Counted from the first letter of the stretch, positions 1 to 45,196 are shown. The stretch is 45,196 bases of DNA from Singulisphaera sp. GP187 (GCA_943328915.2 CALQBW020000007.1:1-45196); one strand, 5' to 3'. Program-made: numbers and translations. The notes: generated from the letters alone by a model not told the origin.

Positions 1-158
1 GTGCCGAGGCTCTCGAATACGGTCTGAGCTTGTTTGAAGGCACCGTCGTCGCCGTCACCCATGACCGCTGGTTCTCACGGGGCTTTGATCGCTTTGTGGT
101 CTTTGGCCGCGATCAACGCGTCTACGAGAGTAGTGAGCCCGTGTGGGAAAAATGGTAG
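1..158 (+). CDS. ABC-F family ATPase, C-terminal end (partial)
   Basis: The reading frame is open from the window edge (first full codon at base 3) and stops with TAG at 156-158. The visible 51 residues hold the end of an ABC ATPase domain. They show 'LFEGTVVAVTHDRWF', where VTHDR carries the H-loop (switch) histidine, followed by the short strand and tail typical of ABC-F (Uup/EttA-like) proteins, ending in 'EPVWEKW'. ABC-F proteins are soluble, duplicated ATPases that act on the ribosome and have no membrane domain. The Walker motifs lie outside the window, so the subfamily cannot be assigned. An inverted repeat follows 15 bases after the stop. Confidence 0.75.
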   Translation, partial: AEALEYGLSLFEGTVVAVTHDRWFSRGFDRFVVFGRDQRVYESSEPVWEKW

Positions 159-173
159 ATTGTACGATACATC

Positions 174-205
174 AAACCCCCTCCACCGTACGGTGGCGGG
201 GGTTT
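174..205. terminator. Bidirectional intrinsic terminator between the ABC-F gene and rnpB
   Basis: The arm AAACCCCC (174-181) pairs with GGGGGTTT (198-205), and CCACCG (183-188) pairs with CGGTGG (191-196). The T residues after the G-rich arm are short on both strands. It sits just past the ABC-F stop on the plus strand and just past the rnpB 3' end on the minus strand, so it could end both transcripts. Confidence 0.6.
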
Positions 206-212
206 GGTTATT

Positions 213-650
213 GGTGGCTGATAGCGATACCCCCGATTTTGTAGTGGACCATCATCTCTCTCTGGCGATGAAGCCAGGCAATTCCTAGCGCGCTGGGTGT
301 TACCCAGGTTGCCGTCGTCGCGGCGATGCGAGTGAACGAGTTGGTACAAACGCCTTGCGGCTCCCATCTTGTGGCTCACCCCACGCACCTTGCTCCTCAA
401 CGGTCGGCGCAGTCACCTAGCCGGTGGTGTCACCAACACCGCTGGTGCGCTCTTACCGCACCCTTTCACCCCTCACCTGTGCCGTAAGGCCATCGGCGGG
501 TCTGCTCTCTGTTGTCGACTTGCGTCATAGTACCGTTACCAATCCTATGCCCCTGCTTACGGTTTCGCAGGGCGACTTGTCATGCCGAAGCATCACGAGG
601 AGTCGGGAAGTTCCTCTGGCCGAAGCCAGCGATGGTCTGCTATCAGCTGC
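213..650 (-). ncRNA. rnpB: RNase P RNA (class A)
   Basis: This is the catalytic RNA of ribonuclease P, which matures the 5' ends of tRNAs. Read on the minus strand, it carries the conserved blocks of bacterial type A RNase P RNA in the right order. The P3/P4-side segment 'GAGGAACTTCCCG' comes first, then 'ACAGAGAGCAGACC' and 'GCCGATGGCC', then 'GGGTGAAAGGGTGCGG' with 'TAAGAGCGCACC', and a 3' segment with 'GGTCCACTACAAAATCGGG'. The ends are fixed by a perfect 9-bp P1 helix: GCTGATAGC at 647-639 pairs with GCTATCAGC at 225-217. The segment corresponding to GAGGAAAGUCC deviates slightly (AACTTCC). Weak ORFs across this interval on both strands are shadows. Transcription appears to start from its own extended -10 element at 655-663, which would put the 5' end right at P1. 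Confidence 0.95.
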
Positions 651-654
651 CTGT

Positions 655-663
655 ATGATACCA
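655..663 (-). promoter_or_regulatory. Extended -10 promoter of rnpB
   Basis: On the minus strand the sequence is TGG-TATCAT. The predicted start, about 7 bases downstream, falls at about 648, immediately before the P1 helix of the RNase P RNA. No good -35 hexamer is visible. It lies between the aldolase stop codon (686) and the RNA. Confidence 0.6.
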
Positions 664-685
664 CGTGCCACTTGGGAATGAATGA

Positions 686-1456
686 TTACGGACGTAAACC
701 AGCCAACATGGCTTTGGCACCGTTCTGTAAAAAGCGTAAATCGCTGCCACACAGCATCATATTCATCCCTTTGGCATGCCAGCCTTTGAGAATGGCCGGG
801 TCACTGGCGTGGGTACCGGTGGTCACTCCATGGCGTTTGCCAGCCGCCACTACTTTATCCATTGCCGCTGTGACAATCGGGTCAATAGTGCTAGGGGCAC
901 CCAAGGCGATTGCCAAATCATATGGGCCGACTAACAACACATCGACGCCGGGCACGCTGGCGATGGCATCGAGGTTGGTGATGGCTTGCGCACGTTCGAT
1001 TTGGATGATGACGAGCGTTTCATTGTTCATATGACTGATGAGTTCGCGCGGAGGCACATCGCGGTAGTCGGTTGCGCCACGCACCGATGCCGCCCCGCGA
1101 TCGCCGCGAGGAGGGTATTTGATGTGGCGGATGGCTTCTTCGACTTGCGCGGCTGTATCAATGCGCGGAATCATCACGCCTTGGGCACCGGCATCAAGGA
1201 GACGGGCGATATCACCATAGCGCAAATCAGGGACACGGACAATTGGGGTAATCCCACACAGTCGTGTCGTACCGATTAAATCGGCTACCATGGGCAAGTC
1301 GTAGACGCCATGTTCGAGGTCAAAAAAGATACTGTCAAAGCCTGCATCCGCCAACAAATGCACATACGCCGGCGCGCGCATATCCATTGCGAGTGTGCCA
1401 GTGACCATCGCACCGGTGGCGATTTTTGCTTTGAGTGCGTTGAATGCAAGAGTCAT
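686..1456 (-). CDS. HpcH/HpaI-family aldolase
   Basis: The product is 256 residues, a normal length for class II pyruvate-dependent aldolases of the HpcH/HpaI (2,4-dihydroxyhept-2-ene-1,7-dioate aldolase-like) family. These enzymes cleave 4-hydroxy-2-oxo acids to pyruvate or oxaloacetate and an aldehyde, using a divalent metal. Visible family marks are 'FFDLEHG' (catalytic histidine region), 'PIVRVPD' (phosphate/carboxylate-binding arginine region), 'GAQGVMIPRIDT', and 'YPPRGDRG'. I chose the ATG at 1456 because it overlaps the stop of the upstream amidohydrolase as ATGA (1453-1456) and gives the usual N-terminus (MTLAFNALKAK); a longer in-frame start would extend into the upstream gene. It is the last gene of the AroM-containing operon. 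The true substrate is unknown; the operon suggests cleavage of an acid released by the amidohydrolase. Confidence 0.88.
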   Translation of the reverse strand: MTLAFNALKAKIATGAMVTGTLAMDMRAPAYVHLLADAGFDSIFFDLEHGVYDLPMVADLIGTTRLCGITPIVRVPDLRYGDIARLLDAGAQGVMIPRIDTAAQVEEAIRHIKYPPRGDRGAASVRGATDYRDVPPRELISHMNNETLVIIQIERAQAITNLDAIASVPGVDVLLVGPYDLAIALGAPSTIDPIVTAAMDKVVAAGKRHGVTTGTHASDPAILKGWHAKGMNMMLCGSDLRFLQNGAKAMLAGLRP

Positions 1457-2856
1457 AGGAAGGGCCTTTCTTGTTTGAGGGGAGTAGGAGCGACAAAACG
1501 CCCCCAACCGGGCAGACCTGTCACCTGGCCCTTGTGACTTACTTGTTTGCCACGGACAAACGTGCTGACGACAGCACCCCGCGTTTGGCGACCGTGCCAG
1601 AGCCGCGCGGTGACGCGCGATTTACTTTCCCACGTCGCGGTATCGATGCGCCCTTCGGCGGCAAGGTCTACCAGCATCAAGTCTGCGTCAGCACCGACGG
1701 CGATGACGCCTTTGCGGCCGGCCATCCCAAATATCGCCGCACTATTCGTGCTGAGCAGCGACACCATGCGCTCGAGGGTAATCCGACCGTAGGCGACGGC
1801 AGTGAGCATCAGCGGCACGAGGATTTCGATGCCGGGGGCACCTGGGGGAGCCGCCCACATGTTATTCCAACCCGGTTCTTTTTCGCTGGCCAAAAATGGC
1901 GAATGGTCGGTGCCGATGATGTCGACTTCCCCCCGGGCCACCCGCTCCCACATCGCTTCTACGAGGAATTCATCGCGGACGGGTGGGTTGGTTTTGGCAT
2001 ACGGGCCATAGGTCTCCAAATCAGCGTCCGTCAAAAACAAATAGGGTGGGCAGGTTTCGCAGGTGACTTTGATGCCAGCCGCCCGCGCTTGGGTAATCAA
2101 ATCGATGGAGTAGGGACTCGACACGTGCACCACATGCAACCAGGCATTGGCGGCGCGGGCCAGGGCGATTGATTGGGCCACACAGGCTTCTTCGACCACG
2201 GGGGGACGGGCCCGGCCATGACTGGTCGGTCCGTTGTCGCCGGCAGCTTTGAGGTGGGTTGCGAGGACGGCCAAAATATATTCGTCTTCGGCGTGAATTG
2301 CGGCCGGGCGGCCGGTTTTGGCGGTGACTTGGAGCACTCGATAAAACTCACCGGGGTCGGGGCAACACAGCCCAATGAATTCTTTTTCGCGCCCGGCTGG
2401 GACGGCGGTACGGAAGGTTTTGAACGAAATAATCCCGGCATTGGCAAGGGCAGGCAATTCGGCGATATTGTCGGCGGCAGCCCCACCGTACAAGGCAAAA
2501 TCGATATAGGCTTTGGGTTGGACGGCACTAATCCGGTCTGTCAGCGTTTGGGCATTGTGTACTGACGGGCTGGCGATGGGCATTTCGCAAATCATTGTTA
2601 TCCCCGAAACTGCAGCAGCCCGAGTTGCAGTGGCGAAGTCTTCGCGTTCGAGGCGGCCTGGATCGCGGACATGCACGTGGCTGTCGATGGCTCCCGGCAA
2701 TAAGTAGAGCCCGGTGGCATCGACCGTGGTGTGCGCAGGCGCAAAGTCTGCGCTCTGCCCCAACGCTACGATCTTCCCATCACGGACGGCGACATCGAGT
2801 TGGTGACGGCCATCGGCATTGACAACAGTGGCATTGCGGATGATGAGGTCAAGCAT
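1453..2856 (-). CDS. Cyclic amidohydrolase (dihydroorotase/allantoinase/hydantoinase-like)
   Basis: This 467-residue protein belongs to the amidohydrolase superfamily that opens cyclic amides such as dihydroorotate, allantoin and hydantoins in the cytoplasm. The N-terminal beta-sandwich strand 'IIRNATVVNADG' is followed by the first metal motif 'DSHVHVRDPG' (about residue 60). Further on are 'GITMICEMP', a lysine in 'ISFKTF' that could be the carbamylated metal bridge, histidines in 'AIHAED' and 'VHVSSP', and the late metal motif 'IGTDHSPF'. The order and length fit allantoinase or hydantoinase better than the short class II dihydroorotase. No pyrimidine biosynthesis gene is nearby, so a catabolic role is more likely. 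Its stop overlaps the aldolase start by four bases, implying translational coupling. A gap of 77 bases separates it from the upstream SDR gene. Confidence 0.88.
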   Translation of the reverse strand: MLDLIIRNATVVNADGRHQLDVAVRDGKIVALGQSADFAPAHTTVDATGLYLLPGAIDSHVHVRDPGRLEREDFATATRAAAVSGITMICEMPIASPSVHNAQTLTDRISAVQPKAYIDFALYGGAAADNIAELPALANAGIISFKTFRTAVPAGREKEFIGLCCPDPGEFYRVLQVTAKTGRPAAIHAEDEYILAVLATHLKAAGDNGPTSHGRARPPVVEEACVAQSIALARAANAWLHVVHVSSPYSIDLITQARAAGIKVTCETCPPYLFLTDADLETYGPYAKTNPPVRDEFLVEAMWERVARGEVDIIGTDHSPFLASEKEPGWNNMWAAPPGAPGIEILVPLMLTAVAYGRITLERMVSLLSTNSAAIFGMAGRKGVIAVGADADLMLVDLAAEGRIDTATWESKSRVTARLWHGRQTRGAVVSTFVRGKQVSHKGQVTGLPGWGRFVAPTPLKQERPFL

Positions 2857-2933
2857 AATGATTCTTTCACGAAGAGAAATAATTCCTGTAGCATCATCAC
2901 TAAGCGGTGGCTGTTACGGGAGTGAGGTGCGGT

Positions 2934-3725
2934 TTAAGGAAGTGCGTTTGAGGCTGCCCCGTCGATCAGGGTAGCAGTACCGCTCATGTATGAAGCAGCT
3001 TCTGACGCCAAAAAGACGATGAAATTTGCGAATTCGGCTGGTTCACCTAACCGTCCAATGGGGATTTGGCTCATTGAGGCTTGGCGTACTTGGTCGAGGC
3101 TGGTGTTGGAGCGGGTGGCTTGGGCGCGGTCGAGTTCTTCGATGCGCTCGGTGCCGATGCGCCCGGGTCCTACCACGTGCACGAGCACGTTGTGCTGGGC
3201 CACTTCTCGGGCTAATGATTTGGCCATGGCATTGACGCCAGCCCGCATCACATTTGACAAAATCAAGTTGGGGATGGGTTGGCGAATTGATGACGAGGCA
3301 ATGGTGAGCAAGCGCCCGTAGTTGGATTGCTTCATGTGGGGCAACGCAGCGCGACTGACCCACACAAAGCTCATCAAGTTTTGATTGAAGGCCGTCAACC
3401 ATTGCGTATCGTTGATGGCTTCGAATCCGCCAGGAGGAGGGCCGCCGGCATTGTGCAGGGCGATTTCGAGGCCGCCGTATTGTTCGACACAGGTGGCGAT
3501 GACTTTTTGGATGTCGGCTTCTGTGTTGACATCTGCAGCCACGCCGATGACATCTGCACCGGTTTCGGCGCGAATTTTGGCGGCGGCTTCGTCGATGCGG
3601 GCTTGGTCACGGCTAGCGATGACTAATTTGACCCCTTCTTGGGCCAAACCGAGGGCACAGGCATAGCCGAGGCCACGACTGGCTGCAAACACAACGGCAC
3701 GTTTGCCGGTTAATCCGAGTTTCAT
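2934..3725 (-). CDS. SDR-family oxidoreductase lacking the usual catalytic tyrosine
   Basis: This 263-residue short-chain dehydrogenase/reductase has the Rossmann cofactor motif near the N-terminus as 'AASRGLGYA' (about residues 14-22), an NNAG-equivalent 'LHNAGGPP', the catalytic serine region 'LLTIASSS', and a C-terminal 'SGTATLIDGA'. In the active site the canonical YxxxK is not present: the segment reads 'SNVMRAGVNAMAKSLARE', so the lysine remains while the tyrosine position looks like Asn or Met. A group of 3-oxoacyl-ACP-reductase-like SDRs shares this arrangement, so it need not be dead, but its chemistry is uncertain. The start ATG (3725) overlaps the stop of the upstream DapA-like gene as ATGA. 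It likely reduces or oxidises a hydroxy/keto intermediate of the same catabolic route. Confidence 0.85.
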   Translation of the reverse strand: MKLGLTGKRAVVFAASRGLGYACALGLAQEGVKLVIASRDQARIDEAAAKIRAETGADVIGVAADVNTEADIQKVIATCVEQYGGLEIALHNAGGPPPGGFEAINDTQWLTAFNQNLMSFVWVSRAALPHMKQSNYGRLLTIASSSIRQPIPNLILSNVMRAGVNAMAKSLAREVAQHNVLVHVVGPGRIGTERIEELDRAQATRSNTSLDQVRQASMSQIPIGRLGEPAEFANFIVFLASEAASYMSGTATLIDGAASNALP

Positions 3726-4642
3726 ACGTGAACTCCTTTGAAGTGCTGAATGAGGCCTAAACGCGTCACAATATCATGCAAATCGGCAATCACGTCAGCA
3801 GGCAACGGGTTCGACGGCGCACGCACATGGGCGTGGGCAATGGCACCGCGTTGCATGTAGATATATTTCCGGATTGCCAAATTGATGCCTGGTTGGTTTT
3901 CATAACGGATGAGGGGACAGGCCTGATAAAACGTCTGGGTGGCGCCGTTAACATCGCCGGCCGCCCATTGAGTACAAATTGACACCAAGATTTCGCTGAA
4001 ACCAAAGCCCGTCATACAGCCATCGACGCCGTGGCGTAGTTCTTCGAGGAGCATATTGGCACCCATACCCCCAAAAATCACCATGTCGGGGGCGGCGGCG
4101 CGCATGCGGGTAGTTTTGGCAGGAGTTGGTTCTTCTTCAAGCTTGAGGTAATTACAGCCTGGCACGTCGCGGGCTAGATTGGCCAAAAAATCAACACTCA
4201 TCAAGACACCGCTACTCGTGGGGTGGTCTTGCACCACCACGGGGATGGTGACGGCGTCGGCGACGCGCTGGTAGTGACTCCGCAAGGCGGCATCGTTGGG
4301 TTTGGCGAGGCGTGGTGGTGCCACCATCAAGGCATCGGCACCGAGTTCAGCGGCGCGCTTGCTCAACGCCACACAGCGGTCGGTAGCCACATGGCTGGTA
4401 CCGATACAGATTTTGACGCGGCCAGCGGCGGCAGTGATGACGTCATCGATGATGACATCACGCTCGGCATCTCCGAGTTTGTCGACTTCGCCCATCACGC
4501 CCAGCATGGTGATGCCTTGGACGCCGAGTCCGACTAGCATATCGACCATAGTGGCGAGGCTAGCTCGGTCGAGTTCACCCGTGGGGAGGAAGGGCGTGGG
4601 GGCAATGGTGTAAGTCCCGTGTAAAAACGGATGACGTGGCAT
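3722..4642 (-). CDS. Dihydrodipicolinate synthase (DapA/NanA) family aldolase or lyase
   Basis: This is a 306-residue (beta/alpha)8 protein of the class I aldolase DapA/NanA family. Visible marks are 'GTYTIAPTPF' at the start, 'GITMLGVMGE' (the GGTTGE-like substrate-carboxylate loop), 'VCIGT'-type strand 'VKICIGTSH', the Schiff-base lysine in 'NYLKLEEEPTP' (about residue 168), and 'IFGGMGANMLLE'. The usual YNxP tyrosine motif is replaced: 'PVVVQDHPTSSG' aligns Gln-Asp where Tyr-Asn would be. That argues against genuine lysine-pathway DapA. The operon points to a catabolic aldolase or dehydratase acting on a sugar acid or keto acid. The stop overlaps the SDR start (3722-3725). The gene lies 16 bases after the AroM-like gene. 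Confidence 0.85.
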   Translation of the reverse strand: MPRHPFLHGTYTIAPTPFLPTGELDRASLATMVDMLVGLGVQGITMLGVMGEVDKLGDAERDVIIDDVITAAAGRVKICIGTSHVATDRCVALSKRAAELGADALMVAPPRLAKPNDAALRSHYQRVADAVTIPVVVQDHPTSSGVLMSVDFLANLARDVPGCNYLKLEEEPTPAKTTRMRAAAPDMVIFGGMGANMLLEELRHGVDGCMTGFGFSEILVSICTQWAAGDVNGATQTFYQACPLIRYENQPGINLAIRKYIYMQRGAIAHAHVRAPSNPLPADVIADLHDIVTRLGLIQHFKGVHV

Positions 4643-4658
4643 GGCTACATCCTAATAA

Positions 4659-5312
4659 CTACATTTGATGGCGTAACATATCGGTAATGACTTTGCCCAA
4701 ATCGATTACGGGCAACGGGAGTAATTGTTCGAGCGTTTGGACTTTTTCGATGGGATGTCCCACATAATCGAGGATCAAACAATCGTTCTGCTGGTATATG
4801 AGTTGTTCGCGAATCCATGCGGCAAGTTCCACTGGAGGGAGCTGGGGATCGACGAGGACGGTGGGTTGGAAGCCACGCTGGAGCCATTTGCGATGGATTG
4901 GTGTGGCTTGGGTTTGATTGGGGCTGAGCACAGCGATCCGTTGAAATCCACGGATTTCGAGAATATTGGATACCATAGCCGTGGGGCGGTAGAGTGGTTT
5001 GTTACTGCGGAGCATATCAAATGGTCCAGCACACAACAACACGCTCATATTAACATCTTGTTTCTCAACCTCAGCGATGGCTTTTTGCAAGAGTGGTGCC
5101 AAAAATACTTCAGAGACTTCCACCAATGAGCCGTCTCGTAAACGAGTGGTGAGTAGGTATTCGGCAGTGGTGTCGTGGGGAATGTCTTGGGCTTGCACAA
5201 AATCGAGCGCGCCTGATTCGATATATTGGAAGAGCGAATTGGCTTTTTGCAACGGTTTGACCAAATCGGGGCGTGGCGATTGTCCAATGATAATGGCACC
5301 GATTCGTGGCAT
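4659..5312 (-). CDS. AroM family protein
   Basis: This 217-residue protein begins with the family signature 'IGAIIIGQSPRPDL' (residues 4-17). It continues with 'ESGALDF', 'LLCAGPF' (a cysteine in an Asp/Glu-racemase-like position) and 'AVLSPNQTQ', and ends in 'DCLILDYVGH' plus 'VIDLGKVITDML'. AroM is a family of unknown biochemical function named from an E. coli gene near aroL. Its fold resembles Asp/Glu/hydantoin racemases, and it is often found beside amidohydrolases and amino-acid or hydantoin catabolism genes; this association is family knowledge, not shown here. A good SD (AAGGAG) lies just before the ATG at 5312. It is the first gene of the five-gene operon. A role as a racemase-like enzyme feeding the cyclic amidohydrolase is inference. 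Confidence 0.85.
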   Translation of the reverse strand: MPRIGAIIIGQSPRPDLVKPLQKANSLFQYIESGALDFVQAQDIPHDTTAEYLLTTRLRDGSLVEVSEVFLAPLLQKAIAEVEKQDVNMSVLLCAGPFDMLRSNKPLYRPTAMVSNILEIRGFQRIAVLSPNQTQATPIHRKWLQRGFQPTVLVDPQLPPVELAAWIREQLIYQQNDCLILDYVGHPIEKVQTLEQLLPLPVIDLGKVITDMLRHQM

Positions 5313-5328
5313 GCGCTGATTCTCCTTG

Positions 5329-5369
5329 TGTGGGTGGTGTTGTGCTGTGGATAGATTGCTCCACCCACA
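5329..5369 (-). promoter_or_regulatory. Inverted repeat in the acs-aroM intergenic region
   Basis: TGTGGGTGG (5329-5337) and CCACCCACA (5361-5369) form perfect 9-base arms around a 23-base loop. The repeat sits between the acs stop and the SD of the AroM-like gene. No T-tract follows on the minus strand, so it does not look like an ordinary terminator. It could be an operator, an attenuator or a processing hairpin. Confidence 0.45.
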
Positions 5370-5384
5370 GCGAGAAACGAAATT

Positions 5385-7319
5385 TTAACCTTCGAGGGTC
5401 GAGATATCACCCAAATCTTGGCCAAGGGCTTGGGCTTTGAGGACACGGCGCATGATTTTGCCCGAGCGGGTTTTGGGCAATTGCGGGACAAAGGTGACTG
5501 CTTCGGGTTTGGTGATGGGGCCGAGTTCTTTGGCGACGTGGGTGCGTAATTCTTCGCCCAATTTATCGCTACTTTCATAGCCGTTGCGCAAAATCACGAA
5601 GCAGTGAATCCCGGTGCCTTTGATTTCGTGGGGCAAGCCGATGGCAGCGGCTTCGGCTACGGCAGGATGTGACACCAGCGCGCTTTCGATTTCAGCGGTA
5701 CCAAGGCGATAGCCCGACACCTTGATGACGTCGTCGATGCGGCCGATAATCCAGAAGTAGCCATCTTTGTCACGGCGGGCCGAGTCGCCGGCGCTATACA
5801 AGCCGACGGGCTCACTGTGCCAGTATTGGTTGGCATAGCGGTCGGGGTCGTGCAAAATGGTACGCATAATCGCTGGCCACGGGCGCTTGGCGACGAGCAG
5901 TCCATCTTCGTTGTCTGGCTTACTGTTACCGTGTTCGTCGACCACGTCCATCTCAATACCGAGGAACGGCTTAGTGCCAGAGCCGGGTTTGAGGGGGGTG
6001 GTGGGGTTGGGGGTAATCATGATTCCGCCGGTCTCGGTTTGCCACCACGTATCCATGATGGGACAGCGATTGCCACCGATGACGTCGTAGTACCAGCGCC
6101 AGGCTTCGGGGTTGATGGGTTCACCTACTGACCCGAGCAGGCGTAGGCTCGACAGGTCGTGGCGTTTGGGCCAAGCATCCCCAAAGCGCATCAAGCCGCG
6201 GATAGCGGTGGGTGCGGTATACAAAATACTGATTTTGTAGCGCTCAATCATCTGCCACCAGCGATTGGGGTAGGGGTAATTGGGGGCACCTTCGTAGATA
6301 AACGAGGTGGCGCCTTCTATTAACGGGGCATAGACGATATACGAGTGACCGGTAATCCAACCTGGGTCAGCGGCGCACCAGTAGATATCGTCATCCTTTA
6401 CATCGAGGGTAAAGTGGAACGACGATGAAATGCCTACCGAATAGCCACCGTGGGTATGCAACACCCCTTTGGGCTTACCGGTTGACCCCGAAGTGTAAAG
6501 AATAAACAACGGGTCTTCGGCATCGAGGGGCTCGGTGGCGCAGACTTCGCTGGCGATTGGTAACGTCATCAAATCATGCCACCAAAAGTCACGACCTACT
6601 TGCATATCGACGGCGTGTCCAGTTCGTTTGAGGACAATTGCCGTTTGAATCGTTGGTGATGATGCCATGGCATCGTCTGCGATTTTTTTGAGCTCGACGA
6701 TTTTGTTGCGCATATAGCCGCCGTCGGCGGTAATCAATACTTTGGAATGGGCATCGGCAATCCGGTCACGCAACGCTTCGTGAGAGAAACCACCATAAAT
6801 CACCGAATGGGCGGCGCCGATTTTGGCACAGGCCAGCATCGCAAAGGGTAATTCGGGCACACGGGGCAGATAAATCGATACGATGTCGCCTTTTTTGACC
6901 CCCATGGCTTTGAGCACGTTGGCGAGGCGACAGACTTCGCGATTGACGTCGGCATACGAAAAATTGCGCACCGTGCCGTCCTCGCCTTCCCAGATATAGG
7001 CGAGTTTATTACGGCGCCATGTATGCATATGGCGATCAATTGCGTTGTGGACGATGTTGGTTTGCCCGCCAGTGAACCACTTGAAAAATGGTTTGTTGCT
7101 GTCGTCAAAGACAGAAATGTAGGGCTTGTACCATTCGAGGCGTTGTGCCATTTCACCCCAAAATTCCTCCGAATGATCCAGGCTCCAACGGTGTAAATCA
7201 TCCCACGTGCTAAAGCCTTTTTTGAGCATATAGGCGGTTATGTTGGCTTGAGCAACGACGTCAGCCGTCGGATAATAAATATCTGGACTGGCATTGCTGG
7301 GGCGCGCATTTTCGGTCAT
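5385..7319 (-). CDS. acsA: Acetyl-CoA synthetase (AMP-forming)
   Basis: This 644-residue enzyme activates acetate with ATP and CoA to acetyl-CoA via acetyl-AMP in the cytosol. The ANL-superfamily marks are all visible: P-loop 'YTSGSTGKPKG' (about residue 265), the ACS-typical 'WWQTETGG' (A5 region), 'YSAGDSARRDKDGYFWIIGR' (A7-A8 hinge) and the C-terminal 'KTRSGKIMRR', whose last-domain lysine is the conserved acetylation site. Length fits bacterial Acs exactly. I set the start at 7319, where a GGGAGG SD sits 5 bases upstream; a longer in-frame ATG at 7340 would place that SD inside the gene. A near-consensus extended -10 is found 75 bases upstream. It may be partly cotranscribed with the AroM operon, 72 bases downstream. 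Confidence 0.97.
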   Translation of the reverse strand: MTENARPSNASPDIYYPTADVVAQANITAYMLKKGFSTWDDLHRWSLDHSEEFWGEMAQRLEWYKPYISVFDDSNKPFFKWFTGGQTNIVHNAIDRHMHTWRRNKLAYIWEGEDGTVRNFSYADVNREVCRLANVLKAMGVKKGDIVSIYLPRVPELPFAMLACAKIGAAHSVIYGGFSHEALRDRIADAHSKVLITADGGYMRNKIVELKKIADDAMASSPTIQTAIVLKRTGHAVDMQVGRDFWWHDLMTLPIASEVCATEPLDAEDPLFILYTSGSTGKPKGVLHTHGGYSVGISSSFHFTLDVKDDDIYWCAADPGWITGHSYIVYAPLIEGATSFIYEGAPNYPYPNRWWQMIERYKISILYTAPTAIRGLMRFGDAWPKRHDLSSLRLLGSVGEPINPEAWRWYYDVIGGNRCPIMDTWWQTETGGIMITPNPTTPLKPGSGTKPFLGIEMDVVDEHGNSKPDNEDGLLVAKRPWPAIMRTILHDPDRYANQYWHSEPVGLYSAGDSARRDKDGYFWIIGRIDDVIKVSGYRLGTAEIESALVSHPAVAEAAAIGLPHEIKGTGIHCFVILRNGYESSDKLGEELRTHVAKELGPITKPEAVTFVPQLPKTRSGKIMRRVLKAQALGQDLGDISTLEG

Positions 7320-7393
7320 ACAAACCTCCCTATCAAACATTCATCGTCTTGGTGGTATGTAGATATCCACGGAATGGGTAAATGTGTGGCTGT

Positions 7394-7402
7394 ATTATAG
7401 CA
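7394..7402 (-). promoter_or_regulatory. Extended -10 promoter of acsA
   Basis: The minus strand reads TGC-TATAAT, a consensus -10 with the TGn extension. The expected start is near 7387, giving a leader of about 68 bases before the acsA ATG. The -35 region is poor. Confidence 0.65.
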
Positions 7403-7436
7403 AACTCTCCTCTACTGAAATACATCATGTTGGCGA

Positions 7437-7476
7437 CAAAAAACTCCCCGATGCGCGAACAATGGCGCATCGGGGA
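7437..7476 (-). terminator. Intrinsic terminator of katG
   Basis: A perfect 13-bp stem, CTCCCCGATGCGC (7443-7455) with GCGCATCGGGGAG (7464-7476), and an 8-base loop are followed on the minus strand by a run of T (complement of A at 7438-7442). It starts 16 bases past the katG stop. Confidence 0.9.
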
Positions 7477-7492
7477 GGGCGTGAAGGGCTGT

Positions 7493-9676
<2,184 letters not shown>

Positions 9677-9714
9677 TCACGTAGTGGTGTCCTTTAGGTG
9701 GTCACCCAATTTTA

Positions 9715-9742
9715 GTTATACAACTTTTCAAATTTTAGTCAA
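9715..9742 (-). promoter_or_regulatory. Sigma70-like promoter of katG
   Basis: On the minus strand TTGACT (9742-9737) is followed after 16 bases by TATAAC (9720-9715). The 5' leader would be about 80 bases. The spacer is A/T rich (AAAATTTGAAAAGTTG). Confidence 0.7.
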
Positions 9743-9809
9743 GTAGAGATACTGCCGGCTGCGTCAGTCACCCACAGGTGCAAGGACGCTGCCTGCTGAG
9801 TCCCTGCAA

Positions 9810-9818
9810 TGGTATGCT
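9810..9818 (+). promoter_or_regulatory. Candidate extended -10 promoter of the AadA-like pseudogene
   Basis: TGG-TATGCT lies 45 bases before the ATG at 9864, with no clear -35. The rest of the 9626-9863 interval holds only this and the katG promoter. Confidence 0.4.
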
Positions 9819-9863
9819 GTGGGTAATTGAATGATCACACCGGTAATCGAAAAGGAATCGCCA

Positions 9864-10609
9864 ATGCACGTCGTTGTTCAGGCCATTAAATCCCAATTAC
9901 CACTGCTCCTACCCGATCAATTGGTTGGTATATACGTGTACGGGTCGTTAGTAAGGGGGATTTTGATCCAGAGATGAGCGATATCGACGTGTTTGTAGTG
10001 TTGTCCAATGATATCGATGTAGATTTATTTGGACGACTCGATTTGTTTCATCAGCGTTTGGAGCTGCAATTCCCGACAAGGGCAGGACGAATTGAATTGG
10101 CGTATATTGTGCAGACCGCATTACAAACATTCAAAAACCAGCGTAGCCCGATTGCCGTAATCAGTCCGGGCGAGCCATTCAATAGCAAAGATGCGGGGAT
10201 TGATTGGCTCATCAACTGGTATATCATTCGCGCCCAAAGTCTGATCTGCTATGGCCCCCATCCACATGCATTGATTGCCCCGATTAGTCAGGCCGAATTC
10301 CGTACCGCCGTGCGCAATCAAGTGGGGGAATGGCGAGAATGGGTTGTACATACGCGGGATTCACGCCCGTATCAAGCCTATGCGATTTTGACAATGTGTC
10401 GTGCGTTGTACGCCTGGGTCAATGGCACGCAGGCATCCAAAATAGTCGCGGCCAGATGGGCGATGCCCTGCTACCCCACCCAAGCGACGCACATACGTGC
10501 CGCCTTGGATTGGCGCACCCGATACCGCGACGTGGTAGCAGATCCTGCGAACTCCTATCCGAACGCTGTGGCCATGGTTGAATTTGCGGTTGCGATGATG
10601 AATGAATAG
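9864..10609 (+). pseudogene. Aminoglycoside adenylyltransferase-like (AadA/DUF4111) gene with a frameshift
   Basis: An ATG at 9864 after an AAAAGGA box opens a frame reading MHVVVQAIKS... through 'GIYVYGSLVRG', then stops at 9975-9977. The rest of the protein continues in another frame: 'GDFDPEMSDIDVFVVL' from 9956 through the stop at 10607-10609. Joining the two at the run of five G (9955-9959) restores the nucleotidyltransferase motif GS-x-x-R-G-D-F-x-P-x-x-SDID and a protein of about 247 residues, close to AadA-type enzymes. The downstream part holds the helical DUF4111 domain ('YAILTMCRALYAWVNG', 'KIVAARWAM'). One G appears to be missing. Either the gene is inactivated, a base was miscalled, or slippage restores the frame. 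Even if intact, antibiotic modification should not be assumed; many chromosomal homologues have unknown substrates. Confidence 0.75.
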
Positions 10610-10631
10610 CTCAATACTGCATGTCGTCGAG

Positions 10632-10681
10632 GGAATGCTCTATAATGACCGCATACCGCTTATATAATTAGGGAGCATTCC
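10632..10681 (+). promoter_or_regulatory. Promoter region of the PfkB-type kinase gene with flanking inverted repeat
   Basis: GGAATGCTC (10632-10640) and its exact reverse complement GAGCATTCC (10673-10681) flank a segment with TATAAT at 10641-10646 and a second TATAAT at 10663-10668. The right arm overlaps the SD (AGGGAG) and ends at the base before the ATG. It may act as an operator (centres 41 bases apart, about four helix turns) or as an mRNA hairpin hiding the SD. Confidence 0.55.
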
Positions 10682-11608
10682 ATGGTGCAGTACGATGTTG
10701 TTGTACTCGGTGAAATAAACGCCGATTTGATTTTGCAAGGTGACGTCGATCCAGAATGGCAACAACACGAAAAAATCGTCGATGACATGGCACTGGTGCT
10801 GGGTGGTTCGGCAGCAATATTTGCTTGTGGAGTGGCGCGCCTCGGCCTCAAGGTTGCTTATGTCGGGGTTTGTGGCGATGATACTATCGGCCGGTTTTGT
10901 CTGGCTGAACTCAACGCTGCGGGCATCGATACCCGCCATGTGATTATTGATCCTGCCATCAAAAGTGGCTTGACGCTGGTTTTGCAAAAACCGCATGACC
11001 GTGGCATGTTGACGTACGAAGGTGGTATCCCGCTGCTGCGTGCTGACATGGTGCCTGCAGAATTAATTGCCAATAGCCGCCACATGCATATTGGCAGCTA
11101 CTATCTACAACATGCATTGCGCCCAGGCTTGCCCGATCTTTTTGCACAAATACAAACCCATGGTGGCACGACTTCGGTCGATACCAACTGGGATCCAAGT
11201 GGCGAATGGGCCGGCTTACATGATTTATTTCTACATACCAATGTGTTTTTGCCCAACGACGCTGAAGCCTGTGCGATTAGCCGGTGTGATAGTGTGGCAC
11301 AGGCGCTGGCGACGTTGGCCTCTCAAGTCCAAACCATAGCCATCAAATGTGGCACCGATGGTGCCTACGCCCAGCGCGGGGCGGAAGTGTCCCACGCTGA
11401 TTCGTTAGCGACGGTGTTTGTCGATGCGGTTGGTGCGGGGGATTCGTTTAATGCGGGGATGGTGTTTGGGTTGTTGGCGGGCTGGTCGCTGGCCAAAGCA
11501 ACCCGCCTCGGGGTAATCTGTGGCTCATTGTCGACGCGGGCCTCGGGTGGCACCGCCGCCCAGCCGACAATCACCGAGGCAATGGTATTTTTGGGCAATA
11601 TGGCCTAG
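10682..11608 (+). CDS. PfkB-family carbohydrate kinase
   Basis: This 308-residue ribokinase-fold kinase transfers phosphate from ATP to a sugar or sugar-like alcohol. The N-terminus 'DVVVLGEINADLI' matches PfkB motif starts. The glycine-rich 'LGGSAAIFACGVARLG' is PROSITE-like signature 1. 'DAVGAGDSFNAGM' near residue 250 is signature 2, with the catalytic Asp in GAGDSF. The substrate cannot be told from sequence; sugars of the ribose or fructose-6-phosphate class are typical, and 2-keto-3-deoxygluconate is possible. AGGGAG lies 7 bases before the ATG. The gene ends 16 bases before the XdhC-like genes, which are unrelated in function, so the operon may be only loosely functional. Confidence 0.9.
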   Translation: MVQYDVVVLGEINADLILQGDVDPEWQQHEKIVDDMALVLGGSAAIFACGVARLGLKVAYVGVCGDDTIGRFCLAELNAAGIDTRHVIIDPAIKSGLTLVLQKPHDRGMLTYEGGIPLLRADMVPAELIANSRHMHIGSYYLQHALRPGLPDLFAQIQTHGGTTSVDTNWDPSGEWAGLHDLFLHTNVFLPNDAEACAISRCDSVAQALATLASQVQTIAIKCGTDGAYAQRGAEVSHADSLATVFVDAVGAGDSFNAGMVFGLLAGWSLAKATRLGVICGSLSTRASGGTAAQPTITEAMVFLGNMA

Positions 11609-11624
11609 CAAAAGTGAGTACCCA

Positions 11625-11945
11625 ATGCGTGACGTAGTAGCGGCAATTGATACATGGCAACAACGGGGCGAGCGTGTGGCGATCGCCACCGTGGTGCGCA
11701 CGTTGGGGTCGTCGCCACGCGGAGTCGGCGCAAAAATGGTCGTATCTGATGCCGGCAATATGGCGGGGTCGGTAAGTGGTGGTTGTATTGAAGGTGCTGT
11801 TTTTACCGCATGCCAACAAGCAATACGCACGGGCCAAGCCACGTTGATGCACTTTGGCGTCCCCGATGAGGCAGCGTGGGAAGTAGGTTTGGCCTGTGGG
11901 GGCACTATTGATGTCTTTATTGAGCCGTTAGGCACCAGCGAGTAA
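11625..11945 (+). CDS. XdhC/CoxI family protein, N-terminal-domain-only
   Basis: This 106-residue protein equals the XdhC_CoxI N-terminal domain: 'ERVAIATVVRTLGSSPRGVGAKM', 'MAGSVSGGCIEGAVF' with the conserved GCIE cysteine, and 'GLACGGTIDVFIEPL' with the CGG cysteine. XdhC proteins bind molybdenum cofactor, have it sulfurated, and deliver it to xanthine dehydrogenase-type hydroxylases. The partner Rossmann domain is a separate gene 11 bases downstream. I chose ATG 11625; upstream in-frame codons lie in the PfkB gene. Only a weak GTGAG SD is seen. Confidence 0.88.
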   Translation: MRDVVAAIDTWQQRGERVAIATVVRTLGSSPRGVGAKMVVSDAGNMAGSVSGGCIEGAVFTACQQAIRTGQATLMHFGVPDEAAWEVGLACGGTIDVFIEPLGTSE

Positions 11946-11956
11946 GGTGTCATTGT

Positions 11957-12676
11957 ATGCAAAAAACTATCTACACGCGCCTACGTGACTTGATTACCCG
12001 CGAACAGCCGGTTGCCTTGGCAACCGTCGTCGCTGGCGATGATATTGGGGTACAGGTCCTAATCCAGCCCGACCAAGCGGTCATCAGCATGCTCAATGAC
12101 ACTGCGTTGGTCGCGCAAGTCCGCCAAGACGCCTTGGCGATGTTGCTCCGTGGCGATCAAGGTGTGCGTACCTATGGTGAACGTCAGATTTTCATCGAAA
12201 CCTACCCACCTCCTGCCACAATTATCATGGTGGGGGCGGTGCATATTGCGGTGGCCTTGACGGCCTTTGCCAAACCGTTGGGCTTTCGTACGATTGTGGT
12301 CGATGCCCGCGGTGCCTTTGCCACCAACGAACGCTTTGGGCATGCCGACGAACTCGTGCATGCTTGGCCTGATGAAGCCTTGCAAGGGCGATTACACAGC
12401 AACACAGCCGTGGTGGTACTTACCCACGACCCCAAATTAGATGACCCCGCTTTGCTAGTGGCATTACCAAGTGCAGCCCGCTTTGTGGGGGCGCTGGGGA
12501 GTAGCAAAACCCAGGCAGCGCGGGTGATTCGCCTGCGGGAAGCTGGGCTTACTGATGACCAAATTGCCCGCTTGCATGCGCCGATCGGTTTGCCAATTGG
12601 CGGGCGTACCCCCGAAGAAATCGGCTTGAGCATCATGGCGCAAATCGTCGCCGAGCGTAACGGAAAGTCATTATGA
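11957..12676 (+). CDS. XdhC family protein, Rossmann (C-terminal) domain
   Basis: This 239-residue protein has an N-terminal stretch resembling the rest of the CoxI-type domain ('EQPVALATVV') and then the XdhC Rossmann domain: 'PPATIIMVGAVHIAVAL' (dinucleotide-binding), 'FRTIVVDARGAFAT', 'VVVLTHDPKLDDPAL', 'FVGALGSSKTQAAR' and 'GLPIGGRTPEEIGLSI'. With the preceding gene it makes a complete XdhC-like maturation factor for molybdenum hydroxylases. AAGGTG precedes the ATG. The stop overlaps the start of the MocA-like gene as ATGA (12673-12676). Confidence 0.9.
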   Translation: MQKTIYTRLRDLITREQPVALATVVAGDDIGVQVLIQPDQAVISMLNDTALVAQVRQDALAMLLRGDQGVRTYGERQIFIETYPPPATIIMVGAVHIAVALTAFAKPLGFRTIVVDARGAFATNERFGHADELVHAWPDEALQGRLHSNTAVVVLTHDPKLDDPALLVALPSAARFVGALGSSKTQAARVIRLREAGLTDDQIARLHAPIGLPIGGRTPEEIGLSIMAQIVAERNGKSL

Positions 12677-13269
12677 CCGTCGCTGCCATCATCCTCGCAG
12701 CCGGCTTATCGCGCCGCCTTGGCCGCCCCAAGCAGTTCCTTGATTGGGGCGGGGTGCCGTTGGTGCGCCATAGTCTGCTGACGGCAAAGCATTCTATGCT
12801 CTCCGCCGTCGCGGTGGTGGTAGGGCATCACGCCGATGCAGTGTGCGCCATTGTGGCAGACCTCGCAGTGCCTTGCATCGAAAACACCACGTACGAAAGT
12901 GGTCAAGCCAGCTCCGTCGCCTGTGGTGCGCAATGGTTTTTGACGCAGTCATATGATGCCCTGATGGTGCTGCTTTGTGACCAACCACTATTGACTGCTG
13001 CGCATATCAATGCGTGTATTGCTGCGTGGCAAGCCACGCGGCCGGCGGTGCTAATCCCACAAGTTGCGGGGCAAGCAACTAACCCGGTCATCTGGTCTGC
13101 TGCCACGGTGCCATTGCTGACGACATTGACCGGCGACCAAGGCGGGCGTGTGTTGTTTGGCGCAAGTAAAGTTTCCCCACAGTTTTGGCCAATTGATTCC
13201 CCTGAATTGTTACGTGATATAGATACCGATGCGGATTATGCCGCGCTGCGTGCAGATGCTGCAATCTAA
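12673..13269 (+). CDS. MocA-like molybdenum cofactor nucleotidyltransferase
   Basis: This 198-residue NTP-transferase has the GT-A nucleotide-binding start 'IILAAGLSRRLGRPKQ' (residues 6-21) and a 'GQASSVACGAQ' segment. The metal-binding region follows as 'LMVLLCDQPLLTA', and then 'GDQGGRVLF'. This matches MocA/MobA-like enzymes that add CMP (or GMP) to molybdopterin for xanthine dehydrogenase-family proteins. It overlaps the XdhC Rossmann gene by four bases, which fits shared cofactor maturation. No molybdenum hydroxylase structural genes are in the window. Confidence 0.9.
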   Translation: MTVAAIILAAGLSRRLGRPKQFLDWGGVPLVRHSLLTAKHSMLSAVAVVVGHHADAVCAIVADLAVPCIENTTYESGQASSVACGAQWFLTQSYDALMVLLCDQPLLTAAHINACIAAWQATRPAVLIPQVAGQATNPVIWSAATVPLLTTLTGDQGGRVLFGASKVSPQFWPIDSPELLRDIDTDADYAALRADAAI

Positions 13270-13305
13270 TCAAACACGCATTTACATTTGACACGCTAGG
13301 ATAAC

Positions 13306-14271
13306 ATGCGCCTGCAACTTCGCCCGACTGCCTTAAGTGAAGGATTGATCGCTCGTCACAATATAAGTGATGTAGCTGGTCGCCGGCTTGTCAGCAAAGG
13401 TCGGGTAATTACAGCCGCAGATGTAGCGCAGTTGTTGTTGCATGCTATTCCGCAGGTGCATGTGGTCGAATTAGAAGACAACGATATCGATGAACACACT
13501 GCTGCCACGTTGGTGGCGGTACGTAGTTGTCATAGTGGCGTGCGAATTATGCCACCACACCATGGTCGTGTCGATGTCGTGTCCGATTTTGCCGGTATGG
13601 TGTCAGTAACTGGATCACATTTAACTGCCTGGCATGCCATTGATGGGGTAACAATTGCGACCGTAGCAGGGTGGGGGGCGGTTTCTGTAGCGCAACGCAT
13701 CGCCACAATCAAAATTTTGCCATTTGCATTGCCCCGACAAAACTTTACCGTGACTCCAGCGCCGGCAATTGCGGTACTCCCATTTGTGCGGCGCCGGATC
13801 GCCATTATTATGATTGGGAATGATGCGATTTGTGCACGATTACAGCGCACCCATATTCCGCCATTGCAGGCACGGCTTCTCCCAGTCCATGCAACGGCGG
13901 TCGCGTCATTTCAATGTAATGCAGATAGTCACTCCGTCGCACGCGCGTTGCATGACGCTACTGCATGTGCTGATATTGTAATGACGGTCGCCGAAACCTC
14001 GATTATGGACCGTGACGATGTAATGCCCCAAGGGTTATTACTCGCAGGGGGCATGATTACTTGTTATGGGGCACCAGTAGAACCGGGGAATCTCTTGTTG
14101 CTTGGACAACTCGCTGGCATACCGATTATCGGCACTCCCGGATGTATTCGTGGGCATGCCCGGAATGTGATCGACGAATTGTTGCCTCGGATTGTGGCAG
14201 ATTGTCTGCCGACCGCCCAAGATGTGTACGCCTTGGCGAATGGTGGGTTGCTGTCATCGCCGAAGGATTGA
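13306..14271 (+). CDS. MoeA-like molybdopterin-binding protein
   Basis: This 321-residue protein resembles the molybdopterin-binding (MoCF/MoeA-like) proteins encoded beside MocA and XdhC. Visible are an N-terminal SAF-like segment ('LIARHNISDVAGRRLVSKGRVIT'-like in two pieces, with 'TAADVAQLLLHAIPQV'), and a C-terminal MoCF-type part with 'MTVAETSIMDRDDVMP', 'LLLAGGMITCYGAPVEPGNLLLL' in pieces, and 'IPIIGTPGCIRGHARNVIDELLPR'. The GTPGC and PVEPGNLL strings are typical of this group. It probably carries or inserts the cofactor in the same pathway. AGGA lies 5 bases before the ATG; 36 bases separate it from the MocA-like gene. Confidence 0.82.
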   Translation: MRLQLRPTALSEGLIARHNISDVAGRRLVSKGRVITAADVAQLLLHAIPQVHVVELEDNDIDEHTAATLVAVRSCHSGVRIMPPHHGRVDVVSDFAGMVSVTGSHLTAWHAIDGVTIATVAGWGAVSVAQRIATIKILPFALPRQNFTVTPAPAIAVLPFVRRRIAIIMIGNDAICARLQRTHIPPLQARLLPVHATAVASFQCNADSHSVARALHDATACADIVMTVAETSIMDRDDVMPQGLLLAGGMITCYGAPVEPGNLLLLGQLAGIPIIGTPGCIRGHARNVIDELLPRIVADCLPTAQDVYALANGGLLSSPKD

Positions 14272-14336
14272 GGGAATGACGACAGACTCCCGATGAAAAC
14301 CACATATTTTGATGGTTGATGACGAGTCCGCTTGGG

Positions 14337-14558
14337 CTAAATGAACTCGTCCATCCCGAATGAATTAACACAGTCAATTAAAATTGGGTGCAGTAATCCC
14401 CAACACCTTCCCATATACGTGAAATGCATTGGGTGCGTGTGATTATCTAGCAATTGTTGGGCAACGTAGCGACACATGGACAACGTGACACTTTTGAAAT
14501 AGCGGATTTTAAGTAATAACCCAAATTTGGACCAGTTCTCCCTACAAGGAATAGTCAA
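14337..14558 (-). pseudogene. Possible remnant of a Tn3-type transposase N-terminus
   Basis: This 73-codon frame contains 'KFGLLLKIRYF' and 'CRYVAQQLLD'. They loosely resemble two conserved blocks (GFALLLK..., ...VVxYVAxQL) of the DUF4158 N-terminal domain of Tn3-family transposases. The spacing is shorter than usual and there is no downstream transposase, terminal repeat or resolvase. It may equally be a chance frame. It lies in the 0.8-kb gap between the molybdenum genes and the ATP synthase operon. Confidence 0.25.
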
Positions 14559-14627
14559 AATGGTTCACTTCAACCGTGAGTGATCATGTATCGGCATCAA
14601 TTTGCACGAAAATGGGATGTCTTTGTA

Positions 14628-14849
14628 TCATTTTTGCAAGTCGATGATTCGTAAACGTGCAGACATGGCGGTGTTGATACAGCTTTTATCGAAGATATTG
14701 TGCGCAGTTTGGCGGGTTTCAGCATGATGTCGAACAAAACCGGACTGGGTGTGACTATTGTGGTTATTATTCGAGTTTTCACCATGATCAAGGATCCAAA
14801 ATTCGGCATCCCCTGTAAAACGACCATCGCTGTTGAGCGAAAATTGCAA
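14628..14849 (-). other. Unrecognised open frame in a gene-poor gap (possibly decayed)
   Basis: A frame of about 73 codons reads 'LNSDGRFTGDAEFWILDHGE' and ends 'SARLRIIDLQK'. The composition looks protein-like, but it starts only at a TTG with no SD, right after an in-frame TAA. An overlapping frame (14597-14875) reads plausibly just upstream ('VVKQGEEGNF'). A one-base shift would join them, which suggests a decayed gene fragment. I do not recognise a family. The rest of 14272-15066 contains the atp promoter, a weak hairpin at about 14319-14355 and nothing else I can support. Confidence 0.25.
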
Positions 14850-14929
14850 AAATTACCCTCTTCACCCTGCTTCACAACATGACCGGCATGTTCCTATGAT
14901 GGCTAATGCGCATAAATCAAAAAAATTAG

Positions 14930-14959
14930 TTGCTCGTTGAATTAGAGTTGTGGTACTAT
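14930..14959 (+). promoter_or_regulatory. Promoter of the ATP synthase operon
   Basis: TTGCTC (14930-14935) is followed after 18 bases by TACTAT (14954-14959), which is preceded by TGG (14951-14953) as an extended -10. A start near 14966 gives a leader of about 100 bases before atpB. It is the best match in the gap. Confidence 0.55.
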
Positions 14960-15066
14960 TAAATAGAATATACCTACACCCCCAAACGTGTTAGCGCCTA
15001 ATCACGATTAAGGGTATGAAGTATAGTACTTTGTGAAAGCGTTCATTAAGTCAGAGGGGCGTGTTC

Positions 15067-16041
15067 ATGAGAATTCGCACAGCCGCATTGGCGGCCCTCG
15101 TAATCGGCGCTGTACTGTTTTTTGCGTTCAACTTGAAGTTCCCCACATTCCCGCCAGTATCTGTGAAAGCAGAAGCGCTGGCATGTATTGGGGGCGTGAT
15201 AGATGACGCAGGTCATTGCAGTAAAGAAACAGTGTTTCCGATTACAAACTCCGTGCTAACAACGGTCGTGGTCGATGTGTTGTTAGTGTTGTTGGTCATT
15301 TTTGGAGTGCGCAACAAGATGGTTCCCCGTGGCTTCCAAAACTTTGTGGAACTGGTGGTGAGTTCACTCCACGATTTTGCCTTGGGTGTCGACAAGAAGA
15401 ATGTTGCCAAGTTCTTCCCATTTGTCGGGACAGCATTTTTGCTGATTTTGCTTTCGAATTTTGTGGGTTTGATTCCAGGGGTCGGCAGTATCGGGTCTTG
15501 TCAGGTAGTCACTGATCCTGTCCGTCTTGCCAAGATGGAAGAGGATACAGCGAAAATTAAACTGACAAGTTTCGATTCGTTGCCACAGCAATGCAATCAT
15601 CATGAGCATGAGGAATTGGTGCCGTTTTTTCGGGCACCAACAGCTGACTTGAACATGACGTTGGCGTTGGGGTTGATGGCGGTCATTCTCATTGAGTATT
15701 TTGGTCTCAAGGCGCTGGGGCTCGAGTATCTCGTGCGGTTTTTCAACTTCCGTGAAGGTCCGATGTTTACGGTGATTGGCTTTATTGAGCTGTTGTCCGA
15801 ATTCATTCGTATCGTATCGTTTGCCTTCCGTCTGTTCGGCAACATCTTCGCTGGTGAAGTAGTGCTTATCGTTATGGGGTATTTGTTCCCATATATGTTG
15901 CCACTGCCCTTCTATGCATTCGAAGTATTTGTCGCATTGATGCAAGCGGTCATCTTCGCGGTGTTGACGTTGGTATTCATGTCCATGGCCACACAGGCCC
16001 ATGGTGGCGGTCATGATGAGCAAGAAGTAGCAGCTCATTAA
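15067..16041 (+). CDS. atpB: ATP synthase Fo subunit a
   Basis: This 324-residue membrane protein forms the proton half-channels of F1Fo ATP synthase. The essential arginine region is visible as 'FAFRLFGNIFAGE'; the downstream helix 'FVALMQAVIFAVLTLVFM' is the last transmembrane segment. An N-terminal signal-like helix (residues 5-23) is followed by an extracytoplasmic stretch with two cysteines about ten residues apart ('LACIGG' and 'GHCSKE'). A second, unusually long hydrophilic loop of about 50 residues after 'FVGLIPGV' has two more cysteines and a His-rich run (NHHEHEE). I start at ATG 15067, 9 bases after GAGGGG; a GTG at 15061 is too close to the SD. First gene of atpBEFHAGDC. Confidence 0.97.
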   Translation: MRIRTAALAALVIGAVLFFAFNLKFPTFPPVSVKAEALACIGGVIDDAGHCSKETVFPITNSVLTTVVVDVLLVLLVIFGVRNKMVPRGFQNFVELVVSSLHDFALGVDKKNVAKFFPFVGTAFLLILLSNFVGLIPGVGSIGSCQVVTDPVRLAKMEEDTAKIKLTSFDSLPQQCNHHEHEELVPFFRAPTADLNMTLALGLMAVILIEYFGLKALGLEYLVRFFNFREGPMFTVIGFIELLSEFIRIVSFAFRLFGNIFAGEVVLIVMGYLFPYMLPLPFYAFEVFVALMQAVIFAVLTLVFMSMATQAHGGGHDEQEVAAH

Positions 16042-16078
16042 TTTCGTACTAGTTAAGTAAGTATTTCGGAGGAATGAA

Positions 16079-16312
16079 ATGACTGATGAAGGACTTCGTT
16101 TTGTTGCGATGGCATTGGCCATCGGCTTAGGCGCAATTGGACCGGGTGCCGGTATCGGCGTGGTGTTTAGTGGTGCATTGCAGGCAATGGGACGCAATCC
16201 CGAAGCCGAAGGTATGCTCCGCACGTACATGTTCTTGGGCTTCGCATTGGCCGAAGTGCCGTTCATTCTTTCGATGGTGTTCGGTCTGCTCATCGGCTTC
16301 AAAATTATCTAG
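16079..16312 (+). CDS. atpE: ATP synthase Fo subunit c
   Basis: This 77-residue hairpin protein forms the rotor ring. Helix 1 carries '[10 protein letters not shown]', the polar loop is 'GRNPEAEG', and the ion-binding carboxylate is the Glu in '[11 protein letters not shown]' of helix 2. The sodium-binding residues of known Na+ c-subunits (Gln in PGxGQG, and Ser/Thr after the Glu) are Ile and Val here, so proton coupling is predicted. A strong GGAGG SD precedes the ATG. Cotranscribed with atpB (37-base gap). Confidence 0.97.
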
Positions 16313-16359
16313 TTTTGGTTGTGTGGGGTTTGCCCCATATACCCACAAGGAGCACTGCT

Positions 16360-16851
16360 TTGGAAAAACTAGGCATTAATTACAGCCTGTTGGTGGCGCA
16401 GATTTTCAACGTCATCTTCTTGGTGTGGATGTTGTCAAAGTTCCTCTTTACCCCTATTCTTAATCTCTTGCAAGAGCGCACGAAGCGTGTTGAAGAGAGT
16501 CTCCGTGAAGCCGACAAAGTGCGCGAGCAAATGGCTTCACAGCGCAAAGAAAACGAAGCCGAACAGGCCAAGGCTCGTCAAGAAGCCGCTGCGGTGATGG
16601 CACAGGCACAAGAGCGTGCCCGTGTCCAAGAAGCAGAAATCGTGAATCAAGCGCGACACGAAGCAGAGCGGATCAAGGCTGAGGCGCGTGCCAATGCCGA
16701 AACCGAGCTGGATCGCATGGCTGGCGAATTCAAGAACCAGGCTGCCACATTGGTAACCGAAACGGCTGCCAAAGTATTGGGCGCAGAGCTCAAGGGCAAT
16801 CACAAGCAATTAATCGACGAGTCGTTGAGCCGCTTAGGGCGCAACAACTAA
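16360..16851 (+). CDS. atpF: ATP synthase Fo subunit b
   Basis: This 163-residue peripheral stalk protein has one N-terminal membrane helix ('[19 protein letters not shown]', residues 11-29) followed by a long charged coiled coil rich in Ala, Glu, Arg and Lys ('[18 protein letters not shown]'). It ends with the delta-contacting tail '[13 protein letters not shown]'. The start is a TTG at 16360, 8 bases after AAGGAG. Upstream in-frame codons would give a non-homologous leader, and the TTG gives the normal '[11 protein letters not shown]' type N-terminus. Confidence 0.94.
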
Positions 16852-16902
16852 TGTACAGAGCGTGGCGGTTGGTGATTGTGCCAGCTGCAAGCGAGGTATA
16901 CC

Positions 16903-17382
16903 GTGACTACATCTGATACACAGATGATTGCGCGAGCACTCCAAGAAGCATTGAATGGTGCCGCCCTCAAGGCATTACGTTCCGCTGCTGAAGCGGTTCG
17001 TGGTGGTGCGAGTAGTGTCGAAAGCGTCAATGCGGTATTGGGCGCCGATGCACCACGTGAAGTCCGAAACGTTGTCGCCACCCTGGCTAATGCTGGCCGC
17101 CTCAATACGATTGAGGCTGTTGTCAAAGCGTTTGAAAGTGCCACGAATCGTGGGACACAAGCGCTCGAAGCAACCGTCACGAGCGCAGTCGCGTTAAGTG
17201 ATGCCGAGCAAGCAACAACGATCGCAGATCTCCGTGGTAAATATGGCCAAGGTCTCGTGGTTCTCTTCGCCGTCGACGAGTCACTTATTGGTGGCTTGAT
17301 TGTACGGGTCGGTGATCAAGTACTCGATAACAGCTTGCGTACCCGCTTGAGTGCGGTGCAACGCAGTATGTTGACCAGTTAA
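16903..17382 (+). CDS. atpH: ATP synthase F1 subunit delta
   Basis: This 159-residue protein links the b-dimer stalk to the top of the F1 head (OSCP-type). Its start is the GTG at 16903 after GCGAGG. The C-terminal signature is clear: 'GQGLVVLFAVDESLIGGLIVRVGDQVLDNSLRTRL', in which the DESLIGG and GDxxxDxS blocks are diagnostic. The N-terminal helical domain is poorly conserved, as is normal. A small hairpin (AGCCGC/GCGGCT, about 17420-17433) lies in the 83 bases before atpA. Confidence 0.93.
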   Translation: MTTSDTQMIARALQEALNGAALKALRSAAEAVRGGASSVESVNAVLGADAPREVRNVVATLANAGRLNTIEAVVKAFESATNRGTQALEATVTSAVALSDAEQATTIADLRGKYGQGLVVLFAVDESLIGGLIVRVGDQVLDNSLRTRLSAVQRSMLTS

Positions 17383-17465
17383 CTTTTGCCACCACATAAT
17401 TGAAACGGCAGTAGACGGGAGCCGCAGGCGGCTTTCGTCGCGAAACAACGATTGAGGTGCCAGAC

Positions 17466-19034
17466 ATGGCCGTAGCAGCAAACGATATTTATCAGCGTCT
17501 GCTGAAAAGCATTCAAGAAGGTACCGACGCCCAACCTCGTATGATGAACGTCGGTACGGTGATTTCGGTCGGTGACGGTGTGGCACGTATTAGTGGCCTC
17601 GAACAAGTCATGGCAGCCGAATTGCTCGAATTCCCTGTGCAAGCAGGGCGGAGCGAAGCAGTGTTCGGTATCGCCTTGAACCTCGAACGCGATACGGTCA
17701 GCGCCATCGTGTTGGGTGATTACCTTTCGATTCAAGAAGGGGATCAAGTCAACGCCACCGGACGTATTATTTCTGTGCCCGTCGGGCAAGGTTTGGTCGG
17801 TCGCGTGGTGAACGCGCTCGGGCAACCCATCGACGGCAAAGGTGCGATTCACAGTGACGTACTCCGTCCGGTCGAACGTATCGCCCCAGGAGTGATGGAT
17901 CGTCAATCGGTCAACGAGCCGGTGCAAACCGGTGTGATTGCCATTGACGCAATGATTCCGATTGGCCGTGGCCAACGTGAGCTCATCATCGGTGATCGCC
18001 AAACGGGTAAAACCGCCGTGACCATCGATACCATCATCAATCAAAAAGGCAAGGGCCTTTATTGTATCTATGTGGCTATCGGTCAAAAGCGAGCCCAAGT
18101 AGCCCAAATTGTGGGCTACCTCGAACGCTTCGGTGCCATGGAATACACCACGGTTGTGGCTGCCACTGCATCAGAATCAGCTGCGTTGCAATATATTGCA
18201 CCATATGCTGGTTGTGCTATCGGTGAAGAAGTGATGGAAAACGGCGTGACCATCAACGGCGAAGAAATTCGCGATGCATTGATTATCTACGACGACCTTT
18301 CCAAGCATGCCACCGCCTATCGTCAAGTCTCGTTGTTGCTCCGCCGCCCTCCCGGCCGCGAAGCCTACCCGGGCGACGTCTTTTATTTGCACTCCCGCTT
18401 GCTCGAACGCGCAGCGCGCTTGAGTGACGCAAAAGGCGGCGGTTCGTTGACGGCATTGCCTATCATCGAAACCCAAGCCAACGACGTGTCAGCCTATATT
18501 CCGACCAACGTGATTTCGATTACGGACGGTCAGTTGTTCCTCGAATCAGACTTGTTCAATGCAGGTATTCGCCCAGCGTTGAACATCGGTCTTTCGGTAT
18601 CACGTGTGGGCACATCGGCCATGACCCGTGCCATGCGATCGGTCGCAGACCGCCTCAAGCTCGACTTGGCGCAGTTCCGCGATTTGGCCGCATTTGCACA
18701 GTTCGCATCGGACTTGGACGCAAACACCCGCGCCCAGCTCGATCGTGGTTCACGTTTGCAAGAAGCCCTCAAGCAACCCCAATTCCAACCAATGCCGCTC
18801 GAAGACCAAGTGATGGTGCTTTTTGCCGCCACCAACGGGTATTGTGATGCGGTACCAGTTGCAGCGATTGGTCAATGGAAGGTTGAGTTCTTTCAGTTCA
18901 TGCATACCGTGCACCCAGACGTCTGCAAAGGCATTTACGATACCCGGCTTGACCGCAAATTCCCGTCTGCCGAAATCAAATCAGCGCTCGAAAAAGCGAT
19001 TGTTGACTTCAATCAGACCAGTAACTTTGCCTGA
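17466..19034 (+). CDS. atpA: ATP synthase F1 subunit alpha
   Basis: This 522-residue non-catalytic nucleotide-binding subunit has the beta-barrel start '[16 protein letters not shown]', Walker A 'GDRQTGKTA' (about residue 176), and '[10 protein letters not shown]' as the Walker B region. It also has '[28 protein letters not shown]' in conserved pieces, and the arginine-finger region '[12 protein letters not shown]'. The ATG at 17466 has TTGAGG upstream; a GTG nine bases earlier is in frame but lies within the SD spacing. Length is typical. Confidence 0.98.
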
Positions 19035-19096
19035 TAGGTCACTGTTGGTGACGCAAGGCAACACGCGTTCCCATCTAGAAACGGAAGAGGGAAACG

Positions 19097-19978
19097 GTGC
19101 CAAGTACACGTGAAATTCGCCGACGTATTCGCTCTGTGCGCAACTTAGCGCAAATTACGCGCGCCATGGAGATGGTCTCGGCGTCGAAAATGCGTCGTGC
19201 CCAACGCAACGTGCTCGCTACCCGGCCGTATGCCGACCGACTCCGCGATGTCATGAGTAGCTTGATGGAAGGCACAGGCGGTAGCCACAAAGGTACTCTG
19301 CTCGAAGTCCGTGCTGAAGTCAAAAACGTCGCGTTGATTCTCATCACACCCGATCGTGGTTTGGCTGGTAGCTTGGTTGCCAATATTTTGCGCCGCACGG
19401 CTCGTTTCATCATTGATGAAAAAGCCAAAGGGCGCAACGTGAAAGTCCTGGCTATCGGGAAAAAAGGGCGCGACTTCTTGAATCGTAGTGGTCAAGACTT
19501 ATTGGCCGAGGTAACCAAGCTGGGTGACAATCCGAAGCTCGCCGATATCCTCGGTGTGTCGACCAATGTCATTCAAGGCTTTTTGAAGAGCGAATTCGAC
19601 GAGGCGTATATCGTCTATAGTCAGTTCGTGAATACGCTGGTACAACGCCCGGCAGTACGACGGATTTTGCCGGTGGAAGCCGACCAAAACACCACCGCAC
19701 CTGCGTCTGCAAGTAGCAACTTCAACTACGAACCCGATGAGGATGTCGTATTGAAGGATCTGCTGCCCCGCTTTGCCGAGGTGCAAATCTATCAAGCGTT
19801 ACTAGAAGCTATTGCTAGCGAGCATAGCGCCCGCATGGTGGCAATGCGAAATGCCACAGATAACGCAAAAGATCTACGCCGCGAATTGTCCTTGACGTAC
19901 AACAAAACCCGTCAAGCCAATATCACCAAGGAAGTCTCTGAGATTGCCTCGGGAGCGGTTGCCCTCGCAGATAGTTGA
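19097..19978 (+). CDS. atpG: ATP synthase F1 subunit gamma
   Basis: This 293-residue central shaft subunit starts with GTG at 19097 after AGAGGG. The N-terminal helix '[20 protein letters not shown]' with '[10 protein letters not shown]' and the C-terminal helix '[19 protein letters not shown]' with '[17 protein letters not shown]' are the two coiled-coil arms that turn inside the alpha3beta3 head. '[18 protein letters not shown]' is the conserved globular core. Located between atpA and atpD as usual. Confidence 0.97.
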
Positions 19979-19996
19979 TGTCTGCGTGTGGTCTGA

Positions 19997-21439
<1,443 letters not shown>

Positions 21440-21459
21440 TCCCATAGGGAGGAGCCGAG

Positions 21460-21870
21460 ATGCCATTACATCTCGAAATTGTCACGGCTGAACGCCTTGT
21501 CCTATCGGATGATGTCGATCAGGTCAATGCGCCGACCAAAGATGGCCGGGTGGGGATTTTGCCTCGCCACATGCCGTTGATTACGGTGTTAACCGAAGGC
21601 GAATTGAGTATCATCAAGAACGGGGTTCGCACCGAATTTGCCGTCTTTGGCGGTTTTATGGTGGTACTCCCCGACCGGGTGACTATTTTGGCTGATTCGT
21701 GCGACCGCTCTGACGAAATCGACCTTGACCGCGCCGAAGAAGCCCGTCAACGCGCCGAAGAACGCATTGCCCAACGCAAGTCTGACCAAGATATGATCCA
21801 AGCCGAAGCAGAATTGCGCCGTGCCTTGATGCAAATTCGTATTGCACAAACAAAGCGTAATAATTCCTAG
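21460..21870 (+). CDS. atpC: ATP synthase F1 subunit epsilon
   Basis: This 136-residue protein has the N-terminal beta-sandwich ('LHLEIVTAERLVLSDDVDQV', 'GRVGILPRHMPLITVL') and the C-terminal helical hairpin rich in Ala, Arg and Glu ('DRAEEARQRAEERIAQRK') that can inhibit ATP hydrolysis. GGGAGG precedes the ATG. It is the last operon gene and is followed directly by a strong terminator. Confidence 0.97.
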   Translation: MPLHLEIVTAERLVLSDDVDQVNAPTKDGRVGILPRHMPLITVLTEGELSIIKNGVRTEFAVFGGFMVVLPDRVTILADSCDRSDEIDLDRAEEARQRAEERIAQRKSDQDMIQAEAELRRALMQIRIAQTKRNNS

Positions 21871-21876
21871 GATTGT

Positions 21877-21915
21877 ACGACGCCCGGTACATATGTACCG
21901 GGCGTCGTGTTTTTT
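21877..21915 (+). terminator. Intrinsic terminator of the atp operon
   Basis: A perfect palindrome of 32 bases (ACGACGCCCGGTACAT and its complement, 21877-21908) is followed by GTTTTTT. It separates the ATP synthase operon from mreB. Confidence 0.93.
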
Positions 21916-21931
21916 AGCATTTTTGTTCCTA

Positions 21932-21940
21932 TGGTACAAT
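21932..21940 (+). promoter_or_regulatory. Extended -10 promoter of the mreB operon
   Basis: TGG-TACAAT lies 48 bases before the mreB ATG, just after the atp terminator, with no good -35 hexamer. Confidence 0.6.
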
Positions 21941-21987
21941 AAACATATTAAATTACGTTGTTTGCAAAGATTGGATGCGGATACGCT

Positions 21988-22998
21988 ATGGCCCGCAAAA
22001 TAGGTATTGACCTCGGTACAGCGAATGTGCTTGTGTATGTGCGCAATCGTGGCATTGTGCTATCAGAGCCATCAGTAGTAGCCATTTCTACCAGAGATAA
22101 CCGCATAAAAGCGGTCGGATCTGATGCGTTGGCGATGCTTGGTCGTGAACCAGAGAGTATCGAAGTTGTGCGCCCCATGCGGAATGGTGTGATAGCTGAC
22201 TACGATATCACCGAAGCAATGCTCAAACATTACATCAGCAAAACAAATGGTCGATTTAGTCTCAGCAAACCTGATGTTATGATTAGCATCCCCGCTGGCA
22301 TTACTTCGGTCGAAATGCGCGCAGTGCGTGAAGCAGCGTTGGCTGCTGGTGCCCGCCGGGCCTATTTAATTCGTGAATCCTTGGCTGCTGCTATCGGCGC
22401 AAACATCCCAATCGCCAAACCATCGGGCAACATGATTATTGACATCGGTGGTGGCACCACCGAAGTCGCCGTGATTTCGCTCAACGACATCGTAGCGTGG
22501 AGCTCCGTGCGTGTGGGTGGTAATCGTTTTGACGATGCCATCATGCAATATATCAAGCGCAAATACAACCTCATGATTGGCGAGCGCATGGCCGAAAGCG
22601 TCAAAATCGAAATTGGATCGGCCATGATTATGAGTCGCCCCCTCCAGATGCAAGTCCGTGGGCGTGATCAAGTCGCTGGCTTGCCGCGTACCATCGAAAT
22701 GAATTCCACCGAAATAACCGAGGCAATCCAAGAACCACTTGAGCAAGTAATCAATGCAGTGCGCCGTGTGCTTGCCGAAACCCCCCCTGCCCTCGCCGAA
22801 GACCTTATCGATAAAGGCATGGTCATGACGGGTGGTGGTTCAATGCTTCGCGGTATCAATGATTTGTTGACCGAAGTTACGGGTGTGCCGTGTTATGTGG
22901 CTGACCAACCAGCCAATTGTGTGGCGATTGGCACTGGTATGGCACTCGAATATCTAGACGTCCTCCACGATAGCCTTTCTGGCGATGAATTGAATTAA
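21988..22998 (+). CDS. mreB: MreB/Mbl actin-like cell-shape protein
   Basis: This 336-residue bacterial actin polymerises at the membrane and directs cell-wall synthesis. '[15 protein letters not shown]' is phosphate loop 1, '[16 protein letters not shown]' is phosphate loop 2, and '[14 protein letters not shown]' is the adenosine motif. I start at ATG 21988, giving '[11 protein letters not shown]'; the longer in-frame TTG at 21958 has no support. No mreC, mreD or rodA follows. Instead, four unrelated genes run in the same direction with tiny gaps or overlaps. Confidence 0.95.
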
Positions 22999-23004
22999 GT
23001 AGGC

Positions 23005-23697
23005 ATGGAACAACACTTGAATCCGCCCGCCAAGGGCTTGGTCCTCGAAATCGGCAGTGGAGATAATCCAAATCCACGGGCCGATATTCTTGTAGACAAA
23101 TTTTTGTTTGATAACACCGAGCGTGGTGGCAATATTGTAATTGATCGTCCAATTGTCGTGGCCGATGCGCATCATTTACCATTCAAAGATGGTGCGTTCG
23201 CCTACACTATCTGTTCACACATCCTCGAACACATGGATGATCCGTTGCAGTTTGTCTCTGAACTGACGCGCGTGTCACAGGCAGGGTATATCCAAAGCCC
23301 CTCCGAAATCGCCGAACGTACCTTCCATTGGTCGTTTCACCGTTGGTATGTGAATTTGATTGGTGACAAGATTATTTTGCACCCGCGGGAACCCGAAGAA
23401 CCATTTGGGGAATTTTTTGATTATTTATATGCGCACAATCCTGCCTACTACCTGTTCCAACGCAGTATGCCACATTTGTTTTGGGTCGAAAAAGAATGGC
23501 ATGGTACGCTTACGGTCGAAGTCCACGATAAATCACCCCTCGACTTCCATGATGTCGAAAAACTCAAAACAATGGTGGCGCCTCGCATGGGGACGTTGCG
23601 CTTGATCGGCTTATTAATTGCGAGTGATGTTGGCCGCAAAATCCCGGCTAGTTGGCGGGCGCGAGTACGGCGGATGTTGGGTCGCAGCTACCTCTAG
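23005..23697 (+). CDS. SAM-dependent methyltransferase (class I, type 11-like)
   Basis: This 230-residue protein has methyltransferase motif I 'VLEIGSGDNPNP' (residues 13-24) and motif IV-like 'AYTICSHILEHMDDPLQFV' with the H(I)LEH string of ubiE/type-11 enzymes. The C-terminal half contains 'FHWSFHRWYV' and a basic end ('ASWRARVRRMLGRSYL') that could sit at the membrane surface. It starts 6 bases after the mreB stop, implying coupling. The substrate is unknown; similar enzymes occur in cell-surface polysaccharide or lipid pathways, which would suit the mreB context. Confidence 0.85.
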   Translation: MEQHLNPPAKGLVLEIGSGDNPNPRADILVDKFLFDNTERGGNIVIDRPIVVADAHHLPFKDGAFAYTICSHILEHMDDPLQFVSELTRVSQAGYIQSPSEIAERTFHWSFHRWYVNLIGDKIILHPREPEEPFGEFFDYLYAHNPAYYLFQRSMPHLFWVEKEWHGTLTVEVHDKSPLDFHDVEKLKTMVAPRMGTLRLIGLLIASDVGRKIPASWRARVRRMLGRSYL

Positions 23698-23706
23698 GAA
23701 TTGGTT

Positions 23707-24183
23707 ATGGTCGTCCATTTGATAAAATCAGCTCGGCGCACCACCGTCAGTTATGTGGCGACACCGCTTGTGGTGTCGCCGAATTATGCATTGGTGCGTG
23801 CACATTGGACTCGGCCAGCGGTAGACCTCGGCTACATACAATTTGCTCCTGGGGATATCCTCGATGAGCATTTTTATGTGGATAAATGGTATTCTATTTT
23901 CGCAGTGTATCAGTCAAGTGGTCATTTACGCGGTTGGTATTGTAATGTTTCACGCCCGGCGGTTATAACGGCTACGACGATTCAATCCCATGATCTCGAA
24001 CTTGATTTATTTGTTAGCCCCGACTGCCAGCACGTACAACGCCTCGATATCGATGAATACGAGGCGCAACAATATCAAATTAAAGACCCAGGCACCTATC
24101 AGGCAGGCTGGGGGGCATTGGCGCAACTCGAAGCATTGGTGCAATCAGGGCGGGCACCGTTTGACATAAAGGACCGTTCATGA
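23707..24183 (+). CDS. DUF402 (FomD/Ntdp-like) protein
   Basis: This 158-residue protein matches the DUF402 family, which includes nucleoside tri/diphosphate phosphatases and FomD. Conserved features are a 'DKWYSIFAVYQSSG' strand, the metal-site-like 'RGWYCNVSRPA', and the acidic 'DLELDLFVSPD' and 'RLDIDEYEAQ' stretches that bind divalent cations in known members. I use ATG 23707, 7 bases after AGGA. The stop overlaps the next ATG as ATGA (24180-24183). Its role in this operon is unknown; hydrolysis of a nucleotide metabolite is the most likely activity. Confidence 0.82.
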   Translation: MVVHLIKSARRTTVSYVATPLVVSPNYALVRAHWTRPAVDLGYIQFAPGDILDEHFYVDKWYSIFAVYQSSGHLRGWYCNVSRPAVITATTIQSHDLELDLFVSPDCQHVQRLDIDEYEAQQYQIKDPGTYQAGWGALAQLEALVQSGRAPFDIKDRS

Positions 24184-25292
24184 GCCAGACGTTGGGCATA
24201 GGTCTCGTTGGGTACGGGGCGATTGGTCGCTTGCATGCAACGGTGTTGCAATTGGTCCCGCAAATCTACCCGTCGCTGCAATTTCGTCCCCAGCTCCGAG
24301 CGATTTGTGCCGGCGGTCAGCGGAGTCAAGCCAATGCCTTTCGCGATTACCCCGATATCCCCCAAATCGAATTCCCCGCCATGTTGGCAGACCCGCAGAT
24401 TGAGATAATCGCTATCTGTACACCGACAGGGGCACATGCGGAGCAAGTTCGCCTAGCGTTATCGGCGGGGAAGCATGTCATGTGTGAAAAACCATTGACT
24501 GTCGAACCTGCTATATCCGCGTCATTAGTCAACTTAGCCGCTACCCAACAACGGCTGCTCGTGCTCAATCACCACTTTCGGCGAATTCCTGCATTAGCAG
24601 AGGCTCAACGGCGAATTACACAAGGCCAAATGGGGGATGCGATAAGTGCCCACTTGCGCTACTTTCGGAGCAGTAATGTCCGAGCGGACCGCCCATTGAC
24701 GTGGCGGTTTGCCGGTACCACCGGCGGGGTGTTGGTTGATTTAGGATCACATCTAATCGATTTATGCCATTTCTTGTTTCAAAGCCCAATCGTGCGTGTC
24801 CAAGCTGAATTGCGTACGGTCATTGCCGAACGCCCCGATGTGAACGGTGTGTTGACTACCGTTGAGAGCGATGATGTCGCGTGGTTGACCGCCCAATTGG
24901 CAAATGGAATGCGGGTGACCATCGAAGCTTCCAAAATGGTCCCCGGTGCCGCAGATGACATCCGTGTCGAGGCGTATGGCACTGCGGGGAGTATCGTTTT
25001 TGATATGCAAGCAGTAAATACCCTGCAAATGGGCACGGCAACTCATCCCGCCGCCATGCAACGCACGCAAATCTGGAATCAACAACAGCCTGCAGCGAAC
25101 TTGCCGGGTGCAGAAACCCCAACGGGACTAATGGGGTGGCATGCTGCGGCATGGGAGTCGCTGTTGGCATCACTCGCTGGTGAGGTGCGAGATGTCTGTG
25201 ATGGTGCGGCTGGCCTCTTGGTTGACCAAGTAATTACGGCGGCGCGCATGAGTGCTGCAAATGCAAATCAATGGTGTGAGGTGGTACGATGA
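24180..25292 (+). CDS. Gfo/Idh/MocA-family oxidoreductase
   Basis: This 370-residue NAD(P)-dependent dehydrogenase has the N-terminal Rossmann motif 'GLVGYGAIGRLHA' (residues 7-19), the 'CTPTGAHAEQV' loop and the family signature 'HVMCEKPLTVEP' with the catalytic-site lysine. The substrate-site helix start is 'GGVLVDLGSHLIDL', with the conserved Asp and His. Members oxidise or reduce sugars, inositol or sugar nucleotides. ATGA overlaps link it to the DUF402 gene before it and the methyltransferase after it (25289-25292). Confidence 0.92.
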   Translation: MSQTLGIGLVGYGAIGRLHATVLQLVPQIYPSLQFRPQLRAICAGGQRSQANAFRDYPDIPQIEFPAMLADPQIEIIAICTPTGAHAEQVRLALSAGKHVMCEKPLTVEPAISASLVNLAATQQRLLVLNHHFRRIPALAEAQRRITQGQMGDAISAHLRYFRSSNVRADRPLTWRFAGTTGGVLVDLGSHLIDLCHFLFQSPIVRVQAELRTVIAERPDVNGVLTTVESDDVAWLTAQLANGMRVTIEASKMVPGAADDIRVEAYGTAGSIVFDMQAVNTLQMGTATHPAAMQRTQIWNQQQPAANLPGAETPTGLMGWHAAAWESLLASLAGEVRDVCDGAAGLLVDQVITAARMSAANANQWCEVVR

Positions 25293-26164
25293 CTATTCCA
25301 TACGGCTGGCAATCAGCAGCGCTTGATTGGTTAACTATTTGGCGTGACATGTATGACCGCGAGCGTGCCCAAGGCGAAGCAACCACCCATCCTGAAATGG
25401 TACGAAGCGCTGACCAATATGCGACGGTGGCAGCTCGTTTTGCCCGAAATGTGAAGCGTGTAACCCAACCAGATTTATTTATGCAGTGGCTGTTACCGCA
25501 TCTCAATGCGGGTGATCGTGTCCTAGATATCGGCGCAGGGAGTGGTCGCTATGTGCCACCATTGACGGCAGCAGGGTGTGACGTGTTAGCTCTAGAACAT
25601 TCGCCAGCAATGCGGGAACAGATTGATTTGCTTGTCCAAACGTTACATTTACCGCATGTCACCACGATTGCCGAAACTTGGCCGACCGCACAGCCAATCA
25701 TCTGCGAGGTAGCTTTTGCGGCACATGTGTTGTATGCCGTCAGAGATATTGCGCCGTTTTTGATGGCGATGGATGCGGCCGCAACTAAATTATGTGCGGT
25801 GCTACTTGGATTGCGTCATCCGACGACAGCGGTGTTGCCATTGTGGCAGTCATGGCACGGTGCACCGCGCTTGCCGTTGCCTGCTGCCCATGAATGTTTG
25901 GCCGCCTTGGCGCAACTTGGTATCGCTGCCAACTTGACGATTCTCCCGGTGACCACCCCGACGAATTATGCGAGTGAAGCCGAGGCCGTTGCCGAGATGT
26001 GCTATCGTCTACGATTACCCTATGATGAATATCACACACAGCAAATTGCATCCCTCATCAAACGTGAGTGGAAGATGAGTGTTGGTGGCGAAGTGATTGT
26101 ACCTGTATTACCACCGCCAAATTGCGTGATTTGGTGGCAACCAACGCATTCGACCGTGGTATAA
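25289..26164 (+). CDS. SAM-dependent methyltransferase
   Basis: This 291-residue protein carries motif I 'DRVLDIGAGSGRYVPPL' (about residues 76-92) and 'VLALEHSPAMREQ', as in type-11/25 methyltransferases. The acceptor is not clear. The ATG overlaps the oxidoreductase stop by four bases. The TAA stop overlaps the TATAAT of a promoter for the next gene, so the mreB-linked operon ends here without a visible terminator. Confidence 0.85.
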   Translation: MTIPYGWQSAALDWLTIWRDMYDRERAQGEATTHPEMVRSADQYATVAARFARNVKRVTQPDLFMQWLLPHLNAGDRVLDIGAGSGRYVPPLTAAGCDVLALEHSPAMREQIDLLVQTLHLPHVTTIAETWPTAQPIICEVAFAAHVLYAVRDIAPFLMAMDAAATKLCAVLLGLRHPTTAVLPLWQSWHGAPRLPLPAAHECLAALAQLGIAANLTILPVTTPTNYASEAEAVAEMCYRLRLPYDEYHTQQIASLIKREWKMSVGGEVIVPVLPPPNCVIWWQPTHSTVV

Positions 26165-26165
26165 T
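26157..26165 (+). promoter_or_regulatory. Extended -10 promoter of the uracil-DNA glycosylase gene
   Basis: TGG-TATAAT is a perfect extended -10. The methyltransferase stop codon TAA lies inside it. The leader to the ATG at 26306 would be about 135 bases; I see no clear structure in it. Confidence 0.6.
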
Positions 26166-26305
26166 AAATTTGCATTTAACGCAAATAGTGCGTGATGGTA
26201 GGTATAGTAAACTTTGGTATAAGCTTGGCGCCTCATAAATGTGATGGATGTTTACGTTGTGACATCGCTACAAGGCGATTGGGAATAGGCACGGTGGGTA
26301 GATAG

Positions 26306-26878
26306 ATGGTAGGTACGGATTCACTCGCGTTGATTGCAGATGATATTCGTGGGTGTCGGGCATGCTCGCTGTGTGAGTCAGCCACACAGGCAGTGCCTGG
26401 TAGTGGTGCCGCAGATGCGCGGTTGCTGATTATTGGTGAAGCGCCAGGGGCGCATGAGGATGCAGCTGGTATGCCCTTTGTAGGCGCATCTGGCAAAGTC
26501 CTTGACAAATTGTTATTGTTGGCGGGATTAAATCGCGATACCTTGTTTATTGCAAATGTGGTCAAACATCGGCCACCGCAAAACCGCGATCCATTGCCTG
26601 CTGAAGTACACGCATGTGCGAGTTTCTTACAACGACAAATAGCAGTCATTAATCCGCTCTTCATTGTTCCATTGGGACGCCATGCCGCATCCCGTTGGAT
26701 TCCACATATCAAGATTAGTGCCGCACATGGAGTGCCGCAACACATTGCAAATCACATCGTAGTACCGATGTTTCATCCGGCAGCGGCATTGTACCAACCA
26801 AGGAATATGGCAGCGTTGGAAACTGATTTTCTGTTATTAGGTGAATTGTATCGCACAGTATTGCATAACGCAGGCTAA
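26306..26878 (+). CDS. Uracil-DNA glycosylase, family 4-like, with an altered Fe-S ligand
   Basis: This 190-residue protein matches the iron-sulfur uracil-DNA glycosylases that excise uracil from DNA. The CxxC pair is Cys17 and Cys20 ('GCRACSLC'). The active-site motif A is 'IGEAPGAHEDAAGMPFVG', the linker motif is 'NVVKHRPPQNRDP', and motif B is 'VVPMFHPAAAL' with the catalytic-loop His. In family 4 enzymes the linker reads KCRPP, with that Cys as the third cluster ligand and a Cys 16 residues later as the fourth. Here the third position is His88 and Cys104 is kept. The cluster may be His-coordinated or weakened. Start ATG 26306 follows GGTGGG. Confidence 0.88.
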   Translation: MVGTDSLALIADDIRGCRACSLCESATQAVPGSGAADARLLIIGEAPGAHEDAAGMPFVGASGKVLDKLLLLAGLNRDTLFIANVVKHRPPQNRDPLPAEVHACASFLQRQIAVINPLFIVPLGRHAASRWIPHIKISAAHGVPQHIANHIVVPMFHPAAALYQPRNMAALETDFLLLGELYRTVLHNAG

Positions 26879-26893
26879 AGAAAAGGAATTTGC

Positions 26894-27442
26894 ATGATGA
26901 AAACATACCAACTATCGGCGACCGGACGACGGAACGTCTTGTTGTTAATGATTGGTGCATGGTTGATTTGGATTTTTGCCATTTGGACATTTCAGTCGAC
27001 GTTAGCCATTAGTTATACCCCAGGGAAAATCCTTGATTCGTTACAAGCAGCGCTCGGGCAAGGGTTGACCGTTGATCGTACCGTTCCGGCTTTGTTTATG
27101 CTGGTATTAATGGTCGCTGCACCACTCACCATTTGGAATATAGCAATGGAATGGGTAGTGCGATATACACCTACCAGTGATGGATTGCGCTATGAAGCCT
27201 TTGGAATTAGTCTGTTGATTCCATGGAGCAACGTTAGTGATATTCGGGCAATCGATGCCGATAGTGACGAACCAAGCAACGAACTCCGACTTTCCAGCGA
27301 TCCGAGTACCCAAATTCGCAACCCCGTGTTGCGTTTGTTGCATGTGCAAGCGTATGGGCGTGTGGTGTTGCCCTTGTATGCCGGGATAGAACACCGCGAA
27401 GAGTTAATCTCCGAAATTCGTCAATTGGCAAATTTGAATTGA
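26894..27442 (+). CDS. Small membrane protein with a PH-like tail, function unknown
   Basis: This 182-residue protein has two membrane helices: about residues 14-35 ('NVLLLMIGAWLIWIFAIWTF') and about 65-87 ('ALFMLVLMVAAPLTIWNIAM'). After the second is a soluble C-terminal part beginning 'YTPTSDGLRYEAFGISLLIPW'. That stretch looks like the first strands of a bacterial PH-like (bPH/DUF304-type) domain ('G(L)...I PWSNVSDI'). I do not recognise a specific family. AAAAGGA precedes the ATG. It lies 15 bases after the glycosylase and is probably cotranscribed. Confidence 0.7.
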   Translation: MMKTYQLSATGRRNVLLLMIGAWLIWIFAIWTFQSTLAISYTPGKILDSLQAALGQGLTVDRTVPALFMLVLMVAAPLTIWNIAMEWVVRYTPTSDGLRYEAFGISLLIPWSNVSDIRAIDADSDEPSNELRLSSDPSTQIRNPVLRLLHVQAYGRVVLPLYAGIEHREELISEIRQLANLN

Positions 27443-27446
27443 TTTG

Positions 27447-27497
27447 CCATTGTATTCATAATGTTTCATTTGGTTTTGTGTGACCAAATACCAATGG
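27447..27497 (+). terminator. Nested weak hairpin after the membrane-protein gene
   Basis: CCATTG (27447-27452) pairs with CAATGG (27492-27497), and ATTTGG (27468-27473) pairs with CCAAAT (27484-27489). T-richness after the stem is modest. It could be a weak terminator. Confidence 0.3.
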
Positions 27498-27635
27498 TGT
27501 TTGATTCATTCGGGATAGATGGCAAGTTGGCGTGATCATTCAGCATACGGTACTAGTGACCACGATCTGTACGGTAATACCGTTTGGAATAGCAATACGT
27601 GTAGTATAAGAAAGAAAGGAAGCAAGTCAACGATT

Positions 27636-27681
27636 TTTGGTAAACGCCTCTGCATGCCGTTTGGCATCAGAAGCTACCAAA
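27636..27681 (+). promoter_or_regulatory. Leader hairpin upstream of the RNase J gene
   Basis: TTTGGTA (27636-27642) pairs with TACCAAA (27675-27681). Inside, ATGCC (27654-27658) pairs with GGCAT (27663-27667) around a GTTT loop, flanked by TCT/AGA. It ends 46 bases before the start codon, which itself has no good SD. A weak -10 (TATAAG, about 27605) lies upstream. The rest of 27443-27727 shows nothing else. Confidence 0.4.
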
Positions 27682-27727
27682 GTGGTAAGAGCAATCTCAC
27701 CAACAACGCGTTGATGTTGCATGTGAA

Positions 27728-29398
27728 ATGACAAAACAGCGATTACGAGTAATCCCCTTGGGTGGTGCTGGAGAAGTTGGCCGGAATATGTGGGTGGTCG
27801 AATACGGCGAAGATATTGTAGTGTTGGATTGTGGCGTGATGTTCCCCGAAGCCGAAATGCTCGGTGTTGATTTGGTGTTACCGGATATCACCTATTTGCG
27901 CGAAAATATGCACAAGGTACGAGCAATTGTATTGACCCACGGTCACGAAGACCATATTGGCTCGTTGCCATATGTGTTGCCTGAATTGGGCTTCCCGCCA
28001 GTTTATGCGACACCGTTGACAGCAGGCATGGTCAGTCATAAATTAAAAGAGCATCGCTTGCTCGAACAAACCAAAATTCACCGCTTTGAAGCAGGCGACG
28101 AGTTGCGCGTTGGGATTTTCAAAATTGAAACGTTCCATGTGGCCCACTCGATTCCCGATACCGTTGGCTTAGCAATCAATACCCCTGCGGGGATTGCGGT
28201 CTATTTGACTGACTGGAAGTTTGACCATACCCCTGTGGATAAGCGCCCCACCGACATTGCGGCGATTACTGCGTTGGGGCAGCGCAATCCGGTGGTTTTG
28301 ATTACCGACTGTGTTCGGGTTGAATCATCTGGGTTTACTCCGAGTGAACGCGTAGTTGGCGATTCACTTGATTCAATTTTCGCCACGGCACCTGGGCGGA
28401 TTATTGTGGCAACCTTTGCGTCAAATATTTCTCGTGTCCAACAAGTGATAGATTCTGCCGAAGCCTATGGCCGCCGTTTGATGTTGGCAGGGCGAAGCAT
28501 GGAAAACAACTTCCGGATCGCATTAGAACTCGGATATCTGCGCATCCAACCAACCACACTCGTGCGCGGGAGCGAAGCGGCAACGTTGCCCGATGATCAA
28601 GTTGCGGTAATGTGTACCGGCAGTCAAGGTGAACCAATGGCAGCCCTCGCGCGTATGGCGAACCGTGATTTCCCCCATTTGCGCATCAAACAAGGGGACA
28701 GCGTGGTGGTTTCTGCCTCACCGATTCCTGGCAACGAAGTATCGGTATCACGGGTGATAAACAATCTTTTCCGAATCGGCGCCGAAGTAATTTACGGCAG
28801 CGAAGCCAAGGTCCATGTGTCCGGCCATGCCGCTCAAGAAGAGCTCAAAATGCTCCTCGGGATGTTGCGTCCTCAGAACGTGATTCCCTTCCATGGCGAT
28901 TACCGCCATATGGTGCTATACCGGAAGCTGGCAATCGGGATGAATATGGGCTACAACATGGAAAATGTATTTGTGCTCGAAAACGGTTCGGTGATGGAAT
29001 TTGGCCAAAACTTTGCCAAAATTGTCAATAAAGTACCTGTGAATTACATTTATGTCGATGGAAACACGGTTGGCGATGTCAGCCAAATCGTCGTTCGTGA
29101 TCGCCAACTCTTGTCGCGCGATGGCGTGATGATTGTGGTGGTAACCATTGACCGCCACAGTGGCGAATTGGTCGGCGGCCCTGATGTGTTATCACGGGGA
29201 TTCGTCCAAGTGCGTGATGCCGATACGCTTATCGATTCGACACGCAATGTCGTCCGCAAGATTTTGCAAAAAACCAATGATCAAACCGAAGTCGATGCTG
29301 CGTTTGTGATACGCAAAATCAAAGACGCTGTCGGTGATCATTTGTTTGAACAAACCCGTCGCCGCCCCGTCGTTTTGCCGATTGTCACTGAAGTATAA
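27728..29398 (+). CDS. rnj: Ribonuclease J
   Basis: This 556-residue protein is a metallo-beta-lactamase/beta-CASP ribonuclease that acts both as endonuclease and 5'-3' exonuclease in mRNA decay and rRNA processing. The start 'VIPLGGAGEVGRNMW' is typical. The zinc motif is His71, His73, Asp75 and His76 ('LTHGHEDHIG'). Also present are 'HSIPDTVGLAI', 'TDCVRVESSG', the beta-CASP 'CTGSQGEPMAAL', 'HVSGHAAQEEL' and 'IPFHGDYRHM'. The C-terminal domain is included, and length matches. The ATG at 27728 is fixed by homology. There is no clear SD, only a structured leader, so translation may be controlled. A strong terminator follows. Confidence 0.96.
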   Translation: MTKQRLRVIPLGGAGEVGRNMWVVEYGEDIVVLDCGVMFPEAEMLGVDLVLPDITYLRENMHKVRAIVLTHGHEDHIGSLPYVLPELGFPPVYATPLTAGMVSHKLKEHRLLEQTKIHRFEAGDELRVGIFKIETFHVAHSIPDTVGLAINTPAGIAVYLTDWKFDHTPVDKRPTDIAAITALGQRNPVVLITDCVRVESSGFTPSERVVGDSLDSIFATAPGRIIVATFASNISRVQQVIDSAEAYGRRLMLAGRSMENNFRIALELGYLRIQPTTLVRGSEAATLPDDQVAVMCTGSQGEPMAALARMANRDFPHLRIKQGDSVVVSASPIPGNEVSVSRVINNLFRIGAEVIYGSEAKVHVSGHAAQEELKMLLGMLRPQNVIPFHGDYRHMVLYRKLAIGMNMGYNMENVFVLENGSVMEFGQNFAKIVNKVPVNYIYVDGNTVGDVSQIVVRDRQLLSRDGVMIVVVTIDRHSGELVGGPDVLSRGFVQVRDADTLIDSTRNVVRKILQKTNDQTEVDAAFVIRKIKDAVGDHLFEQTRRRPVVLPIVTEV

Positions 29399-29415
29399 CG
29401 CTACGCGATGTCATT

Positions 29416-29450
29416 TCGGGGCAGGACCTATTGGTCCTGCCCCGATTTTT
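29416..29450 (+). terminator. Intrinsic terminator of rnj
   Basis: TCGGGGCAGGACC (29416-29428) and GGTCCTGCCCCGA (29433-29445) form a 13-bp stem with a 4-base loop followed by TTTTT. The stop codon of the convergent rimI gene lies inside the T-tract. Confidence 0.92.
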
Positions 29451-30099
29451 ATAGACGATTCGTTGGTGGCGTAGTGAAGACGACAGGCATTGTTTTGAGA
29501 CGCTGATACAGTCGTTGGCGGAGATCGTGTACGCGTTCCTGGAATGCCGCAGTATGGATGTCATCAGTCCACATGATCGACGCGTCTTCGCCATTATCTG
29601 TATAATAGCGCTTCCGTTCTCCTTGATGGCGGAATCCAAATTTCACATATAAATTTTGGGCAGAAATATTAGAGACGCGAACTTCAAGGGTCAACTGTTG
29701 AGCTTTGAGAGCGTACGCTTGATCAATTAATGCCAACATCAACAATTCCCCGATTCCTTGGCGGCGATAATCAGGGTGTACGGCAATGGTGGTGACATGC
29801 CCGTCGTCGAGGCTTAGCCAAATTCCTGCATGCCCAACAATCGGCAGTCGATGTGTTACAAGTGGAATGACAGGTCTGAGCCAGCGATTAGTGAAGCGTT
29901 TGAATGCTGATTGTGGGGTGATGTCAGGATTAATGGGGGTTTGAGGTGACATTCGAACCACGACATAGCGACTATGGTGGGGTGCATTCAGCTCATTCGT
30001 GTAGGTCGCAGTAGACCATTGGTATGGGAAGCTCAGTCCGTCTATTGCATGAACTTCAGGTAAATCGTCGACCTGCATATAATCAATAAAAAAATACAC
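29449..30099 (-). CDS. rimI: RimI-like ribosomal protein alanine N-acetyltransferase (GNAT)
   Basis: This 216-residue GNAT acetyltransferase has the N-terminal 'DDLPEVHAIDGLSFPYQWS', the acetyl-CoA site 'TTIAVHPDYRRQGIGELLM' (Q/RxxGxG/A), 'LTLEVRVSNISAQNLYVKFGF' and 'GERKRYYTDNGEDASIM'. These are the order and wording of RimI, which acetylates the N-terminal alanine of ribosomal protein S18. It is longer than usual (about 150-160): roughly 35 extra residues lie between 'YVVVR' and 'VGHAGIW', and there is a tail of about 35 residues. The start is a GTG at 30099 after GGAG. Confidence 0.88.
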   Translation of the reverse strand: MYFFIDYMQVDDLPEVHAIDGLSFPYQWSTATYTNELNAPHHSRYVVVRMSPQTPINPDITPQSAFKRFTNRWLRPVIPLVTHRLPIVGHAGIWLSLDDGHVTTIAVHPDYRRQGIGELLMLALIDQAYALKAQQLTLEVRVSNISAQNLYVKFGFRHQGERKRYYTDNGEDASIMWTDDIHTAAFQERVHDLRQRLYQRLKTMPVVFTTPPTNRL

Positions 30100-30141
30100 C
30101 GTGATTACTCCACAGTTATAGTGTCATGGGTATCGCACCAC

Positions 30142-30184
30142 AAAAAAACACACATCAGCACCACTGGCGCTGATGTGTGTTTTT
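30142..30184 (-). terminator. Intrinsic terminator after the lipoprotein gene
   Basis: ACACACATCAGC and GCTGATGTGTGT form a stem, with A7 (30142-30148) on the left giving a T-tract on the minus strand. T's also follow on the plus strand, but no plus-strand gene ends here. Confidence 0.85.
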
Positions 30185-30193
30185 GGACAAATG

Positions 30194-30994
30194 TCATTTG
30201 ATTACTGTTGCAGATTCAGCTTGTATGAATTCTTTGTACGCGCCATCTCGCCCAAAATTCCCACCGCTTTGGAATGTTCCAGTAATTTCAACTTTGCCCC
30301 ATACAAAACTATTGTTTGGGCCGATGGTGAGTTCAGAAGATTTGTCGGGGGGGAATCCTTCCATCCAGATTATTTTGCCGACCGGTTGCGGGCTTGAACC
30401 ATCTTCTTCGGTTGAAATGCCTTCAGCTAATACATAAATAACTGAATTCCAGAAATAATAACCCTGGGTCGTAATTTTTTTGCCATTATACTCACTCGAT
30501 TTGTCGACGAGGTCAAATAGTGATATTTTGCCGTCAGCAAGTGCAGTATTGCTGATGCGTTGTTCGTTCCGTTTGATTTGTTCGATGACTTCCGCTTTAC
30601 TTACGGCAATTTGGTACTTGTAGTTCTTGTCAGGGCCAAATGTGCCGGCTTCAAGCTTGCCGGTTATTTTTACAAACCCATACGTGGCATCGCCGGGGCG
30701 ATGTAAATTAAAGACGACATCTTCAGGAATCTTGTCGACCCATACTGCATCGCCCAACGCTTGGGCATCGAGCCCGTTGTCTAATGTGCTGACGCCAGCT
30801 GCAAGGATCGATAATGGCTTTTCGCCTGGTTTGGCCAAATATGCGCCAGCAACGGTAATATCTTTGCCTACGTATTTATCGTAGGCTGCCGTTACATCAG
30901 CAATATGCAATGTATTGTCACCAAGCAATCCACAGCTGGTGGAGAGCGAAAGAAAAATCATCAATACTATGATGCGGCGAAGATATCCAACCAT
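30194..30994 (-). CDS. Secreted lipoprotein with a duplicated OB-like domain, function unknown
   Basis: This 266-residue protein begins 'MVGYLRRIIVLMIFLSLSTSC'. That is a basic, hydrophobic signal ending in STSC-G, a plausible though imperfect lipobox. The mature part contains two homologous halves: 'KDITVAGAYL' to 'KAEVI' and 'KKITTQGYYF' to 'ESATVI'. Each has a strand pattern like an OB-fold ('VKITGKLEAGTFG' and 'VEITGTFQSGGNFG'). A GAGGT box lies 6 bases before ATG 30994, and an extended -10 at 31031-31039 rules out the longer in-frame start at 31042. It is probably an outer-surface protein anchored by lipid. No family was recognised. Confidence 0.72.
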   Translation of the reverse strand: MVGYLRRIIVLMIFLSLSTSCGLLGDNTLHIADVTAAYDKYVGKDITVAGAYLAKPGEKPLSILAAGVSTLDNGLDAQALGDAVWVDKIPEDVVFNLHRPGDATYGFVKITGKLEAGTFGPDKNYKYQIAVSKAEVIEQIKRNEQRISNTALADGKISLFDLVDKSSEYNGKKITTQGYYFWNSVIYVLAEGISTEEDGSSPQPVGKIIWMEGFPPDKSSELTIGPNNSFVWGKVEITGTFQSGGNFGRDGAYKEFIQAESATVIK

Positions 30995-31030
30995 GCGAAA
31001 CCTCATAATGGCTACAATATTGTTGAAAAC

Positions 31031-31039
31031 ATAATAGCA
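31031..31039 (-). promoter_or_regulatory. Extended -10 promoter of the lipoprotein gene
   Basis: The minus strand reads TGC-TATTAT. A start near 31024 gives a 30-base leader and supports the 30994 start codon. Confidence 0.55.
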
Positions 31040-31042
31040 CAA

Positions 31043-31590
31043 TTTCAGAAGTTTGTGACATTCGTAAACGAGGTTGGACGTCGCTGGTGGTGAAAAAAAT
31101 TGCAGTGAAGACTCTAATTATGATGCGTCTCGTAATGTGTTTAAGGGAAATTTGGTGTATTTTTTACTTACCATGCGGTATCTGAAAAAATTAGGAATTC
31201 CCTTATATAATAAGGCGATTTTCAATAACCGATTCCATTAAGTTTGAGATTGAAACTGAAATTTGACTGTTTTCGAGAAAGAAGAAATGGGATAATATAA
31301 ATATTTCGCAAATGAAATGGTTAAAGCGTGCTGTTGTACGGTTATTTCACGCTGCCTTCTGATTATTTTCCCCATGCAACTGTGTATGCAATAGTAGCGA
31401 TATTTGCACAATGGAGAAGATTGACAGCTTGGTTTTGCAGAACACTTGTTATCCTTAGTGGTTTAATTAATTTAAAACCGAAAGTATTCTGTCAAACGAA
31501 ATTGTTGAGACCTCTCCAACTGTACGTTTTTGTAAGGATATTTAGGGGTATGTCAGTGAGATTCACCAGTGTGTAATGTGCGGGACTCCA
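31043..31590. other. A/T-rich gap without a supported gene
   Basis: The region between the lipoprotein and minC promoters has no convincing gene. It holds an IR, CCTTAT-ATA-ATAAGG (31201-31215), next to the palindrome GGAATTCC. It also holds an open frame of 82 codons (31328-31576) with no SD and unlikely composition, and a possible 16-codon peptide (31312-31362). Confidence 0.5.
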
Positions 31591-31599
31591 TGGTATAAT
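31591..31599 (+). promoter_or_regulatory. Extended -10 promoter of minCDE
   Basis: TGG-TATAAT is a perfect extended -10. The predicted start near 31606 leaves a 30-base leader before minC. No -35 hexamer is visible. Confidence 0.65.
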
Positions 31600-31635
31600 A
31601 AACCATCATATTTTGCTGGGATGTTGAGAGGTTTT

Positions 31636-32301
31636 ATGGTCGAGCACGTGGCAATCAAAGGAGCCCGCGGTGGACTGCGCGTGGTCGTTAATGACATATG
31701 TTCCTGGGATGATGCATTTGCTGCGATTCAACACCAGCTTGCCCAAGGGGCAAATTTGTTCCAAGGTATGAGCGTTTCGTTTGATATGGGCGCGCGTGTC
31801 ATTGACAGCAAAGAAATGCAATCATTGTATACGGTGTTGCAAACCTATCAATTGACGACTGCCGATATTCAGGCTGATTCAAATACGGTGCGGCAATTTG
31901 CGCGAGAGATAGGGTTAGTAGCCAAACCACGCAGTACCACCCAGGCTCTGAGGATAGAATCCGCTACGCCAGCGCCGATATTGATAAAAAATTTACGTTC
32001 TGGCCAAGTCCACAAACATCTACATGGCGATTTAACGTTACTAGGTGATGTGAATGCCGGTGCCGAATTAATCGTTTCCGGGAGTTTGGTGGTGTTTGGA
32101 CGGGTACGCGGATTAGTTCATGCCGGTGCACTCGGGGATCGTAGTGCTATTATCTGCGCAATCGAATTGGCAGCGACGCAAATTCGGATTGCCGATGTGC
32201 GAGCACGTGCTCCCGAGCAAGATGGCAATCGCCACCCCGAAATCGCCTGTATCGAGGATGACCAAATTATTGTCCATTCGTGGGAAGAATACCGTCGTTA
32301 A
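31636..32301 (+). CDS. minC: Septum-site inhibitor MinC
   Basis: This 221-residue protein inhibits FtsZ polymerisation away from mid-cell. The N-terminal domain is weakly conserved ('VAIKGARGGLRVVVND'). The C-terminal beta-helix domain is clear: 'NLRSGQVHKHLHGDLTLLGDVNAGAELIVSGSLVVFGRVRGLVHAGA' in conserved pieces, with the hallmark GDVNAGAE and G(R)VRG(L)xHAGAxGD. ATG 31636 follows GAGAGG, and the promoter is 40 bases upstream, so the longer frame from 31576 is ruled out. Ends 43 bases before minD. Confidence 0.93.
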   Translation: MVEHVAIKGARGGLRVVVNDICSWDDAFAAIQHQLAQGANLFQGMSVSFDMGARVIDSKEMQSLYTVLQTYQLTTADIQADSNTVRQFAREIGLVAKPRSTTQALRIESATPAPILIKNLRSGQVHKHLHGDLTLLGDVNAGAELIVSGSLVVFGRVRGLVHAGALGDRSAIICAIELAATQIRIADVRARAPEQDGNRHPEIACIEDDQIIVHSWEEYRR

Positions 32302-32344
32302 TGCTGAGTCTGCAATATCGTGTACGCTGTGAGAGGATTCTGGT

Positions 32345-33142
32345 ATGGCTAAAGTCATTACAATTACATCAGGTAAAGGTGGGGTGGGCAAAACGACCTC
32401 AACTGCAAATCTTGGTACAGCATTAGCCGGGCTTGGGAATAAAGTCGTTGTTGTGGACGCAGATATAGGGTTGCGTAATTTGGATGTGGTTTTGGGGCTT
32501 GAGAACCGAATTGTCTATGATTTGGTTGATGTTATTGAAGGCAATTGTCGCTTGCGGCAAGCCCTCATCAAAGACAAACACGAAGCTGAACTCTATCTGC
32601 TCCCTGCCGCGCAAACGCGTGACAAAGATGCCGTCACCCAAGAAGAAATGATTGACCTTGTCAATCAACTCCGTGAAGAATTTGATTTTGTATTGATTGA
32701 TAGTCCGGCTGGGATTGAAAGTGGTTTCAAAAACGCCATCGTCGGTGCAGATGAAATCATAATCGTCACCACCCCCGAAGTGTCAGCAGTCCGCGATGCC
32801 GACCGAATTATTGGATTGTGTGAAGCATACGAAAAACCGCAACCACGACTGATTTTGAATCGATTACGACCAAAAATGGTACGTAATGGTGATATGATGA
32901 GTGTTGAGGATGTATTGCAGATTCTCGCGATTGAGTTGATTGGTATCATTCCCGAAGACGAAGATGTCATCACCGCTACCAACAAAGGTGAAGTGCTTGT
33001 GCTTGATAAGAAATCACGCACAGGCAAATGCTACATTGATGTTGCACGCCGAATCAACGGGGAAGCAGTTCCCATTGAACCAATCGAAGATAATGCGAGT
33101 TTGATTGAACGCTTATCCAACATGTTTCGCGGTGGGCGTTAA
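32345..33142 (+). CDS. minD: Septum-site ATPase MinD
   Basis: This 265-residue ParA-type ATPase recruits MinC to the membrane. Its deviant Walker A is 'SGKGGVGKTTS' (residues 9-19) with the signature lysine. Switch and Walker B regions are 'VVDADIGLRNLDVVLGLE' and 'FVLIDSPAGIE'. The C-terminal amphipathic helix 'LIERLSNMFRG' is the membrane-targeting sequence. Confidence 0.98.
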   Translation: MAKVITITSGKGGVGKTTSTANLGTALAGLGNKVVVVDADIGLRNLDVVLGLENRIVYDLVDVIEGNCRLRQALIKDKHEAELYLLPAAQTRDKDAVTQEEMIDLVNQLREEFDFVLIDSPAGIESGFKNAIVGADEIIIVTTPEVSAVRDADRIIGLCEAYEKPQPRLILNRLRPKMVRNGDMMSVEDVLQILAIELIGIIPEDEDVITATNKGEVLVLDKKSRTGKCYIDVARRINGEAVPIEPIEDNASLIERLSNMFRGGR

Positions 33143-33174
33143 ACATTCATGGATTTCTCCAAAGGAGTGGTGCT

Positions 33175-33429
33175 ATGAGTTTTTTTAATCGCAATAATAA
33201 AGGATCTGCGAGCGTCGCACGAAATCGTCTATTGACGGTGCTGTTGCATGACCGTGTGAAATTGACGCCAGATATGATCGAACGTCTCAAAATTGAATTG
33301 TGTGATGTGATCCGACGCTATTTGCCGTCGATTGACCCTGCCACAATCGATATTGCTGTCACCCAGACTGAAAACAATACCGACCAACTCGAAACGCGCA
33401 TTCCGCTGGGACGGGTCCGGAACAGGTAA
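33175..33429 (+). CDS. minE: MinE topological specificity factor
   Basis: This 84-residue protein stimulates MinD ATPase to drive Min oscillation. The N-terminal membrane and anti-MinCD part ('ARNRLLTVLLHDRVKLTP') and the topological domain ('IERLKIELCDVIRRYLPSID') match MinE. AGGAG precedes the ATG. A complete minCDE set predicts Min oscillation rather than a DivIVA-anchored system. Confidence 0.93.
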   Translation: MSFFNRNNKGSASVARNRLLTVLLHDRVKLTPDMIERLKIELCDVIRRYLPSIDPATIDIAVTQTENNTDQLETRIPLGRVRNR

Positions 33430-33470
33430 AAATATCCGATTTTGATTTTTAATACTAGGATGGGGTTTGC

Positions 33471-34553
33471 ATGCATCTACCTCCGGTAACAATCCATTTT
33501 TCGGCGCGCCTAAAGTGGTTTGCCGTGCTTTTCGTTTGTGTGTTTGCGTATGTAATCTATACCGTTGTCCATGATGTAGCGATGGTTTTCTTTGGGGCAA
33601 TTATCACCGCATATATATTTTATCCGGTGGTCACCTGGATGACTCGTTTTCTGCGGGGCTCGCGATTGTGGGCTACAGTGATTTTGTTTAGCGTGATCGC
33701 ACTCCTGTTGACGTTTGCCATCCAAAATTTCGCAACGCGTCTAGCCCTGCAAATTGAATCGTTCCACCAAGATTTGCCTCAAATTATGGCCCAACTCGAA
33801 GCCCAACCAGTGGTAGTGCTAGGAATGCCTATCGATGTGAGCGGCGAAATCAAAAAAGCCCTGAGTGGTGTAGTATCTACACTACCCGAAGAAGGACCGC
33901 ATTTGTTTGTGGGCTTCATCGAAGGGTTTTTGCACACGTTGGCGTTTATGATTACCACGTTTTATTTGTTGCTTCACGGGCGACGTTTGGTACATCAAAT
34001 CGCCCAACTCGTTCCTGCCGTGCATCGTGATGAAGTGCGCTTTGTGATGTTGCAAGTGCATACAATTATGAGTGGGTATATCCGCGGAACGTTGTTACTC
34101 ATCCCCATCATGGCAGTGCTGACAAGCATATCATTGTGGTTCCTCGGTGTCGATTATGCCATTGTAATTGGGATTGTGAGTGGCGTTGTTGAGATTTTGC
34201 CGATTGTGGGTCCATGGTCGGCAGCGGCATTTGCAGTGACGATGGCGATATTCCAAAACCCTATGCCAATTAGTGACTCTGTGGTAATCGTGGCAGGCAC
34301 CATTGGTGGGCTTTATTTGGGATTGCGCATGTTCGAAGATTACGTGATTATCCCGGCAGTGGTTGGTCCTGCCGTTCATTTACATCCGATCCTCGTGATT
34401 GCTGCTATTTTGGCAGGGGCGGCAGTTGGTGGCATATTAGGGCTCTTCCTGGCCATTCCTGTGACTTCGGTCTTGCAATACCTGTTGCGCTGGCTCTATG
34501 CCAAATTGATGGATGACCCCATCTTGCCTACTGCGCAACCGACCAAACACTGA
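33471..34553 (+). CDS. AI-2E family transporter (PerM-like permease)
   Basis: This 360-residue polytopic membrane protein matches the AI-2E transporter (PF01594) family. An N-terminal helix pair is followed by an extracytoplasmic stretch ('ALQIESFHQDLPQIMAQLE'), then helices with the family-typical 'YIRGTLLLIPIMAVLTSISLWFLGVDYAI' region, 'VVEILPIVGPW', and 'HLHPILVIAAILAGAAVGGILGLFLAIPV'. Members export signals, Na+ or other small solutes; AI-2 transport is proven only for some. It lies 41 bases after minE and is probably in the min operon. Confidence 0.9.
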   Translation: MHLPPVTIHFSARLKWFAVLFVCVFAYVIYTVVHDVAMVFFGAIITAYIFYPVVTWMTRFLRGSRLWATVILFSVIALLLTFAIQNFATRLALQIESFHQDLPQIMAQLEAQPVVVLGMPIDVSGEIKKALSGVVSTLPEEGPHLFVGFIEGFLHTLAFMITTFYLLLHGRRLVHQIAQLVPAVHRDEVRFVMLQVHTIMSGYIRGTLLLIPIMAVLTSISLWFLGVDYAIVIGIVSGVVEILPIVGPWSAAAFAVTMAIFQNPMPISDSVVIVAGTIGGLYLGLRMFEDYVIIPAVVGPAVHLHPILVIAAILAGAAVGGILGLFLAIPVTSVLQYLLRWLYAKLMDDPILPTAQPTKH

Positions 34554-34576
34554 TGCTGATGCAGGCGCACCCACAC

Positions 34577-34614
34577 AAAAAATCCCCCGCCGGCAATTGC
34601 CGACGGGGGATTTT
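34577..34614. terminator. Bidirectional terminator between the permease and fabI
   Basis: AAAATCCCCCGCCGGC and its near complement GCCGACGGGGGATTTT form a stem around an AATT loop. A/T tracts on both sides allow it to end both convergent operons. Confidence 0.9.
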
Positions 34615-34624
34615 GATTGAGTGA

Positions 34625-35401
34625 TTACTCAGTTTTAATACTGATATTACGGAAGCCAGCATCGACATAGATGACTTCACCCGTTGTTGCGGACGACAAG
34701 TGGCTAGCCAAAAAGAGGGCAGTGTTACCGACATCTTCTTGGGTGACGTTGCGCCGCAACGGTGCCACTCCGGCAAATGATTTGAGCAAATCTTTAAAGC
34801 CTGCGATCCCGCTGGCAGCCAAGGTGCGGATGGGACCGGCGCTGATGGCGTTGACGCGGATGTTTTGCGGACCGAGGTCGCTGGCCAAATAACGCACACT
34901 GGCTTCGAGGGCAGCCTTGGCCACACCCATCACGTTGTAGTTTTGGGCAACTTGCTGTGAGCCGTGGTAGGTCATGGTGATAATCGAGCCACCGCTGTTG
35001 ATGAGTGGGCGGGCGGCTTTGATAACGCCGGTCAACGAATAGACGCTGATATCCATGGCGATATGGAAGCCTTCGCGCGTGACGTTTAGATAATCACCAT
35101 TGAGTTCGTCTTTTTTGGCAAAAGCGACAGCATGAATCAAAATATCAAACGTACCCCAGACTTCTTTGACGCGGGCAAACAGATTGGTGATGTCGCTATC
35201 GCTGGCGACGTCGCAGGGTTCCACAAATGTGGTGCCTAGGCTGGCTGCCAATGGGCGCACGCGCTTTTCGAGGGCTTCACCGACAAAGGTGAAGCAGAGC
35301 GCAGCCCCTTCGGCATGTAGGGCTTTGGAGATACCCCAAGCGATGGAATTGTCGTTGGCCAAGCCCATAATCAGGGCACGTTTGCCAGTCAATAAACCCA
35401 T
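34625..35401 (-). CDS. fabI: Enoyl-[acyl-carrier-protein] reductase (NADH), FabI
   Basis: This 258-residue enzyme performs the last reduction of fatty acid elongation. The FabI start 'GLLTGKRALIMGLANDNSIAWGI' holds the cofactor site with the FabI-typical spacing. 'HAVAFAKKDEL' follows, and the catalytic Tyr-x6-Lys is 'YNVMGVAK' in 'QNYNVMGVAKAALEASV'. 'RVNAISAGPIRTLAASGI' is also canonical. The start is ATG 35401 with GAGGAG 8 bases before. It is 78 bases downstream of clpP. Confidence 0.96.
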   Translation of the reverse strand: MGLLTGKRALIMGLANDNSIAWGISKALHAEGAALCFTFVGEALEKRVRPLAASLGTTFVEPCDVASDSDITNLFARVKEVWGTFDILIHAVAFAKKDELNGDYLNVTREGFHIAMDISVYSLTGVIKAARPLINSGGSIITMTYHGSQQVAQNYNVMGVAKAALEASVRYLASDLGPQNIRVNAISAGPIRTLAASGIAGFKDLLKSFAGVAPLRRNVTQEDVGNTALFLASHLSSATTGEVIYVDAGFRNISIKTE

Positions 35402-35445
35402 AGTGATTACTCCTCTGTTACATAAACATGCAGACATATGCAAGC

Positions 35446-35474
35446 TACCAGTTGCGCATGGTGCGCAACTGGTA
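35446..35474 (-). other. Hairpin between clpP and fabI
   Basis: TACCAGTTGCGCA and TGCGCAACTGGTA (13 bp, 3-base loop) lie 6 bases past the clpP stop. No T-tract follows on the minus strand, so it may protect or process the transcript rather than terminate it. Confidence 0.5.
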
Positions 35475-35479
35475 TGGGG

Positions 35480-36067
35480 TTAACGGACGGGCATCTGGAG
35501 GATTTCGTCGATGAAGCCGTAGTCTTTGGCTTCTTGGGGAGTCATGAAGCGGTCACGGCTGAAGTCGCGCGTTATTTCTTCGGGGGTGCGGCCAGTGTCG
35601 TGAGCCAACAAGCCATTGCCAACGCTCTGGATGCGCAATAACTCTTGGACCATGCGCTCCACGTCGGGGGCATAGCCTTGGGCGCCGCCGCCCGCAGGAT
35701 GGAAGTGGATGGTGGAGTGGGGCAAGGCGTAGCGCTTGCCTTTGGTACCGCCAGCCAACAAAATCGTCGCCATACTCCCTGCCCGCCCGATACATACTGT
35801 ATTCACATCGGGGCTAATGATGTGCATGGTGTCATAAATGGCTAATCCGTCACGGACGCTGCCACCTGGGCTGTTGATATAAAACCAGATGTCACGCGTG
35901 GGGTCTTGGTGTTGCAGGTACAACAATTGGGCAACGATGGATGAGGCAACATCATCGTCGATTTCGCTCCCGAGCATGATGACACGCTCTTGAAGCAATC
36001 GTGAAAACAAATCCCAACCGCGTTCGCCGCGGGGAGTGCGTTCAACAACACTGGGTACAATTGGCAT
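35480..36067 (-). CDS. clpP: ATP-dependent Clp protease proteolytic subunit
   Basis: This 195-residue serine peptidase forms the ClpP 14-mer. The catalytic Ser is in 'GRAGSMATILLAGG', the His in 'TIHFHPAGGGAQG', and the Asp in 'DFSRDRFMTPQEAKDYG'. The oxyanion loop 'YINSPGGSV' is present. ALPHSTIHFHPAGG departs slightly from the common MIHQP, but all three catalytic residues are kept. ATG 36067 follows AAGGAG. No clpX is adjacent. Confidence 0.96.
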   Translation of the reverse strand: MPIVPSVVERTPRGERGWDLFSRLLQERVIMLGSEIDDDVASSIVAQLLYLQHQDPTRDIWFYINSPGGSVRDGLAIYDTMHIISPDVNTVCIGRAGSMATILLAGGTKGKRYALPHSTIHFHPAGGGAQGYAPDVERMVQELLRIQSVGNGLLAHDTGRTPEEITRDFSRDRFMTPQEAKDYGFIDEILQMPVR

Positions 36068-36113
36068 TTTTTACTCCTTGTGTGGGCCGCAAGTTAGACT
36101 TGTTGCACCATGA

Positions 36114-36122
36114 AGTATACCA
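36114..36122 (-). promoter_or_regulatory. Extended -10 promoter of clpP
   Basis: The minus strand reads TGG-TATACT, 47 bases before the clpP ATG. No CtsR-type tandem heptad is evident. Confidence 0.55.
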
Positions 36123-36171
36123 TTTTTTGTCCACTCTGGGCGCACCGACACCACTGTCTTACAAATTCACA

Positions 36172-36198
36172 GTGCGCTACGCCAGCAGCGTAGCGCAC
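36172..36198 (-). terminator. Perfect hairpin after the YtcJ-type gene
   Basis: GTGCGCTACGC (36172-36182) and GCGTAGCGCAC (36188-36198) form an 11-bp stem with a 5-base loop, 25 bases past the stop codon. There is no T-tract, so termination is only possible. Confidence 0.45.
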
Positions 36199-36222
36199 CA
36201 AGTGGGTCAGCTCTGGTGTAAT

Positions 36223-37842
36223 TTAAGCTCGCTCGTAGACAACATTGCCGCCGAGGACGGTCATCGTGACCTTGATGTTGATGATATCGTCGTCGCTACA
36301 GGTCAAGTAGTCACGATCAAATACCGCCATGTCTGCGAGCATACCAGGCATCAATACGCCCTTGAGGTGCTCTTCACGGGTCAACCAGGTGGGGCTGGCC
36401 GTGTACGAACGCAACGCCTCCATGCGGCTAATCGCTTCTTTGGGGGCGATAACCGTGCCCTTGTGGGTTTTGCGGGTGACGAGGCTATAAAGGCTGATAA
36501 ACGGATTGTAATGGAAGGTGCTGGGTATGTCGCTCGAGGCAATCATAGGTATGCCCCTTTTGAGGTATGTTTTGGCGGGCTTGTATTCGTGCGCCAATTC
36601 TTCACCGACATCGCGGAACAAATCGTCGCCTTCGAAGTAGATGAAGGTGGGTTGAATCACGGCGCCGATTTTGTATTTGGCCATGGCATCGAGCGATTCT
36701 TCGCTAGCGAAGTAGGCATGGATAATGTTGTGGCGGTGGTCGCGCGGATTGGCGGCCACGGCATCAGCAAACGCCAAGGCTGATTCGTGGTGGGCACGGT
36801 CACCGATCGCATGAATGCCGATATCCCAGCCCAAATCGTGACCACGCCGGAAGTAGCGCCGCAAATCAGCGGGGTCGAGACGGTTGAAGTCCCTCACGAC
36901 ACTTTCGCCCACAAACGGCTTAAACATCCATGCCGTGCGGCTGGAGGTACCGCCGTCGACTGCCATCTTGAGGGCCGTGAGGCGGAGCATTTCGTCACCA
37001 AGGCCACTCCAAAGTCCCAGGTTAGCGGCGCGGTCGTCGAGCTCAGCTTCGATTTCTTCTTCGCGGAAGCCGTGCCAAGACGGCATCAACGAAGTGCGGA
37101 CTTTCATTTTGCCGTAACGATGGGCTGCCATGTAGGCCCGCATTTCCCAGGGGTACAAGCCGGGCTCTTGGATGCTAGTGATACCGTATGACAAATAGGT
37201 GGTGCTGGCTTTTTCGATACCGGTCACCGCTTGATCTTCGGTGACGGCGGGGAGGAGATTGCGCACCAACAATTTGGCCGCAGCCCGCAAAATTCCGTTG
37301 GGGGTGCCGTCAGGGTAGCGTTCGATCGAGCCACCGGCGGGGTCGGGGGTGGTGGCATCGACGCCGGCGAGGCGCAAGGCCACGCTATTGACGGTATCCA
37401 TATTAAAAAAACGTTTAAGCAACACGGGGTGTTGATCGGTGGCTGCGTCAATATCAGCTCGGGTCGGTACACGGTTTTCGACGAGGAATGATTCATTCCA
37501 GCCTTCGCCGATAATCCACTGCCCTGGTGGGGTGTTTTTGGCGGCAGCAGCCACCAAATCGCGCATTTCACCAAGCGATTTACAATCGTCGAGCGAAATG
37601 CGGGTCATTTTGATTCCTACTTCGAGCATATGATTATGTGAATCATTGAAGCCCGGGATGACCGTCGCCCCGTTGAGGTTTATTTTTTTGGTGCCAACAC
37701 CGGCTAACGGCAAAATCTCGAGGTTACTCCCGGTTGCCACGACACGACCATGTAAACAGGCAATCGCTTCAACAATGGGTTTGGTCGGGTCGAGGGTGAT
37801 GATTTTGGCATTGTGGATGATAAGATTGGGGGCAAATGACAT
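36223..37842 (-). CDS. YtcJ-family amidohydrolase
   Basis: This 539-residue metal-dependent hydrolase has the composite-domain strand 'LIIHNAKIITLDPTKP' at its start and the metal motif 'GFNDSHNHMLE' (about residue 67). Further marks are 'GEGWNESF', 'HAIGDRAHHESALAF', and the late 'IPMIASSDIPSTFHYNPF' with the metal Asp. The C-terminal part is 'GMLADMAVFDRDYLTC'. YtcJ/LAF3-type enzymes cleave N-acyl or amide bonds of varied small molecules; the substrate is unknown. It is the last gene of the mtnP - PIG-L - MFS - amidohydrolase run. The ATG at 37842 follows an AAGGAG-type box. Confidence 0.9.
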   Translation of the reverse strand: MSFAPNLIIHNAKIITLDPTKPIVEAIACLHGRVVATGSNLEILPLAGVGTKKINLNGATVIPGFNDSHNHMLEVGIKMTRISLDDCKSLGEMRDLVAAAAKNTPPGQWIIGEGWNESFLVENRVPTRADIDAATDQHPVLLKRFFNMDTVNSVALRLAGVDATTPDPAGGSIERYPDGTPNGILRAAAKLLVRNLLPAVTEDQAVTGIEKASTTYLSYGITSIQEPGLYPWEMRAYMAAHRYGKMKVRTSLMPSWHGFREEEIEAELDDRAANLGLWSGLGDEMLRLTALKMAVDGGTSSRTAWMFKPFVGESVVRDFNRLDPADLRRYFRRGHDLGWDIGIHAIGDRAHHESALAFADAVAANPRDHRHNIIHAYFASEESLDAMAKYKIGAVIQPTFIYFEGDDLFRDVGEELAHEYKPAKTYLKRGIPMIASSDIPSTFHYNPFISLYSLVTRKTHKGTVIAPKEAISRMEALRSYTASPTWLTREEHLKGVLMPGMLADMAVFDRDYLTCSDDDIINIKVTMTVLGGNVVYERA

Positions 37843-37859
37843 AGTGCATGGCTCCTTTG

Positions 37860-39077
37860 CTAAGCAACAAGTTTGGCGGCATCTTCAGCGATGCGCGATG
37901 CGGATTTTTGATTGGCGGGATCTATGAATCGCGTTGATACCATCGTGACAATGGCAAATACCGCGGCAATCATGAAGGGAATCTGGTAGCCGTAGAAATT
38001 GAGAATATACCCGGTGGCGAGTGGCACCGCAATCGCCGCCACGTGTTGCATCGTCAATCCCATCGCAATCGTCGGTGCAATGTCGGCATGCGAGGCAACT
38101 TTACGCAGGTACGTGTTCGCACCTATCCACGAAATAGGGAAGATGATACTGTAAATGGTATAACACCCAACCAAAACCCACAGATTGTCTACAAAGGAAT
38201 AACCGACGAGGGCCACTACATACAACACATTCGCCGCAGCAAGCATGGGGCGCTCGCCAATGCGATCAATCAGGTTGCCAACATGTTGCCCAATCAAGGT
38301 GTTGACCAAATTGACGGCAATCAAAATAATCGTGAGATGGGTCACATCAAGGCTGTATTTGTGGGCGAGTACCCACAAGCCAAACGAAAAGAAAATCTGC
38401 TGGCGGCCACCATCGAGTAAATTGAGCATGTAATAAAACCGATAATCTTTGTTGTAAACCAATGGTTCACGTTTGGCGGTGACCGTATGGGGCAACCCAT
38501 CGCGCAGACTCGGGAAGCTGAAAATTGCAATTCCTGCACCTGCTGACGCCAAACCAGTCAACCAAAAAGCCGAGGCAAAATTGAGGATTTTGAGATAAAA
38601 CCCAATTGCCATCAATACCATCGCCACCAACCCGCCCAAGTTCCCCAAGGCACCGACATGCCCCAATATACCCCCCGATTTGTCTTCGGTGGTAACACTC
38701 ATAGCCATGGCGTGTTGGGTTTGCAACCAGGTGTGATAGCCCATAGAGCTCAAAATTACCCATGGAGTCACGGTGGCAAAATCGGTGGCAATGCTAAACA
38801 AGGCATACCCGACCGCTAGTGTCATCAATGCCAAGGTGGTCAGTCGTGGTAGCGACAATCGGTAAAACAGCGCCGTCAAAAAGATAATCAAAAACCCAGG
38901 TATTTCACGGATGGCCGTTATATACCCAAATTCCGATCCTTGCAGATGGAGCTGGTTTTCAAAAAAATTGGTGACCACGGCTTGCTGGCCAGACATTGCG
39001 AAACTCGCAAGAATGGTGGTCAACGTGATGAGCCACAAGCCCTGTTTGGCTTCAGGGCTTCGTAGTGAACTCTGCAT
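37860..39077 (-). CDS. Major facilitator superfamily transporter
   Basis: This 405-residue protein appears to have 12 membrane helices split by a hydrophilic centre ('LPHTVTAKREPLVYNKDYR'). N-terminal helices start 'GLWLITLTTILASFAMSGQQ', with 'FFENQLHLQGSEFGYITAIREIPGFL' typical of MFS motif regions. The substrate is unknown; its place between PIG-L deacetylase and an amidohydrolase suggests uptake of an acylated or amide compound. Starts 2 bases before the PIG-L stop. Confidence 0.9.
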   Translation of the reverse strand: MQSSLRSPEAKQGLWLITLTTILASFAMSGQQAVVTNFFENQLHLQGSEFGYITAIREIPGFLIIFLTALFYRLSLPRLTTLALMTLAVGYALFSIATDFATVTPWVILSSMGYHTWLQTQHAMAMSVTTEDKSGGILGHVGALGNLGGLVAMVLMAIGFYLKILNFASAFWLTGLASAGAGIAIFSFPSLRDGLPHTVTAKREPLVYNKDYRFYYMLNLLDGGRQQIFFSFGLWVLAHKYSLDVTHLTIILIAVNLVNTLIGQHVGNLIDRIGERPMLAAANVLYVVALVGYSFVDNLWVLVGCYTIYSIIFPISWIGANTYLRKVASHADIAPTIAMGLTMQHVAAIAVPLATGYILNFYGYQIPFMIAAVFAIVTMVSTRFIDPANQKSASRIAEDAAKLVA

Positions 39078-39079
39078 TA

Positions 39080-39814
39080 TTAGTTATTCTCCGTACGGTG
39101 AAAAATTTCAGCCATCGGCATATTGAAGCGCTCGCCCAGTTCAACGGCCCAGTCATGCATGCGTTTGTCGAGTTCGGGGTTCTCCGCACCCACTTGACTG
39201 GCGTGGGCATGCAGCGCGCTCAGCTTTTGGGCAAACACTGCACTAATATCGATGGCTACGTTGGGTTGGGGCGTGCCCACGATGAAAATCTCTTTGACTT
39301 TGTGGGGCAACAAACCTTCTTCGGTCATCAATTCAGGGAAGTCCCATGGGTTTTGTGAGGCGGGGTAGAGGGCCGCCAAAGTTGCTACTCCGGCAGCCAT
39401 ATGGTCTGGGTGGTAGCGGGCAATCCCCAACGGCGTGCCCCAAAGGCGCTCGGGCGATTGGCAAATTACCCGTGACGGCTTGTAGGTGCGTAACACTCGC
39501 ACCAAATCCTTGCGCAGTTGCAAGGTAGGGTAGAGCCGCCCGTCGGGGTAATCGAGGTGGATGACCCCTTTGAGCCCCAAGCGCCGCGCCGACTCTTGCT
39601 GTTCGGCTTTACGAGTATCGACGGTTACTTGGCGGGCAGTAGCGCTGAGGTCCGTGGCATCATCAGAGCCCCCCGCCGAGGCGTCGGTGATGACGCAGAT
39701 GTAGGCGTCGTAGCCTTCGTTCATCCAGGTGAGCAAGGTGCCAGTACAACTGAATTCGGCATCGTCGGGGTGCGCCATGATCGATATAGCGACCGGTTTG
39801 GGTTCGTTTGTCAT
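39080..39814 (-). CDS. PIG-L family (LmbE-like) deacetylase
   Basis: This 244-residue zinc hydrolase has the motif 'MAHPDDAEFSCTGTL' (AHPDD, residues 14-18) and the second zinc motif 'RYHPDHMAAGVAT'. Family members remove acetyl groups from N-acetylglucosamine conjugates such as GlcNAc-inositol or bacillithiol precursors, or other N-acyl compounds. It lies 4 bases after mtnP and is followed at once by the MFS gene. Confidence 0.92.
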   Translation of the reverse strand: MTNEPKPVAISIMAHPDDAEFSCTGTLLTWMNEGYDAYICVITDASAGGSDDATDLSATARQVTVDTRKAEQQESARRLGLKGVIHLDYPDGRLYPTLQLRKDLVRVLRTYKPSRVICQSPERLWGTPLGIARYHPDHMAAGVATLAALYPASQNPWDFPELMTEEGLLPHKVKEIFIVGTPQPNVAIDISAVFAQKLSALHAHASQVGAENPELDKRMHDWAVELGERFNMPMAEIFHRTENN

Positions 39815-39818
39815 CGTG

Positions 39819-40691
39819 CTATTGCTTCTTCATATATGGTTCGAGTAACAGCGATAATTGGGCACGGCGTTCGGCCGGAATAATGTCAGGTTTGGTCATT
39901 ATCGCCATCGCGAGGGCATGATGGGCTGGGCTATCAAACCCGCTGGCAATGCGTGGGATGGCTTGGCGGATGATTTCTTGAGCCATGCTGGAATTGGCAT
40001 GCATGGTGGCAATCACCGTCTCGACGGTGACGGCATCATGATCAGGGTGCCAGCAATCATAATCGGTGACCAGTGCGAGCATGGCATAGGCCAACTCAGC
40101 CTCGCGGGCCAATTTTGCTTCGGGGATTGCCGTCATGCCGATTAGGTCAAAGCCACGCCGGCGGTTTTCGTTGCTTTCGGCCAACGTCGAAAACTGCGGT
40201 CCTTCCATGCAGACATACGTCCCGCCACGATGAAAGGTCGCACCGGCGGCAGTGGCGGCTGCGGCGAGGCGGTCGGACAATTCGCCATCAAATGGTTTGT
40301 CAAACGGCACATGTGCCACCACCCCCTCGCCAAAAAACGTACTGGGGCGGATGCCTTTGGTGCGGTCATACAGTTGGTCGGGGATGACGACATGCCCAGG
40401 CACATAATCGTCACGCAGACTGCCTACCGCACTGACCGCAATCACGTATTTGACCCCCAGCATGCGGAAGCCGTACATGTTGGCACGGGCCGGCACTTCA
40501 CTAGGGCTAAGGCGATGACCGACTCCGTGGCGTGGCAAAAAAGCCACCCGCGCCCCTGCAATCGTCCCTATCACATAGGCATCACTCGGCTCTCCAAAGG
40601 GTGTGGTGAGCCGTACTGTTTCGACATCACTCAGCCCAGGCATGCTATACAGACCGCTACCGCCGATGACTCCAATCACCGCATGTGTCAT
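39819..40691 (-). CDS. mtnP: S-methyl-5'-thioadenosine phosphorylase
   Basis: This 290-residue trimeric purine phosphorylase-family enzyme splits MTA into adenine and 5-methylthioribose-1-phosphate in methionine salvage. Marks are 'VIGVIGGSGLYSM', 'FLPRHGVGHRLSPSEVPARAN' (phosphate site), 'ISAVGSLR'-like 'VSAVGSLRDD', 'MEGPQFSTLAES', 'MTAIPEAKLAREAELAYA' and 'VTDYDCWH'. PEAKLAREAE and TDYDCWH favour MTA phosphorylase over purine nucleoside phosphorylase. First gene of the run toward the YtcJ-type hydrolase. Confidence 0.93.
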   Translation of the reverse strand: MTHAVIGVIGGSGLYSMPGLSDVETVRLTTPFGEPSDAYVIGTIAGARVAFLPRHGVGHRLSPSEVPARANMYGFRMLGVKYVIAVSAVGSLRDDYVPGHVVIPDQLYDRTKGIRPSTFFGEGVVAHVPFDKPFDGELSDRLAAAATAAGATFHRGGTYVCMEGPQFSTLAESNENRRRGFDLIGMTAIPEAKLAREAELAYAMLALVTDYDCWHPDHDAVTVETVIATMHANSSMAQEIIRQAIPRIASGFDSPAHHALAMAIMTKPDIIPAERRAQLSLLLEPYMKKQ

Positions 40692-40719
40692 CTATTCCTC
40701 GTTACTTGTTATATGCTCA

Positions 40720-40748
40720 TTGACATGTAAGTAGCACTATTCTATACT
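40720..40748 (+). promoter_or_regulatory. Sigma70-consensus promoter of the copper-chaperone-like gene
   Basis: TTGACA (40720-40725), a 17-base spacer and TATACT (40743-40748) form the best -35/-10 pair in the window, 54 bases before the ATG. It is divergent from mtnP. Confidence 0.8.
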
Positions 40749-40801
40749 GCATTTACCGTTCTGTGAAATTAAAAGAACGTGTTTTTTACCAAAGAAGACC
40801 G

Positions 40802-41014
40802 ATGATGACCACTTCACAATTCCACGTACCTGATATTTCGTGCGATCACTGCGTGCGCGCCATCACCAACGAAGTCAAAGAAATCGCCGGCGTCGCTACC
40901 GTCACCGTCGACATTCCCACCAAAATGGTGACGATTGGGCATGACAACGTCGCCCAACCCGCCATGATTGCAGCGATCAACGAAGCCGGGTTTAATACGG
41001 TTGAAGCGGTGTAG
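40802..41014 (+). CDS. Heavy-metal-associated domain protein (CopZ-like copper chaperone)
   Basis: This 70-residue protein is one HMA (ferredoxin-like) domain with the metal loop 'PDISCDHCVRAI' (CxxC, where GMTCxHC is usual) and a C-terminal 'INEAGFNTVEAV'. It probably shuttles Cu(I) to a P-type ATPase, though no such ATPase is nearby. Two ATGs (40802 and 40805) are possible; AAGAAGA is the SD-like stretch. The upstream in-frame start at 40763 is unsupported. Its TAG stop is part of a REP-like palindrome. Confidence 0.88.
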   Translation: MMTTSQFHVPDISCDHCVRAITNEVKEIAGVATVTVDIPTKMVTIGHDNVAQPAMIAAINEAGFNTVEAV

Positions 41015-41034
41015 AGCCGCAGAATGCTGCGGCT
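41011..41034. repeat. REP-like palindrome abutting the copZ-like stop
   Basis: GTAGAGCCGCAG is followed by AATG, then CTGCGGCT. The arms AGCCGCAG and CTGCGGCT pair perfectly around a 4-base loop. The first bases include the TAG stop of the CopZ-like gene. The same 12-base arm occurs at 45082-45124 in the opposite direction. Confidence 0.7.
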
Positions 41035-41044
41035 TCACCATATT

Positions 41045-41105
41045 CATCACCCCAGCCCCAACGGGGCCGTATTTGATCGCACAGGGCAACGCCCTTGCGT
41101 ATGGT
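41045..41105 (+). repeat. Twin-hairpin repeat, copy 1
   Basis: This 61-base unit contains GCCCCAACGGGGC and AGGGCAACGCCCT, two perfect 5-bp stems, each with an AAC loop, 24 bases apart. A second copy follows at 41137. Confidence 0.75.
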
Positions 41106-41136
41106 AGTGGGGATTTTGTGCGCGGTGCGCGCGAAT

Positions 41137-41196
41137 CATTACCCTAGCCCCAACGGGGGGTATTTAATGGCGCAGGGCAACGTCCTTGCGAATAGT
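41137..41196 (+). repeat. Twin-hairpin repeat, copy 2
   Basis: This 60-base unit is nearly the same as the one at 41045-41105. It keeps CAACG in both loops, with one mismatch in each stem (GCCCC/GGGGg and AGGGC/GTCCT). The period between copies is 92 bases. No ORF runs through either copy. Confidence 0.75.
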
Positions 41197-41260
41197 TGTC
41201 GCCATCTAGCGCATTCCCAAATCATCAGCCTATTAGGGGCGATTACGCTGCGGAGCTACA

Positions 41261-41701
41261 TCATGACCCGTGCGCATCTGACTGGTGCGTGCGGGTCATG
41301 ACGTACGTGGCGAAATCCAAAAGCACATAGATGTGGGTGGTAATTACGGCCCGCAAAATGTCAGTGTTGAGTTTGGTATATTCATGTACCAAAATATTCC
41401 GAAATCCGACCATTGCCACCAGTGATTGATACATCGGTTGCGTAATAATTTTGGCTGTATAGAGAATTGTAAAGCTTTCGCGACTTTCTTTGGGTACCCC
41501 TAATTTTCGCATGCGAATTACGCGATTCGCTATATCGATCGATAATTCACATGCCCGTTGCACATTTAGGATGACCGCGTCTTGAAGAAGAAAATCTTCG
41601 CTAAATGCCAAGCTACTCGGACGGGCTATGTAGTTTTCGATTTGCTGAATGCAACGTTCAACACTAATCCGTTTTTGCAAAAGCACATCATCGACGGTCA
41701 T
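41261..41701 (-). CDS. hepT: HepT-like toxin (DUF86 HEPN ribonuclease)
   Basis: This 146-residue HEPN-domain protein carries the RX4HXY motif 'RNILVHEY' in 'VGFRNILVHEYTKLN'. HepT toxins are ribonucleases or tRNA-modifying-target proteins neutralised by MntA, which AMPylates the HXY tyrosine. ATG 41701 follows GGGAGG and overlaps the mntA gene by 14 bases. The 3' end lies in an inverted repeat (41262-41300). Confidence 0.9.
   Translation of the reverse strand: MTVDDVLLQKRISVERCIQQIENYIARPSSLAFSEDFLLQDAVILNVQRACELSIDIANRVIRMRKLGVPKESRESFTILYTAKIITQPMYQSLVAMVGFRNILVHEYTKLNTDILRAVITTHIYVLLDFATYVMTRTHQSDAHGS
41262..41300. repeat. Inverted repeat over the hepT 3' end
   Basis: CATGACCC (41262-41269) and GGGTCATG (41293-41300) are perfect 8-base arms, with partial extra pairing (GCGCA/TGCG). 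It may work as a terminator-like hairpin, but no T-tract follows. Confidence 0.45.
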
Positions 41702-42092
41702 AAAACCTCCCACTTTGCAGGCCAGCAGTGGTAATTTCGGCGCGTTCTTGCTGAATTTTTTGATAAAACGCACAAACCAACACTTCAAACAAATCGGTTT
41801 CGGAGCGGGCTGGGTCTGCGATGCGGCGCCCATGCTCGATGATTTCAAATTGCAAAATTGTATTGGCACTGCGCAAATCAATCAAGTCGACATCCCGCTG
41901 GGCTATCAGTGCGAGCTGTTGTTGGAGTGCAATGAATTGGTCGCACGGAGTCTGACTATCGTGGGGTAACAAGAGCGCAATATCGATGTCGCTGGCAGGA
42001 TGTTGGTAGGCCGTGCCAAACGACCCAAACAAATAAATTGCTTGGGTCAATGGCAGTTGCTGCATGATTGCGGTGACGATGTCATTTTCCAT
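41688..42092 (-). CDS. mntA: MntA-like antitoxin (minimal nucleotidyltransferase)
   Basis: This 134-residue protein has the nucleotidyltransferase core GSFGTAYQHPASDIDIALL (GS-x10-D-x-D, about residues 23-39), with a further Asp in 'RDVDLIDLR'. MntA antitoxins transfer AMP from ATP to a tyrosine of HepT. The gene precedes and overlaps hepT, the standard mntA-hepT order. Confidence 0.9.
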   Translation of the reverse strand: MENDIVTAIMQQLPLTQAIYLFGSFGTAYQHPASDIDIALLLPHDSQTPCDQFIALQQQLALIAQRDVDLIDLRSANTILQFEIIEHGRRIADPARSETDLFEVLVCAFYQKIQQERAEITTAGLQSGRFYDRR

Positions 42093-42112
42093 AATGTGTG
42101 TGACTCGGGCGA

Positions 42113-43588
42113 TTACCGTTGCCCGTAATTGGGTGCTTCTTTGGTGATGGTGATGTCGTGGGGGTGACTTTCGGTCAAACTGGCCATCGAGATGCGGATA
42201 AAGCGTGATTTGACTCGTAATTCCTCGATGTCTTTGGCACCAGTATAGCCCATGCCTGCGCGCAACCCACCCACCAATTGAAAAATAGTGTCGCCCAGTA
42301 CCCCTTTGAATGGTACGCGCCCCACAATTCCTTCTGCGACCAATTTGCGTCCTTCGCGAGTGTTTTGGAAGTAACGTTCGCCGCCGCCTTGTTGCATGGC
42401 ATCGAGCGACCCCATGCCGCGATACATTTTGTACGAACGACCTTCGTACAAAATCGTTTCGCCTGGGCTTTCTTCGGTACCGGCAAACATTGAGCCCATC
42501 ATGACGGTATGGGCACCGGCAGCGATTGCTTTGGCGATGTCGCCGCTATAGCGGATGCCACCATCGCCGATGACTGGGATCCCAAAGCGATCGGCCACCT
42601 TGACACATTCCGAAATGGCGGTAATTTGCGGCATCCCGGCGCCACTCACTACCCGCGTCGTACAGATGCTACCGGGGCCTTGGCCGACCTTGATGGCATC
42701 AACGCCACGCTCACACAAAGCCCGCGCTGCGTCGCCTGTCGATATATTGCCGGCAATTAATTGCACATGAGGGAAGTGATTCCGCACGGTTTCGATGCTT
42801 TTGAGCACTCCCGCCGAATGCCCGTGCGCGGTGTCGATACACAGCACATCGACGCCTACTTTGACCAATGCTTCGGCGCGTTGGATGTAGTCGCCACCCA
42901 CGCCGATGGCTGCACCTACCCGTAAGCGCCCCTGCTCATCTTTGCATGAATTCGGGTATTCAATTTGCTTCATGATATCTTTGACGGTAATCATTCCTGA
43001 CAAGCGCCCGTTGCGATCCACCACCAGCACCTTTTCGATGCGGTGTTTATGGAGCAATTCTTTTGCTTGTTCCAGAGTCGTCCCTTCGGGCACCGTCACC
43101 AGGTCTTCGCCGGTCATGAGTTCACTAATCGGGCGGGTACGGTCGGTCTCGAAGCGTAAATCACGGTTTGTGACAATTCCTACCAGATCACCATTTGACG
43201 TGGTAATCGGGATGCCCGAAATGCGGTAATCGGCCATCATGTCGAGGGCATCGCCGACTGTGCGATCGTGTTGCATGGTGATAGGGTCGGTAATCATCCC
43301 GTTTTCCGAGCGTTTGACTTTACGTGCCATTTCGACTTGGTCGTCAATCGTTAAGTTTTTGTGGATAATCCCCATGCCACCTTCACGCGCCATGGCAATC
43401 GCCAAGCGGTGCTCGGTGACCGTGTCCATAGCGGCACTGACCAGAGGTATATTCATGCGAATCCCCCGTGTCAACCAAGTACTGACATTGGTTGCCGATG
43501 GCAACACGTCGGATGCTGCCGGGATTAGGAGTACGTCGTCGAACGTCAAGCCTTCGCGGGCAAATTTGTCATCCCAATCGATTGTCAC
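42113..43588 (-). CDS. guaB: Inosine-5'-monophosphate dehydrogenase
   Basis: This 491-residue enzyme converts IMP to XMP, the first step to GMP. The barrel start '[17 protein letters not shown]' is followed by two CBS domains ('[17 protein letters not shown]'-like '[14 protein letters not shown]' and '[20 protein letters not shown]'). The catalytic cysteine loop is '[13 protein letters not shown]' (about residue 300), then '[14 protein letters not shown]' and the mobile flap '[10 protein letters not shown]'. The start is a GTG at 43588 after GGGAGG. A promoter with a start near 43628 rules out in-frame starts further up. Confidence 0.96.
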
Positions 43589-43634
43589 AACCCCTCCCTG
43601 ATGTGTAAAGTACTCTCCCAAAAATGTTCCTCCC

Positions 43635-43663
43635 ATGATACATGAGGGTGCATCGGTCGTCAA
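43635..43663 (-). promoter_or_regulatory. Sigma70-like promoter of guaB
   Basis: On the minus strand TTGACG (43663-43658), a 17-base spacer and TATCAT (43640-43635) lie about 47 bases before the GTG start. The rest of 43589-43886 holds a candidate TACAAT (43848-43853) for the divergent gene and nothing else. Confidence 0.75.
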
Positions 43664-43886
43664 TGAATCAACACGTGTTGGTACAGATACGTGCGTTATT
43701 TCTCATTTTACAAAAAACACTCCCGCGCATCGTGAATAAGTGACCTACAGATTGCGCATCCGCGCCCCAGTGATGCCGGCGCGCATATCGCGCCCGAATC
43801 ACCAAGCCCCCCGCAGAAACCGCCGGTGCAACACGCACCGCATTGTGTACAATGGATATATCGTTTTGACGGATTGAGGCACGCCT

Positions 43887-45092
43887 ATGGCACTCGACGT
43901 AATGCTCCTCGCCAACCAAGTCCGCGACATGACCAAACTGGTGGTCGATGGCGCCAGCGAGCGCCGCCGCCGGCGCCTGATGGTACAACAAACCATCGAC
44001 AAACATGTAGGCCACGAATCCCACTGGAACGATGCCGTCGCCCTCGGTGAGCGCGCTGCCTGGTTGATGGCCCAAGCCATTGAACCATTTGACACCAAGC
44101 GCGACCTGCCCGTTGTCCCCAGCGACTACGCACTCGTGGCCACCGACGGCTCCCAGCTCGATGTCGAACGCCACGGTATGGCTGTTTGCTACCTCATCAA
44201 CATCGGGCGAGTTTTTTTGCAATACGGTACCACCCCCAGCGCCGTGCTCCAATCGCAACCAGCCCTCAGCTACCGTGACGACGAGCTCTATATCAGCGAT
44301 GGCATGCGCCGCATCGCCATCGAAGGCCAGCTCCTCAATGCCAAACGCGATGCCCAAGAAGGCATCGTGCTGGCCGAATTAAGTGCTAAATATCTGACTA
44401 ACAGTCTGCCGTCTATCGCACTCCAAGACGGTACATTGATGCGTTGGAATCTCGCCAATGCAGACGATATCGTGCAAACCACGCTCCTCGATCCCTACTT
44501 GGCCGCCCTCGACCAACTCAAGGCCCAAGGCATCCCGGTGGCGTCGTATATCAGTCGGCCACGCTCGCCCGAAATGATGGGCATGGTGCGCATGATGCTC
44601 TGCCCCGACGTATCTGTCGCCACAAAAAAAGGCGCCAACTGCGATCGCTGTAGCGATGTGGCAGCCGGGCGCCAACCGTCGTGCACCCCCTGCAATGACT
44701 TGGCCGATGCCGATATTTATAGTGAGCGCTTGGCCGAGGGTCAACGGGGCCCGATTTATTTGTCGATGGCGCGTGCCAATCGCGCATTGTACCGCGAACA
44801 CGCCATTCACTTTTTTTATCTGCGGGTCGGCAACGAAATCGCCCGCGTCGAAATCCCCCAGTGGGTCGCCACCGACTCCCAGTTGTGCGACCGCGTGCAC
44901 GCCCTCATTTATGATCAAGCCATGCGCGGCCAAGGCTACCCCATCGCACTAGCGCGGGCCCACGAGCAAGCCGTGGTCAAAGCCAGCGACCGCCGCATCT
45001 TCCTCGATATGGTGACGCAAATGCTCCAAAAAAGTGAATTGCCGGCGCTCAATTCGCGCAAACGCGACAGCAAAGAGTTCCAGCCGTTGTAG
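43887..45092 (+). CDS. NurA-domain nuclease with a four-cysteine insertion
   Basis: This 401-residue protein matches the NurA domain, a 5'-3' nuclease that works with the HerA ATPase in DNA end resection. Active-site pieces are visible: the metal Asp in 'LVATDGSQLDV' (Asp87), 'ALQDGTLMRW', 'VASYISRPRS', and the late 'RAHEQAVVKASDRRIF'. Unlike short NurA proteins, it carries Cys252-x2-Cys255-x10-Cys266-x2-Cys269 ('NCDRCSD' and 'SCTPCND'), a likely zinc or Fe-S site. The start ATG follows TTGAGG. No herA gene is in the window. The stop is inside a REP-like palindrome. Confidence 0.82.
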   Translation: MALDVMLLANQVRDMTKLVVDGASERRRRRLMVQQTIDKHVGHESHWNDAVALGERAAWLMAQAIEPFDTKRDLPVVPSDYALVATDGSQLDVERHGMAVCYLINIGRVFLQYGTTPSAVLQSQPALSYRDDELYISDGMRRIAIEGQLLNAKRDAQEGIVLAELSAKYLTNSLPSIALQDGTLMRWNLANADDIVQTTLLDPYLAALDQLKAQGIPVASYISRPRSPEMMGMVRMMLCPDVSVATKKGANCDRCSDVAAGRQPSCTPCNDLADADIYSERLAEGQRGPIYLSMARANRALYREHAIHFFYLRVGNEIARVEIPQWVATDSQLCDRVHALIYDQAMRGQGYPIALARAHEQAVVKASDRRIFLDMVTQMLQKSELPALNSRKRDSKEFQPL

Positions 45093-45124
45093 CCGCCGCA
45101 GCAGGCTGCGGCTCTACAACGGCT
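45082..45124. repeat. REP-like palindrome at the nurA stop
   Basis: AGCCGTTGTAG pairs with CTACAACGGCT, enclosing an inner pair CGCCGCAG/CTGCGGC around a 4-base loop. The outer arms include the TAG stop of the nuclease gene. On the minus strand it contains GTAGAGCCGCAG, the same start as the repeat at 41011. It may also act as a terminator. Confidence 0.7.
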
Positions 45125-45132
45125 ACATCATA

Positions 45133-45196
45133 TCATCCACGTCGCAGGCGTTGGGTCATACGTGCATAAAACGTACTCGGCGAATAGACCCTTGCA
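45133..45196 (-). CDS. Possible C-terminal end of a minus-strand gene (partial)
   Basis: A frame open to the window edge ends with TGA at 45135-45133 and reads 'ARVYSPSTFYARMTQRLRRG'. This is only 20 residues and no family can be named. It is plausible because the strand composition fits coding sequence and it is convergent with nurA beyond a palindrome. Confidence 0.3.
   Translation of the reverse strand, partial: ARVYSPSTFYARMTQRLRRG

Follow-up and report, generated by a model that had tools for sequence, protein, structure and literature searches.

Organization of the AroM operon

The window analyzed here is the entire 45,196-base contig C7, which belongs to a draft genome of 2.9 Mb. Its minus strand carries five operon ORFs, all real and intact, that are transcribed in the order AroM, a DapA-like protein, an SDR, an amidohydrolase (AmdH), and HpcH (Table 1). 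All five exceed the cut-offs of their Pfam families (PF07302 AroM, PF00701 DHDPS, adh_short, Amidohydro_1, and HpcH_HpaI, respectively). When genomes were scanned with an AroM alignment, the nearest named relatives of the window were freshwater Roseiflexaceae MAGs (e.g., UBA965), which places the window in a Chloroflexota genus of lake metagenomes. One further locus (L069, CAMCVW010000015) is titled Thermoflexus hugenholtzii JAD2, yet is closely related to the window genus, and its label is probably wrong.

Table 1. Genes of the AroM operon and its upstream neighbor, in positions of the window
Feature	Position	Strand	Evidence
AroM-family protein, 217 aa	4659..5312	-	PF07302 114.8 bits; AF2 model; Cys94/Tyr183
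DapA-like protein (DHDPS/NAL family), variant lyase or dehydratase	3722..4642	-	PF00701; PDB 7c0c; Q138/K167/E169
SDR, variant active site	2934..3725	-	adh_short; best PDB 2z1n; SSxxxxPIPxLxxSNxxR
AmdH, cyclic amidohydrolase (hydantoinase/allantoinase class)	1453..2856	-	PDB 1gkr; metal ligands; tree
HpcH/HpaI class II aldolase	686..1456	-	PF03328 119 bits; best PDB 3qz6
Acetate-CoA ligase (AcsA), upstream neighbor	5385..7340	-	TIGR02188 894 bits vs. cut-off 725; synteny

Two ATGA stop/start overlaps had been described in a sequence-only reading of this DNA, and they are indeed present, at the DapA/SDR and AmdH/HpcH junctions. Because of the latter overlap, the ATG at 1456 is more likely to be the start of HpcH than the TTG at 1507. 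The order of all five genes is the same in the 10 congeners searched, wherever their contigs reach. In two congeners (L049:4901-7747 and L046:2533-3828), one or two opposite-strand genes of a secreted repeat type (RCC1-like by eye) separate the SDR gene from AmdH; in L049, the 3' end of the SDR gene is also copied at 6271-6354 with 89% identity, which looks like a segment duplication. Measured against two congeners, dN/dS lies between 0.016 and 0.15 for each operon gene, which indicates purifying selection on all five; this extends to the SDR, whose active site is unusual. AroM changes fastest, and its identity with the more remote congeners is 65-71%, vs. about 72-87% for the other four.

The AcsA (acetyl-CoA synthetase) gene lies on the same strand, 72 bp upstream of the operon, and keeps this position in congeners. 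It may be co-transcribed with the operon and is outside the wider conserved core described below. Across the window, promoter-like sites were no commoner than in shuffled sequence, Rfam gave zero matches, and terminator-like sites numbered 9 vs. 5.4 expected, a surplus from which transcript ends cannot be placed. Close to the operon, at 10682-13269, are genes for a pfkB-like kinase, an XdhC-like pair, and a MocA-like nucleotidyltransferase (families assigned by eye), which are kept in congeners.

Predicted fold and active site of AroM

To our knowledge, AroM has been a named family for decades with no reaction attached to it. The window protein scores 114.8 bits with PF07302, against a cut-off of 23.8, and is a member of this family. 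A profile search of PDB sequences gave nothing significant for AroM, and a fold search was therefore needed. The AlphaFold2 (AF2) model, which has a pLDDT of 95, matched maleate isomerase (VIA Z 16.8), the G74C/C188S mutant of arylmalonate decarboxylase (AMDase; Z 16.5), and two racemases, those of hydantoin (16.0) and allantoin (14.9); Z ran from 16.8 to 12.9 over 50 entries, nearly all of which belong to the Asp/Glu/hydantoin racemase superfamily. According to this model, AroM has the fold of that superfamily (Z about 15-17 for AMDase and the racemases). The first catalytic cysteine is shared as well, at about 14-16% sequence identity.

This residue, Cys94, is invariant among 50 aligned AroM proteins. 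On the other hand, the position of the second catalytic cysteine (motif D-C-x-G) is Tyr183 in the window AroM. In the same alignment, this position is a tyrosine (once a phenylalanine) in 24 proteins and a cysteine in 26, and all 24 Tyr/Phe proteins come from Chloroflexota, Bacteroidota, and Gemmatimonadota. The replacement maps to a single change on the AroM tree (branch support 99), with the window AroM inside the Tyr group. With Cys94 kept and Tyr183 in second place, the window AroM lacks the cysteine pair that defines the racemases of the superfamily, and thus is possibly not a racemase of the two-base type, although it may act on the same carbon as they do. Natural AMDase keeps only the second cysteine, which is the reverse of the window AroM.

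The cyclic amidohydrolase

When aligned to E. coli allantoinase, AmdH has all of the metal ligands (H60, H62, K146, H188, H244, and D317), and by these binuclear metal ligands its sequence assigns it to the cyclic amidohydrolase/hydantoinase class. Its closest solved structure by sequence is an L-selective hydantoinase (1gkr, 304 bits), followed by allantoinase (229 bits). AmdH is marginally over the cut-off of the NCBIfam allantoinase model (362 vs. 357.85) and far below both cut-offs for ErtD (327 vs. 650 and 281 vs. 600), so that it is not an ErtD by these models.

The allantoinase score raises the question of allantoin use, in which AroM would be an allantoin racemase and AmdH an allantoinase, and either genomic M20 amidohydrolases or the DapA relative would take allantoate to glyoxylate, for use by the SDR and HpcH. 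The fold match of AroM to allantoin racemase agrees with this scheme, as do allantoate-amidohydrolase-type genes in 11 of 11 genus genomes, but AmdH is nearer to the L-hydantoinase than to allantoinase among PDB sequences, the equivalent of E. coli AllB Asn94 is an alanine, and DapA and SDR homologues elsewhere accompany ErtD-like or dihydropyrimidinase-like enzymes. Moreover, family searches found no uricase in 11 genomes of the genus and no urease in the genus, where the sole urease matches were the AmdH N-terminus itself. We consider allantoin use improbable.

In a tree of these enzymes, AmdH clusters with enzymes that Chloroflexota and Acidobacteriota encode in operons of this type. ErtD is joined by the Bacteroidota enzymes and most of those from Gemmatimonadota, and the dihydropyrimidinase-type enzymes by those from Comamonas and from one Gemmatimonadota MAG. 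The DapA subfamily is thus paired with several distinct hydantoinase lineages, which suggests that the link is one of activity, not of one inherited gene block. A locus titled Acidimicrobiia (L107, VFZG01000055) has AmdH and AroM proteins close to those of a Baikal Acidobacterium MAG (branches about 0.1), and is possibly mis-binned.

The DapA relative, the SDR, and HpcH

Two of the proteins had been read as lacking textbook active-site residues, and this holds: the SDR has S157 and R161 for the usual tyrosine and lysine, and the DapA relative has Q138 for tyrosine. Judged from their alignments, these changes are conserved subfamily signatures and not decay or lost function. In the DapA relative, the Schiff-base lysine (K167) is present, with E169 at Lys+2. 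The best PDB match is L-2-keto-3-deoxyarabonate dehydratase (7c0c), in which Gln143 and Glu173 replace the aldolase tyrosine for proton transfer (PMC9795676). Equivalents of Gln143, Lys171, and Glu173 are all found in the window protein, so that the two share a glutamine for tyrosine, the Schiff-base lysine, and a glutamate at Lys+2 (PMC9795676). In contrast, identity is about 35%, the Glu199/Glu200 segment is missing, and the LGxMGE and QPxxxLAxRK motifs differ; lacking the Glu200 equivalent, the window protein is not a member of that dehydratase group. In hydantoin-type loci, the DapA homologues show Gln or His then Asp, retain the lysine and glutamate, and have LGxMGE-type and QPxxxLAxRK-type motifs, both of which are absent from the true dehydratase.

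The likeness to this enzyme would also suit a different division of labor, in which the DapA relative, SDR, and HpcH degrade a sugar-acid-like compound, AmdH has a lactam or an imide rather than a ureide as its substrate, and AroM, in the manner of maleate isomerase or AMDase, is an isomerase or a decarboxylase. Besides the shared Gln/Lys/Glu set (PMC9795676), such a scheme draws on the top AroM fold matches, to maleate isomerase and to AMDase, some of them mutants with a cysteine at the first position. It is unlikely, given that the Glu200-type base of the dehydratase and its flanking motifs are not kept, and that the wider neighborhoods hold amino-acid or peptide transport and hydantoin genes, and no sugar genes.

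The SDR keeps S144, and its YxxxK site has S157 in place of the Tyr and R161 in place of the Lys, which sets it outside the classical SDR definition. Its motif, SSxxxxPIPxLxxSNxxR, is kept in 15 of 15 aligned sequences, and the archaeal structure 2z1n, the best PDB match, carries the same SNxxR. Where the DapA and SDR genes both occur, they sit together. An apparent DapA-AmdH fusion in CSP1-4 (L081, an ORF of 768 aa) is a frameshift artefact, with the DapA C-terminus out of frame.

HpcH exceeds the PF03328 cut-off (119 bits) and falls below the cut-off of every NCBIfam equivalog, which names the HpcH/HpaI family and no substrate. The operon had been proposed to include two carbon-carbon cleavage steps. 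One of these is consistent with HpcH, which resembles an ordinary aldolase; the second is weakened by the dehydratase Gln/Glu pair of the DapA relative (PMC9795676).

Conservation of AroM neighborhoods

The genome scan gave 69 AroM loci, of which 58 outside the genus could be scored for neighbors. Neighborhoods were drawn by tblastn, as simple ORF picking yields shadow ORFs in high-GC loci. A hydantoinase-class amidohydrolase lies within 6 kb of AroM in 36 of these 58 loci, always on the same strand. A DapA relative is near AroM in 20 of the 58, from at least four phyla and never without a hydantoinase; M20 carbamoylase-type genes occur in 8, DUF917 in 12, and any hydantoin-type partner in 47. 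Since a genome has only 0-4 AmdH-like amidohydrolases (E up to 1e-30, in 60 relatives), the association of AroM with hydantoinase is far beyond chance; a binomial estimate at an assumed 2% background is about 1e-46, which is a rough value, near relatives not being independent.

The set of AroM, AmdH, and DapA occurs in Chloroflexota, Bacteroidota (and Rhodothermales), Gemmatimonadota, and Acidobacteriota, and one Acidobacteria MAG locus (L108) has AmdH, AroM, DapA, and SDR. In Pseudomonadota, plasmids of Rhizobium, Agrobacterium, and Martelella carry AroM, an amidohydrolase, DapA, and SDR together with an amino-acid ABC transporter; their AroM proteins are very divergent (34-43 bits with PF07302), and the amidohydrolase of the Rhizobium and Martelella loci is ErtD-like. 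HpcH was found near AroM in none of the 58 loci outside the genus, and in this operon position was seen in the window genus only. The absence of a pathway with exactly this composition, as had been claimed, is true of the five genes together, a set found only in this genus, but the core of AroM, hydantoinase, and DapA, sometimes with SDR, is widely conserved. The search for neighborhoods of the five families thus recovered this core beyond close relatives, and lost HpcH outside the genus.

The association does not extend to every AroM protein. Of 400 genomes sampled evenly across the phylum, 22 carry AroM, and most copies outside the genus are near DUF917-type genes or near neither partner. 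The idea that AroM always sits with AmdH was rejected, with a cyclic amidohydrolase absent from 18 of 20 regions of this sample; the association is thus a property of some AroM clades and not of the whole family. Two-Cys AroM genes recur with DUF917 and hydantoinase/oxoprolinase genes (L129:8642-9724, L121, L105, and L172:904-8745), which forms a second hydantoin-like context. The current Pfam name of DUF917 follows S-methyl thiohydantoin desulfurase.

AroM beside hydantoin genes is already in print: in the part of PMC11055893 available to us, an AroM with a hydantoin-racemase-like fold, adjoining hydantoin genes, is proposed for other clusters, so that this part of the finding is not new. Those clusters resemble the window in the racemase-like AroM and its link to hydantoin genes, and differ, as far as that part of the article goes, in using DUF917 and a cyclodipeptide oxidase (CDO) instead of the AroM, amidohydrolase, DapA, and SDR set (PMC11055893). 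A literature search for "AroM family protein" with amidohydrolase returned no papers.

Substrate clues and proposed pathway

Several neighborhoods bear on the substrate. In Bacillota AroM loci, ErtD (hydantoin-5-propionate amidohydrolase) reaches 801 bits against a cut-off of 650 and ErtE 570 against 520; ErtE is over its cut-off in Sporosarcina and Bacillus, and ErtD in Sporosarcina. A Microvirga plasmid cluster combines thiohydantoin desulfurase, ErtD, and ErtE (all over their cut-offs) with a PF01177 racemase, a GlcD-type FAD-linked oxidase, DapA, and SDR. PF01177 racemases accompany an amidohydrolase and DapA in Martelella, Maritalea, and Microvirga, and many clusters are accompanied by amino-acid or peptide transporters. 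The Ert-type neighbors and these transporters point to an amino-acid-like hydantoin as substrate.

The same loci recall ergothioneine or histidine catabolism, with AroM racemizing hydantoin-5-propionate and AmdH as its amidohydrolase, as AroM lies within the Bacillota ErtD/ErtE loci and the Microvirga DapA and SDR genes lie beside the desulfurase, ErtD, and ErtE. The window genus makes this very improbable: AmdH is far under the ErtD cut-offs, and neither thiohydantoin desulfurase nor urocanase was found by family searches of 11 genus genomes (8 at least 90% complete). The genus genomes thus appear to fall short of the ergothioneine-utilization set of a desulfurase and a urocanase-type hydratase; the open literature searched yielded nothing useful on thiohydantoin desulfurase or ergothioneine degradation. 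As none of uricase, urease, urocanase, and thiohydantoin desulfurase was found in the genus, urate-derived allantoin, histidine, and ergothioneine are unlikely sources.

We favor, as the probable reading, an operon for the catabolism of a cyclic ureide of the hydantoin type, probably a 5-substituted hydantoin that resembles an amino acid. Cys94 of AroM would act as a base at ring C5, in an epimerization or a related one-base step, and AmdH, as a binuclear metal hydantoinase, would open the ring by hydrolysis and so yield an N-carbamoyl (ureido) acid. As far as the class of chemistry goes, the action of AroM at a ring carbon and ring opening by AmdH are supported; the opening of a cyclic ureide ring, as suggested by the sequence-only reading, is well supported for the compound class by the closeness of AmdH to L-hydantoinase and by the hydantoinases beside AroM in 36 of 58 loci. 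We infer both a hydantoin substrate and the sequence of the steps. Judging from their families, the SDR and the Lys-Schiff-base DapA relative would next work on the side chain in 2-oxo acid form, and HpcH, in this genus only, would cleave the product. Pyruvate as the outcome is a guess, as would be any scheme at the level of substrates. Any N-carbamoyl groups that are formed could be taken off by M20 carbamoylases from other loci; a gene of this type over the cut-off is present in every genus genome, and the window genome has two outside the operon. In that genome, L145:8834-11314 holds an M20 carbamoylase-type gene and a gene for a PLP-dependent enzyme like diaminopropionate ammonia-lyase (by eye), a possible partner for an N-carbamoyl amino acid.

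Against the hydantoin model are Tyr183 of AroM, the absence of a carbamoylase gene from the operon and of a linked transporter from the window, the marginal allantoinase score of AmdH, and the phylum sample, where most other AroM genes lie away from AmdH. We also put forward, tentatively, a new route for a natural cyclic ureide. A one-Cys AroM (Cys94, Tyr183) with an activity other than two-base racemization would work with the hydantoinase, and the variant SDR (Ser/Arg) and DapA relative (Gln/Lys/Glu) would replace or follow a carbamoylase, e.g., by release of urea or water from a 2-oxo acid, leading to pyruvate.

Relation to known systems and significance

Among described systems, hyu clusters (hydantoin racemase, hydantoinase, and N-carbamoylase) likewise place a racemase-fold protein beside a hydantoinase, and some AroM loci have the carbamoylase too. 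The window operon differs in having AroM (PF07302) in place of PF01177, no carbamoylase, and the added DapA, SDR, and HpcH genes. With the ergothioneine-utilization genes (thiohydantoin desulfurase, ErtD, and ErtE), the likeness lies in ring opening of the hydantoinase class, in the AroM of the Bacillota loci, and in the DapA and SDR of Microvirga, whereas the window AmdH is not ErtD by cut-off and neither desulfurase nor urocanase was found in its genus.

The conserved neighborhoods narrow the chemistry of AroM to hydantoin-like rings and name partner enzymes for assays, and the AroM family divides between proteins with both cysteines and proteins with the Tyr substitution. The presence of DapA and SDR variants with hydantoinases across phyla suggests an unassigned step in how freshwater, soil, and plant-associated bacteria break down cyclic ureides, which database names (allantoinase, dihydrodipicolinate synthase, and SDR) would mask. 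For AroM itself, the gene partnership seen in many bacteria points to a testable racemase-like role, so that its unassigned reaction is now directly open to assay.
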